A stretch of DNA of 46,228 bases from a virus: positions 1-46,228 of the IMG/VR virus record IMGVR_UViG_3300021376_000109. One strand, given 5' to 3'. Under the pieces are notes generated by a model that did not search any database, was not told the origin of the DNA, and saw nothing but the letters and a program-made list of their open reading frames with translations. Below, in pieces: positions 1 through 46,228 of this stretch. Numbering within the stretch: the first letter of the stretch is position 1; each line of letters starts with the position of its first letter. The translations under genes and the position numbers were made by a program.

Positions 1-1
1 A

Positions 2-574
2 GAATATATCCCAAATGATTCTATTACTGAATTTCGTTCTACAATGCTAAGGGACTATACTACTCAAAATCCAATTAATCAATTCTTAGAGCAGGTAATT
101 GCAGAGCTTAAAAAAGCAAAAAAATACGTGAACGATTTTATTGCCGGCGTAATAAATTCAGTAAAGGCTTTAACTGTTTTTGTATCTGAAACATTAGATA
201 TGGATATTCAAATAACTGGCTCTATATTAGAGCTTATGCATTTAATAAGATTTGTTAGATTGATTTGGAATTTAATAAAGAATGGACTCACTGATTGTAA
301 GAAATTCAAACAAAATCCAGCATTAGTAAACAATATAATAAAGGATGTCTACAATAGTAACTATGATACTATTGTTCAGAATCCATTAAATCCAAGTTTA
401 AATAATCCTACTGGAGCATTTAAGGAATATTTAACTATAACTGATACAAAAACTGGTAAAAAAATGCATATAGACCCTGAAGAGTGCAATTCTATATCGA
501 GTTTAAATTTGTCTGATGCTATATTAGATGGTATATACTCTGATTTAACAAAAAATTATTTTACAAAGGGATAA
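2..574 (+). CDS. Unknown phage protein, 3' part only
   Basis: The reading frame is open to the left edge of the window, so this is the C-terminal part of a longer gene. The ATG at 44 has no ribosome binding site before it and is probably internal. About 190 residues are visible. They include a lysine-rich helix (LEQVIAELKKAKKYV) and a moderately hydrophobic helical stretch around ILELMHLIRFVRLIWNLI, which could be membrane-associated or buried. The C-terminal half is polar and Asn/Asp-rich. I recognise no family. Position directly before a small protein and the portal is where phages often keep terminase or other packaging and head genes, but nothing in the visible part shows ATPase or nuclease motifs. 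It ends in TAA and is followed 3 bases later by the next gene. Confidence 0.6.
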   Translation, partial: EYIPNDSITEFRSTMLRDYTTQNPINQFLEQVIAELKKAKKYVNDFIAGVINSVKALTVFVSETLDMDIQITGSILELMHLIRFVRLIWNLIKNGLTDCKKFKQNPALVNNIIKDVYNSNYDTIVQNPLNPSLNNPTGAFKEYLTITDTKTGKKMHIDPEECNSISSLNLSDAILDGIYSDLTKNYFTKG

Positions 575-577
575 CAA

Positions 578-781
578 ATGGGCAGTTTAGACAATTTTAA
601 GTTTCAGGATTTTTGGAATAAACTAGAGGATGATACCAAGCTTGATGATGAACAAAAGCTAAAGTTTGCTCTAATCAAATTAATATTAGACAATAATGAG
701 AAATTTTTAAAAATTAAACTAGAACTTTTGAGTAACGTTAATACAAATATAGATTTGTTAGGGAGCTTTGATAATGAGTAA
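578..781 (+). CDS. Small hypothetical protein before portal
   Basis: A 67-residue acidic, charged protein (begins MGSLDNFKFQDFW) with a predicted helical centre rich in Lys, Leu and Asp. A purine-rich AAAGGGA sequence lies about 7 bases before the ATG. The gene follows the upstream gene by 3 bases, and its stop overlaps the start of the portal gene, so the three are almost certainly co-transcribed and translationally coupled. No family recognised. Small acidic helical proteins beside a portal gene can be head-assembly or packaging accessory proteins, but that is inference from position only. Confidence 0.6.
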   Translation: MGSLDNFKFQDFWNKLEDDTKLDDEQKLKFALIKLILDNNEKFLKIKLELLSNVNTNIDLLGSFDNE

Positions 782-2519
782 ATACAATTTAATTTCTAAG
801 GCTTTAAAAACCATGGAACTACAACGCTCGTCTCAAGAGCTCCAAGACCAGAATAAACCATTATTTATTGAATCTATACCAGGTGTAAGAATTAAACGCT
901 TAGATAACAAAAGCTATTCCTATTCGGATAGACACAGAGGTAATTGGTTTAAACCTGAATATGATTTAACTGAATTACAAATTGCTCAGGATACAGATGC
1001 GTATATATTTAAAGCAATTCAAAAGAAGGTTCATAAAATCATATTAGCCGGCTGGGAATTTGTAGGTAAGGATAGAGAAGCAGTAGCTTATATTAAAAAA
1101 CGTTTAAGAGAAATTGAAATAGTTTCTGGTATGCCATTTGATATGATGATTATTAATACTGCGCATGATTTAGCTAGATATTCTAATTGCATGTGGGTCA
1201 AGGTTAGAGATTCAGAGGCATCTAGTGGCGTAATCAGACCACATCTTAATAAAGAATTAGATCCTGTTGCGGGTTATTTTTTATTACCATTTGAAACCTT
1301 ATGGTTTAAGGTTAAACCTAATGGTGAAATTAAGAAGGTTATGCAAATAATGCATAACACAGGTAAGTCAAAGGAATTTGCTCCAGAGGATGTAATACAT
1401 TTTTATACTAATAAAAAACCTGGGTTTACAATGGGTACTCCTGAGATTTTAGCTGTATTAGAGGATGTTGCTTTATTGCGTCGTCTAGAGGAAAATGTAG
1501 AATCTATGGTAGATGCAAATTTGAATCCTTTATTCCATTACACTGTAGGTACAGACCAGCATCCTGAACGTTATGGACCTGATGGCACTAAGGAAACAGA
1601 TATAGTAAGGTCTACTATTGAGTATATGCCTAGTGGTGGTATTTTTGTGTCTGACCATAGACACAAAATAGAGGTGCTTGGTGCAGAGGGTAAAGCTTTA
1701 AATGCAATTGAATATTTAGATTATTTTAAGAAAAGAGTATTTGCAGGGTTGGGAGTTACACCTATGGATATGGGTGAAGGAGATTCTGCAAATAGCAGTA
1801 CTGCATCTACATTATCTAAATCTGCAATTCAAGATGTAGAAGCATTGCAGGCTAATATTAAAATGTTTATAGATACCTATGTTATTAACGAGCTATTAAT
1901 AGAAGGTGGTTTTTCAGATGTTGTTATGGATCCTGAAAAACGTGTAGAAATTAAGTTTGGTACTGTTGATAAGGAAGAAAAGTCTAAGCTCGAGAATCAA
2001 ACAATTCAGCTTTGGTTAAATAAATTAATTACCGAGGATGAAGCTCGTAAACGTTTAGGTGAAAAACCAATTGAGGAGTTAGATAGAGATAAGAACTATT
2101 ATAAGCTTTACGAGGAACCTGCAGCATTATTAAAGATAATGGGTAGTCCAGTTAGTGCAGCTGCGCAAGCATTAGCTGCAGCACCAACAAGTAATATTAC
2201 TGAATCTCAATTAAGTAAAGAATCTAAAACTAATAATACAAATAACAATAAGAAGACTAATAGCAATGTAATTAGTAATGCACCTAGTCGCCAGTCAGCT
2301 AATCAGGCTAGACCAGCGAACCAGCAAGGGGTTCGCTCAGCACCTAAACTAACTAAAGATAATAGTAGTAACGAAAAAAGTAGTGTCAAGGGCTTGGACG
2401 AAAATAATCAGAAAAATTTGAATTACTTGATTTTTGACACTATAGATAAGATATTATCTACAGATGATATAGACTCAGTTTTAGATAACTTTATTGAATC
2501 AATTAATAATAAAGATTGA
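774..2519 (+). CDS. Portal protein
   Basis: A 581-residue protein with the features of a phage portal, the dodecameric ring at the DNA-entry vertex of the head. An N-terminal region leads into segments typical of portals: aromatic, charged stem and wing sequences (PGFTMGTPEILAVLEDVALL, then RRLEENVESMVDANLNPLF), a VFAGLGVTPMDMGEG segment, and an acidic region with EDEARKRLGEKPI. Residues from about 460 on are a low-complexity Ser/Asn/Ala/Gln tail followed by a short acidic helix. The ATG at 774 is preferred over a TTG at 768 because AGGGAG at 760-765 sits at normal distance. Length fits large-phage portals. It lies directly upstream of the prohead protease and capsid genes, the usual head-gene order. 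The Ser/Asn tail may be flexible and the final helix may bind scaffold or terminase (inference). Confidence 0.85.
   Translation: MSKYNLISKALKTMELQRSSQELQDQNKPLFIESIPGVRIKRLDNKSYSYSDRHRGNWFKPEYDLTELQIAQDTDAYIFKAIQKKVHKIILAGWEFVGKDREAVAYIKKRLREIEIVSGMPFDMMIINTAHDLARYSNCMWVKVRDSEASSGVIRPHLNKELDPVAGYFLLPFETLWFKVKPNGEIKKVMQIMHNTGKSKEFAPEDVIHFYTNKKPGFTMGTPEILAVLEDVALLRRLEENVESMVDANLNPLFHYTVGTDQHPERYGPDGTKETDIVRSTIEYMPSGGIFVSDHRHKIEVLGAEGKALNAIEYLDYFKKRVFAGLGVTPMDMGEGDSANSSTASTLSKSAIQDVEALQANIKMFIDTYVINELLIEGGFSDVVMDPEKRVEIKFGTVDKEEKSKLENQTIQLWLNKLITEDEARKRLGEKPIEELDRDKNYYKLYEEPAALLKIMGSPVSAAAQALAAAPTSNITESQLSKESKTNNTNNNKKTNSNVISNAPSRQSANQARPANQQGVRSAPKLTKDNSSNEKSSVKGLDENNQKNLNYLIFDTIDKILSTDDIDSVLDNFIESINNKD
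1643..1668 (+). repeat. Perfect 10-bp inverted repeat
   Basis: TTTTGTGTCT (1643-1652) and AGACACAAAA (1659-1668), 6-base loop, inside the portal gene. Confidence 0.85.
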
Positions 2520-2530
2520 TAGGAGTGCAC

Positions 2531-5059
2531 ATGACTAACATTATTAAATTTAATGATTATGTTGCTATCAATCCTGATAACAAAATCTTGTCTTTGAATA
2601 AAGAGGAAAAGATTAAGCTTACTGATAATTTAATTACTAATTCCTATACTAAAGGAAAAGGGTTAGTAATTACATATGATTTAAGTCATTCAGGTAGAAA
2701 GATTAACAACAGAATTTATTCTGCAAGAGGACAACGTAAAGGCGTAGAGTCTTTAACAAATCCTTTTAACAAGCCAATTCTCAGAAATCACGACCAGCAA
2801 TCAGATCCAATTGGTAGATTTATTGGTGGCGAATATCAAGATTTATCTGAGTATATTATGGGTCATTTAAGAAATGATTTAGGCGCATATAATCAATTAA
2901 GACATGCATTTGATTCAGACGAACCAGAGCATATTTATAAATCTTTAAGTAAGTATTCCTTATTAAAGAATAGTGAATGGCCTGGTGTTGGTAGAATGCG
3001 TGTAAAAGCTAATATCACAGATGAGGATGCAATTAAAAAATTCCTTGATGGTAGGTATTTAACCTTTAGTGCAGGCACCTCTACTAACAGACATGTTTGT
3101 TCTATTTGTAATGAGGATTGGGCTTTAAATGGTCCTTGCGAGCATGAACATGGTAAAGAATATGACGGAGAAATGTGTGTATTTATTTGTGGTGATTTTA
3201 ATGTACATGAAGGCTCAGTAGTAAATACTCCAGCTGATAATTTTTCTCAGGTAGTATCTATTGAGAGAATGACAGACTCTGAATTACCAACAAATGATAA
3301 ACAAATAAAAGATAGCAATGCAATTGAAATCATTTTAACTGATTTTGAAATGGATAACGAAAATGACATTCAAAACGAGAGAGGATCTTCCGATGAGTAC
3401 AACACCCAAGAAACAACCAATAAAACCCAAGAAGACAACAAAGAAGCCGAAAAAGTATTAGATTTCAATTCTCAACTTACAGATGAAAAAACCTTTAAGG
3501 TTCCTGCTGGTGCTAAAGGTAATGCTCAAAAAGTTCTTGATTGGAAGGAAAAGCATGGCTCTGATGTCAAAGGTATGACAGCTGTTGGTTGGGCACGTGC
3601 AAGGCAATTAGCTACTAAATCAGAAATTGGTTTATCTACTGTTAAGCGCATGGCTATGTTTAATCGCCATAGAAAAAATGCAGAAGTAGATCCTAAATTC
3701 AAATCTGAACCATGGAAGGATCGAGGATACGTAGCATGGTTAGGTTGGGGTGGTACATCTGGTGTCGACTGGGCTATTAAAATCTCTGAAGCTAACAATG
3801 ATGAGCTAGAAGCAGATGATGCAGAGCGTTCTTCTCCAGAAGGTAAAGGTGCAAAAACTCCGGCTAAACCATCTGAAAGAATTAAAGGATCTAAAGTTAA
3901 TAAGGAGGGTTCTGCTTCTAATTCTAGTAAATCAATAGAAGTAGGCTCTGCACTTGAATCCTTGAAGGCTAAAGTCTCTGCGCACAATGAAAAGCATGGA
4001 GATAAGGAAGGTAAGAAAGTAACCTTAGGAATGTTAAAGGCAGTTTATCGTAGAGGTACTGGTGCTTTCTCTAACACTCATAGGCCTGGTATGTCGCGTT
4101 CAGGATGGGGTATTGCAAGAGTTAATGCATTCTTGAAATTAGTAAGTAGTGGCAGCCCTTCTAACCCCAAGTACACTACCGATAATGATTTGCTTCCAGC
4201 CGGGCATCCTAAAAAATCAAATAATAAATCAAAACCACAGAAGGACTTCAATATGTCGAATGAAAATAATGAATTAGATAATGATTTGCTAGAACAAGTA
4301 AATGAACCAACTCAAGAAGAACAACAAGCTCATGATGAATCATTCAATGATGATTTAGAAATTGATTGGTTTACATTTGATTTAGCTTTAACTGCAATTA
4401 TGGGTGACAAGGCTTTATCTACTGAAGCTAGAAATAGTTTGCCAGATGATGTATTCTGTGGTGCAGATAGGTCTTTCCCTGTACCAGATTGCGCACATGT
4501 AACATCTGCTAGAAAGCTTATTGGTCAAGCAAAAACAAGTGATGCTGTAAAGAAAACTATTTTAACTTGCGTAAATAGAAAAGCTAAAATATTAAAATGC
4601 GATAAAGAGAATGATATGGAATTCCAAGAATTAAATAAGAAATACGAAGATGCTTTAGAAAAAATTAAAACTTTAGAAGAAAAAATTGCTAAAGTTCTTG
4701 AAAAATTTGCATCTAAAGATTTACAACAAGATAGTACCCAAGAAAATGTCAAAAATGATGAAGAAATAAATGTCAAAAATGACACAAATATTAATGTAAA
4801 TAATGACATTAATTTTTCATCAAAAAATGACATAAATAACCTTGACTTGCTTAATAAAAAAATAGAAAATCCTTCTGAACATTTAGGATTAACTGATAAA
4901 GTAAATGGTGTTACTAAAACTAATCTAGGTGCGTTTGAACAAAAGGTAGTTGATACCTACATTCGTATTAAAGATGAATATGGTTTTAATTCGGCAGAAC
5001 ATTATTTACAAAGTCAAGCGGGCTATTTACCACGTGGCTTTCATCCTGATAAAGTTTAA
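2531..5059 (+). CDS. Prohead protease-scaffold multidomain fusion
   Basis: An 842-residue protein that appears to join several phage modules. Residues 1-185 resemble a prohead maturation protease, with a candidate catalytic His87 (RNHDQQSDPIGR) and a candidate Ser180 in TFSAGTS. Residues 188-220 hold a zinc-finger-like cluster (C190, C193, C203, H205, H207, then CVFIC). Residues about 322-418 (KGMTAVGWARARQLATKSEI) and about 472-562 (VYRRGTGAF, then DNDLLPAGHP, resembling DUF5824) are basic domains often seen in large-phage head genes. Residues about 614-690 (CGADRSFPVPDCAHVTSARK) are another such domain. A coiled coil follows at about 696-730, then an eight-residue repeat around VKND at 739-770, and a tail ending in the stop at 5059. 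AGGAG at 2521 sets the ATG at 2531 rather than the TTG at 2516. The protein probably cuts head proteins during maturation and serves as scaffold. Domain edges are approximate. Confidence 0.75.
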   Translation: MTNIIKFNDYVAINPDNKILSLNKEEKIKLTDNLITNSYTKGKGLVITYDLSHSGRKINNRIYSARGQRKGVESLTNPFNKPILRNHDQQSDPIGRFIGGEYQDLSEYIMGHLRNDLGAYNQLRHAFDSDEPEHIYKSLSKYSLLKNSEWPGVGRMRVKANITDEDAIKKFLDGRYLTFSAGTSTNRHVCSICNEDWALNGPCEHEHGKEYDGEMCVFICGDFNVHEGSVVNTPADNFSQVVSIERMTDSELPTNDKQIKDSNAIEIILTDFEMDNENDIQNERGSSDEYNTQETTNKTQEDNKEAEKVLDFNSQLTDEKTFKVPAGAKGNAQKVLDWKEKHGSDVKGMTAVGWARARQLATKSEIGLSTVKRMAMFNRHRKNAEVDPKFKSEPWKDRGYVAWLGWGGTSGVDWAIKISEANNDELEADDAERSSPEGKGAKTPAKPSERIKGSKVNKEGSASNSSKSIEVGSALESLKAKVSAHNEKHGDKEGKKVTLGMLKAVYRRGTGAFSNTHRPGMSRSGWGIARVNAFLKLVSSGSPSNPKYTTDNDLLPAGHPKKSNNKSKPQKDFNMSNENNELDNDLLEQVNEPTQEEQQAHDESFNDDLEIDWFTFDLALTAIMGDKALSTEARNSLPDDVFCGADRSFPVPDCAHVTSARKLIGQAKTSDAVKKTILTCVNRKAKILKCDKENDMEFQELNKKYEDALEKIKTLEEKIAKVLEKFASKDLQQDSTQENVKNDEEINVKNDTNINVNNDINFSSKNDINNLDLLNKKIENPSEHLGLTDKVNGVTKTNLGAFEQKVVDTYIRIKDEYGFNSAEHYLQSQAGYLPRGFHPDKV
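4747..4832 (+). repeat. 24-bp periodic TGTCA/TGACA array, copy A
   Basis: Four units of exactly 24 bp. The TGA(CA) element occurs at 4756 (degenerate), 4780, 4804 and 4828. The second unit contains the 14-bp element TGTCAAAAATGACA (4771-4784), an imperfect dyad with arms TGTCA and TGACA. In the protease-scaffold frame each unit encodes eight residues of the form NVKND plus three. The 62 bp at 4771-4832 align without gaps to 16551-16612 at about 51 of 62 positions by hand count. Confidence 0.85.
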
Positions 5060-5082
5060 CTAAAAAATAATAGGAGTTAGAT

Positions 5083-6387
5083 ATGGCAATTGATAGATTC
5101 CAGAGTAGATTTAAAACTCGTAATGATTTGATGGATCAAATCACCCCCAATAACGTAGTTCAAACTAACGTTTCCGTACCTGCTGGTGAATGGAAGCCTG
5201 CTGCATGGCTTCCAGTTGTATGGCAGAATCAAAGAAGCAAAGACTATTTCGTAATGTCTGCTGGTAAGGTTGTTTCCTTTTTTGCAGATGGTAGAATTGT
5301 TCCTGCTGGTTACTTGGCTAGAGCCGCAGCAGCAGCAGATGCTTCTCATGTAATGCTTTCTTATCATCAAATGGATGAAGATGCTCGCGTAATTGATATT
5401 ACTACTGGTAAATTTGTTGCTCTCAGTGGTGCTGGTAGCAAGAATGTTACTTTAGGTGATTTTGTACAAGCATTGGCTGACCATGGTTTAATTCCTGTTG
5501 ACCATGCAGCTTTACAAGCAAACGCAGAAATCGAAGATTTACAAGCTGCTGTAAATGAATGTGTTTCCTCTCCAGTTGGCGTATTATCATATGATGTATT
5601 TGTTTGGGCTGGTGATGACCTCGCAAACCTTCACTTTACTAATTATCAAAAACAACATTTGATTCAGTTCTTTACTGATATTCAAATGAAGGTTCCTCAA
5701 GTAGTACATGGTTTAGATGAGAAAACTATTCAAAACGCAAATGTTATAACTGGTGCAACTCTTGCAGGTATGGCTCGTTATGCTGGACTTCCAGTTGAAG
5801 CTTTAGTTGCAGTTCAACTTGGTCAACCAGGTAATGTTGCTGCAAATACTACTCGCACTCCTATTAGCTGGACTAATCTAGCAGCAGGTGCAAGTACACG
5901 TTTACGTAGTGGTATTGATCTTCTTGCTAAAGAAGGCGATTGGTTTGTAGATGAATTCTCAGCAATGTTGATTGTTTATTCTAATGCTGGTGCTGGTGCT
6001 GCTCTTCCTGCAGTATTTGCTGGTAAGCAAATTCAATTCTATGTATATGATGGTGCTTCATCTACTCAAGAGCGTATGCAGCATTTTGTAGGTGCTGGTA
6101 AGCCTGGTGATTTTGTTACCTTTGATGAAAATTCAAACTTTGTTGCTGTACCTAATGGTCAATTATTCGAAGCACTTAGTCAGGGTATGGTTTGCGGTCG
6201 TCTCTTAACAGTATTCAAGGAACCAAAGAGTCTTCTTGAAAGAGTACGTACTGGGTTCCAAGGCGAAGAGTTTGGTGCAACTGGCAAGATGCCTGGTAGT
6301 GCTACTCGTGGTTTCTCTGATTTGATTACCTTGTCTCAAGAGACTGTGGCTGACCAAATCGTTGTAATCAATGTTAAGATTCAATAA
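5083..6387 (+). CDS. Capsid-associated structural protein
   Basis: A 434-residue protein between the protease-scaffold and major capsid genes, with AGGAG before the ATG. It is rich in Ala, Gly, Val and Asp and has no signal peptide or membrane segment, as expected of an assembled virion protein. Visible segments include SVPAGEWKPAAWLPVVW near the N terminus, AARAAAADASHVMLSYHQ in the middle and a hydrophilic C terminus. Compared with most genes here it uses more GGT, GCT and CGT codons, as does the major capsid gene, which suggests high expression. I do not recognise the family with confidence. It could be a decoration or cement protein, a second capsid subunit or a head protein cut by the upstream protease. 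The next gene is the better candidate for the major capsid protein. Confidence 0.6.
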   Translation: MAIDRFQSRFKTRNDLMDQITPNNVVQTNVSVPAGEWKPAAWLPVVWQNQRSKDYFVMSAGKVVSFFADGRIVPAGYLARAAAAADASHVMLSYHQMDEDARVIDITTGKFVALSGAGSKNVTLGDFVQALADHGLIPVDHAALQANAEIEDLQAAVNECVSSPVGVLSYDVFVWAGDDLANLHFTNYQKQHLIQFFTDIQMKVPQVVHGLDEKTIQNANVITGATLAGMARYAGLPVEALVAVQLGQPGNVAANTTRTPISWTNLAAGASTRLRSGIDLLAKEGDWFVDEFSAMLIVYSNAGAGAALPAVFAGKQIQFYVYDGASSTQERMQHFVGAGKPGDFVTFDENSNFVAVPNGQLFEALSQGMVCGRLLTVFKEPKSLLERVRTGFQGEEFGATGKMPGSATRGFSDLITLSQETVADQIVVINVKIQ

Positions 6388-6410
6388 TAAATTATAGGAG
6401 ATATTTAAAT

Positions 6411-7745
6411 ATGACAACTTTAAGATTAGTAGATGGTACCGAGCTAGCATTACCTAGCAATCCAAAGGCTGCTTCTCGTTATCTAGCAGACATGATTCGT
6501 AATAATGGTCAATTAGCTGATTCCGAACAAAAGGTTTCTTGGAAATCTTTCTCTGAAACAATTAGTCCAAAAAATAAAGATATGGTTAAGGCTTCCGAAA
6601 TTACTCCATTGCTTCAAACTGCTATGGAAATTTTAATTCGTGAACCTGTTGAACCAAACGCTGTTATTACTCCTTTGTTTACTCGTATTCAAGCACAAGG
6701 TCTTAACACTCAAATTTTGATGGGTGCTATGGGCGCTGTATATGCTGGTGATGTTCAAGAATTAGGTACTTACCCAGAAGTTAACTTCCAAATGGGTGGT
6801 GCTGTTTCTACTGCTTATATCGGTAAGAGCGGTATTGCTGCTTCCTTTACTGATGAAGCCTTGAGATATTCTACATTTGATATCATGGCAAAGAACCTTG
6901 AGCTTATGGGTAATGCACTCGTACGTCACAAGGAACAAAAGGCTGTTTCTTTCTTGAAGCAACTTGGTACTTCTTTGTATGACAATATCAATCCTTCACA
7001 TTCTATTTACGGTGTTACTACTGGTCGTGGACTTAGTCAAAATGTTCTCGTTGGTAACGGTACACTTTCTATGGACAACCTTATGCGCGGTATGGCTCAT
7101 ATGGCTGAAGAAGGTTTCTCTGCTACTACATTGCTTATGCACCCATTATTCTACTATTCATTCATTCAAGATCCTATCTTGCGTCAAATGATGTTGATGC
7201 ACGGTGGAGGATCCTGGTTCAATGCTTATAGTGGTGCACCTGGTGTCTTGACTCCTTACAATAATGGTACTATGGGCGCAATGGGTCCAACAAACGGTAC
7301 TAAGATTAACAATGGTCGTGGTATCGGTACTTCTGGTCAAGGTGCTAATGGCTCTGAGATTTCTCCAGTAACTGCTCGTTCACAACAAGCTACTTCTGCT
7401 CCAAATCTTCCAAGCTATTTCCCATTCAACTTCCAAATCATTGTTTCTCCTCTTTGTCCTTATGACCCAGAATCAGAAACTGGAGATATTTTCTTGCTCT
7501 CTGGTGGTAATGTTGGTTATCATTTAGTTGATGAAGAACCTACTACTGTAGAATGGCGTGATGAAAACACAGAATCTGTTAAGGTCAAGATTCGTGAACG
7601 TTATGGCTTTGCTGTTTCTCACGAAGGTCAAGGCGTTGGCGTATTCAAGAATGTTAAGAGATCCGAGCAATACTGGGATGGCACTGTCAAGGCTCTTGCT
7701 GAGATGGGTGATATTTCTGAGAGTGATGTCAAGGGTCAAATGTAA
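6411..7745 (+). CDS. Major capsid protein (HK97-like)
   Basis: A 444-residue protein with strong resemblance to HK97-fold major capsid proteins of large myophages. The N-terminal region (residues about 1-90) may include a segment removed by the prohead protease. It is followed by TPLFTRIQAQGLNTQILMG, a long helix of the spine type (FDIMAKNLELMGNALVRHKE), the segment TTLLMHPLFYYSFIQDPILR, a glycine/asparagine-rich insertion (residues about 270-330) and a C-terminal axial-like domain ending in KIRERYGFAVSHEGQG. AGGAG lies before the ATG, 23 bases after the previous stop. Codon use favours CGT for arginine, unlike the AGA-rich giant genes downstream. A stem-loop and a strong terminator follow the stop, so this is probably the 3' end of an abundant capsid transcript. 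Confidence 0.75.
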   Translation: MTTLRLVDGTELALPSNPKAASRYLADMIRNNGQLADSEQKVSWKSFSETISPKNKDMVKASEITPLLQTAMEILIREPVEPNAVITPLFTRIQAQGLNTQILMGAMGAVYAGDVQELGTYPEVNFQMGGAVSTAYIGKSGIAASFTDEALRYSTFDIMAKNLELMGNALVRHKEQKAVSFLKQLGTSLYDNINPSHSIYGVTTGRGLSQNVLVGNGTLSMDNLMRGMAHMAEEGFSATTLLMHPLFYYSFIQDPILRQMMLMHGGGSWFNAYSGAPGVLTPYNNGTMGAMGPTNGTKINNGRGIGTSGQGANGSEISPVTARSQQATSAPNLPSYFPFNFQIIVSPLCPYDPESETGDIFLLSGGNVGYHLVDEEPTTVEWRDENTESVKVKIRERYGFAVSHEGQGVGVFKNVKRSEQYWDGTVKALAEMGDISESDVKGQM

Positions 7746-7753
7746 AAAATAAT

Positions 7754-7769
7754 CTTGTAGAAATACAAG
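7754..7769 (+). other. GAAA-tetraloop stem-loop after capsid gene
   Basis: CTTGTA (7754-7759) and TACAAG (7764-7769) form a 6-bp stem closed by GAAA, a GNRA-type tetraloop. It starts 9 bases after the capsid stop codon and 18 bases before the terminator. As RNA it could protect or mark the 3' end of the capsid message. No function is demonstrated. Confidence 0.6.
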
Positions 7770-7784
7770 TCGTATAATATAAAT

Positions 7785-7812
7785 GAGGGGAGCTTAATTG
7801 CTCCCCTTTTTT
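7785..7812 (+). terminator. Rho-independent terminator after capsid gene
   Basis: A perfect 7-bp stem GGGGAGC (7787-7793) / GCTCCCC (7800-7806), loop TTAATT, and then a run of six T. This is the clearest intrinsic terminator in the window. It lies in the only intergenic gap above about 40 bases (7746-7830). Transcription of the capsid genes probably stops here in part, which would give more capsid than neck and tail message. A TATAAT at 7773-7778 lies inside the gap but lacks a convincing -35 box. Confidence 0.9.
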
Positions 7813-7830
7813 ATTTATAGGAGATATAAA

Positions 7831-8016
7831 ATGAGTTGGTTTAAAGACCGAAAAGATTTAGAACAAAATTACGAAGATGACTTTAATTACGACCCTACCA
7901 ATCCTTATACTTCTATGGTAGAGGACGAAGATTTTATAGAAGTTAAAATAGGTGCAAAGCAAAATGACAATAAATCTACTGACGAATCTAAGCTACCCAC
8001 AGAACCAATCAAGTAA
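7831..8016 (+). CDS. Small acidic protein, 61 aa
   Basis: A 61-residue, strongly acidic protein beginning MSWFKDRKDLEQNYED, with a patch of Asp, Glu and Tyr and a Thr/Lys-rich C terminus. AGGAG eight bases before the ATG gives the start; a TTG in frame at 7798 lies inside the terminator stem and is not credible. Its last 53 bases overlap the following Ig-like gene in another frame. I recognise no family. It is the first gene after the terminator and may be a small neck or head-completion protein, but there is no motif to support that. Confidence 0.55.
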   Translation: MSWFKDRKDLEQNYEDDFNYDPTNPYTSMVEDEDFIEVKIGAKQNDNKSTDESKLPTEPIK

Positions 8017-9070
8017 TGTACCGATAGGTTCATCTATACACTTGGTATTTGATAAGGATGTAGATTTAGAATCTGTTAAAAATAGTTGTATTTTAATGGG
8101 TCCGGATTCAAGTAAAACCATAATGCCACAAAATGCAATGTGGATTAATGAATCTCAAGGTGAAAATAAGGATTTTTTATCAAGTCCTGGCTATCAAGGC
8201 TTTTGTGAATTTGATATTGAATTATTTTATTTAGACAGAGAAAGCTTAGAGCAAGTAGATAATGTATCTGATATTGATAGAACTAATTATTATAGCTTAG
8301 CAAAAATAACACCTAAGAATACTTTAGCTATAAATACTGAATATAAGCTTTTTGTAATTGGAGCTAATACTCAAAATTTAGACCCAATATATAAGAACAA
8401 TAAAGCAGTATCTTTAAAAACTATTTATTCTCCTGAATTAAATAATTTGGTAGACAATAGGGTATTTGTGCGCGGTCAATATAAATACAATATTTCTGCT
8501 GAATTGAATATAAAAATTATTCAAGCAGGTATTGGTTCTCAAGCACAATATGTTTATTATTTTGATGACCAACAAATTGATTTAAATAAAGCCTCTAGAT
8601 GTTCTGCCAGATGGCGTTCAATTGACAGAGGTTTAGTTATTAAATTTGATAATATTCAATATAATTTAAACGAAATAATTACTATAAAATGCTATCCAGT
8701 AGAGCTTTTAGACGAATCATATATCTTGAGTTTTACTACTGGTGATGGTTCTGTTTTTATTGAACCTGAAGCAGATTATATGTCTACTTCTCCAATTAAT
8801 AGCGCGATATATAAAGACCCAAGCTTAGATAAACTACAAATTATAAATGTTACTCCTTATAATGGTGAGATTAATCTACCTATAGATACAAATAGAATAG
8901 TAATTGAATTTAATAAAAATATTGATCCATTAACTGTTACTCAAGACACTATTAAGCTACAAGTAATGCCAGTATCTGGATTTTTTAACAATGGTTCTGT
9001 TAAAGATAGAGGTAATAGGCTTTATAAAATTGTTTCTGTCGAAGAAAATAAAATCATTATAGAATTTTAA
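7964..9070 (+). CDS. Ig-like (Big_5-type) virion protein
   Basis: A 368-residue protein with two Ig-like domains of the bacterial Big_5/SbsA type. The N-terminal domain runs from residue 1 to about 110 (NVPIGSSIHLVFDKDVD) and the C-terminal domain from about 285 to the end (NVTPYNGEINLPIDTNRIVI, then EFNKNIDPLTVTQDTIKL). Such domains often decorate capsids or tails and bind surfaces weakly. A middle region has no clear match. The ATG at 7964 is chosen; a GTG at 7952 is possible. A weak AGGTG lies about 10 bases upstream and the gene overlaps the preceding frame by 53 bases, so coupling or frameshifting is conceivable. The next gene also starts with an Ig-like segment, so both probably belong to the neck or head exterior (inference). 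Confidence 0.6.
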   Translation: MTINLLTNLSYPQNQSSNVPIGSSIHLVFDKDVDLESVKNSCILMGPDSSKTIMPQNAMWINESQGENKDFLSSPGYQGFCEFDIELFYLDRESLEQVDNVSDIDRTNYYSLAKITPKNTLAINTEYKLFVIGANTQNLDPIYKNNKAVSLKTIYSPELNNLVDNRVFVRGQYKYNISAELNIKIIQAGIGSQAQYVYYFDDQQIDLNKASRCSARWRSIDRGLVIKFDNIQYNLNEIITIKCYPVELLDESYILSFTTGDGSVFIEPEADYMSTSPINSAIYKDPSLDKLQIINVTPYNGEINLPIDTNRIVIEFNKNIDPLTVTQDTIKLQVMPVSGFFNNGSVKDRGNRLYKIVSVEENKIIIEF

Positions 9071-9078
9071 GGAGTAAC

Positions 9079-10074
9079 ATGAGAAGAGTTTCTTTAAATC
9101 AAAGCATCAAACTTAAGGTTTTATTTACCGATTCGAACAATACTCCAATTGATCCTGTTCAATTTGAGTTATTAATAACAAAGCCTAATGGTGATCAGGT
9201 TAATATTTTAAATGGTTTTACTCGAGTAGAAACAGGATTCTATTATATTGATTATAGTACTACTGATTTTGCTGGATTTTACAAGGAAGAGTGGACTGCT
9301 TTAATTGATGGTGTCGATACAGTATTTGATTTTGATTTTGAAGTAACTAGTGGCGGTAAAATAATCAATCATCAAAATATGATTGATTATAATCAATTAA
9401 TACTAATTACTATAGATGAATCAATTGCTGATGTAGATGGTAATACTCTTGAACAAACAGAGGAAGTATTTTTCTGCACAGAATTTAATCCTTATTATGC
9501 ACCAATAGAAATGCTTAGAGTCGAATGTGGTACTTGGATGAATGATATTCCCGATGATACATTAGCATTAGCAATACATTGGTCTTCTATGAAGGCTGAC
9601 CAAATAACCTGCAAAAAACCAGTAGGACCTAATTATTATTATGCGCGAACTAGATTTGTTTTATTTGATGCTGCTATTAGCCTGTTTACAATGCCTGTTG
9701 GTTCCTATGGTTCTAATTCTAAAACCCATAAAACCTTGGGGGACTTGTCAGTGCAAAATTCGGATTTGGACTTGGATATTAAAGACCTTCTTAAGGAATA
9801 TAAAGAACAAAAGGAAGAATGGTTGAGAGTTGTTAATGCCGGTGGTCATATAACTATTGGACAATCTCTAGGACCTACATTTGCTTCTAAATCCGCCAAA
9901 AGAGCAGACCACAATCTTGTTTCTCGTCAATGGCATGACCCATGGAATGAATATTATTGGTTACCAACTAATAATAGTAAATACAAGAAGCCTGGAGAAG
10001 AAAAATACAAGTCTGGTTTTACTATTTGGAATTATTATTATTTTACAACTAGTAGATTAGGGAGAAATGTATAA
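9079..10074 (+). CDS. Neck/head-tail connector candidate
   Basis: A 331-residue protein with AAGGAG before the ATG, 9 bases after the preceding gene. Residues 1-95 look like an Ig-like beta domain (IKLKVLFTDSNNTPIDPVQF, then FYYIDYSTTDFAGFYKEEW). Residues about 110-330 contain a mixed helical segment with LRVECGTWMNDIPDDTLAL, DQITCKKPVGPNYYYARTRF and TLGDLSVQNSDLDLDIKDLL, the sort of sequence seen in connector or adaptor proteins that stack under the portal. A 12-bp perfect inverted repeat sits in the coding sequence at 9361-9390. Its stop overlaps the start of the next gene by one base. The role is inferred from order (portal, capsid, neck, sheath) and modest sequence resemblance. Confidence 0.5.
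   Translation: MRRVSLNQSIKLKVLFTDSNNTPIDPVQFELLITKPNGDQVNILNGFTRVETGFYYIDYSTTDFAGFYKEEWTALIDGVDTVFDFDFEVTSGGKIINHQNMIDYNQLILITIDESIADVDGNTLEQTEEVFFCTEFNPYYAPIEMLRVECGTWMNDIPDDTLALAIHWSSMKADQITCKKPVGPNYYYARTRFVLFDAAISLFTMPVGSYGSNSKTHKTLGDLSVQNSDLDLDIKDLLKEYKEQKEEWLRVVNAGGHITIGQSLGPTFASKSAKRADHNLVSRQWHDPWNEYYWLPTNNSKYKKPGEEKYKSGFTIWNYYYFTTSRLGRNV
9361..9390 (+). repeat. Perfect 12-bp inverted repeat
   Basis: Arms ATAATCAATCAT (9361-9372) and ATGATTGATTAT (9379-9390) with a 6-base loop, inside the connector candidate gene. All twelve pairs are Watson-Crick. Confidence 0.85.
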
Positions 10075-10622
10075 TGGTTTTCAAACGACAATATCACAAG
10101 GTTTCTCGTGAAAAGGATTTGAGAAGAACCTTTGATGATTTTATATTAGGTAAATCTGGTGGAGTAAAGCATGCGCACAAGGTTTTGATTCGTAAATTCC
10201 GCCGCGCACAAGATAATCAATTAGTAAAATGTAAATGTGCTTCTTTCTTAACAGATGAAGCATCTACAGAAACATCATGTAATTTTTGTTTAGGTGAAAA
10301 ATATATTTGGGATGAACAATTTGTAGAATGTTACTCAACAATGAAAGGTGGAGACTCATTTCATTCTCGTTTTAGAAGGATTGCTCCTGGAGAAATAAGA
10401 ACTGATTATAAAACTTTTTATTTTCGATATGACACAAATATAACTTATAAAGACAAGATAATAGAGATGAGTCTTGATTTAGAAGGAGAATTAGTTATAC
10501 CATACAAAAGAGAAGTGATATATCGACCAGAAACTATACAAAAGTATAGGTCTGACAATGGTCGAGTTGAATATATTGCTGTACACTGTAGAGAAGAAAG
10601 CTCAATAAGGTTGAATGATTAA
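10074..10622 (+). CDS. Zinc-motif neck protein candidate
   Basis: A 182-residue basic protein with a cysteine cluster CKC (residues about 53-55) and, after TSC, CNFCLGEKY (about residues 70-78), likely a zinc site. The rest has beta-rich segments (FHSRFRRIAPGEIRT, FYFRYDTNITYKDKI). An AGGGAG precedes the ATG, which overlaps the previous stop by one base. Its own stop overlaps the next start by one base, so the three genes from 9079 form a translationally coupled set. Small basic zinc proteins occur among head-closure proteins of large phages, and position before the tail terminator candidate and sheath fits a head-completion or stopper role. I do not recognise the exact family. Confidence 0.5.
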   Translation: MVFKRQYHKVSREKDLRRTFDDFILGKSGGVKHAHKVLIRKFRRAQDNQLVKCKCASFLTDEASTETSCNFCLGEKYIWDEQFVECYSTMKGGDSFHSRFRRIAPGEIRTDYKTFYFRYDTNITYKDKIIEMSLDLEGELVIPYKREVIYRPETIQKYRSDNGRVEYIAVHCREESSIRLND

Positions 10623-11353
10623 TGAAAGTAGATTTTAATTACGATGAATCAGTATTAGAAAAATTGTATAACGTCGAGTGCCGAATTATTGACGAGAATG
10701 AAAATTTAATTGAAAGTTTAAGCTCTCAAGTTAAATTAACTAATCCTTATGAAATTGATTTAAATCACTTTTTACCAAACACAATACCTTTAACATTAAA
10801 TGAATTTTTTGCTACAGCTAGTAATTTAATACTAGATGCGCAAAAAAGAAGTGGAATAATTGAGTCTAAGATAGTTAAATTAGTGGAAGAGTATCCTCCG
10901 GAAACGATGGATACTTATGGTGATGAAGTAATTACCTTTAAGGTAGTTTCTAGAAAACCTGCAATGATGAATAGAACTGCTACCGGCAGACCTGTTAGAG
11001 AAGCAACCTTTTCTCATCAAGGCTCGACACCATATGAACCAAACAAAATAATAACTGTAGAATCTAGACCAGTGGATCATATTGTTGAGTTTACTTGCTG
11101 GGCTAAAAGCAATAAACTTGCAAATGATAGAGTGGTTTGGTTAGAGAAATTGTTAATCAACAATGCTTTTGTATTTAAAATCAAAGGCGCAGAAAGATTT
11201 TACTGGGAGAACCGAATGTCTGACACTTACATGACAGTAGGTGGACAAAGAATTTTTTACCGCCCATTACAATTCTTTTTACGTTTCAGAGAATTTGATA
11301 TCAAAGCAGAGTCAATCTTAAGAGAACTACTTATAAATGTTTCTAAAAAATGA
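10622..11353 (+). CDS. Tail terminator/completion candidate
   Basis: A 243-residue protein that follows the zinc protein with a one-base overlap and precedes the sheath gene by 13 bases. Residues 1-90 are mainly helical. Residues about 110-235 form a mixed beta-rich domain with VVSRKPAMMNRTATGRPVRE, IVEFTCWAKSNKLANDRVVW and LEKLLINNAFVFKIKGAERF, then a C-terminal helix. The central pattern, in which an aromatic beta strand is followed by a helix that reads like an oligomer contact, is reminiscent of tail terminator proteins that cap the tube. Gene order (neck, this gene, sheath, tube) is the main support. No catalytic motif is visible. Confidence 0.45.
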   Translation: MKVDFNYDESVLEKLYNVECRIIDENENLIESLSSQVKLTNPYEIDLNHFLPNTIPLTLNEFFATASNLILDAQKRSGIIESKIVKLVEEYPPETMDTYGDEVITFKVVSRKPAMMNRTATGRPVREATFSHQGSTPYEPNKIITVESRPVDHIVEFTCWAKSNKLANDRVVWLEKLLINNAFVFKIKGAERFYWENRMSDTYMTVGGQRIFYRPLQFFLRFREFDIKAESILRELLINVSKK

Positions 11354-11366
11354 ATAGGAGGCTATT

Positions 11367-13889
11367 ATGGCTTACAAAGATTTTTATAGCAGAGTTCCAG
11401 GCGTCAATAGTACATACAATGACGGGAATCTTAGCAAAACTACAAATAATCCAGCTGGTCCAAAGATTTTAATTGCAGGTGCTTCCGAAAAAGGTATTAA
11501 CGGTCGTATTTACACTGCAGAATCTTTACAAAGAATCATGAATGAATTTGGTGAGTTCAGCGAACTAGCTAATGCTGCACAGCTTAGTCTTGGAAATACA
11601 TCCGTAGTTCCTGGTCAAGCTGGTGCTCCTCAGGTTGAGGTTGTTAGAGTTGGGGCCAAGGAAGAGCATCTTTTAATTAAGAAAGTACTTTCAGGTAAAA
11701 CTGAAACAGAAACTATCATTAGAATTTCTCCAAAAAGAACTGGTCTAATTCGTTTAGATTCAAGTGATGTAAACGTTTTCTCCGTACTTAAGCTTGCGCT
11801 ACTACCAGTAAAAAAGAATAACATTTACAAGCAAAGAGTAATTATTTATCAAATCAACAGTGGTAGTACTCCTGATAGCGTAGTATATGATAGTGAAATG
11901 GTTTTGACTCAAAATCTTTCTGATTTTGAAGTAGAAATTAATAATGATGCAGGTATTAGCCAAATATTATTTACACCTCATGCTTTGGGTGCTGTTGGCG
12001 CAGCAGATTCTTTAAATGATGTAATAGATGCTATTGGTACTATTACTTCTACAAATTTAAAGAAGTTTAGTGATATTCTGATTGGCGACATTCATGCATT
12101 TAATGCTGTTGCAACTAATAATAGTGCTGCTGTTTCAAATGCTGTATATAGTCTTGTCAAGCATCAACCAGGTCCAGTTGACGCTAGCAGTATTTCTTAC
12201 CTAGAAAGATTTGCTAGCATGGAAGCAAAATATGAGGATTTAGATTATTTAAATTCCGAAATGATTTATTGTGATGGTTGTTGTGCTGATGTTTATCCAT
12301 TTGATATTACCACTGCAACTAATGATTTAGCAGTAGATTATGGTAATTACAGTCTAGGATATATGTGGAAGTATGTATATGAGGGTAAGCCATATGTATT
12401 TATGTTTGGTAGAAAAAATCCATTCTTGGCTGCAAATTTAGGTGATGAAGCTGCAGATGCTCCAATTGCAATTGCAACTAATTATAGCATTAAGCTAACT
12501 GCAGGACAAAAGCTTATAGGAGATTTACTAAATCTAGTAGAGCTTGAAGTTGTTCAAGGGGGTAGTGCAAGCGTTGAGATTTACCCAACTGATAAGGGTT
12601 TAATTAAGATCCTTGTTACAGAAACAGCTGCTCATTTAACAGCCGGTATTGAAGTAGATACAGGATTTTTTACTTTGGTAATTACTGCTAATGCTGGTGT
12701 ATTATCATCAACAAGAATTAGAGTCTCTGAAGTTGGTGGAGTGAGAACCCTTTCGGATTATCTAAAAGCAAATCCAAGTCAAATCAATTCTGACCCATTC
12801 GTGATGACTCCTTTTGAATTAACTGGTGCTGTTGTTCCTGAAGCTGTACTTAGAAGATTACTTGATTGGAAGGATGAAAGTGATCTTGGAGCTGCAGAAC
12901 TAGTTGCTTCTAATGACGAAGTAAGAGAAATTAGTTTCTTACATCAGGCCGCTCAATTAGCCTATAAAGCATCAACTGTACAAACTCAATGTATAGCATT
13001 TGTACCTACTACTGCTCCTCAAGCTAGCAATGATGGTATTGTTAAATGGGCTGGTGCTGGTCCAACCTATACCGTTAGTGATTCTGGTGAATTAGTAGTT
13101 AGCTCCAATGGTACTAAGCTACAAAGTAACAAGCTTTTGTTTGGGTCTTCATCCTATAGAGCTGGACGTCCATTTGGTGGTATCATTCTTACTACAGGTG
13201 CTTTATTACCTAATGGTGAGCCCTATGGTATCGATGACCAAGATGAAGCTGCAGACGAAAAAGGTTTGCCAATTGATTTAGGTAAGCATGTTGTAGTTTG
13301 CGGTTCTTGGGGTACCATTGCTAAGAATACAACTAATGTAAGTAGAATTAAGCTATTTGATAAGTTCAATGCTTATGTTAATCTTGCTCCTGCAATTATG
13401 GGTAAGCTAGCATCATTGCCAATTAACGAGGAGCCTATTGGTCCAGTTAATGGTTTGATTTCTGGTGTCACTGTAAGTGGTGCTATTGTTCCTAAATCAA
13501 TTCTCAATAGTTTGGCTTTAGGTAGAGTTTGTATGTTTGATAGAATTGGTGCTTTAAGCTTGCTTAGAACCGCCGCACTACCAAGCTCTGATTATACTAG
13601 AGTTTCTACTATTCGTGCCGCTAATAGAATTCTAAATAACGTAAGACAGCTTGCATTACCATTCCTAGGTAAAACAGTTGATTTTGCACGCGCAACACTT
13701 TCACAAAGAATTGAAGGGTTTATGACTGGCGAGGTTAGACTTGGAAATATTCAAGGCTATAACCCACCTGTAATTCAAGCCTCTAGATTAGATGAAATTG
13801 CAGGACGTATGAATGTTTCTGTAAGCTTCATTCCTCCTTTCTCTCTAGAAACTGTTAATGTCGATTTAACAGTGCTTCCTCCACAATAA
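11367..13889 (+). CDS. Tail sheath protein
   Basis: An 840-residue contractile tail sheath protein. The N terminus (MAYKDFYSRVPGVNSTYNDG, then GPKILIAGASEKGINGRIYT) begins with the extended arm and first domain seen in myophage sheaths. The C terminus (SQRIEGFMTGEVRLGNIQGY, then a strand-rich domain) fits the conserved sheath C-terminal domain, which makes the interlocking contacts between subunits. The central part (about residues 130-640) is long and variable and holds surface domains, so the protein is larger than the T4 sheath (about 660 residues). AGGAGG lies directly upstream of the ATG, a strong translation signal. Its presence shows that the phage is a contractile-tail virus. The tube genes follow. 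Confidence 0.85.
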   Translation: MAYKDFYSRVPGVNSTYNDGNLSKTTNNPAGPKILIAGASEKGINGRIYTAESLQRIMNEFGEFSELANAAQLSLGNTSVVPGQAGAPQVEVVRVGAKEEHLLIKKVLSGKTETETIIRISPKRTGLIRLDSSDVNVFSVLKLALLPVKKNNIYKQRVIIYQINSGSTPDSVVYDSEMVLTQNLSDFEVEINNDAGISQILFTPHALGAVGAADSLNDVIDAIGTITSTNLKKFSDILIGDIHAFNAVATNNSAAVSNAVYSLVKHQPGPVDASSISYLERFASMEAKYEDLDYLNSEMIYCDGCCADVYPFDITTATNDLAVDYGNYSLGYMWKYVYEGKPYVFMFGRKNPFLAANLGDEAADAPIAIATNYSIKLTAGQKLIGDLLNLVELEVVQGGSASVEIYPTDKGLIKILVTETAAHLTAGIEVDTGFFTLVITANAGVLSSTRIRVSEVGGVRTLSDYLKANPSQINSDPFVMTPFELTGAVVPEAVLRRLLDWKDESDLGAAELVASNDEVREISFLHQAAQLAYKASTVQTQCIAFVPTTAPQASNDGIVKWAGAGPTYTVSDSGELVVSSNGTKLQSNKLLFGSSSYRAGRPFGGIILTTGALLPNGEPYGIDDQDEAADEKGLPIDLGKHVVVCGSWGTIAKNTTNVSRIKLFDKFNAYVNLAPAIMGKLASLPINEEPIGPVNGLISGVTVSGAIVPKSILNSLALGRVCMFDRIGALSLLRTAALPSSDYTRVSTIRAANRILNNVRQLALPFLGKTVDFARATLSQRIEGFMTGEVRLGNIQGYNPPVIQASRLDEIAGRMNVSVSFIPPFSLETVNVDLTVLPPQ

Positions 13890-13908
13890 TTTAGGAGTAT
13901 AATTAATT

Positions 13909-14634
13909 ATGGCAAGTTCATTAGATTTAGCTAAAACCTACACCTCCTTTGCTGGTGTAGATATTAAAGTTGTTATTAATGGTTCTGTGGCTGGTAGCAT
14001 GCAAGCTGTTTCTTATGCTATTCAGCGTGAGAAAGCGCCTATCTATGTAATGGGTAGCGTAGACCCAATTAGCTTTTCTCGTGGTAAGCGTGGTATTGCT
14101 GGTACAATGATTAGCTTAATGTTAAATCAGCATATGCTCAATACAGATGCTTTTAAAGGTGAGAAGGCATATTTAGATAAGGGTGAAATCTTTGCTTCTA
14201 CTGCTACTGACGGTGGTTTAAAAGATGCTTCAGTGAATAATACCTCTGCAATATTACAACAGCTAGGTGAAGCCAACCAGAATGCTACTCCACTTAATGC
14301 ATCGCCGATTAGTAATATTGCTCGAGCAATTACCCCTGAAGTAACTGTTGGTGCCAATGTTGCTGACTTAAATAGGCTTAACAGTTGGACTAAGGTATTT
14401 TATGTTGATCAAATCCTACCTTTTGATGTTGTAATTCATGCAGTAAACGAGTATGGTAATGCAGCACAAATGAGATTATTTGGTTGCGAAATCTTGAATG
14501 AAGGCTCTGGCTTTTCTATTGATGATATCGTTATTGAAAATCAAATGACTTATGTGTGTCGTACTCTTTTACCTTGGACTGCTTTAGCTCAAGATCAAAC
14601 CAGCAATTTCACACGTGGCAATTCAGCACAATAA
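13909..14634 (+). CDS. Tail tube protein, paralog 1
   Basis: A 241-residue protein with AGGAG before the ATG, immediately after the sheath gene, where contractile phages keep the tube gene. The N-terminal region (FAGVDIKVVINGSVAGSMQA, then VSYAIQREKAPIYVMGSVDP and RGKRGIAGTMISLMLNQH) shows the beta-barrel pattern of tube proteins: a paired strand, a Lys-x-Pro-Ile-Tyr turn and an I-A-G-T-M strand. The middle has an Ala/Asn-rich loop (about residues 90-145), then strands resume (VDQILPFDVVIHAVNEYGNA). Codon use favours GCT and GGT, consistent with high expression. It is the best candidate for the main tube subunit among three related genes. Confidence 0.7.
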   Translation: MASSLDLAKTYTSFAGVDIKVVINGSVAGSMQAVSYAIQREKAPIYVMGSVDPISFSRGKRGIAGTMISLMLNQHMLNTDAFKGEKAYLDKGEIFASTATDGGLKDASVNNTSAILQQLGEANQNATPLNASPISNIARAITPEVTVGANVADLNRLNSWTKVFYVDQILPFDVVIHAVNEYGNAAQMRLFGCEILNEGSGFSIDDIVIENQMTYVCRTLLPWTALAQDQTSNFTRGNSAQ

Positions 14635-14646
14635 TAAGGAATATAA

Positions 14647-15786
14647 ATGACCGTTTCCTACCCATTTTCTTTTTCTGGAGCAGATGTAAGAGCTTTTGTG
14701 TATACAGAGAATACTAGTGATACAGGGTATTTTTTAGATTCTCTGGCTACTATAAGTTTTCAAATAAATGAACAAAAAAGTCCAGTAAGAAGATTGGGTA
14801 GGCCTCATGTGGTTGGATTTACTAAATCAATAAGAACTATTGCAGGTACAATGGTATTAATTATATTAAGAGACCATCCCGCTGCAAAACATATAAATCA
14901 AGGTCGATATAAATCTATCGGCGTTACTAGCGATACTTTAAATTCAAATAAATTTTTTACTAATAGTAAACCATTTGATTTAAGATTGACGTATCAATCA
15001 GAGGATAACCTGTTTAAAACAGGTTATAGTGATAATCAAAACGGACTAACTCATTCTGAATTACTAATACAGGGTATTGAAATTATATCTCAAAGTATTG
15101 TGACATCTATAAACGATATGATGACAGAAGTAGTAGTTCAATTTATGGCTAAAGATTGTACAGAATTTTCAACAGCTGAAAGAATCAAAAAGAATGCAGA
15201 ATCTCAATCAGTAAGTGCGGTAACAAATAATAATTCATCATCTAGCGGAATTACTTCTAATTCAAATCAAGTTGCTGATACAACAGCAACATTAAGTCAA
15301 ACACAAAGTGCAAATGTTAAAATTTTAATGAAGAATATTCAAAAATATTCTGAAAGTATACAAGCAAATTATAATAAACTTTTATTAATTCAAAATAGTG
15401 CTGCTACTAAAAAGGCCAGTACTGAGATTCAGAATCAAATTTCAGAACTTGTAGAAGCTCAAAGAAAAGTGAATGAAGAAATAAATGAAATAAAACAAAT
15501 TAAAGAAGCTTCAATTGAAGTGACTCAAGAGATGCTAGACGAAACAGCTTCAATGAATGATAAAGAAAAACAAGAATATTTTTCTTTAAAAAAGAAAATG
15601 GAGCTTTATGAAAATGTTGCAGCACAGATTGAAGCTATACAAGATTTATCGAGAAATATAGGTAGCAGCAACGTTGAAGATCAAAGATTTTTTAGTTATT
15701 TAGCATCAAATCAAAAATTATACGATTCATTGTATGGAGAAAATTCCCTTCTAGAAAGAAGAATAGATGAATTAGTATCAAATTGA
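14647..15786 (+). CDS. Tube-like protein with coiled-coil tail, paralog 2
   Basis: A 379-residue protein whose first 185 residues repeat the pattern of the upstream tube gene (FSFSGADVRAFVYTENTSDT, then FQINEQKSPVRRLGRPHVVG and RTIAGTMVLIILRDHPAAK). Residues about 190-230 are a Ser/Asn linker, and about 230-360 a strongly helical, Glu/Lys/Gln-rich coiled coil ending in SLLERRIDELVS. A 23-bp palindrome lies at 15005-15027. An AAGGA ribosome site precedes the ATG. The protein could start or end the tube, join the baseplate to the tube or guide sheath assembly. The long coiled coil is unlike an ordinary tube subunit and suggests a special position or partner (inference). Confidence 0.55.
   Translation: MTVSYPFSFSGADVRAFVYTENTSDTGYFLDSLATISFQINEQKSPVRRLGRPHVVGFTKSIRTIAGTMVLIILRDHPAAKHINQGRYKSIGVTSDTLNSNKFFTNSKPFDLRLTYQSEDNLFKTGYSDNQNGLTHSELLIQGIEIISQSIVTSINDMMTEVVVQFMAKDCTEFSTAERIKKNAESQSVSAVTNNNSSSSGITSNSNQVADTTATLSQTQSANVKILMKNIQKYSESIQANYNKLLLIQNSAATKKASTEIQNQISELVEAQRKVNEEINEIKQIKEASIEVTQEMLDETASMNDKEKQEYFSLKKKMELYENVAAQIEAIQDLSRNIGSSNVEDQRFFSYLASNQKLYDSLYGENSLLERRIDELVSN
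15005..15027 (+). repeat. 23-bp near-perfect palindrome
   Basis: Arms ATAACCTGTTT (15005-15015) and AAACAGGTTAT (15017-15027) around a single A, eleven matched pairs. Inside the second tube-like gene. Confidence 0.85.
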
Positions 15787-15813
15787 TAATACATTTTTAT
15801 AAAGAGAGTAAAT

Positions 15814-16248
15814 ATGAGTTCAGGTGAATTTAGTTACGAATATTTTAGTGGCGCTAATATTAAACTTTATTTTGGAAGTCACGAACTAGATGCAGTAGGC
15901 GTTAGCTATCAAATCTCTTATTCAAAGCAACCAATATATTCTTATTTTAGTCGAAAGTTTGATGCAGTATTAGATGGCAAGCATTTAGTACAGGGTAAAT
16001 TTGTTATTAATTTTAAGAATCCAAAGGAAATAGAAAGCAAAAAAGATTATTTTATAGGAGAGGATTTATCTTCTATAAATCAATTTTTTGATATAAAAAT
16101 TGATTTTGGAAGCGGCAAAGAAATTTTACTAAAAACTTGTTTTATTATAGGCTATGGACAAACTATACAAATAGATGACACTGTTATATTGACAGAATAT
16201 TCATTTGCTGCTAGAGAGATAATAAATAGCAATAGTAATAATCAGTAA
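15814..16248 (+). CDS. Tube-like protein, paralog 3
   Basis: A 144-residue protein with a purine-rich AAAGAGAG site before the ATG. Its sequence repeats the tube pattern in compact form (YFSGANIKLYFGSHELDAVG, then VSYQISYSKQPIYSYFSRKF and GKHLVQGKFVINFKNPKE). The final part (residues about 85-144) is beta-rich. Size is close to ordinary tube proteins (140-180 residues). It could be a second tube protein, for example the baseplate-proximal tube initiator. The three consecutive genes from 13909 to 16248 thus look like diverged duplicates of one tube fold. Divergence is high, so I rely on the shared strand and K-x-P-I-Y turn positions. Confidence 0.55.
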   Translation: MSSGEFSYEYFSGANIKLYFGSHELDAVGVSYQISYSKQPIYSYFSRKFDAVLDGKHLVQGKFVINFKNPKEIESKKDYFIGEDLSSINQFFDIKIDFGSGKEILLKTCFIIGYGQTIQIDDTVILTEYSFAAREIINSNSNNQ

Positions 16249-16257
16249 AGAGGGAAT

Positions 16258-17253
16258 ATGCCAAAGGGTTTAGCAGATGATAAGGGGATGGTTTTGTTTG
16301 GAGACCCTTTATCTGAGAAAGCATTGAATGCTTTAAGACGTAATTCTCCAACTGCAGATAGTATTTTAAGAGCAATACCTAAAGAGGCTTTTGAACAAGC
16401 AAAAGCCGAGCATCAAGCGCTTGTAGATAAAATCAAATCAGAGTTAAATATAGCAGAGACTCCTCAGGAAGCACCTAAGGAAAAAGCTTTAACCAGACTA
16501 CAAGCTAAAAAACTAGGCTTAAAATATGTCAATAATAGTGAAAATATTTCTGTCAAAAATGACACAAAAAAAACTGTTAAAAATGACACTTATTTTTCAT
16601 CAATTATTGACACTTTTACACTTTGTTCCTTTGACAATATAAAAAAAATCCCTACACTATACCTTAGTGTAGAAAACAGAAAAACAAAAGAGCTTTACAA
16701 GGATGACGTCTCTGTAGAGTTTTTTAATTTCTGGTATGAGTTTTTTGAAAATAAAAAACAACCTATAACTATTAAACTAATCAAACAGAAAGAAATCACC
16801 ATGAATTTAGATGATGAATTAGAATCATTAAGAAGCTCAGGAAATGACAATCCCGAATTAGCCATGAAGGCTCAAATCTTTTCATTACTAGAAGCTAAAT
16901 CAGATGCCCCTAGCGAGAATCAAATTAAGCTATGGAAAGAAGAATTTGGAAGTACTGGAGTTCATGTAATGGCTTTTGGTCAGGATGATGTTTATATTTA
17001 CCATCATTTGACTAGAAAGCAATGGCGCACTATTAAAGAAATTATGGCTAAAACCGAACCTGAACAAACAGATGAGGTAGAGGAGAAGCTAAAGCAAAAG
17101 GTTTGCATGGGTTGTGTATTATATCCTAAGTTGAATCCTAACTGGGTTGAGAATTGTAAGGCTGGCGTAATTGATTCTCTTTACCAGATGATACTTCTTA
17201 ACAGCGGATTTTTAACTCCACAACAAGCAATGCTATTAACTACTCAGCTATAA
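16258..17253 (+). CDS. Tail-assembly-chaperone-like protein with insert
   Basis: A 331-residue protein with AGAGGG directly before the ATG. Residues 1-95 are a charged N-terminal domain (ALNALRRNSPTADSILRAIP, then AFEQAKAEHQALVDKIKSEL). Residues 98-120 carry the VKNDT repeat. Residues about 121-180 are Phe/Lys-rich (VEFFNFWYEFFENKK). Residues about 182-331, starting at MNLDDELESL, form a chaperone-like domain with YIYHHLTRKQWRTIKEIM and a Cys pair in KVCMGCVLYPKL. In other phages such chaperones bind the tape-measure protein during tail assembly. Position between tube and tape-measure-slot genes supports the assignment. The ordinary chaperone begins around residue 182, so the first half is unusual. 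The ATG at 16801 has only a weak site and I keep 16258 as the start. Confidence 0.55.
   Translation: MPKGLADDKGMVLFGDPLSEKALNALRRNSPTADSILRAIPKEAFEQAKAEHQALVDKIKSELNIAETPQEAPKEKALTRLQAKKLGLKYVNNSENISVKNDTKKTVKNDTYFSSIIDTFTLCSFDNIKKIPTLYLSVENRKTKELYKDDVSVEFFNFWYEFFENKKQPITIKLIKQKEITMNLDDELESLRSSGNDNPELAMKAQIFSLLEAKSDAPSENQIKLWKEEFGSTGVHVMAFGQDDVYIYHHLTRKQWRTIKEIMAKTEPEQTDEVEEKLKQKVCMGCVLYPKLNPNWVENCKAGVIDSLYQMILLNSGFLTPQQAMLLTTQL
16551..16636 (+). repeat. 24-bp periodic TGTCA/TGACA array, copy B
   Basis: TGACA occurs at 16560, 16584, 16608 and 16632, exactly 24 bp apart. The first unit is TGTCAAAAATGACA (16551-16564), identical to that at 4771-4784. TTTTTCAT lies 33 bp after the first TGACA here as in copy A. 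The reading frame is the same as in copy A and encodes VKNDT twice. Confidence 0.85.
16652..16672 (+). repeat. 8-bp inverted repeat next to array B
   Basis: CTACACTA (16652-16659) and TAGTGTAG (16665-16672) with a 5-base loop, 15 bases after the last TGACA. Within the chaperone-like gene. Confidence 0.8.
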
Positions 17254-17254
17254 A

Positions 17255-17944
17255 ATGAATTTAATAAAGCTATTAGAATCTAATTTTGATTATTATGAAA
17301 TTAATTTTGGTAAGAATATGTATGTTTTTAGGTCTTTGACTTTGAAGGAAAGTAAATTCTTTTTAACATTATTAAAGGCTAAATCATACCATGAACATTA
17401 TGTTTATGAGCAAATATTCAATTTAGTATATATAGGTGATGTTAGTTTTTTAAATGAGAAATCACCTATTGGACATATGATTACTATTGGTCATTTAGCT
17501 TTTTATTTAAGTTTAGATCACGAGCAAACTGATATATTGTATAAAATAGCTGCGGTTCGTAAAGAGAATCCCGTGCTTTCTATATATGAGCATATGCGTG
17601 CAGTTATATTTACTGCATTTAAAGCATATACTGTAAATGATATAGAGAATTTAACAAAGAAACAGTTTATAGAGTTATTTGTAGTTGCAGAAAATGTATT
17701 AACTAAAAACACTCCTAATTTCCAAAGATTAGATTTAAAAGCAATTTACGATAAAATTAATGAGCCAGAGGTAAAGGAACAACCGCAAGCACAAATGGAC
17801 GTTTCAGGAGAGATAGATAATTTGAAGGGTGCAGTTGGGTATTGGAATGTAAAGGAGGCGGAAGAAAAGGCTAGAAAAGAGGAGGAACAAAAGCTAAGAT
17901 TAAAGATATTAAAAGAGTTGGATGCACGTAATAAAAAGGCTTAA
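17255..17944 (+). CDS. Tail-assembly-chaperone-like protein 2
   Basis: A 229-residue protein that begins two bases after the preceding stop. The segment MYVFRSLTLKESKFFLTLLK resembles the YIYHHLTRKQWRTIKEIM segment of the upstream protein, so the two are probably related chaperones that act on the giant tail proteins. The middle region is helical (residues about 40-150), and the C terminus has an Ala/Glu/Lys-rich helix (KEAEEKARKEEEQKLRLKIL). Paired chaperone genes in other myophages are often linked by a programmed frameshift. Here the second gene has its own start and no clear slippery sequence is seen at the junction. The short gap makes translational coupling likely. Confidence 0.5.
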   Translation: MNLIKLLESNFDYYEINFGKNMYVFRSLTLKESKFFLTLLKAKSYHEHYVYEQIFNLVYIGDVSFLNEKSPIGHMITIGHLAFYLSLDHEQTDILYKIAAVRKENPVLSIYEHMRAVIFTAFKAYTVNDIENLTKKQFIELFVVAENVLTKNTPNFQRLDLKAIYDKINEPEVKEQPQAQMDVSGEIDNLKGAVGYWNVKEAEEKARKEEEQKLRLKILKELDARNKKA

Positions 17945-17946
17945 TT

Positions 17947-20900
17947 ATGCAAATTACTGAAGGTCGTGGTAGAGGTTACTTTTCCTCTGAGTATACCCCA
18001 CCAGAGAATTCTATTCTATTTGAATTGATTGTAAATAATGCTGTTTATGTTGGTGGTGCTTATGGTCTAAAAAAGCTAAGTGAATTAAAGATAGGCAAGC
18101 CGGAAGGTTTTACTTATTTTGACTTAGTTCAAAAGCAATTAAGAAATACATTAAATACACTTCCATTTACATTTGGTGCATTAAATACATTCCGTATTCC
18201 AGAATTTATGTCTCCATATCTTTCTCCAAAGGCTATGGGATTAGAGGAATCGTATAGTGTAATAAAAGGCAGGGAGTCTAAAAGAGTCGGCACCTATACT
18301 TTCCAAAGGTCTTGGTTTGATAATAAAGAAACTATGACTGCTCTTAAAAGTATATTAGGAGACGAGTCTTATGCTAAATTACAAAAGCATACATCTATAC
18401 CTGCATTAGACTATAATTATAATTTAATGTATGAACAGGATTTAGATAAGGCTGGTAGAGGTAATTTATTCTTACAGGTATTAGATGAAAATGGCACTGT
18501 AAAAAGTAGAGAATTGATTTCTGATGCAGTAGCCTTATTTTATAAAGGCTACTCTGCAGATACCTACGATATTATGACTGGTGCAGATGTAAAACAAAAA
18601 ATTAATCCTGCTTATGTTGGTGTTTTACAGAGTTTAGATATTCCATCTCAGCTTCCTGAAAAGGAAGGTGCTTTAAATAAAATATTTGCACAAGCAAATA
18701 AATATACTGGTGCTATAGAAAGCTCATCTAAATTCGGTTTGATCCCTTCAATTGAAGGTCCTATGCAGGGTTTAGGTGATATTCAGAGACGCACAGCATA
18801 TTTAACATCTTATTTTAATTTTGGCTTTAATCGCTTTAATAGATTGTTATCTGCTACAGCAGAACAAGTACCTGTATTAGGAGATAATATAGCCAAGATT
18901 GCAGATAAATTACATTTAAATTTAAGAACTACTCCTGGGCCTTTATACAAACAATTCTTTCAGTTAGGAGCGAAGGCAACTGGTATTGCTGCAGCATATA
19001 TGGCTGTTGATACCGTAGACCATTATAGACGTAAATTTGATACTCCAGGACATTTGTTAATATCGGCTGGAGTTTCTTACGGTGTAAAGCAATTATATGA
19101 ATCTGCTTTTGAAGCATCTACTAGGTCTTTTAAACCTATGCATGTTGGAATTGCTGCTTTTGGTGCGCAATTATTACCTGGCTTTTCAGAAGGTATTTTG
19201 CCTGGATTAGCAACTATGGCTACCTCATTGGATGTAGCTAAATCTTATATAGGTTTAGGCACAGGGATGAGTTTTTATAGAAGAGGTATCGAAGGTCTTT
19301 TACCTGGAATCTCTGACCCAAGTATTGGTATTGGAGTTGGTATTGGTTTAGCACTTTTATCTTATGCAGATGTTGGTAAAAAAAGAGTACTTGCTGGAAG
19401 TAAAGGCTTTATGCCTGATTGGTTTACTAATCGATATGGCTTTATGGATGTATTAGATAATGAAGGCAAGCCTTTAAATGTTCTCAAGGATAAAGATAAA
19501 TACTATATTGGTAGCGATTATAAAAAGGAAAGAGCTTTCTTTTTAAAGGAAATGTATTTTAATCCTGACTCAGAGGAATTTAAAAAATACAATCCTTTCT
19601 TTGGAGAAAGAAATGCAGCTATAGCTAAAGATATGAATGTTTTGAATGCTGAACTAGATTCAGTAGCAAAGCAAATAGAAGTGAATTCATCTGAAACAAG
19701 TAAGAAGTTTTTTGAAAATGAAAGATTAGTAAGGTTAATAAATCAAGATACGCTGGAAGAGTCTGATAAAAGCTTTATTAAATTAATGTATAATATTGAT
19801 GTAGATGCTGAACCAGATTATTTAAATAAATTAAAGGCCGTATTAAATCAAAAGATGGGTACTGAAATGACCTTTGGTGAGATAGAGGTTTCAGGAACTA
19901 AGCTCAAGATACCGGTGCATAAACAACCTATTGATATTTTAAAATCAGCATTATTAGAGGAAGTTAAAGGTGGAGAGGATATAGATATACATAAAATACC
20001 ATTTAATAGAACTAGCCTTTCGGATGTGGTTTATAAGAAAGAAACAGGTTTATTTTATGATATATCTCGCTCTAGCTTAGATGATTTAGATAATTTAAAT
20101 TTTTATGCTATGAGTGACGATGAGTTAACAGGTAAAATATTAGCAGAGCAATCAAGTAACAAAAACAGCCATTTATTTTTTAATGTTTTAAAGGCAAAGG
20201 GGATAGACCTAACTGAAATAAATCATTTAAATGCTCAAGGTACAATTGATGTTTTAAATAATTTAGAGCTAGCAAAAAAATCACAGGATATACAGAAACG
20301 AATAATTCAATATAACGAAACAATCTTTAAAACTGATAGGTTCAAAAAATATTCAGAGGCTTTGCAATCCAAATTTGCAAAGCCTTCAGATATTGACTTG
20401 ACTAACAAAGACCATCAAAGAGTATTGAATAGATTATTTACATTTTTAAATCAGGAACTCGGAGAAGACGCTTCGTATTTTGAAAATAGAATCTCAAATT
20501 TAGATTTTGAAAATAGCTTAGATACAGTAGTGCGTACTAGAATGTACGATAAAGAAAAGACGCATAATTTTTTAAATTATTCTTTAATTAATCGAATTGA
20601 AGATATTCAAAATAAATACAAGAATTCTCAAAATCCATTTGCTCCTTTATTTAGACGTATAGAAATGTTTGCAGCTGAATCATATCATGCATTTCATGGC
20701 GCAAGTATGAGTGGGGATGCTTTTGATAGAGCAGCTAGAGAAATAGGATACAGTCCTTGGCTTAGAAGAGCTGGTACTGTATTTGCTGCAGGTTTTGCTT
20801 TACATTCTTTATTGCTCGGTGGACTGTTAGGCTCTATGGAAAATCCATCTGAGCTAAGAGATACTTATTCAGGGAAAAAGCCTGTTGAGATTAGAAAGGG

Positions 20901-22974
20901 ACGTTTTTGGGAAGGTGGTGGTACTCCTTATGAAGGCACAACTGTTAATTATACTAGACCGCACGCATATCATTTATTAATGACTAGAGCTGAGGAGAAA
21001 TCTATTTGGGGTGATGAAGATGAATTATATAATCCGATAACCAAATTTATACTTAAAAACTTTACATACCATTTAGAGGAAAAGCATTTTTATGACAGAC
21101 CTTACCCTATTACTGGAACTGCATTTGAAAATGTACCTATTCTTGGAGGAATTTTATCTGGTACAATTGGTCGTTTAATTAAACCTCCAAAATTAATGCA
21201 TGCAGATGAGTTTATGCGTATAAACGATTCTACTGGAGACCTTGAATATTATTATCCCCCAGAGGTTGGTACTACAAGAGAAGCTGGAGAAACAGCACCA
21301 CCTGGATTGCCGATTAGTCCTTATTCTGCTCAAATGACATTAGGCAAGGTGCAATATCAAATCAGAGAAATAGAAGGTCTTACTGGTTGGGTAAAGAATA
21401 TGATTCAGAAGGCTTCTACTGGTAGAGAGGTCTATGCGACCGATTACACTGTTATGTCTAGTGCAAATCAAATAGATCATTCTGTGCATCAATTCTGGGA
21501 TAAAGACCTAGGTGGTATGATGTTTATGTCAGAAGCCTTAAGACGTGTATTCCCAAGACCTAAGAAAGAGATTCAGCAATATAATCCTATTAATAATACT
21601 ATGCCATCCTGGATGCCTGAAAAGTTTAAAAGAGGCGACCCATATACTAAGATACAATCAGGTTATGCTAGACTTCCTGGCGCTGGATATGAAGCAGCTT
21701 ATAGTGAATTAAAGGGAATAAATCCTGAGGATTATCCAGATATATTTAAATTTAAAATATTATCAGATGTAGACCCTACCTCACGTGAGGTAGTTAAGCT
21801 AAGAAATCAATTATATGAAAGGAGAGCTGCTGGGATTACCTCTGATTACGAAAATGAAATGATGGATCAGGTTTCTGAGGATTTGGGTAAGGTACTTTCG
21901 ATGGAGGAATTTAGAGGACATCATAATCAAATAAAGATACCTTTAGCATCCGCCATAACAAGACCTGCTTATGATATGTTTAAAGAAGGTATAAGAACTG
22001 TAGCGCAACCAGTAGAGCATTTAATACCCTTTGGCTTTAGACCGACTCAGAAGCTATTAGGTGGAGAAAGAAGCTCTATAGACCAATATGAGCATGAGCG
22101 CTTATACAGTACATCTATGGCTTTCTGGGATGAACCATACAGAGACTGGATAAGGCCTTCATTTTATTCGGCGCTTAACATGATGGGTTATCAAGGTAAA
22201 CCTGGATTTGTACAAGATAGAGAACAGGTATCTAGTCAATTTGATAGATTAAATTTTTATAAATTTATGGCTTTAGCAGATAATGCACAATCCCCATTTG
22301 ATAGAAAGAAAATGTTAGCTCAAGCAGCTAAGACTAGATATGGTGTAAATCCTACAGGAGACCCATTATCTATTTACATGGCTTTACCTGATGAAGAAAA
22401 GAAATTCTTTAATGAATTTGCAAATGCTCAAGGTGCTCAAAGAGATAGAATATTAGAAATGATTCCAGAGGATCAAGTGCATTTGTATCAAGGTTTATGG
22501 TCGGTTATGGATAATGGTGGTGACCCTAGTGGATACATTGGTGAAAAGCCAATCTATGATGAGGCGCATTTACAAGAGCAATATAATAACTTAGATATGA
22601 GCGATGTCTCAATTCCAGAGCCGGATTGGGTGGGTTGGAATAAAGATGTAGACATTAACGATATCAAGGTTAACTATGTATCTAGTTTAGGTTCAGATAT
22701 GAGAGATTACGATTTATGGGAATCTCAAGCTAAACGTGTGAGAAGACATAATGCATTAGCTGAATCTCATTTGTTTATGTATGAAAATCCTATTATGGAT
22801 AGAGGGGGTTTTACATCTAGTATGCGTTATGCTAATCCAATGGTAAGAGCCATTGGATTAAATTTAAATGTAAATACAACCTCGGATTATAGAAATTATG
22901 CTAAGATAGTATATAATGACACTCGGCAACAAGAAATAGAAGCATTAATGCAAGATTATACTAACGGATATTAA
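17947..22974 (+). CDS. Giant virion protein, tape-measure region
   Basis: A 1675-residue protein in the slot between the chaperones and the baseplate genes, where myophages encode the tape measure. Residues about 330-480 include several Gly/Ala-rich hydrophobic stretches (for example IGIGVGIGLALLSYADVG near 460). Residues about 941-962 are a strong hydrophobic segment (GTVFAAGFALHSLLLGGLLG). The C-terminal half has conserved-looking aromatic and Gly/Pro segments, for example NTMPSWMPEKFKRGDPYTKI followed by GYARLPGAGYE, which recall large-phage virion proteins. Unlike classic tape measures it is not mainly coiled coil. It may be a tape measure, an internal pilot protein or a membrane-active component delivered with DNA. 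A start at 17947 is supported by AAGG upstream. Function uncertain. Confidence 0.55.
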   Translation: MQITEGRGRGYFSSEYTPPENSILFELIVNNAVYVGGAYGLKKLSELKIGKPEGFTYFDLVQKQLRNTLNTLPFTFGALNTFRIPEFMSPYLSPKAMGLEESYSVIKGRESKRVGTYTFQRSWFDNKETMTALKSILGDESYAKLQKHTSIPALDYNYNLMYEQDLDKAGRGNLFLQVLDENGTVKSRELISDAVALFYKGYSADTYDIMTGADVKQKINPAYVGVLQSLDIPSQLPEKEGALNKIFAQANKYTGAIESSSKFGLIPSIEGPMQGLGDIQRRTAYLTSYFNFGFNRFNRLLSATAEQVPVLGDNIAKIADKLHLNLRTTPGPLYKQFFQLGAKATGIAAAYMAVDTVDHYRRKFDTPGHLLISAGVSYGVKQLYESAFEASTRSFKPMHVGIAAFGAQLLPGFSEGILPGLATMATSLDVAKSYIGLGTGMSFYRRGIEGLLPGISDPSIGIGVGIGLALLSYADVGKKRVLAGSKGFMPDWFTNRYGFMDVLDNEGKPLNVLKDKDKYYIGSDYKKERAFFLKEMYFNPDSEEFKKYNPFFGERNAAIAKDMNVLNAELDSVAKQIEVNSSETSKKFFENERLVRLINQDTLEESDKSFIKLMYNIDVDAEPDYLNKLKAVLNQKMGTEMTFGEIEVSGTKLKIPVHKQPIDILKSALLEEVKGGEDIDIHKIPFNRTSLSDVVYKKETGLFYDISRSSLDDLDNLNFYAMSDDELTGKILAEQSSNKNSHLFFNVLKAKGIDLTEINHLNAQGTIDVLNNLELAKKSQDIQKRIIQYNETIFKTDRFKKYSEALQSKFAKPSDIDLTNKDHQRVLNRLFTFLNQELGEDASYFENRISNLDFENSLDTVVRTRMYDKEKTHNFLNYSLINRIEDIQNKYKNSQNPFAPLFRRIEMFAAESYHAFHGASMSGDAFDRAAREIGYSPWLRRAGTVFAAGFALHSLLLGGLLGSMENPSELRDTYSGKKPVEIRKGRFWEGGGTPYEGTTVNYTRPHAYHLLMTRAEEKSIWGDEDELYNPITKFILKNFTYHLEEKHFYDRPYPITGTAFENVPILGGILSGTIGRLIKPPKLMHADEFMRINDSTGDLEYYYPPEVGTTREAGETAPPGLPISPYSAQMTLGKVQYQIREIEGLTGWVKNMIQKASTGREVYATDYTVMSSANQIDHSVHQFWDKDLGGMMFMSEALRRVFPRPKKEIQQYNPINNTMPSWMPEKFKRGDPYTKIQSGYARLPGAGYEAAYSELKGINPEDYPDIFKFKILSDVDPTSREVVKLRNQLYERRAAGITSDYENEMMDQVSEDLGKVLSMEEFRGHHNQIKIPLASAITRPAYDMFKEGIRTVAQPVEHLIPFGFRPTQKLLGGERSSIDQYEHERLYSTSMAFWDEPYRDWIRPSFYSALNMMGYQGKPGFVQDREQVSSQFDRLNFYKFMALADNAQSPFDRKKMLAQAAKTRYGVNPTGDPLSIYMALPDEEKKFFNEFANAQGAQRDRILEMIPEDQVHLYQGLWSVMDNGGDPSGYIGEKPIYDEAHLQEQYNNLDMSDVSIPEPDWVGWNKDVDINDIKVNYVSSLGSDMRDYDLWESQAKRVRRHNALAESHLFMYENPIMDRGGFTSSMRYANPMVRAIGLNLNVNTTSDYRNYAKIVYNDTRQQEIEALMQDYTNGY
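20357..20385 (+). repeat. Perfect 11-bp inverted repeat
   Basis: Arms AGGCTTTGCAA (20357-20367) and TTGCAAAGCCT (20375-20385), 7-base loop, inside the 1675-aa gene. Confidence 0.85.
21776..21793 (+). repeat. 18-bp perfect palindrome
   Basis: CTACCTCACGTGAGGTAG reads the same on both strands, with no loop and CACGTG at its centre. Inside the 1675-aa gene. Confidence 0.85.
22833..22860 (+). repeat. Perfect 11-bp inverted repeat
   Basis: Arms TAATCCAATGG (22833-22843) and CCATTGGATTA (22850-22860), 6-base loop, near the end of the 1675-aa gene. Confidence 0.85.
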
Positions 22975-22976
22975 CA

Positions 22977-25900
22977 ATGATAAAGCCTACAATAGACACT
23001 ATTACCAAAAGTGAACGAGAAAAAGAATCTTATAAGAGAAGTGCTTGGAATGCTATTAGTACTATGGCTGGTCTAGCTATCACTGGTGCTTCTGGATACT
23101 ATGCTTTTAAATCTCAAAATCCAAATCTTTCTGGTAATATGCCAGGTGTATCTAATCTAACTAATTTTATTAATAATCCGGCGCAAGAAAAAATGCATCC
23201 AATGAATACCATTGGTAAGCAAATAAGGAATAAGGCTTTAGAAGAATCAGAAATAAAAAAATCTTTAGATACACAATCTTTAAATAAAAATCGTTCAGAA
23301 TTATTTGGCGCTTCAAAACAAGAAACAATAGATAATTTTAATAGAATTATGCAAAGTAGAGATAGCGAGCGTATATCTCATTTATCTACTTTGTTAGATA
23401 TGATAAATGACCCTTCATTAAATATAGGTGAAAACGAAAGAGCTACTTTAATTGAGAGAATACGCTCGGCTATAGAAATTGATAGCCGAGCGGGAAATAG
23501 TATGAGTTCTGAAATATCTAATTTTGTAGAGAGTATTTCTGGAGACCAATCCTTAGAAGCTAGATTTTTAAATTTACATCAAAAGAATAAAGAAATTGCA
23601 TCTTTATTAGCTACAAATTCTAGAACAGGAAAAACAAATTTAGCAAATCCATTTTCTATGTTCGAACAGGTTAGCACTCAAGTTAATTCTGTTAATAGAA
23701 GGAATATAAATTACAGTGATTTATCAAATGACGATTTGTATAAAAATTACAATGATAATGGACGAACTAAAAATACAGTAATTAATCGTTTTAAAAAAAT
23801 AGAACAACATTTAAGACAAGGTAATAATTCAACTGTAGATCAAAAATTTAACATTACTTTTGATGTGATTGATGAAGGAGATGGAAAATCTGGTTTTTAT
23901 GCAAAAATATCATCTAAAAAACGTGGAGCATCTGCATCTCCAATTATAATTCCCTTATTAGGAGCAGATACCGAGAATGGTAAGATGGTTAGATTGAGTG
24001 CAGATTATGGAAATGCAAAGCTTGCGCATAAATATTATTTTAATGTAGATGATTTTGAAAGCTTAAAAGCTATACCTGAAAGTAATCTAAGTCAAAGAGC
24101 TCGAGCAGTTAGAAAGAAATTAACTGATTTAAGTACAAAATCTAGCTTTGAGGATTTTGCAATTGATTTATTTAAAATGCATTCTGTAGAGGATTTATTT
24201 CAAATGAATCAAGCAGAGAGAAATGTTTTTATGGAAACATTAACTGGGCTTACTCAGGATGTTAGTCCTAATTTGAAAAAGAATTTAGGATATACTGGTA
24301 TTCAAGCTAGACATGGCATGGATATGATTGCAAATACTGCATATTTTTTTCATACAAAGAAGACTGCAGGTGAAGCATTTCCTTTAGATTTAAATAAGAT
24401 GGTAGGTTTAGAGTCTGGTTTATTTGGTCCTGCACAAGGTCAAGCAGGTATAAAAAGACATGAAATAGCTGGTAAAACTATTGAGCAAAGAATGGCTATT
24501 GTAGGTTTGAATCCTAGCGATGTTACTCCTGTAGGTTTAGTAAGAGCTATTGGTGGTGTAAAAGACCAGGCTATACTTCCAGGTTCTGCACGTCCAGCAC
24601 AGCAATTCGCAAAGCCAGAAGCTTTGCTAGGATATTTAGGACCTGATGCACCTCAATTTCAGTCAGCGGCAGAGTTAGATAATTATTTAAGAAGTAAAAA
24701 AATAGGTAGAGGAAATATTCCAATGCTAGCTACTACTGGTGGACAGCTCTTAAATATTGACCCAGCATTTAAAGACTTACCAATGGTAGGAGCAAACACT
24801 AGTGTTATTATTAATTTTAATGCTAAGAATAAAAAGGGTCAGTTATTTGGTTTAGCAGATGCTATGCAATATACAGGCGGTAGCAGTATTGTTGAAGCAC
24901 CTATAAAGAAAAGCTTTCAGGTATTAACCAATATGCCTAATCTATCAATTTATCAATCAGAGCAATTCGATAAATTAAATAAAGGTGATGTGGTTGAGCT
25001 TTTTGGCGAAGAGTTAGAGAAATTCTATAAGACTTATGGAGATAAGGAAGGTAATTTAGTTTTAGGTTTTAATAACAATGAGCCTGTTAAAATTTCAAAG
25101 CAAAAAGGCATGTTTGGATTGCGATTACAAAGACATAATGTAGCAATGAATGAAAAAGAAGGTCGTTATTATTTGACAGGCTCTATCATTTCCAAAGAGC
25201 AAAGTAAGATATTTTCAGAACCAATTAAGGGCGTTTTTTATGGAGAAGAGTCTTTGCTCAAGGAGGAAGGTTTTACTAAGGTTTTGTCTCAAGCTATGGG
25301 AAGTGCAACAGAAGGTGAGAATTTTATAAAGAATGTAGCTTTAAAGGGCTTTAATATTAATTTTGAAACAAGCATGGTTGCAGGTATGGACGTTGTAAAC
25401 AAAGCGCCATTGTTTCTAGCTTCTTTGATGCGTGGAAGTGTTTTACATTTAGGTTTCGATGCAGATGAGTTTGATAATTATATTGCAAGAAGTATGAAGG
25501 ATGCAGGAATAGAGCCTGCTAAGCTAGATACTAAGGTTGCAGAGCACACTAAGAAATATTTTAGACAATTCGGAACCGCAGTATTTGGGTTCCTACAGGA
25601 TAAAATGAATACGCAACTTCCAGGAGCTGGTCAATTAGCTCAATTAACTCCAGAGTTAATTGGTACGGTTATGGTACCTACGCAAGCTTTAGAGGATTAT
25701 GGAACTAAGATGGGTGGCAAGACTACTCCTTTGTTTCAAGAGCTTTTAGCTAATAGTAGAATGAGTAGTGCGCAACAACAAGAAGCACTATTAGCTGCAA
25801 ATAAAGGTATGTTTGTTGGTGCATTTAGTGCATACGCAGGTACTCAGTCCTCTCAAAATAAATCAAAGCTAGCTAGAGTCGAACCACGTTTTGCTAACTT

Positions 25901-28900
25901 TTTATCTGCTAATTTGATGTCAAGCTTTAATATGTCTGCTGAGGATGCTGCAAATGTAATGTCTGATTTATTTACTAGACAGGTTGGCATTGGAGAGAAG
26001 GTTCTAGGTATTTCGCCGTTATTATTATCATCTTATTCTATGAATCCAAATCAAAAACCAGAAGCAATGAATATGCTTATTGAGGATTATATTTCTCAAG
26101 GTAAGTTTTTTAAGGCAGATAAAAACTTAGTTAAACAATTTTTAGATGTTAACGTAGGTCAAGAATCAGCAGATACATTAGCTATTTATTTAAGAAATTT
26201 AAAGCAACAAACCGGTGATGCTATAGCAATGGTTTTTGATATTAAGGATTTATTTACTAGAGGTGTAGAAGGTAATGAACAATTAAATGTTGCTGCATAT
26301 CAAAGCTTTATAGAACAAATAGGCGAGGGAAAAAGTCAAATCGTAGTACCTTTATCAGATGCTCTAGATTCTATTTCTGGTGTAGAGCTTAGAAAGGAAG
26401 GGGAGGATTTACAAATGGAATCCTCCCTATATCGTCGTATTAATGATATTTTTGCTAACATACGTGAAGCAAGTGTTGCTGATGTAGATACGGAACAAAA
26501 GAATTTAATTAAAAAATCTATTTACTATATAAAGGAGTTGCAAGAAATAACAGGTGGTTTAACTAGACAGATTTTGTCAGGTAGAATTACTGGTAGTGCT
26601 ACCTTAGAAGGTAAAGGTTTAAGACTTGGTGTTACTGGCCAAGACCAGGTTACAATACTTGCAAATGAACCTGCATTACAAGAAAAGATTATAGGCAAAT
26701 TGAACAAAGCTATGGTTGAATCTAAAGGATATGCCGAGTTTATGGATATTCAAGGCTTTATGTATGCGTATAGTCAAATGAAGGAGGCTCCTGTAGAGGA
26801 AGGCTATGAAAAATTCGATACTATGAAAAGATTTTTGTTCGGTATGGAAGAAGGTCAATTCTTTAAAGATTCGGCCGGAAATATAATTTATGATGAAAAG
26901 GCTTTTTCTCCAAAGGGTGTTTCTGGTATTAGCTTTCGTAATCCTCAATTAGGTTTTGGACATATATCCTTTGGTATCGATTTATATAGAATCGATACTG
27001 ATAATTTAAATAAATCAGCAAGTTTAAATAATGTAGTTGAGTATTCTAAATATGGTCAACAGCTACAGGCAGCTTTACGTAGCTTTATAGGTAGTGGGGG
27101 CGCTTTTGCTTCGAACGTTGATAAAGGTATAGTAGCACATTTAGAAAATGAAGCTGCTAATCCAAATAGTAACTTTTTAAATTTCAGTAATTTAAACAAG
27201 CTATTCCAATTATCAAGATTAGGAGGTTTAAAATCTGCTGGTGCAGGAATTGCAGTTACTACAACTATTGCAGATAAAATTGCAAAGAAACAAGCTGATA
27301 TCCAAGCAATAGAAGCAATAATGGATAATATAAAGACAGGTACAAATGTTAATACTGGAAAGAATATACAAACAAGAATTGGAGGAGTGAAAAAACAATT
27401 TGAATATTTAAATTTGCAATTACAGAAGCAATCAAAATTAAATTTAAATCTACAGTTAAGACAGCAAAGATTAGCTGATTTGAAAGCAGAAAAGGCTGCG
27501 CTTACAAAAGACAAATATTTACCTAAACATTCAGCAGGTATAAAATACATAGAGGATATGTCTATAAATCCCGAATACAGAAAGGATAGCTTTGCTAGAG
27601 AAATAGAAAGATTAAAGGCTGCTAAGCTTAGACATGAAAGAAGGCAAAGAATATCTTATGACCCCGCAACTAAAAAATTTAAAACTACTGAAGGGTTTGT
27701 AGATAAATTAACTAGACAGCATTTTGAAAAGAATCAAGTTGCATTAGAAGATGTAAGGTACGCAGATGCTTTTGAATATAACACTAGATTGAGTTTTAAG
27801 GATGCAAAAAATACATTTGAATCGATGATAAGAGCGAGTCAAAATAAAAATCAATACCTAAAAGAAATGATAGACTTAGAGGATAAAACTCTAAGATTAA
27901 ATACAGAACATCTTTTTCAAGTTAAACACACTATCCCTTATTTTGAAAAAACGAATGATGGTCAAACAGTAGTTAAAAAATATGTAAGCTATGAACCAAT
28001 AAAAGAATTTGAAGATTTAGTTAAAGAATTTGGAATTAAGGAAGATATACATGGCAAAGCAGAAGATACAAAATTTTTAAATTTAAGATTTGATGCAGTA
28101 GAACAAAGAGAAGCTTTTTTAGAAGAATATCGCGCGATTTATAATACTATGCCTACTGATAGAAAGGATAGTCTTTTTAGAGAAGCTTATATGGTAACAG
28201 AGTTTATCGAAGATGTGGAAAAGGAAGGATTTTTTACGGAGAAAGAAGTAAAAAAATATAGGTCTATCAATCCAATACATAAGATGATTGAAAGAAAAGA
28301 TAAGAGTTTAAACAGACTTCAAAAGCACATTAGTAGTAATTTAGAGTCAATAGACTATAATCAAAATATTTTAAATATAATTTTAGCTAAACGTGCTGAA
28401 CAAGAGCAAGTACATTATTTCGATAAAGAGTTGCCCTTAACCGATGAACAGCTAGACATGGTAAGCGAGTATCAAACTAAAAGAGATACTAGATTAAAGT
28501 TAGGAAATGAGACTGCATTTAACTCTACAATTGTAGAACTAAATGAAACGTTAAATGATTCATTTCAAAAAAATTCAGAAACACAAGCTTTAATTAGCAA
28601 AACTATTTCAGATTTAAGTAAAGCAACAACTAATGAGGAACGTAAAGCTGTAAAAAAAGCTTTTATAGAACAAGCAAATGAAATATTAAAAAAATCTTTA
28701 ACTCATATGGTAGCCGATGAGACAGAGGTTTGGAAGTTAACTAATGGAGTAAACGAAAAAAGCGTTCCAGACACAGATAGAGCAAAGGTTATATTGTCTT
28801 TAACTGATAAAAAAGAGGCTGATCAAGCATCAAAGATATTAAGTAATACATTAGGCTATCTTGCAAAAAAAGGAATGTATGAAATATTTGATACTCAAAT

Positions 28901-31340
28901 AATACCTGGAGATTTACAAAACAAAATAAATGCACTTGAAGAAGTAAGAAGTGTTTATGAAAGATTTCAAGCTAAAGATCCAACTCTTAAGTTAACAGCA
29001 GAAGGATTGCCTAATTTAAATCAATTAAAAAAAGAGTTAAGTCCAGAAGCATATTCTATTTTTAGAGATGATTTAAATAAACAAAAACAAAAGCTTGAGG
29101 AACGCCGAGCAGAAAAAATTAAGAACTTTAGATTCAAGCAATATGAATATGATGCTGAAGGTAATAAGATTGTAGAGAGTACTAATGCTGAAGGTAAGGT
29201 AAAATATAAAACCATTGATTTACCAGAAACTCAAGGAGACGCGCCATATACTTCTGTAAGTGAAATAAAGAAAAGATTAAATGAAGTAAAAAAGATGCGC
29301 TTAGAAGCTGCTAAAGATAGAAAAGATAAATCAATTGAAAAGACTAAACAAAAAATTACAGAGAGCAAACAAAGAGTACAAGAACACAATCAAAAGGTCC
29401 AAGATTTAACTAATAGAACTTTATCTGAGCAACCTTTAGATGTTACTCCTGCTGATGGTTCTGAAGCCTATAAGGTAAATTCGCCAAGAATGACATTGGG
29501 AAGAGTACCTACGATGCAAGAAATTGAATCACCTCTTACTTATTACGATCAAGCTAAATCACAGGCAGTAGAGGTACTTGATAAAGATGACAAGCCTATA
29601 ACCTATAAAACAAATCAATATGTTTTAGATGATTTAGATTCAATTAATAGTATTGATCATTTAAATGATGACAGTGCTTTAAAAGCGCACTTAAATCAAA
29701 AGATGGAGACCTATGAGGGTTATAAGCAAGAACACATAAATGCCTTAAAGGAATTAGAGTTAGAAAAACAAAAAGCCATCAACTCTGGAATAAACCCTGA
29801 GGAGGCTAAGTTTTTGCAACCATCAGAAATACTAGATGAATTACTACATGTATATAAGAGTAATTATTCTGCTGCAGTTGGTTTAGGTCAAGGTCAGTTA
29901 TTGATTCCTGAATTTGAAACAGAAGTAGAATTTGAATCTCAGAAGCAAGGCAGTACATTTGGTAATTATAAGGTTAAAGTACGTACTGACTTGTCTAGAG
30001 CTGGGGTGGGTGACTTTGATGGTGATATTTATCAAGCGATCATGAACAATGAGAAAAGTGCTGCAGCCTTTAGAAGTCAAATAAGTAAAAACGTTAAGGA
30101 AATGCAAAAGACTGGTGCAATGTTTGTTATTAATATGGAAATAGCAAAGGATGCAATGAAAACTGTAGCAAAACGCATGGGTGTTGAGGATATGAGCTAC
30201 GAGGCCTTATTAACCTCTGAATCTACAAAGGAACGTATTCTTAAGGGTAGTGTTGGTTCTGTTGACGTTGCTGTTAAAACAGCAGCGGTTGGTGCGGCTT
30301 ATTCTATTATGGAATCTGGCGCCGATATACAAGCTATTCGAAAAACCGACTTAGCAGCTCAAACATTGATTTCTGCTGCACAAGAATCAATTGTTATTAA
30401 ATCTAAATCACTACCATTAGCTACTAATATTGGTGAATTATTTACAGAGCATTTGAATACTGCATTCAGAACAGGTGACAGCTCTGCATTTAAAGATTTC
30501 TTAAGAGAGCAAATCTTTAAAGACACTATGTTTACCGAGGAGTTAATTGCTAAAAGCGTAAAGGTTAGCAATTTACCTCCAGAATTAGCTGCACAATATG
30601 AAGCAGATTTGATGAGTAATGGAGGTATGAGATTTAGTTTAGAGGATGTATTTGCAGGTTTAGACAATATTGTGAATCAGGTACGTAAAAGAGGACTTCA
30701 CACATATTCGTCTGATAACATATTAGCAAAACTATTATCATCCTCTAAAACAGATAAAATAACTCAAGAGAATTATATGAAGCTGGTAAGAAATACCAGC
30801 GTACTAGAATCTGTAGTTGCAAATGCGGGCTTTAGCTCTGAGGAACAACAAGCAATATTTGAAGATTTAATGGGTGCAAAAAGACCATCTGTTATGTCTG
30901 CAGTAGCTGAGGATTTAGCTCGTGTAAGTAATTTAAGATTTAGTGCAGGTGTTGCCGCTGTGTTAGGAGCATCTTATTTCTTAAGCTCAAATACTGATAC
31001 TGAGGAGCTTATGCCTGAGGAGATATTTACAGACAGTAGAGTTTCTGAGCGCATTAGAAATAAACAATTAGTACCTACTGGTAATAGAGATACTTTAATG
31101 AGCGCAGAAGCAATGCAAAGACCATTTTACAAGGATATGGTTAACAGAGTAATTACTCCTGGACAAACACCTATGATTAAACAACAAAGCTATTTAGTTC
31201 AAGGTACGGCTTCGTCTGAATACGAAGCTAATTATATTTCTAATATGGTTTTGCAAACAGGAGGAACTTCAAGTATGATGATGAATGATAACAGAATGCC
31301 TATTACTGGTGGTTATATTGACAAGCTTATGGGAGAATAA
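22977..31340 (+). CDS. Candidate single-chain virion RNA polymerase, giant
   Basis: A 2787-residue protein in the tape-measure region. The motif GDFDGDIYQ places D2346, D2348 and D2350 in the DxDGD arrangement that binds catalytic magnesium in the double-psi beta-barrel of RNA polymerase beta-prime and in YonO/crAss-like phage polymerases. Eighty residues on, VDVAVKTAAVGAAYSIM (D2430, A2432, K2434, T2435, A2436, G2439) aligns ungapped with the E. coli beta-prime bridge helix ADTALKTANSGYLTRRL. Residues about 26-44 (AISTMAGLAITGASGYYAF) and about 2657-2671 are hydrophobic. Residues about 1440-2200 are rich in charged helices. The matching beta-like barrel with its lysines is not located. If real, the protein would be packed in the virion and start early transcription in the host. 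The weak start context (GGAT) still favours 22977, two bases after the previous stop. Confidence 0.6.
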   Translation: MIKPTIDTITKSEREKESYKRSAWNAISTMAGLAITGASGYYAFKSQNPNLSGNMPGVSNLTNFINNPAQEKMHPMNTIGKQIRNKALEESEIKKSLDTQSLNKNRSELFGASKQETIDNFNRIMQSRDSERISHLSTLLDMINDPSLNIGENERATLIERIRSAIEIDSRAGNSMSSEISNFVESISGDQSLEARFLNLHQKNKEIASLLATNSRTGKTNLANPFSMFEQVSTQVNSVNRRNINYSDLSNDDLYKNYNDNGRTKNTVINRFKKIEQHLRQGNNSTVDQKFNITFDVIDEGDGKSGFYAKISSKKRGASASPIIIPLLGADTENGKMVRLSADYGNAKLAHKYYFNVDDFESLKAIPESNLSQRARAVRKKLTDLSTKSSFEDFAIDLFKMHSVEDLFQMNQAERNVFMETLTGLTQDVSPNLKKNLGYTGIQARHGMDMIANTAYFFHTKKTAGEAFPLDLNKMVGLESGLFGPAQGQAGIKRHEIAGKTIEQRMAIVGLNPSDVTPVGLVRAIGGVKDQAILPGSARPAQQFAKPEALLGYLGPDAPQFQSAAELDNYLRSKKIGRGNIPMLATTGGQLLNIDPAFKDLPMVGANTSVIINFNAKNKKGQLFGLADAMQYTGGSSIVEAPIKKSFQVLTNMPNLSIYQSEQFDKLNKGDVVELFGEELEKFYKTYGDKEGNLVLGFNNNEPVKISKQKGMFGLRLQRHNVAMNEKEGRYYLTGSIISKEQSKIFSEPIKGVFYGEESLLKEEGFTKVLSQAMGSATEGENFIKNVALKGFNINFETSMVAGMDVVNKAPLFLASLMRGSVLHLGFDADEFDNYIARSMKDAGIEPAKLDTKVAEHTKKYFRQFGTAVFGFLQDKMNTQLPGAGQLAQLTPELIGTVMVPTQALEDYGTKMGGKTTPLFQELLANSRMSSAQQQEALLAANKGMFVGAFSAYAGTQSSQNKSKLARVEPRFANFLSANLMSSFNMSAEDAANVMSDLFTRQVGIGEKVLGISPLLLSSYSMNPNQKPEAMNMLIEDYISQGKFFKADKNLVKQFLDVNVGQESADTLAIYLRNLKQQTGDAIAMVFDIKDLFTRGVEGNEQLNVAAYQSFIEQIGEGKSQIVVPLSDALDSISGVELRKEGEDLQMESSLYRRINDIFANIREASVADVDTEQKNLIKKSIYYIKELQEITGGLTRQILSGRITGSATLEGKGLRLGVTGQDQVTILANEPALQEKIIGKLNKAMVESKGYAEFMDIQGFMYAYSQMKEAPVEEGYEKFDTMKRFLFGMEEGQFFKDSAGNIIYDEKAFSPKGVSGISFRNPQLGFGHISFGIDLYRIDTDNLNKSASLNNVVEYSKYGQQLQAALRSFIGSGGAFASNVDKGIVAHLENEAANPNSNFLNFSNLNKLFQLSRLGGLKSAGAGIAVTTTIADKIAKKQADIQAIEAIMDNIKTGTNVNTGKNIQTRIGGVKKQFEYLNLQLQKQSKLNLNLQLRQQRLADLKAEKAALTKDKYLPKHSAGIKYIEDMSINPEYRKDSFAREIERLKAAKLRHERRQRISYDPATKKFKTTEGFVDKLTRQHFEKNQVALEDVRYADAFEYNTRLSFKDAKNTFESMIRASQNKNQYLKEMIDLEDKTLRLNTEHLFQVKHTIPYFEKTNDGQTVVKKYVSYEPIKEFEDLVKEFGIKEDIHGKAEDTKFLNLRFDAVEQREAFLEEYRAIYNTMPTDRKDSLFREAYMVTEFIEDVEKEGFFTEKEVKKYRSINPIHKMIERKDKSLNRLQKHISSNLESIDYNQNILNIILAKRAEQEQVHYFDKELPLTDEQLDMVSEYQTKRDTRLKLGNETAFNSTIVELNETLNDSFQKNSETQALISKTISDLSKATTNEERKAVKKAFIEQANEILKKSLTHMVADETEVWKLTNGVNEKSVPDTDRAKVILSLTDKKEADQASKILSNTLGYLAKKGMYEIFDTQIIPGDLQNKINALEEVRSVYERFQAKDPTLKLTAEGLPNLNQLKKELSPEAYSIFRDDLNKQKQKLEERRAEKIKNFRFKQYEYDAEGNKIVESTNAEGKVKYKTIDLPETQGDAPYTSVSEIKKRLNEVKKMRLEAAKDRKDKSIEKTKQKITESKQRVQEHNQKVQDLTNRTLSEQPLDVTPADGSEAYKVNSPRMTLGRVPTMQEIESPLTYYDQAKSQAVEVLDKDDKPITYKTNQYVLDDLDSINSIDHLNDDSALKAHLNQKMETYEGYKQEHINALKELELEKQKAINSGINPEEAKFLQPSEILDELLHVYKSNYSAAVGLGQGQLLIPEFETEVEFESQKQGSTFGNYKVKVRTDLSRAGVGDFDGDIYQAIMNNEKSAAAFRSQISKNVKEMQKTGAMFVINMEIAKDAMKTVAKRMGVEDMSYEALLTSESTKERILKGSVGSVDVAVKTAAVGAAYSIMESGADIQAIRKTDLAAQTLISAAQESIVIKSKSLPLATNIGELFTEHLNTAFRTGDSSAFKDFLREQIFKDTMFTEELIAKSVKVSNLPPELAAQYEADLMSNGGMRFSLEDVFAGLDNIVNQVRKRGLHTYSSDNILAKLLSSSKTDKITQENYMKLVRNTSVLESVVANAGFSSEEQQAIFEDLMGAKRPSVMSAVAEDLARVSNLRFSAGVAAVLGASYFLSSNTDTEELMPEEIFTDSRVSERIRNKQLVPTGNRDTLMSAEAMQRPFYKDMVNRVITPGQTPMIKQQSYLVQGTASSEYEANYISNMVLQTGGTSSMMMNDNRMPITGGYIDKLMGE
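23463..23492 (+). repeat. Perfect 11-bp GC-rich inverted repeat
   Basis: Arms CGCTCGGCTAT (23463-23473) and ATAGCCGAGCG (23482-23492), 8-base loop. Strikingly GC-rich for this region. No U-run follows. Confidence 0.85.
25641..25662 (+). repeat. Perfect 10-bp inverted repeat, 2-base centre
   Basis: CAATTAACTC (25641-25650) and GAGTTAATTG (25653-25662), inside the polymerase candidate gene. Confidence 0.8.
26401..26427 (+). repeat. Perfect 9-bp GC-rich inverted repeat
   Basis: GGGAGGATT (26401-26409) and AATCCTCCC (26419-26427), 9-base loop, within the polymerase candidate gene. Confidence 0.8.
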
Positions 31341-31343
31341 TTA

Positions 31344-32528
31344 ATGCGCGTCACTAAAGAAATTGTTGATAGAGATTTTATTGATATAACAGAAGGAAAT
31401 CCTGAATATGATTTTAATTATAAAAATGTTGTAGATAGTTTAGGTAAATTGCAAGAAAAATGTAACTTTGTAATCAATGACATATTTTTACCTATAGCTC
31501 CTTTATCAATCAATATTCAAAAGGATAATTTTAATTGGGGATATAAAACCTTAAGAACAAAGACTACTACTAAGTTAGCCTCTGGTCGCGGCCAAATATT
31601 AATTCAATTAAAGCTTTTATTTACATCTGAAATGATTTTAATGCTACATCGTTTAATAATACAGGTTAGAAATAATCCTTTTGTATGTATAGATAACAGG
31701 TATATTAAAGAATCTATTGGCGGATATGATAATAGAAATTTACATTGTACTGTAACTGGTTTAAGAATAAGCTCTTATCAACCAGCAAATTCATCATTCG
31801 AAATGGAATTAGATTTAAAGCTTTTTAATTATATACCATATTCCTTGGATTTAAAATACATTCCAGATTTAGAAACCCTGTATACATCTCAAGGAAATAA
31901 TAGATATACATCATTGACATTTCCTGTTTTTGCTACAAAGGTAATTAATAATAAGCTTTCTTACGAGCCTTTATTGTTGGAGTACGAATATTCTGATCCA
32001 GAAAAAACACCAGTAATAAAAACTCAAGTTGATTCAAACTTATCTATTTTTAAAAAGTTTAAAAAATATGCTGATTTGGGAATTCAAGAAAGCTTACCTT
32101 ATAAATCAGCAGCATATGTAAGATATTATAATTGGCTTCAAATCAAATCCTTATCAGAAAATTTTGGAATAAATATTACTAGAGGAGCTGCTACTGATGA
32201 TGGGCCACTTAGCTTACTAAAGAAAGACTTCTTAGATAAGGGTATTATCTCTGGCTTTAACAAAATAGTAGTTGGATTGCATTCACCATTTATATTATAT
32301 GATATAAAAAAATATATCATAGAGTCTATGTTGCAATATGATAGAACTACTAAATTCTATTATAATGAGTATGAGCATATAAACCTTCCAGCAGATGTAT
32401 TAAAAAGATATCGACAAGAGGTAATGTATGATACTGAAAAATTAACTGGTCAAGATAGAGATAAAAAGATATTTGAAAATAACAAAAGAATATTAGAAGC
32501 ATTAGCTAAACAAAATGAGGGTAAGTAA
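31344..32528 (+). CDS. Baseplate-region virion protein
   Basis: A 394-residue protein with GGGAG before the ATG. Residues 1-190 hold an apparent mixed domain (FLPIAPLSINIQKDNFNWGY, then LRTKTTTKLASGRGQILIQL and MLHRLIIQVRNNPFVCIDNR), a pattern I associate with tail proteins of large myophages that sit between tape measure and hub. The C-terminal half is mainly helical, with a Lys/Arg-rich end. The last bases overlap an in-frame ATG of the next gene, although the real start of that gene is just after this stop. Its position between the polymerase candidate and the hub suggests a baseplate or tail-tip component. The exact family is not recognised. Confidence 0.45.
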   Translation: MRVTKEIVDRDFIDITEGNPEYDFNYKNVVDSLGKLQEKCNFVINDIFLPIAPLSINIQKDNFNWGYKTLRTKTTTKLASGRGQILIQLKLLFTSEMILMLHRLIIQVRNNPFVCIDNRYIKESIGGYDNRNLHCTVTGLRISSYQPANSSFEMELDLKLFNYIPYSLDLKYIPDLETLYTSQGNNRYTSLTFPVFATKVINNKLSYEPLLLEYEYSDPEKTPVIKTQVDSNLSIFKKFKKYADLGIQESLPYKSAAYVRYYNWLQIKSLSENFGINITRGAATDDGPLSLLKKDFLDKGIISGFNKIVVGLHSPFILYDIKKYIIESMLQYDRTTKFYYNEYEHINLPADVLKRYRQEVMYDTEKLTGQDRDKKIFENNKRILEALAKQNEGK

Positions 32529-32532
32529 TAAA

Positions 32533-35500
32533 ATGTCCGATTATAAATTAGTAGATATTTTTGATATTTGGATTTTACCTCAGCATTTTCTTATTAAGGA
32601 AGATGGCACAAAACGAATCCAGACATCTTTAAAAGAGATGTATAAAGTTTACGGATGTATGGTTTTTAGCCAAATGTCTGTATCTCAATTTCGAAAAGGA
32701 TTTGAGTCAGAAAATTGGTTAAATAATTGGTGGAAAACAATAGATCCAATACAGGAACAAGTATTTAATGAAAAGAATATAAGAACGGCTTATGAAACAC
32801 TTGATGCTTTTTTTAAAAGAATTGATCCTAATTGTATTATTATTTTTTCAGACCAAACTATAAATGTAGTTTTTCAATACCGAGCTACAGGTTTTATTGA
32901 GCTTGTTAATGAAGGATATCTTCATGCCATAAATATTTATAATGTTAGCAACATTATTCGCAAATTTAATGAAAAGTATCCTTCTTGTTTAAAATTAAAT
33001 AAAGAAAGTAATTTTTATGAGTTAAATCTTACATCTTCTGGAAGCGCTTTGCTTAGTATTTTGTATGATTTTTTTCCTGTGCACGTAAAAGAACTACTAA
33101 AGGATTATTTTGATAAAAATCAAAACGAATTTAATGATAAATATAAAAATAATGATAATTATGGAAGTCTTTGGAATCAAACTTTGATTCCAAATATTTT
33201 CTTAAAAAGACCGTTTGTATATTATGTAGATAATGATTTTTTTATGGATTCCTATTCTAGTCATACAGATTTGAATCCTTATAATAAAGATTATCTTAAT
33301 GTTAAAGAGTATTATGATGAATTAAGATATAGAATTATAACAGATAAGCCAGTTTCTCCTTCTACTAATTATTTTTATTTAAAATCAAAGTATGCAAAGA
33401 ACTTTAGCTATATTCCCAATGACAAAACACATTATTTTGATGACGGTCTTGAGCATGATAAAATAAATTATAAAAACGTTGTTTTTTATAATGTTTGGTC
33501 AGATTCAACTTTAACTTTAAGACAATCAACTCCTGCACTCGAAAACATAGAAGTTGCTACGAATACAACACTAGATACAGGGCTACATTATTTAACATCA
33601 AAAGATTTAGAAGCTTTATCTAATTTGCCAAAATACATTGCTGATAATAAATATTTTGAATGGACACACAAGGAATATGTAAGTAATGTTTTTTATAAAA
33701 CATTAGTGTTACAAATAGATAATGAATTTGAGGATAATAAATCTGAAGAATCTAAAAGCATAGATAAGGGAATCAATGTAACTAATTATGATATTGGTGC
33801 AAATGCATTCGTGTCTACAGCGGCAGGTATAAATAATATAGTTGCGCAAATTCCAATACTTTCTCAAGAATATCCTACTAATCAATTTTTATCTTCATCT
33901 GAGCCTACTTATCAGTTTAATTTTATTAGTAAAAATTTAGCTCAAGAAACAGTAGGTTTACCTTTAATTCCAAAAGCAATTGAAACTCTAAGAGCCTTGA
34001 CTAATAAATATGGTCGGGAATACAAATTTATTCCCGACGGGTCATTCATTCTAATTGATTCATTTGTAACTAGATTATTTGGTTCATTTAAAGAAGAATA
34101 CATAAATCATATACCGTTAGACCAAGAGAATTATAAGGTAGATATAAAGAAACCAATTGCTATTGAATCTACAGAGCATAGAACCTTAGAATCATCTCCT
34201 GGAGCCACAGCGTACACTTTACGTTTTTCTGAATCAAATACCTATGATCCTGAATTATTTAAAGAGGTTTTAACTAACAAAACCAATACTGAAGCTAATG
34301 AAGAATTTATGAAAAAGGCTTTAGATTTAATTTTAAGTAATTGTGATTTAGCTGATGTTTCTAAGGATTATGTATTTAAAAAGAATGCATTTGAATCTAA
34401 TCCTGGTGATTATTTAAGCTTTACTAGTAAATATTTTACAGCAGATGATTTTTTAAGGGGTATAAAATTAAAGAAGCCCGAGCTTATTAAAAAGTTGCAA
34501 GAATTAGATTTAATAAAAATTGTAGACCATAATTTAAAAATTATGGCGCAACATTTAGATAATTTATGGGATCTATTGCTTTCATTTGATGATATAAAAA
34601 AAGGTGAAGGCTATCCTTTATTAGTTAAATCTTTTTCTGGAATAAAAGTTAAATCTGGTTTAGACTTTTCAGATAGTGAAACTAGAGATACCTTTAGTCA
34701 GCATTATTTTGGTTCTGCGGTAGATATTATTGTACCAGGCTATAATGTATTTTTTATTGCAGAGTTAATTAGAAGGTACATGCTTAAACAATCTAAGGGC
34801 TATGGTTTAGGAATATATGGAGATGTATTTGGTTCAGGTATGGCTTGGGTGAGAGATATGGGCGATAGAACTGCTGCTTATTCAGGCTTTATACACTTTG
34901 ATTTAAATTTAAATTTAACTAGTAATTCTTATGATGCTGCATTCACTCAATATTGTTCAGAAATTAATAAATCTGAAGAACAAGTTAAAACAATTACTAA
35001 AAAAAGTAAAAGTAGTTTAACTCCTGAAGAAAAAGATATTGTCGATGCTATACGCAATTTGAAATTAAATAATAAAATTACAGACACTGATGATTTTACA
35101 AACCTAAAATACAATACTACTCCTAGACTTTGGTCTGCAGATAAAGGTGGAGAGTATGCAATAAAAGAGTATTATTCAGGAGAAGGGATTGATGTTTGGA
35201 AAGATAAAGTACCAGATGAAGACTACACTTATTTTAAAGATTATACTCTCTACGATTATGTATATAAACCTAACAATTCAGAGATATCAATCGAACTGTA
35301 TCTAAAGCAAAAACTTGATAATAATACTGAAATTGAAAATAACGATGACAATGACGACGAAAATCAAGAACGCTCTGAGGAAACTGTTAAATTCAAAACC
35401 GAAATAGTAGACTATAAGGTTAAGCTTGAACCCGAATCCGCACGTTTAGATAAAGACTTTAATCCAAATTATAGTGGCGGAAATATTTTAACCTATAACA

Positions 35501-38500
35501 GTTGGAAAGAAAGATTAGAACAGGTATTTGGAGAGAAGTCCTCGGATTTAATAGGTACATCTGTTTCAGATACGAAATATAAAGATTTAACTGATGCTCA
35601 GAGAAAAGCATTTCAAGCTAGTTATAAAAACAGAAGCCTAAATAACGATACAGAAGTTTCTATATTCACGAATACGGTAGGTAATATTATAAATGCAGAC
35701 CCTGGATATTTCAAGGATGTAAAAAATAATAAACAGTTAAAGGACGCCTTAGATGATTACTTCAATGCAAATGGGTTAGTTGTTTATTATGATAGGGATG
35801 CACAGAATCTTACAGATACTTTTGAATTCAACAAAGACTTACCTTTAAGTTTTTATATAGCAGACCCTTCTTCAGTAGGAAGCTTTTCTGAGAATGCTAC
35901 TGGAAATTATAATAATAGAGAGATTATTAATTTGATTAAAATGGCGTGCAATTTAAAGGATTTAGCAAGTGTATTTTTGATTGAGCCAGAGATTTATCTT
36001 GAGAATAAAGATGATGTGCAGAAAGAATATGAGATGATTCAAAAAGAATTGTATGGAATCTCTCCTATACCAAGCTTTTTTAATAATCTTACCTTTGGTG
36101 TTTGCGGGTCTTTATTACCTACAGCAGAAGATATAATACAAGCGCAAGCATTGTTTACTAAATTAAAAACAGATTATACAAGTTTTGAAGGAACCTCTAG
36201 GGGCTTTTATTTATTTTACAATTTTATAAATAAATCTCATCCTAATTATGAGTCTACTTTAATTAACAAATTTTTAACAAATAATAATGAAGGGTTTGTT
36301 GCAAAAGTAAAATCACTTCTTGGAGGAGTTGTAGCTGCAGTGGCCATCTATTTTGCTAGTATTCCAATTCTTTTTGGTGCTATTCTTATTGCAATTAACA
36401 CTGCATTAGACGGTGAAAACTTAATGACTAATAATGTTGCTAAGGGGTCTATATTAGACGAAGAGCTTCCAGAAGTAAGTACTAATTTATTTAGATTATT
36501 AGAAAATATAAGTAGAGGTACATTTGTGACCTCTTTAAATACAAGTGATGATGTAGCATTTGGAGCTAACGTATATGCTAAATTAGACAGAAGAGCTTTA
36601 TTTAATAGAATTTATGTAGAAAGAGAAAATAATCAAGAACCAATTTATTCCTTTAATCAATTGGTTCTTGATTTAGAGGATTCAGATAATCATCAGAATT
36701 TAGTGAATAGTGTTATTCGACAATTTGTAGAGCAAAATCCTGTTATGCAAGATTATCAAGAGTTGGCATCTACAATTTCCGTAAACAATGCTTTGAAATC
36801 TTTAATTAATTTTGAATTTTTAAACTCTAACACTGGAGAGAAAGAAAAGAGTTTATTTGTAGGAAAGGATATATTCGATCCATTTATAGCTAAAGATTGG
36901 ATTTTGTTTTTGATTAGTTTTAGACATACAACTCAATTCTTTGGCGAATTAGACGATGAGGAATTTGATGATTGCTATGTGTATAATTTAAACCAAAAAG
37001 CATTTACTCGTAAAAAAGAAGACTCATCATATATACCTGCAATAGAGAGTCCTAGAGATAGTTATCTTATAGAAAGAAATTTAGGTGAATCAGTTGAAAT
37101 CATAAATGAAAAAACCATGGTAGCTAACGTACCTAGAGTTTACCGTTATGAGAATGCCGAAAAAAGAAAGAACTATTTCCAAAAGCTCAAAGAACAGAAT
37201 AAAGTAAGATTAGCTTATTTAAAGAATTTGTTAGTGCAAATAGTAGAGAGCTTAAAGCAATATGATTTCTTCGCAAACAATCTTTCTGGTTTTGGAACCG
37301 AAAATCAAATAGAATTTGATTTTGCTACTGAAAATGCATATCCAGACATTGATTTACCTTTAGATCCAGCAAATCCCTTAAGTAATATTAATATTAGTCC
37401 TGGCTTTTTTTATGTTAAGAATTTTTATTCTCAAAGTGTACTTGAAGAAACAAAAGCACAAGCAACAAATATACTTCAAAAATCCTACAACTTTATGAGC
37501 AAGCTTGAAACTGGAGTTTATTCAGGTGATGCTGCTGATTTTAAAAACCAATCACAAGACAGTATAACTAAAGGTGTAATTGTAGATATGAAGGATTCAA
37601 ATTTGACTGTAAGTGTTGGTGAATTTAATAATCAGTTAGCAATATTAGGAGAAAATTCTAATTTAAGTGATCTTATACCTAAAATAAAATTCGATTCAGA
37701 GCTGAGTAATACAGATTTAGATTATACAGACATTTCTTTGATTACTATTCAAGAGATATTAAATCCTTTACAGAATAACCCAGAAGAATATTTGCAGTTG
37801 CATGTAGACTCTGTAAAGGAAAGAGCCGCTACATTAGAAAATTCATTTGGTTCTAGAGCTGGTTTTATTAATGAAACAAGTGTGGATACTTTAAACTTTT
37901 TTAGAGATTTTGATGACAGAAATAATACTTCGGATGAAACAAATAAGCTATTAGGTTTGTCTAACGATTCAAATATCAGTGTTAATGTACTTCAAGAAAT
38001 TGCAGATGTTTCAGGAAATAAACTTTTAGAAAATCAATTTGATATATCTAAAGCTTATCCAACCTTTAAATTTTATTTAATCGAAGAGGATTCTATTGAT
38101 AGCGATAATATTTTTGTATTTGATGATTTTTATTCCTTTAATGCAGTAAAGGATTTTACAGTATACAAATCTAGAAAGCTTGCAGCAGATACAGCAGTAA
38201 TTAGATTGCAAAATATATCCGGTACATTGGATGGTACTAAATTTGCAGTAATAAGGGATGTAGATTATGAAATCAATGATAGAATTATTGAGAAAGAACA
38301 ATTTGGACAGGTTCCGTCGTCTGAGCCAATTCAATCAGTTGTACTTAGACCTGGTGTTTGTTGTCAATTGCGCGCGGGATATTCATCTAATCCAAAGGAC
38401 TTGACGATTCTACTTTCTGGTAGAATTGCAGATGTTGCATGGTCTAATAATGGAGATATGTGTGAAGTCACTGTTCAAAGCTTTGCTGTGGAGTTAGAAA

Positions 38501-41500
38501 CTCGTAAGTATGGTGCCTCAGATATTGATAATGGTTTAGATGAAAAGCAATTCCATTCTACTCATAAGCTATTAGGTTGGTGCTTATTTAGAAACGAATT
38601 AAAGCATTTTGGAAGATATAAAAAACAAAGATTATTTCAAAGAGGTGAATCTAAGGATGTAGTAATTACAAAAGAAACTCATATAGGTGCAGGAGACCCT
38701 AGTACTTCTGCATCTATGTTTGAATTCTTTATGTCGAATTGGGGTTATTTTGTAGCTGCTGAAGTTGCTTTATGCTTTGTTAATTTTGGAGCATTAGTAG
38801 GTGCTGGAAAAGAAGTAGCCAAGGTCGCTGTTAAAGAAGTAGCAAAGGAAGCAGTTGAATCTACTGCAGCTACAGCAGGTGCAGAAGTAGTTGAAGCGGT
38901 GGCAAAAGAAGCTGTTGAGGATGCTGCTAAGGTTAGCGGTACTACGGTATTAAATATTTTTAGTAGAAATGTATTTAGAGCATTTGGTTTTGGTAAAGAA
39001 GTAGTTCAGAATATACCCAATTGGTTAGGTTTAGGAAAATTAATTAGATTTGTAAGTGGTTCGGGATTGAATATCAATGCTAGCACTAAATTGATTAATG
39101 CTGAATTAGCGGGAATAGAAAAAGCAATAGTAGATGAGGGATTTGTTTCATCACAAGTTTTATCACAAACTGATTTAATTTTAAAAATAGCAAATCAAAA
39201 TGTTGTAGATGCAGCTGCGCAAACAAGTAGATTGAGTAATGTTTTAGCTTATTTAGGTAGTTTTATTGGTTGGCAAACTCAAATTGTAACTAGAGGCTCT
39301 ACTTTAGCAAGCAGGCTTTGGTCAATCAATCCAACTAGCTTGAATGTTGCATTAGAGCAATATGTTGCTAAAGGTTTTACTGGCAGTATAGAAAATCAAG
39401 CAACTAGAATTGCTATACGTAATTTGGTTTTAACAGAGATAACAAATGCAAGTACTAATCTTTGGGCGACTGGATTGAGAAAAGCATTTCAAGCAGTATC
39501 GTTAGGTGCAATGAGAGCAGTTAAGCTTGGAGTTATACTACCTGTGCTCACTTATAGTGTTGGTTTAGTTTGGGATACGGTTTCTAGTGTACTTAGCTAT
39601 TTTTATAATTTAGTTATGGGTACATTTAATCCGTACAGTGAAGCTTTAGTTTTATCTCCTCAGGATGATGCTTTGTATGCACCTCACCCTGATAGATATA
39701 TTGTCGGTTCATCGGGATTGGCTTCAGTTCAATCAGATGAAGCTATTAAACGTTTAAAAAGAGCTTTGGCTATAGGTTATTTATTTTATGACCCAAGTAA
39801 AAGTACTTCAACTAACGAGGATATTTTATTAAATAGAACCTTGTTGATGGATAAGCGTTTAAATGCTAAACGTGGTGAGAATGTTTTTAAGATAAAGAAC
39901 TCTACTATATGGGAGATATTCCATGAGATGTCATTAAGACATCCTGGATGGGTTTATGGTGCACGTCAATATGGACAATCCTTAGAATATAGAATGTTTT
40001 TTGGTTTGCCAAATCAAAGATATTTTGGCAAACCATTAGGCAATTTAGAAATTAAACGTTTAAATTCTATTATAGAAGCTACTAGCAAAGAGGACGAAGA
40101 CAAGATAATTAGTTTAGTAAGCAAAGAAACTAGAGCTAAAATAGATATTCTATTAACAGAAGAAGGAACAAAAAGTAAAAGAGTCGATATTATGAAAACT
40201 CTTTTACTTGAGGAATGGACTCGTATAACTAAAGACAGATTTATACCTTTTAGAAATTACCATTTAATTTCTAGTAAGTATAATTTGGTGGCGAATAATA
40301 TATCTGGTTCAAATAATGATGTAATCAATGAGATTGCTATACTTTACTTAGAGAATAACTCTGGATCAATGCCTCAATATACTCAACGTGTAATAAGGGC
40401 TCATGACAATATGACAGAGGATCAAGTACATGCAAAGGCTGTAAAATATGATAATTGTAAAGGCTTTAATGCAGCATTGAGATATGGTACTGCTGAGTTA
40501 GTTAACGCGGCAAAAGAAATGTATCGCGGCGAAATAATAATACTTGGAAACCCTCAAATCAATCCTTATGATATCTGTATCTTAGAGGACGAGTATTCTG
40601 AAATGTTTGGTCCAATTGAAGTAGAAGCAGTTACTCATATATTTAGTATGGATACTGGTTTCATTACAGAGATAAAACCAAACGCTTTAGTAACTGCAAA
40701 TGAAGGACTTACTTACCCTGTATTAAATTCTGTTGCTATGTATGACATTGGCAGAGAGCTCTCTAAAAAAGCAGATTATAATTTTAGGAGTTTAGGAGAT
40801 GATCAAAAGAAAACACTAGTAACATCTATAGTAGATAAATGGCTTGAGGATAATGTTAAATTTATGACAATGCCTTGGGAAAAAGACCCTGCTGTAGAAT
40901 TAGGATTTACGGGAGCTATAAAATTACAAACTGGTGAAATAAATCCAGACTTTAAACAAGTTTTAATTCAACGAACCTTACAAGAATTAGAAAAAGGAAA
41001 CATAATTTTGCAATCAGATATATTGAATCCTAATGCAAATTTAGGTGGCTTTCTAACTACAGAAAATATAAGTGCTACACTTGCTTCTTTAGGTTTAGGT
41101 TTAGCATTAGCAAAAAATCGTTTAGGAGCTACTCCTGCTGTACTTGTAGGCTTATTAGGATTAGGTTCTTCTCAAGCACCTACAATATTAGATAGTCAGC
41201 TTTCTACTCCAGGAAGCTTTTTAGTAAATAAACTCTTAACAGGTGATATGTTGATTTCTCAGGTTACAGATGGCAATTTAATTCAGGTTTATCCTTTGTT
41301 TAAAAATAACAGACCTCTAGTTTATGGAGGTTATCAAAAAATCTCTTTGAATAAATCTGTAAAAAATAAGCTAGGTAATATATTCTTTGAAATATCTGAA
41401 GCAATGACTATGTTTAATGCTATCTCTAAAGAATATTCTAGTAGAGAAAATATTATCTATAATAGACCTACATTTGTAATAGAGCAAACTGGTAATATAG

Positions 41501-41610
41501 CGGAAGCTTTATTGCCATTCCGATTACCAGCTGGAACTGTTACTGGATATTTAGGTTCTTACACAAGAGATCAAGTAGTAGACGCAGCATCAACTGGAGG
41601 CAGATTATAA
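32533..41610 (+). CDS. Giant baseplate hub with M15-type peptidase
   Basis: A 3025-residue protein. Residues about 690-800 look like an M15-type (D-Ala-D-Ala carboxypeptidase/endolysin) domain: SQHYFGSAVDIIVPG gives zinc ligands H724 and D731, and GFIHFDL gives H788 with D790. It probably cuts peptidoglycan. Residues about 1254-1294 are strongly hydrophobic (VVAAVAIYFASIPILFGAIL). Residues about 1843-2010 form a beta domain with VVLRPGVCCQLRAGYSSNP like gpD/gp27-type hubs. Residues about 2093-2133 are an Ala/Val/Lys/Glu amphipathic helix. About 2330-2363 are hydrophobic again (ILPVLTYSVGLVWDTVSSVL). About 2662-2717 (GEIIILGNPQINPYDICILE) close the hub. The ATG at 32533 is chosen over 32515, which has no ribosome site. 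It probably forms the cell-wall-piercing centre of the baseplate. Confidence 0.7.
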   Translation: MSDYKLVDIFDIWILPQHFLIKEDGTKRIQTSLKEMYKVYGCMVFSQMSVSQFRKGFESENWLNNWWKTIDPIQEQVFNEKNIRTAYETLDAFFKRIDPNCIIIFSDQTINVVFQYRATGFIELVNEGYLHAINIYNVSNIIRKFNEKYPSCLKLNKESNFYELNLTSSGSALLSILYDFFPVHVKELLKDYFDKNQNEFNDKYKNNDNYGSLWNQTLIPNIFLKRPFVYYVDNDFFMDSYSSHTDLNPYNKDYLNVKEYYDELRYRIITDKPVSPSTNYFYLKSKYAKNFSYIPNDKTHYFDDGLEHDKINYKNVVFYNVWSDSTLTLRQSTPALENIEVATNTTLDTGLHYLTSKDLEALSNLPKYIADNKYFEWTHKEYVSNVFYKTLVLQIDNEFEDNKSEESKSIDKGINVTNYDIGANAFVSTAAGINNIVAQIPILSQEYPTNQFLSSSEPTYQFNFISKNLAQETVGLPLIPKAIETLRALTNKYGREYKFIPDGSFILIDSFVTRLFGSFKEEYINHIPLDQENYKVDIKKPIAIESTEHRTLESSPGATAYTLRFSESNTYDPELFKEVLTNKTNTEANEEFMKKALDLILSNCDLADVSKDYVFKKNAFESNPGDYLSFTSKYFTADDFLRGIKLKKPELIKKLQELDLIKIVDHNLKIMAQHLDNLWDLLLSFDDIKKGEGYPLLVKSFSGIKVKSGLDFSDSETRDTFSQHYFGSAVDIIVPGYNVFFIAELIRRYMLKQSKGYGLGIYGDVFGSGMAWVRDMGDRTAAYSGFIHFDLNLNLTSNSYDAAFTQYCSEINKSEEQVKTITKKSKSSLTPEEKDIVDAIRNLKLNNKITDTDDFTNLKYNTTPRLWSADKGGEYAIKEYYSGEGIDVWKDKVPDEDYTYFKDYTLYDYVYKPNNSEISIELYLKQKLDNNTEIENNDDNDDENQERSEETVKFKTEIVDYKVKLEPESARLDKDFNPNYSGGNILTYNSWKERLEQVFGEKSSDLIGTSVSDTKYKDLTDAQRKAFQASYKNRSLNNDTEVSIFTNTVGNIINADPGYFKDVKNNKQLKDALDDYFNANGLVVYYDRDAQNLTDTFEFNKDLPLSFYIADPSSVGSFSENATGNYNNREIINLIKMACNLKDLASVFLIEPEIYLENKDDVQKEYEMIQKELYGISPIPSFFNNLTFGVCGSLLPTAEDIIQAQALFTKLKTDYTSFEGTSRGFYLFYNFINKSHPNYESTLINKFLTNNNEGFVAKVKSLLGGVVAAVAIYFASIPILFGAILIAINTALDGENLMTNNVAKGSILDEELPEVSTNLFRLLENISRGTFVTSLNTSDDVAFGANVYAKLDRRALFNRIYVERENNQEPIYSFNQLVLDLEDSDNHQNLVNSVIRQFVEQNPVMQDYQELASTISVNNALKSLINFEFLNSNTGEKEKSLFVGKDIFDPFIAKDWILFLISFRHTTQFFGELDDEEFDDCYVYNLNQKAFTRKKEDSSYIPAIESPRDSYLIERNLGESVEIINEKTMVANVPRVYRYENAEKRKNYFQKLKEQNKVRLAYLKNLLVQIVESLKQYDFFANNLSGFGTENQIEFDFATENAYPDIDLPLDPANPLSNINISPGFFYVKNFYSQSVLEETKAQATNILQKSYNFMSKLETGVYSGDAADFKNQSQDSITKGVIVDMKDSNLTVSVGEFNNQLAILGENSNLSDLIPKIKFDSELSNTDLDYTDISLITIQEILNPLQNNPEEYLQLHVDSVKERAATLENSFGSRAGFINETSVDTLNFFRDFDDRNNTSDETNKLLGLSNDSNISVNVLQEIADVSGNKLLENQFDISKAYPTFKFYLIEEDSIDSDNIFVFDDFYSFNAVKDFTVYKSRKLAADTAVIRLQNISGTLDGTKFAVIRDVDYEINDRIIEKEQFGQVPSSEPIQSVVLRPGVCCQLRAGYSSNPKDLTILLSGRIADVAWSNNGDMCEVTVQSFAVELETRKYGASDIDNGLDEKQFHSTHKLLGWCLFRNELKHFGRYKKQRLFQRGESKDVVITKETHIGAGDPSTSASMFEFFMSNWGYFVAAEVALCFVNFGALVGAGKEVAKVAVKEVAKEAVESTAATAGAEVVEAVAKEAVEDAAKVSGTTVLNIFSRNVFRAFGFGKEVVQNIPNWLGLGKLIRFVSGSGLNINASTKLINAELAGIEKAIVDEGFVSSQVLSQTDLILKIANQNVVDAAAQTSRLSNVLAYLGSFIGWQTQIVTRGSTLASRLWSINPTSLNVALEQYVAKGFTGSIENQATRIAIRNLVLTEITNASTNLWATGLRKAFQAVSLGAMRAVKLGVILPVLTYSVGLVWDTVSSVLSYFYNLVMGTFNPYSEALVLSPQDDALYAPHPDRYIVGSSGLASVQSDEAIKRLKRALAIGYLFYDPSKSTSTNEDILLNRTLLMDKRLNAKRGENVFKIKNSTIWEIFHEMSLRHPGWVYGARQYGQSLEYRMFFGLPNQRYFGKPLGNLEIKRLNSIIEATSKEDEDKIISLVSKETRAKIDILLTEEGTKSKRVDIMKTLLLEEWTRITKDRFIPFRNYHLISSKYNLVANNISGSNNDVINEIAILYLENNSGSMPQYTQRVIRAHDNMTEDQVHAKAVKYDNCKGFNAALRYGTAELVNAAKEMYRGEIIILGNPQINPYDICILEDEYSEMFGPIEVEAVTHIFSMDTGFITEIKPNALVTANEGLTYPVLNSVAMYDIGRELSKKADYNFRSLGDDQKKTLVTSIVDKWLEDNVKFMTMPWEKDPAVELGFTGAIKLQTGEINPDFKQVLIQRTLQELEKGNIILQSDILNPNANLGGFLTTENISATLASLGLGLALAKNRLGATPAVLVGLLGLGSSQAPTILDSQLSTPGSFLVNKLLTGDMLISQVTDGNLIQVYPLFKNNRPLVYGGYQKISLNKSVKNKLGNIFFEISEAMTMFNAISKEYSSRENIIYNRPTFVIEQTGNIAEALLPFRLPAGTVTGYLGSYTRDQVVDAASTGGRL
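33170..33194 (+). repeat. Perfect 12-bp inverted repeat, 1-base centre
   Basis: TTTGGAATCAAA (33170-33181) and TTTGATTCCAAA (33183-33194) around one C, in the hub gene. Confidence 0.85.
34013..34038 (+). repeat. Perfect 10-bp inverted repeat
   Basis: GTCGGGAATA (34013-34022) and TATTCCCGAC (34029-34038), 6-base loop, in the hub gene. GC-rich outer end. Confidence 0.85.
34527..34546 (+). repeat. Perfect 9-bp inverted repeat, 2-base centre
   Basis: CCATAATTT (34527-34535) and AAATTATGG (34538-34546), in the hub gene just before the peptidase domain. Confidence 0.75.
36631..36673 (+). repeat. Perfect 15-bp inverted repeat
   Basis: AATCAAGAACCAATT (36631-36645) and AATTGGTTCTTGATT (36659-36673), 13-base loop, in the hub gene. 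The longest perfect arms found in the window. Confidence 0.9.
40002..40035 (+). repeat. Perfect 12-bp inverted repeat
   Basis: TGGTTTGCCAAA (40002-40013) and TTTGGCAAACCA (40024-40035), 10-base loop, in the hub gene. Confidence 0.85.
40173..40209 (+). repeat. Perfect 12-bp inverted repeat
   Basis: AAGTAAAAGAGT (40173-40184) and ACTCTTTTACTT (40198-40209), 13-base loop, in the hub gene. Confidence 0.85.
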
Positions 41611-42128
41611 TGAGCGAGAAAATAAAAGGACTAAGGTCTTCCTTTAACAAAAATTTAAATAATCTTAATATCTATAAGTCATCTAACGTAAAGGATAATA
41701 AGATTTACGTTTCTGCATTAATAATAGATATTGTTTGCGCCACTAAAAAATCATCTAAATTTTTACCAGGTAGAGATTTCAATGGTGGGCTTTTTATTAT
41801 TTGCGGAATTGAAAAAATAAAATCTACTTTGCCTATTGAAATCAGAAGCATGAGCTATGAACAATTTAGACAAAACTATGGTTCTGATGATAATATTATA
41901 GGTAGAACAGTTACTATTGAAACAAGTTCGTTAGATGACTTTTCTATTATGGCAGGTAAGGTTTATTTCTCGCCACCATATGAAAATAATCAATATGAAA
42001 ATGAGGATGTTAACGTACCTGTAAGCTTTGGCTTTACTATGGGTATTACTTCAAGAAGAGAAGATAGAATGTTTTACAATGCAATTCCATCCGAAGGTGA
42101 TGGAGAAACCTGGCAGTTATTGAAATGA
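41610..42128 (+). CDS. Baseplate-region protein, 172 aa, unknown
   Basis: A 172-residue protein with GGAGG before the ATG, whose start overlaps the hub stop by one base. The N terminus is Lys/Asn-rich (KIKGLRSSFNKNLNNLNIYK). The rest reads like a compact beta domain (IYVSALIIDIVCATKKSSKF, then GRTVTIETSSLDDFSIMAGK) ending in an acidic Asn/Glu loop and a short C-terminal tail. The next gene overlaps by four bases (ATGA). Position between hub and gp25-like wedge protein suggests a small baseplate part, for example a hub-spike adaptor or wedge connector. No family recognised. Confidence 0.5.
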   Translation: MSEKIKGLRSSFNKNLNNLNIYKSSNVKDNKIYVSALIIDIVCATKKSSKFLPGRDFNGGLFIICGIEKIKSTLPIEIRSMSYEQFRQNYGSDDNIIGRTVTIETSSLDDFSIMAGKVYFSPPYENNQYENEDVNVPVSFGFTMGITSRREDRMFYNAIPSEGDGETWQLLK

Positions 42129-42472
42129 TTAACGGACCAAAAAATAAACAGATAAAAGCTCAATTTAATAAGCTATGTACTGCAGCTATTGTTTGCGAAA
42201 TGAATAACATTGCAATTACTGCAGGAAGTAGATTACGTACAAATTTAATTGATGTTTCTGATGAAGGTATTTATGTACAGCCAGCTCCCGGAAAATACTT
42301 TACAGTAGGTACTTATAATATTAAAGGGCCACTACATGTAGACAATCCTTCCTTTGTTAATAAGTTTTTACCAGGTGTGTCTCAAGCTCCATCTGCTTCC
42401 TTTAATTTAGATTTACTCAAACAGGGTACCAGAATAGGTACTACTGTTGCTTCTCTTGGAGTTATACTATGA
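42125..42472 (+). CDS. Baseplate-region protein, 115 aa, unknown
   Basis: A 115-residue protein with ATGA overlaps at both ends, so it is translationally coupled to its neighbours. The sequence begins MINGPKNKQIKAQFNKLCTA and then gives small-residue beta segments (MNNIAITAGSRLRTNLIDVS, PAPGKYFTVGTYNIKG). The C terminus is Gly/Thr/Val-rich and apolar (LLKQGTRIGTTVASLGVIL), which could be a membrane or oligomer contact. It could be a small spike or wedge component. I recognise no family. The absence of a separate ribosome site fits coupling through the ATGA overlap. Confidence 0.5.
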   Translation: MINGPKNKQIKAQFNKLCTAAIVCEMNNIAITAGSRLRTNLIDVSDEGIYVQPAPGKYFTVGTYNIKGPLHVDNPSFVNKFLPGVSQAPSASFNLDLLKQGTRIGTTVASLGVIL

Positions 42473-42900
42473 TTAGAGATATTAGTTATACTGAGGATTG
42501 TGATTTTTATTTAACTAAGGAAAACCGCATAAAAATCACAAATGACAATATAAACAAAGAGAGAATGAAGCAGGGAATTATTAAACGATTACAATCAGGT
42601 AGCAACGATTATTTAGTTACTGGTCGTGAATATGCTAATTTAAATTTAAAGGTTTTAGTTGGGAAACCTTTAAATGAATCATTGGTCAATCTAATTCAAA
42701 ATTTAATTACTCAAGTTTTAACCTTTGATGGATTGGTGCCAATTCAAGCACTTAGGTTTAGAAATTCTATTATCAGCAAAACAGAGCTTTATATAGTATT
42801 AGAAATTATATCTGATACAGAATTGCCTATCCAAATAGGTATGATGTATGATACAAGAAATACGTTTGTAATTCCTAGAGTTTTAAAAGCATACGAGTAA
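42469..42900 (+). CDS. gp25-like baseplate wedge protein
   Basis: A 143-residue protein with the size and pattern of the gp25/W (lysozyme-like fold) or XkdS family that begins the baseplate wedge and starts sheath assembly. IKRLQSGSNDYLVTGREYAN in the first half, followed by LVNLIQNLITQVLTFDGLVP and mixed strands (FRNSIISKTELYIVLEIIS), matches the family layout of an N-terminal helix with a Gly-x-x-Asp/Glu turn and then strands. It overlaps the preceding gene by ATGA and lies 3 bases before the gpJ-like gene, the usual order (gp25, then J). Two strong inverted repeats sit in its coding sequence. The family match is moderate. Confidence 0.55.
   Translation: MIRDISYTEDCDFYLTKENRIKITNDNINKERMKQGIIKRLQSGSNDYLVTGREYANLNLKVLVGKPLNESLVNLIQNLITQVLTFDGLVPIQALRFRNSIISKTELYIVLEIISDTELPIQIGMMYDTRNTFVIPRVLKAYE
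42498..42541 (+). repeat. Perfect 13-bp inverted repeat
   Basis: TTGTGATTTTTAT (42498-42510) and ATAAAAATCACAA (42529-42541), 18-base loop, in the gp25-like gene. Confidence 0.85.
42644..42675 (+). repeat. Perfect 12-bp inverted repeat
   Basis: ATTTAAAGGTTT (42644-42655) and AAACCTTTAAAT (42664-42675), 8-base loop, in the gp25-like gene. Confidence 0.85.
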
Positions 42901-42903
42901 ATA

Positions 42904-44133
42904 ATGGCAACACTTAATCCCATTTCTTTGACTAATTATACCGAGAATCTCCGCAACAGATTATCTAATAGTATTGGAGCGACTGGAACTAGCTCTGATT
43001 CTGTATTGAATACACTAGCTGGAGTAATAGGCTCTGAGACTAATAATTATATTAATTTGATGAATGCAAACATCTATTCCTTAAGCGTTTTAAACGCAAC
43101 TGGATTAGAGCTAGATAATTTGATTTTTAATATGTATGGTATTTCGAGGATACCAGGAAATAAAGCTAATGCTACTGTTGGTTGTAGATGTGTAGAGTTC
43201 TATGTAGACGAAGGTACATTTGGCACTATAAATAATGGCAATAATATTACTATACCTAGAGGTACCTTGCTTTCTGTAAATTCTGTATTTGATACAGCTG
43301 GAATCATACAGTATGAAACAGACGCAGAGTACATATTGAGCGTCGGATCAAGTAGAACATACATTGGTGTAATTGCACGTTCTACAGGCGCTCAATACAA
43401 TTTAGATAGAGGTTTAGTGTTTCATAATTTTCTAGGTTATGTAGATAGTGCTAATTCATCCTTAAAGGTAAGAAACAATTTTCCTATTATAAATGGTAGA
43501 GATAGAGAATCAGACACTTCGTTTAGAATTAGAGCTGGAGAATATATAAATAGTAGAAGAAGCTATAGCTTAGAGCAAATACGTAATGCGGGTATAAACG
43601 TGCCAGGTATTTTAGAGTTAAGAGTAATTCCTAATTACTATGGACTAGGTACAGTTGGTGTTATTTGTATTGGTCAAGAGCAAGAAATGACAGATGAGAT
43701 AGTTGCTACCGTGCAACAAAATTTAATAAATGTAAATTTATTGGGTACAGAGATTACTGCTTTTAAACCTGTTTCTATTTCAGTAGCTTTAACAGTAAAA
43801 GCTAAAAAAGCTAACAATACAGTTACTGAGAACAAAATGAAAGAATTGATAAAAAAAGAAGTTGATGATTATTTTTCTACTATTACATCTAGAAATAACT
43901 TTAGTTTTAACCAATTGAATAATATTTTAAATAATTTATATGCGTCTAAAGGAAGTGTTTTTTCTTCTCTTAATGAAGTGCCTTTAACAGAAGTAAAAAT
44001 TCATAAAACAAGAGATTCGCAGACAGAAACAGTTTCTTTGACAAGAGAAGCATCAAATAATCTTTATCCTATTAGAGATGATGAAGTACTTTATTTTGAT
44101 CCTAATTCTCTCAGATTAGAGGTTGTACGATGA
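42904..44133 (+). CDS. Baseplate J-like (gp6-type) wedge protein
   Basis: A 409-residue protein with the layout of the gpJ/gp6 wedge family. Residues about 1-80 are a helical start that ends with NATGLELDNLIFNMYGISRI, the typical J signature where long helices precede a Gly-rich turn. Residues about 90-200 are strand-rich (ITIPRGTLLSVNSVFDTAGI). Residues about 195-330 include DRESDTSFRIRAGEYINSRR and VPGILELRVIPNYYGLGTVG, which occur in J-type proteins near the dimer contact. The C terminus has the helix MKELIKKEVDDYFSTI. In contractile tails it forms the wedge ring that joins hub to periphery. It lies just after the gp25-like gene, and the next gene starts in an ATGA overlap. Confidence 0.7.
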   Translation: MATLNPISLTNYTENLRNRLSNSIGATGTSSDSVLNTLAGVIGSETNNYINLMNANIYSLSVLNATGLELDNLIFNMYGISRIPGNKANATVGCRCVEFYVDEGTFGTINNGNNITIPRGTLLSVNSVFDTAGIIQYETDAEYILSVGSSRTYIGVIARSTGAQYNLDRGLVFHNFLGYVDSANSSLKVRNNFPIINGRDRESDTSFRIRAGEYINSRRSYSLEQIRNAGINVPGILELRVIPNYYGLGTVGVICIGQEQEMTDEIVATVQQNLINVNLLGTEITAFKPVSISVALTVKAKKANNTVTENKMKELIKKEVDDYFSTITSRNNFSFNQLNNILNNLYASKGSVFSSLNEVPLTEVKIHKTRDSQTETVSLTREASNNLYPIRDDEVLYFDPNSLRLEVVR

Positions 44134-46133
44134 AAACCTTTCAAGGACAGCATTATCGTAATCGTTTCCCATTGTATTCTAGGATTAGAATTGATGACAA
44201 TTCTGTAGGTGCAAAAATATTAAATGTAATAGGTGATGAATTTAAGTTAACAGAGCTTTTGATAAAACGTTTCTCTAAGCAAACAAAATGCTTAGAGGAA
44301 ATGCCAGTCTTTATGCCTTCAGTTAGATATGTTTTTAATTTTAATGCCGACTCTTATAAAATAACAAATTCTACCCCTAGTGAATCTACTTCAAATTATT
44401 ACAATGCATATAAAAATTCATTGTCTAGATACGAAATAGATAACCTGTTAGTTTTAAACTGTATTGCGAATTCTGGTATTACAGTTAAAGAATCTAGAGT
44501 ACTTGAGGATTCCTTTTTATTGCCGCCTACAAGAATATCTAATTTAAGAATTGAATCTGAACCAAACAAGAATCCTTTAATTTGCGAATTGAATCTAGAG
44601 ACTATCAAATATTTAAATGAATTTATCTCTCCAAATGGAGAGCACTTATATATTGAAATACCAAGAGTATTTAATAATCAATCTATCAAATATTATACAT
44701 CAGGATACGAGGTTCCTATATATCAAGATTATAGTCATATAATCTTGAGAGGCTATGACTATAATAATAAACCAATTGAAGAACATATACCTTTAAATCT
44801 AAACGTCTTTTACAGAACAAAAAGACGTTTTATGAAGTTAAGCAATTTATCTATGGATTCTTATAATGGCATAATGGGTGGTCCAGCAGTAGAATGTGAT
44901 GGCTTTAAGGGTTTGGTTAGAATTTACAGTTATCCCTGTTTTAAGAAATCTAAAATGAATTACGAAAGCATAGAGCTAGTAGCAAACAACTTTTATTTAA
45001 ATGATTTGTTTAGTACTTACTACTCTGCTTGTAGAATTGATATTGAAAGCAATAAGTTAAAATATTATTTTGATAACTATAACAATGCTAATAAAGAGCA
45101 ATATAATTACTTGTATAACGCGAATCTACAATCAATAGATTTTGATTTAATACATAAGCTCTTTTTAGAGCAATCCCTATCTTTAGATGCTGAAGAAAAT
45201 ATACTTTCATTTGATTATGATTATTTTACTAATCATTTAGTTTGTTTAACTGATAAGGGTAAACTAAAATACTACTCTATTGAGTTTACTGATTTTGTAA
45301 CTCCAGAGATACGTAGAACTAAAGCTATTAGTCTTGAAATAGAGAATACATTACAAAGAATAACGTTGGATTCTGATCCAGCTAAAAATCAATATGAGTT
45401 GCATTTATTTGATAGGCATTATGTTTATAAGGTTAGTACTATGCTTATCTTTAGAAGAACTCCTACTTTAAAATTAAATCAACAAACCTTTAAACTTGAG
45501 TTTCTTAACGATTTAGGTCAATGGTCAGAATCTTTGTATAGGTTTGATAATTTAGAATACTATTCAAATCTTTCAGGTAATGAGGATTTTAATAATTTAG
45601 TAAATACGTCATACATAAATAATTTTAAAATTCCTGTAACCTTTGATTCTGAGGGTCAATATGATTTTTATGTTTTAAGCGCGCACTATTTAAATAATAA
45701 CTATAACGTCTTTAATGAGATGTTAAACGCTTATACTCCTGATAAATTAATAAAATTCATAAATGACAATTTAGATAAACAAGATTTAAGAGAAGAGGAT
45801 TCAAGTATAGTCTTTGAATTAAATTATCATTCTGTTTTAGTAGATAAGCTTTCAACAGCAGGTACATTTGATTTAACTCTCTTAGATGCTAATTGGATTA
45901 CAGATAATCAAAATAAAGAGCTTTTTATTAGCTTTGAAAATGTCAATAATTCATTAAAAATTTATGTCAAAAATGACACAAATATTTTAGAGAAAATTTA
46001 CACTTTTGACCAGCATTTTGATTATTTAATACATGATAATAATACAGGCAGATGTATATTTCTAGAGGAATACTCATCGATTGATATAACCTTTAATACT
46101 AGCAGTAACAAATCAGTTACATTAAGGTATTGA
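44130..46133 (+). CDS. Baseplate/tail protein, 667 aa
   Basis: A 667-residue protein directly after the J-like gene, where contractile phages usually place a gp7/gpI-type wedge protein. The first 60 residues are helical (SRIRIDDNSVGAKILNVIGD, then LTELLIKRFSKQ). The remainder is mostly beta-rich and Tyr/Asn-heavy, with segments such as LYIEIPRVFNNQSIKYYTSG and IEHIPLNLNVFYRTKRRFMK, consistent with stacked beta domains in a wedge or fibre-like structure. The C terminus includes YVKNDTNI (residue about 612), encoded by a 22-bp element identical to one in the protease-scaffold gene. The ATG overlaps the previous stop (ATGA). Assignment to a specific wedge gene is tentative. It may be a receptor-proximal or fibre-attachment part. 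Confidence 0.45.
   Translation: MKTFQGQHYRNRFPLYSRIRIDDNSVGAKILNVIGDEFKLTELLIKRFSKQTKCLEEMPVFMPSVRYVFNFNADSYKITNSTPSESTSNYYNAYKNSLSRYEIDNLLVLNCIANSGITVKESRVLEDSFLLPPTRISNLRIESEPNKNPLICELNLETIKYLNEFISPNGEHLYIEIPRVFNNQSIKYYTSGYEVPIYQDYSHIILRGYDYNNKPIEEHIPLNLNVFYRTKRRFMKLSNLSMDSYNGIMGGPAVECDGFKGLVRIYSYPCFKKSKMNYESIELVANNFYLNDLFSTYYSACRIDIESNKLKYYFDNYNNANKEQYNYLYNANLQSIDFDLIHKLFLEQSLSLDAEENILSFDYDYFTNHLVCLTDKGKLKYYSIEFTDFVTPEIRRTKAISLEIENTLQRITLDSDPAKNQYELHLFDRHYVYKVSTMLIFRRTPTLKLNQQTFKLEFLNDLGQWSESLYRFDNLEYYSNLSGNEDFNNLVNTSYINNFKIPVTFDSEGQYDFYVLSAHYLNNNYNVFNEMLNAYTPDKLIKFINDNLDKQDLREEDSSIVFELNYHSVLVDKLSTAGTFDLTLLDANWITDNQNKELFISFENVNNSLKIYVKNDTNILEKIYTFDQHFDYLIHDNNTGRCIFLEEYSSIDITFNTSSNKSVTLRY
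44273..44297 (+). repeat. Perfect 9-bp inverted repeat
   Basis: CTCTAAGCA (44273-44281) and TGCTTAGAG (44289-44297), 7-base loop, in the 667-aa gene. With one bulge it extends by TTTC/GAAA. Confidence 0.75.
44723..44748 (+). repeat. Perfect 10-bp inverted repeat
   Basis: TCAAGATTAT (44723-44732) and ATAATCTTGA (44739-44748), 6-base loop, in the 667-aa gene. Confidence 0.85.
44801..44830 (+). repeat. Perfect 11-bp inverted repeat
   Basis: AAACGTCTTTT (44801-44811) and AAAAGACGTTT (44820-44830), 8-base loop, in the 667-aa gene. Confidence 0.85.
45965..45986 (+). repeat. TGTCA/TGACA element, single copy C
   Basis: A 22-bp stretch beginning TGTCAAAAATGACA is identical to 4771-4792. An upstream TGTCA at 45941 lies exactly 24 bp before it. 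It lies in the same codon phase as copies A and B and encodes VKNDTNI, at the C-terminal end of the 667-aa protein. Confidence 0.8.
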
Positions 46134-46134
46134 C

Positions 46135-46228
46135 ATGTTAGGTGTGAAAAAATCAAACCTTACAGCTTTAGATGAAAAAGCTTTTTTACATTCTATATAT
46201 AGAGAAACAAATGAATCGCTTGAAGCTT
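46135..46228 (+). CDS. Next tail/baseplate gene, 5' part only
   Basis: An open frame starting at ATG 46135, one base after the previous stop, with AAGG upstream at a normal distance. Thirty-one residues are visible (begins MLGVKKSNLTALDEKAFLHS) before the window ends. They look helical and charged. Nothing identifies the product. Its place after the wedge genes suggests another baseplate, fibre or tail-tip protein. Confidence 0.6.
   Translation, partial: MLGVKKSNLTALDEKAFLHSIYRETNESLEA

Follow-up and report, generated by a model that had tools for sequence, protein, structure and literature searches.

A 24-bp dyad repeat array in the predicted scaffold linker of a tailed phage may be a dual-coding nucleotide recognition element

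The window, meaning the whole stretch of DNA that was analysed, is a viral contig of 46,228 bases which encodes portal, protease-scaffold, capsid, tail sheath and baseplate J proteins. Two of its genes contain arrays of a 24-bp repeat (arrays 1 and 2) and a third contains a single shorter copy (site 3). The coordinates are given in Table 1.

Table 1. Repeats, palindromes and host genes, in positions of the window.
Feature	Position	Strand	Remarks
Protease-scaffold gene	2516..5059	+	Hosts array 1; inferred scaffold role (gene order, coiled coil)
Array 1	4747..4842	+	Four gapless 24-bp units (starts 4747, 4771, 4795, 4819); core TGTMAAWAATGAC
Single perfect hyphenated dyad of array 1	4771..4784	.	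TGTCA-AAAA-TGACA
Array 1 as one long imperfect palindrome	4746..4832	+	Unit 1 pairs with unit 4; TGATGAAGAAATAAATGTCA pairs with TGACATTAATTTTTCATCA
Conserved tail-region gene	16258..17253	+	Hosts array 2; family unknown
Array 2	16527..16622	+	Four units, register and frame as array 1; perfect dyad 16551-16564
Longest inverted repeat of the window (array 2)	16522..16617	+	Arms 16522-16555 and 16584-16617, 71% complementary
Gene with site 3	44130..46133	+	Follows the Baseplate_J gene; homologs in other phages of the family
Site 3	45964..45986	+	ATGTCAAAAATGACACAAATATT, 23 nt identical to 4770-4792; frame as array 1 (VKNDTNI)

The first-pass annotation had described repeats at exact 24-bp steps, and this spacing is exact, with TGATG/TGACA at 4756, 4780, 4804 and 4828. 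The repeats are real but slightly longer than had been claimed, since each array has four units. The second array, reported about 11.8 kb away, lies 11,780 bp downstream with an identical frame and an identical TTTTTCATCA spacer, and the DNA identity of 51/62 is exact when counted from 4771 and 16551. Over four units the two arrays are identical at 72 of 99 positions. Array 1 encodes VKNDEEIN VKNDTNIN VNNDINFS SKNDINNL and array 2 encodes VNNSENIS VKNDTKKT VKNDTYFS SIIDTFTL. The TGTCA-N4-TGACA dyad is present as described, but it is perfect in only one unit of each array. A search of the whole window for further copies found site 3, which had been missed earlier.

The repeats stand out from the rest of the window. 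A gapless scan with the 99-bp array has its best match at 16527 (72/99) and its next at 45941 (56/99), and the best unrelated place scores 52. The dyad TGTCAN4TGACA occurs three times and is absent from 99 of 100 codon shuffles. Among the exact repeats of the window the longest measures 23 nt (4770/45964), and codon shuffles reach no more than 21; these 23 nt are common to two genes and an 18-nt identity is common to three. All six V[KN]ND peptides in the proteins of the window fall within array 1, array 2 and site 3. The arrays are very AT-rich (80%), and a start lies roughly 125-245 nt downstream of them. Another 24-bp tandem repeat at 38799-38848 encodes an Ala/Glu-rich stretch of a 3031-residue protein. 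Matches to a sigma-70 promoter show no excess near arrays 1 and 2 (shuffle mean about 4) and number six at site 3 for 4.1 expected, and a promoter array was rejected.

The protease-scaffold gene has an in-frame internal start at 4253 with a Shine-Dalgarno-like AGAAGGA, and the conserved Met at this position opens the scaffold part. Array 1 is predicted to fall within a disordered linker of this part (residues 157-221, counted from the start at 4253), where the pLDDT of the structure model is below 50. In the window and 21 relatives, the coiled coil and the conserved C-terminal domain are joined at this position by a linker that varies in length and composition. Array 2 lies ahead of a conserved internal Met at 16801, in a variable linker of the tail-region gene (residues 94-149, modelled with low confidence). 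It is absent from all 13 homologs of this gene and sits inside about 75 residues that they lack; these homologs are distant, and the insert extends far beyond the array. The Met codons at 16801 and 4253 are both in frame, and most have a Shine-Dalgarno-like sequence in relatives, which suggests nested shorter products. Inside the tail-region gene, a strong hairpin of 11 pairs at 16649-16675 precedes a T8 run on the minus strand. It resembles an intrinsic terminator of that strand and lies in an insert absent from the distant homologs. Site 3, unlike arrays 1 and 2, is outside a predicted disordered linker. Alignments with the distant homologs L112, L201 and L202 run across the site with a gap of two residues, so site 3 does not represent the insertion of a cassette.

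Array 1 is kept gapless at 4 x 24 bp in three other lineages (L005/L006, L131/L183 and L097/L100, the last being the same contigs as L128/L129), and the core TGTMAAWAATGAC is conserved across the array-bearing lineages. The perfect 14-bp dyad occurs only in the window and L128/L129. It is not supported as the conserved feature, since TGTCAN4TGACA is missing from L005/L006 and L131/L183, two of the four lineages. In L132, whose capsid protein is 82% identical, the array is read as at most a relic. Relatives more distant than L132 have no array and an ordinary linker at that position, and no copies were found in the related contigs (about 1.1 Mb) that fall outside the array-bearing lineages. Viral contigs yielded no array-bearing close relatives of either the 16258 or the 44130 gene, and the contigs of the relatives stop short of these genes. 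A DNA-likeness search against named phages gave chance-level matches only. A single motif in G014 is in another frame of an unrelated gene and was taken as chance. The AAAAATGACACAAA letters are common to unit 2 of array 1, array 2 and site 3, and the other lineages are without them. Since these letters are confined to the lineage of the window, they seem to be explained most simply by intragenomic copying that took place once the nearest relatives had split off.

The core codons are retained in relatives beyond expectation, and the spacers drift. Conservation in the cores is similar at the three codon positions, with a third-position difference of 0.06-0.31 versus 0.38-0.48 for the remainder of the scaffold part; the spacers differ about equally at all codon positions. 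An amino-acid-matched test was applied to two pairs without a sequence in common. The same codon was used in 13 of 13 cases between the window and L128 cores (p=0.008) and in 11 of 11 between those of L005 and L131 (p=0.009), so these values rest on 13 and 11 informative codons only. The spacers of the same pairs show no codon effect (p=0.28 and 0.97, respectively). Other pairs gave p of 0.05-0.29, and tests on whole arrays are weaker (p of 0.005-0.32). GAC makes up 20% of Asp codons in the window versus 9 of 10 in the array stretches, and GTC makes up 5% of Val codons versus 6 of 8 array-stretch Val codons before Lys or Asn. The over-conservation of core codons points to a constraint on the nucleotides, with few codons behind the argument. 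Support for the array as a nucleotide signal is moderate. The earlier proposal, in which a signal at the level of DNA or RNA also encodes a peptide, gains from this codon conservation and from the exact identity of 18-23 nt across three genes.

The palindrome of array 1 has a folding z of -4.7 and ranks second of 926 windows. Folding exceeds that of synonymous recodings in array 1 (z -4.0), array 2 (z -3.9) and L128 (z -5.1), and is weak or absent by the same measure in L005 (z -1.9) and L131 (z -0.7). RNAalifold found little covariation and an unfavourable consensus covariation term, so a conserved RNA hairpin was rejected. Since the hairpin is weak in L005 and L131 and covariation is poor, it seems to be a by-product or a lineage feature and not the conserved core. 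There is no match to a known RNA family or tRNA. The strongest-folding stretch of the window is 7751-7850, directly after the capsid gene, and is probably a terminator.

Viral contigs and prokaryote genomes were scanned for VxND motifs at 24-bp spacing. The scan yielded, among others, five unrelated phage or prophage gene groups with at least two exact GTCAAAAAYGAC units at 24 bp (L086, L092, L094/L106, L192 and L199). Family matches for all five are to replication initiators or DnaD/O-like helicase loaders. These arrays resemble those of the window in unit and step, but they lie in an initiator gene. The unit is read in at least two frames in four of the five groups, so it is clearly a DNA signal there. 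L087 has three near-exact units and no family match. The comparison genes were found by the motif itself and their likeness is partly by construction; they therefore show the use of such arrays elsewhere and not origin status here. L091, a viral contig, has an intergenic pair of TGTCAAAAATGACA at 4860-4900, 24 bp apart and just upstream of a gene, and this 14-mer is identical to that of the window. The L091 contig also encodes a protein of 383 residues with tandem repeats, and one of its genes looks E1-like by eye.

Phage lambda has four iterons with A-tract dyads inside gene O, and these can pair into hairpins (PMC7466680). In J02459 they read ATCCCTCAAAACGAGGGA and variants, each a half-site, an A-tract and a half-site, at steps of 20, 24 and 23 in three frames. 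A central TCAAAA(A)YGA is common to the lambda iterons and the initiator-gene arrays (L086, L092, L094, L106, L192 and L199). The window arrays share this center and the hairpin pairing with lambda, as well as the layout of four tandem A-tract hyphenated dyads at 20-24 bp within coding sequence. Each array has one perfect and several imperfect dyads, in keeping with the tandem imperfect inverted repeats of about 18-24 bp in lambda-type arrays. Unlike lambda, the window arrays are always in one reading frame and lie in structural genes; the hosts are the protease-scaffold, tail-region and Baseplate_J-neighbour genes, not a cognate initiator gene. Since they lie outside an initiator gene, the element would work like a lambda-type iteron array but is not classed as one.

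Several other explanations were weighed. The main rival is that only the peptide matters. A linker octapeptide, V-[KN]-N-D-x-x-x-x, would have been duplicated in tandem in the scaffold linker and copied in frame to another linker, and the DNA likeness would reflect shared ancestry. This is possible, although it seems less probable than a nucleotide signal. It agrees with the single frame of all copies, the gapless 8-residue register in four lineages and the variable-length linkers at the array position in all relatives. Tandem V-x-[GN]-[ND] octapeptides also occur in other phage proteins, such as L098, where positions 745-1785 contain repeats VKNDVHME VGNDLFIK that presumably resemble the T4 gp5-type beta-helix repeat V-x-G-x. 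However, core synonymous sites are over-conserved while the amino acids change freely, the rare codons GTC and GAC are retained, and site 3, which lies in an alignable region and not in a linker, is exact over 23 nt with flanks that bear little likeness to array 1. PARCEL coding repeats are also tandem with DNA dyad symmetry, but they have amphipathic units of 25 residues (PMC2996958); the window unit has 8 hydrophilic residues that are predicted to be disordered and is not of this type. A small mobile palindromic element, as proposed in the first-pass annotation, is very unlikely. Rickettsia palindromic elements are about 150 bp, numerous, and read in frame within unrelated genes (PMC10969869). 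The window also has imperfect palindromes of about 90 bp in frame in two unrelated genes, and array 2 has an insertion-like setting. Its sites differ in being roughly 100-bp arrays of 24-bp direct repeats, with three in 46 kb of an incomplete genome. A clean insertion with empty sites is not seen, since site 3 is no insertion and the insert around array 2 far exceeds the array. Target duplications were not seen either, and there are no copies in distant relatives. A cellular mobile repeat was rejected, as the strict 24-bp pattern is found in none of 85,000 prokaryote genomes and a looser one gives 14 scattered, mostly unrelated repeats.

The array could also be an O/DnaD-type replication origin outside its initiator gene. 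The four A-tract dyads at 24 bp, the AT content, the hairpins and the unit seen in initiator genes all fit, so the origin suggested earlier holds as to form. It is nevertheless unlikely, because the host is not an initiator gene, several arrays occur per genome and GC skew has no break at the arrays. Phage_rep_O and HTH_36 domains are absent from eight long contigs (seven array-free relatives and that of L091), and the window itself is a fragment. If the repeats are O/DnaD-type iterons placed in the structural genes of a tailed phage, they may be extra origins, or decoys that titrate the initiator protein of a prophage or plasmid resident in the cell; the odds of this are poor. Ectopic lambda origins block lambda growth (PMC4488673), so initiator decoys could work in competition between phages. 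The least likely explanation is an RNA hairpin in the late mRNA that controls processing, or translation of the downstream capsid gene or an internal start. The distance to a downstream start and the excess folding of array 1, array 2 and L128 are consistent with it, but the weak folding in L005 and L131 and the unfavourable covariation term are not.

The preferred reading, with a probability of about 45%, is a dual-coding, iteron- or operator-like nucleotide recognition array in the scaffold linker. Since relatives keep the exact DNA letters better than the protein alone needs, the array is probably a protein-docking site that is also translated. It would consist of four hyphenated-dyad sites in about 100 bp, with a core TGTMA-AWAA-TGACA at 24-bp spacing, and would be tolerated because a disordered scaffold linker accepts almost any hydrophilic, stop-free peptide. 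The phage of the window would have a second array in the linker of the tail-region gene, and a third gene would supply one strong site. The sites may be bound cooperatively by a dimeric DNA-binding protein, which the phage probably encodes outside the 46-kb fragment. The perfect dyad would bind most strongly and its degenerate neighbours more weakly, as with lambda O on the ori iterons or a repressor on an operator array. Such binding might control the start of replication, late transcription or DNA handling. The exact 18- and 23-nt identities across genes, the predicted linker location, the initiator-gene parallels and the L091 pair count in favor of a binding array. True iterons often fall in several frames, and the single frame of all copies counts against it, as do the loss of the perfect dyad in two lineages and the few informative codons. 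The eight long contigs without Phage_rep_O or HTH_36 also count against it, though the relatives among them are without arrays too.

If the nucleotide reading is true, this element is dual-coding, with protein-binding sites lodged in disordered linkers of the proteins that assemble the virion and away from the replication gene that is the usual home of such iterons. The disordered linkers of phage structural proteins may then hide regulatory DNA, and codon over-conservation could be used as a detector in searching for it.
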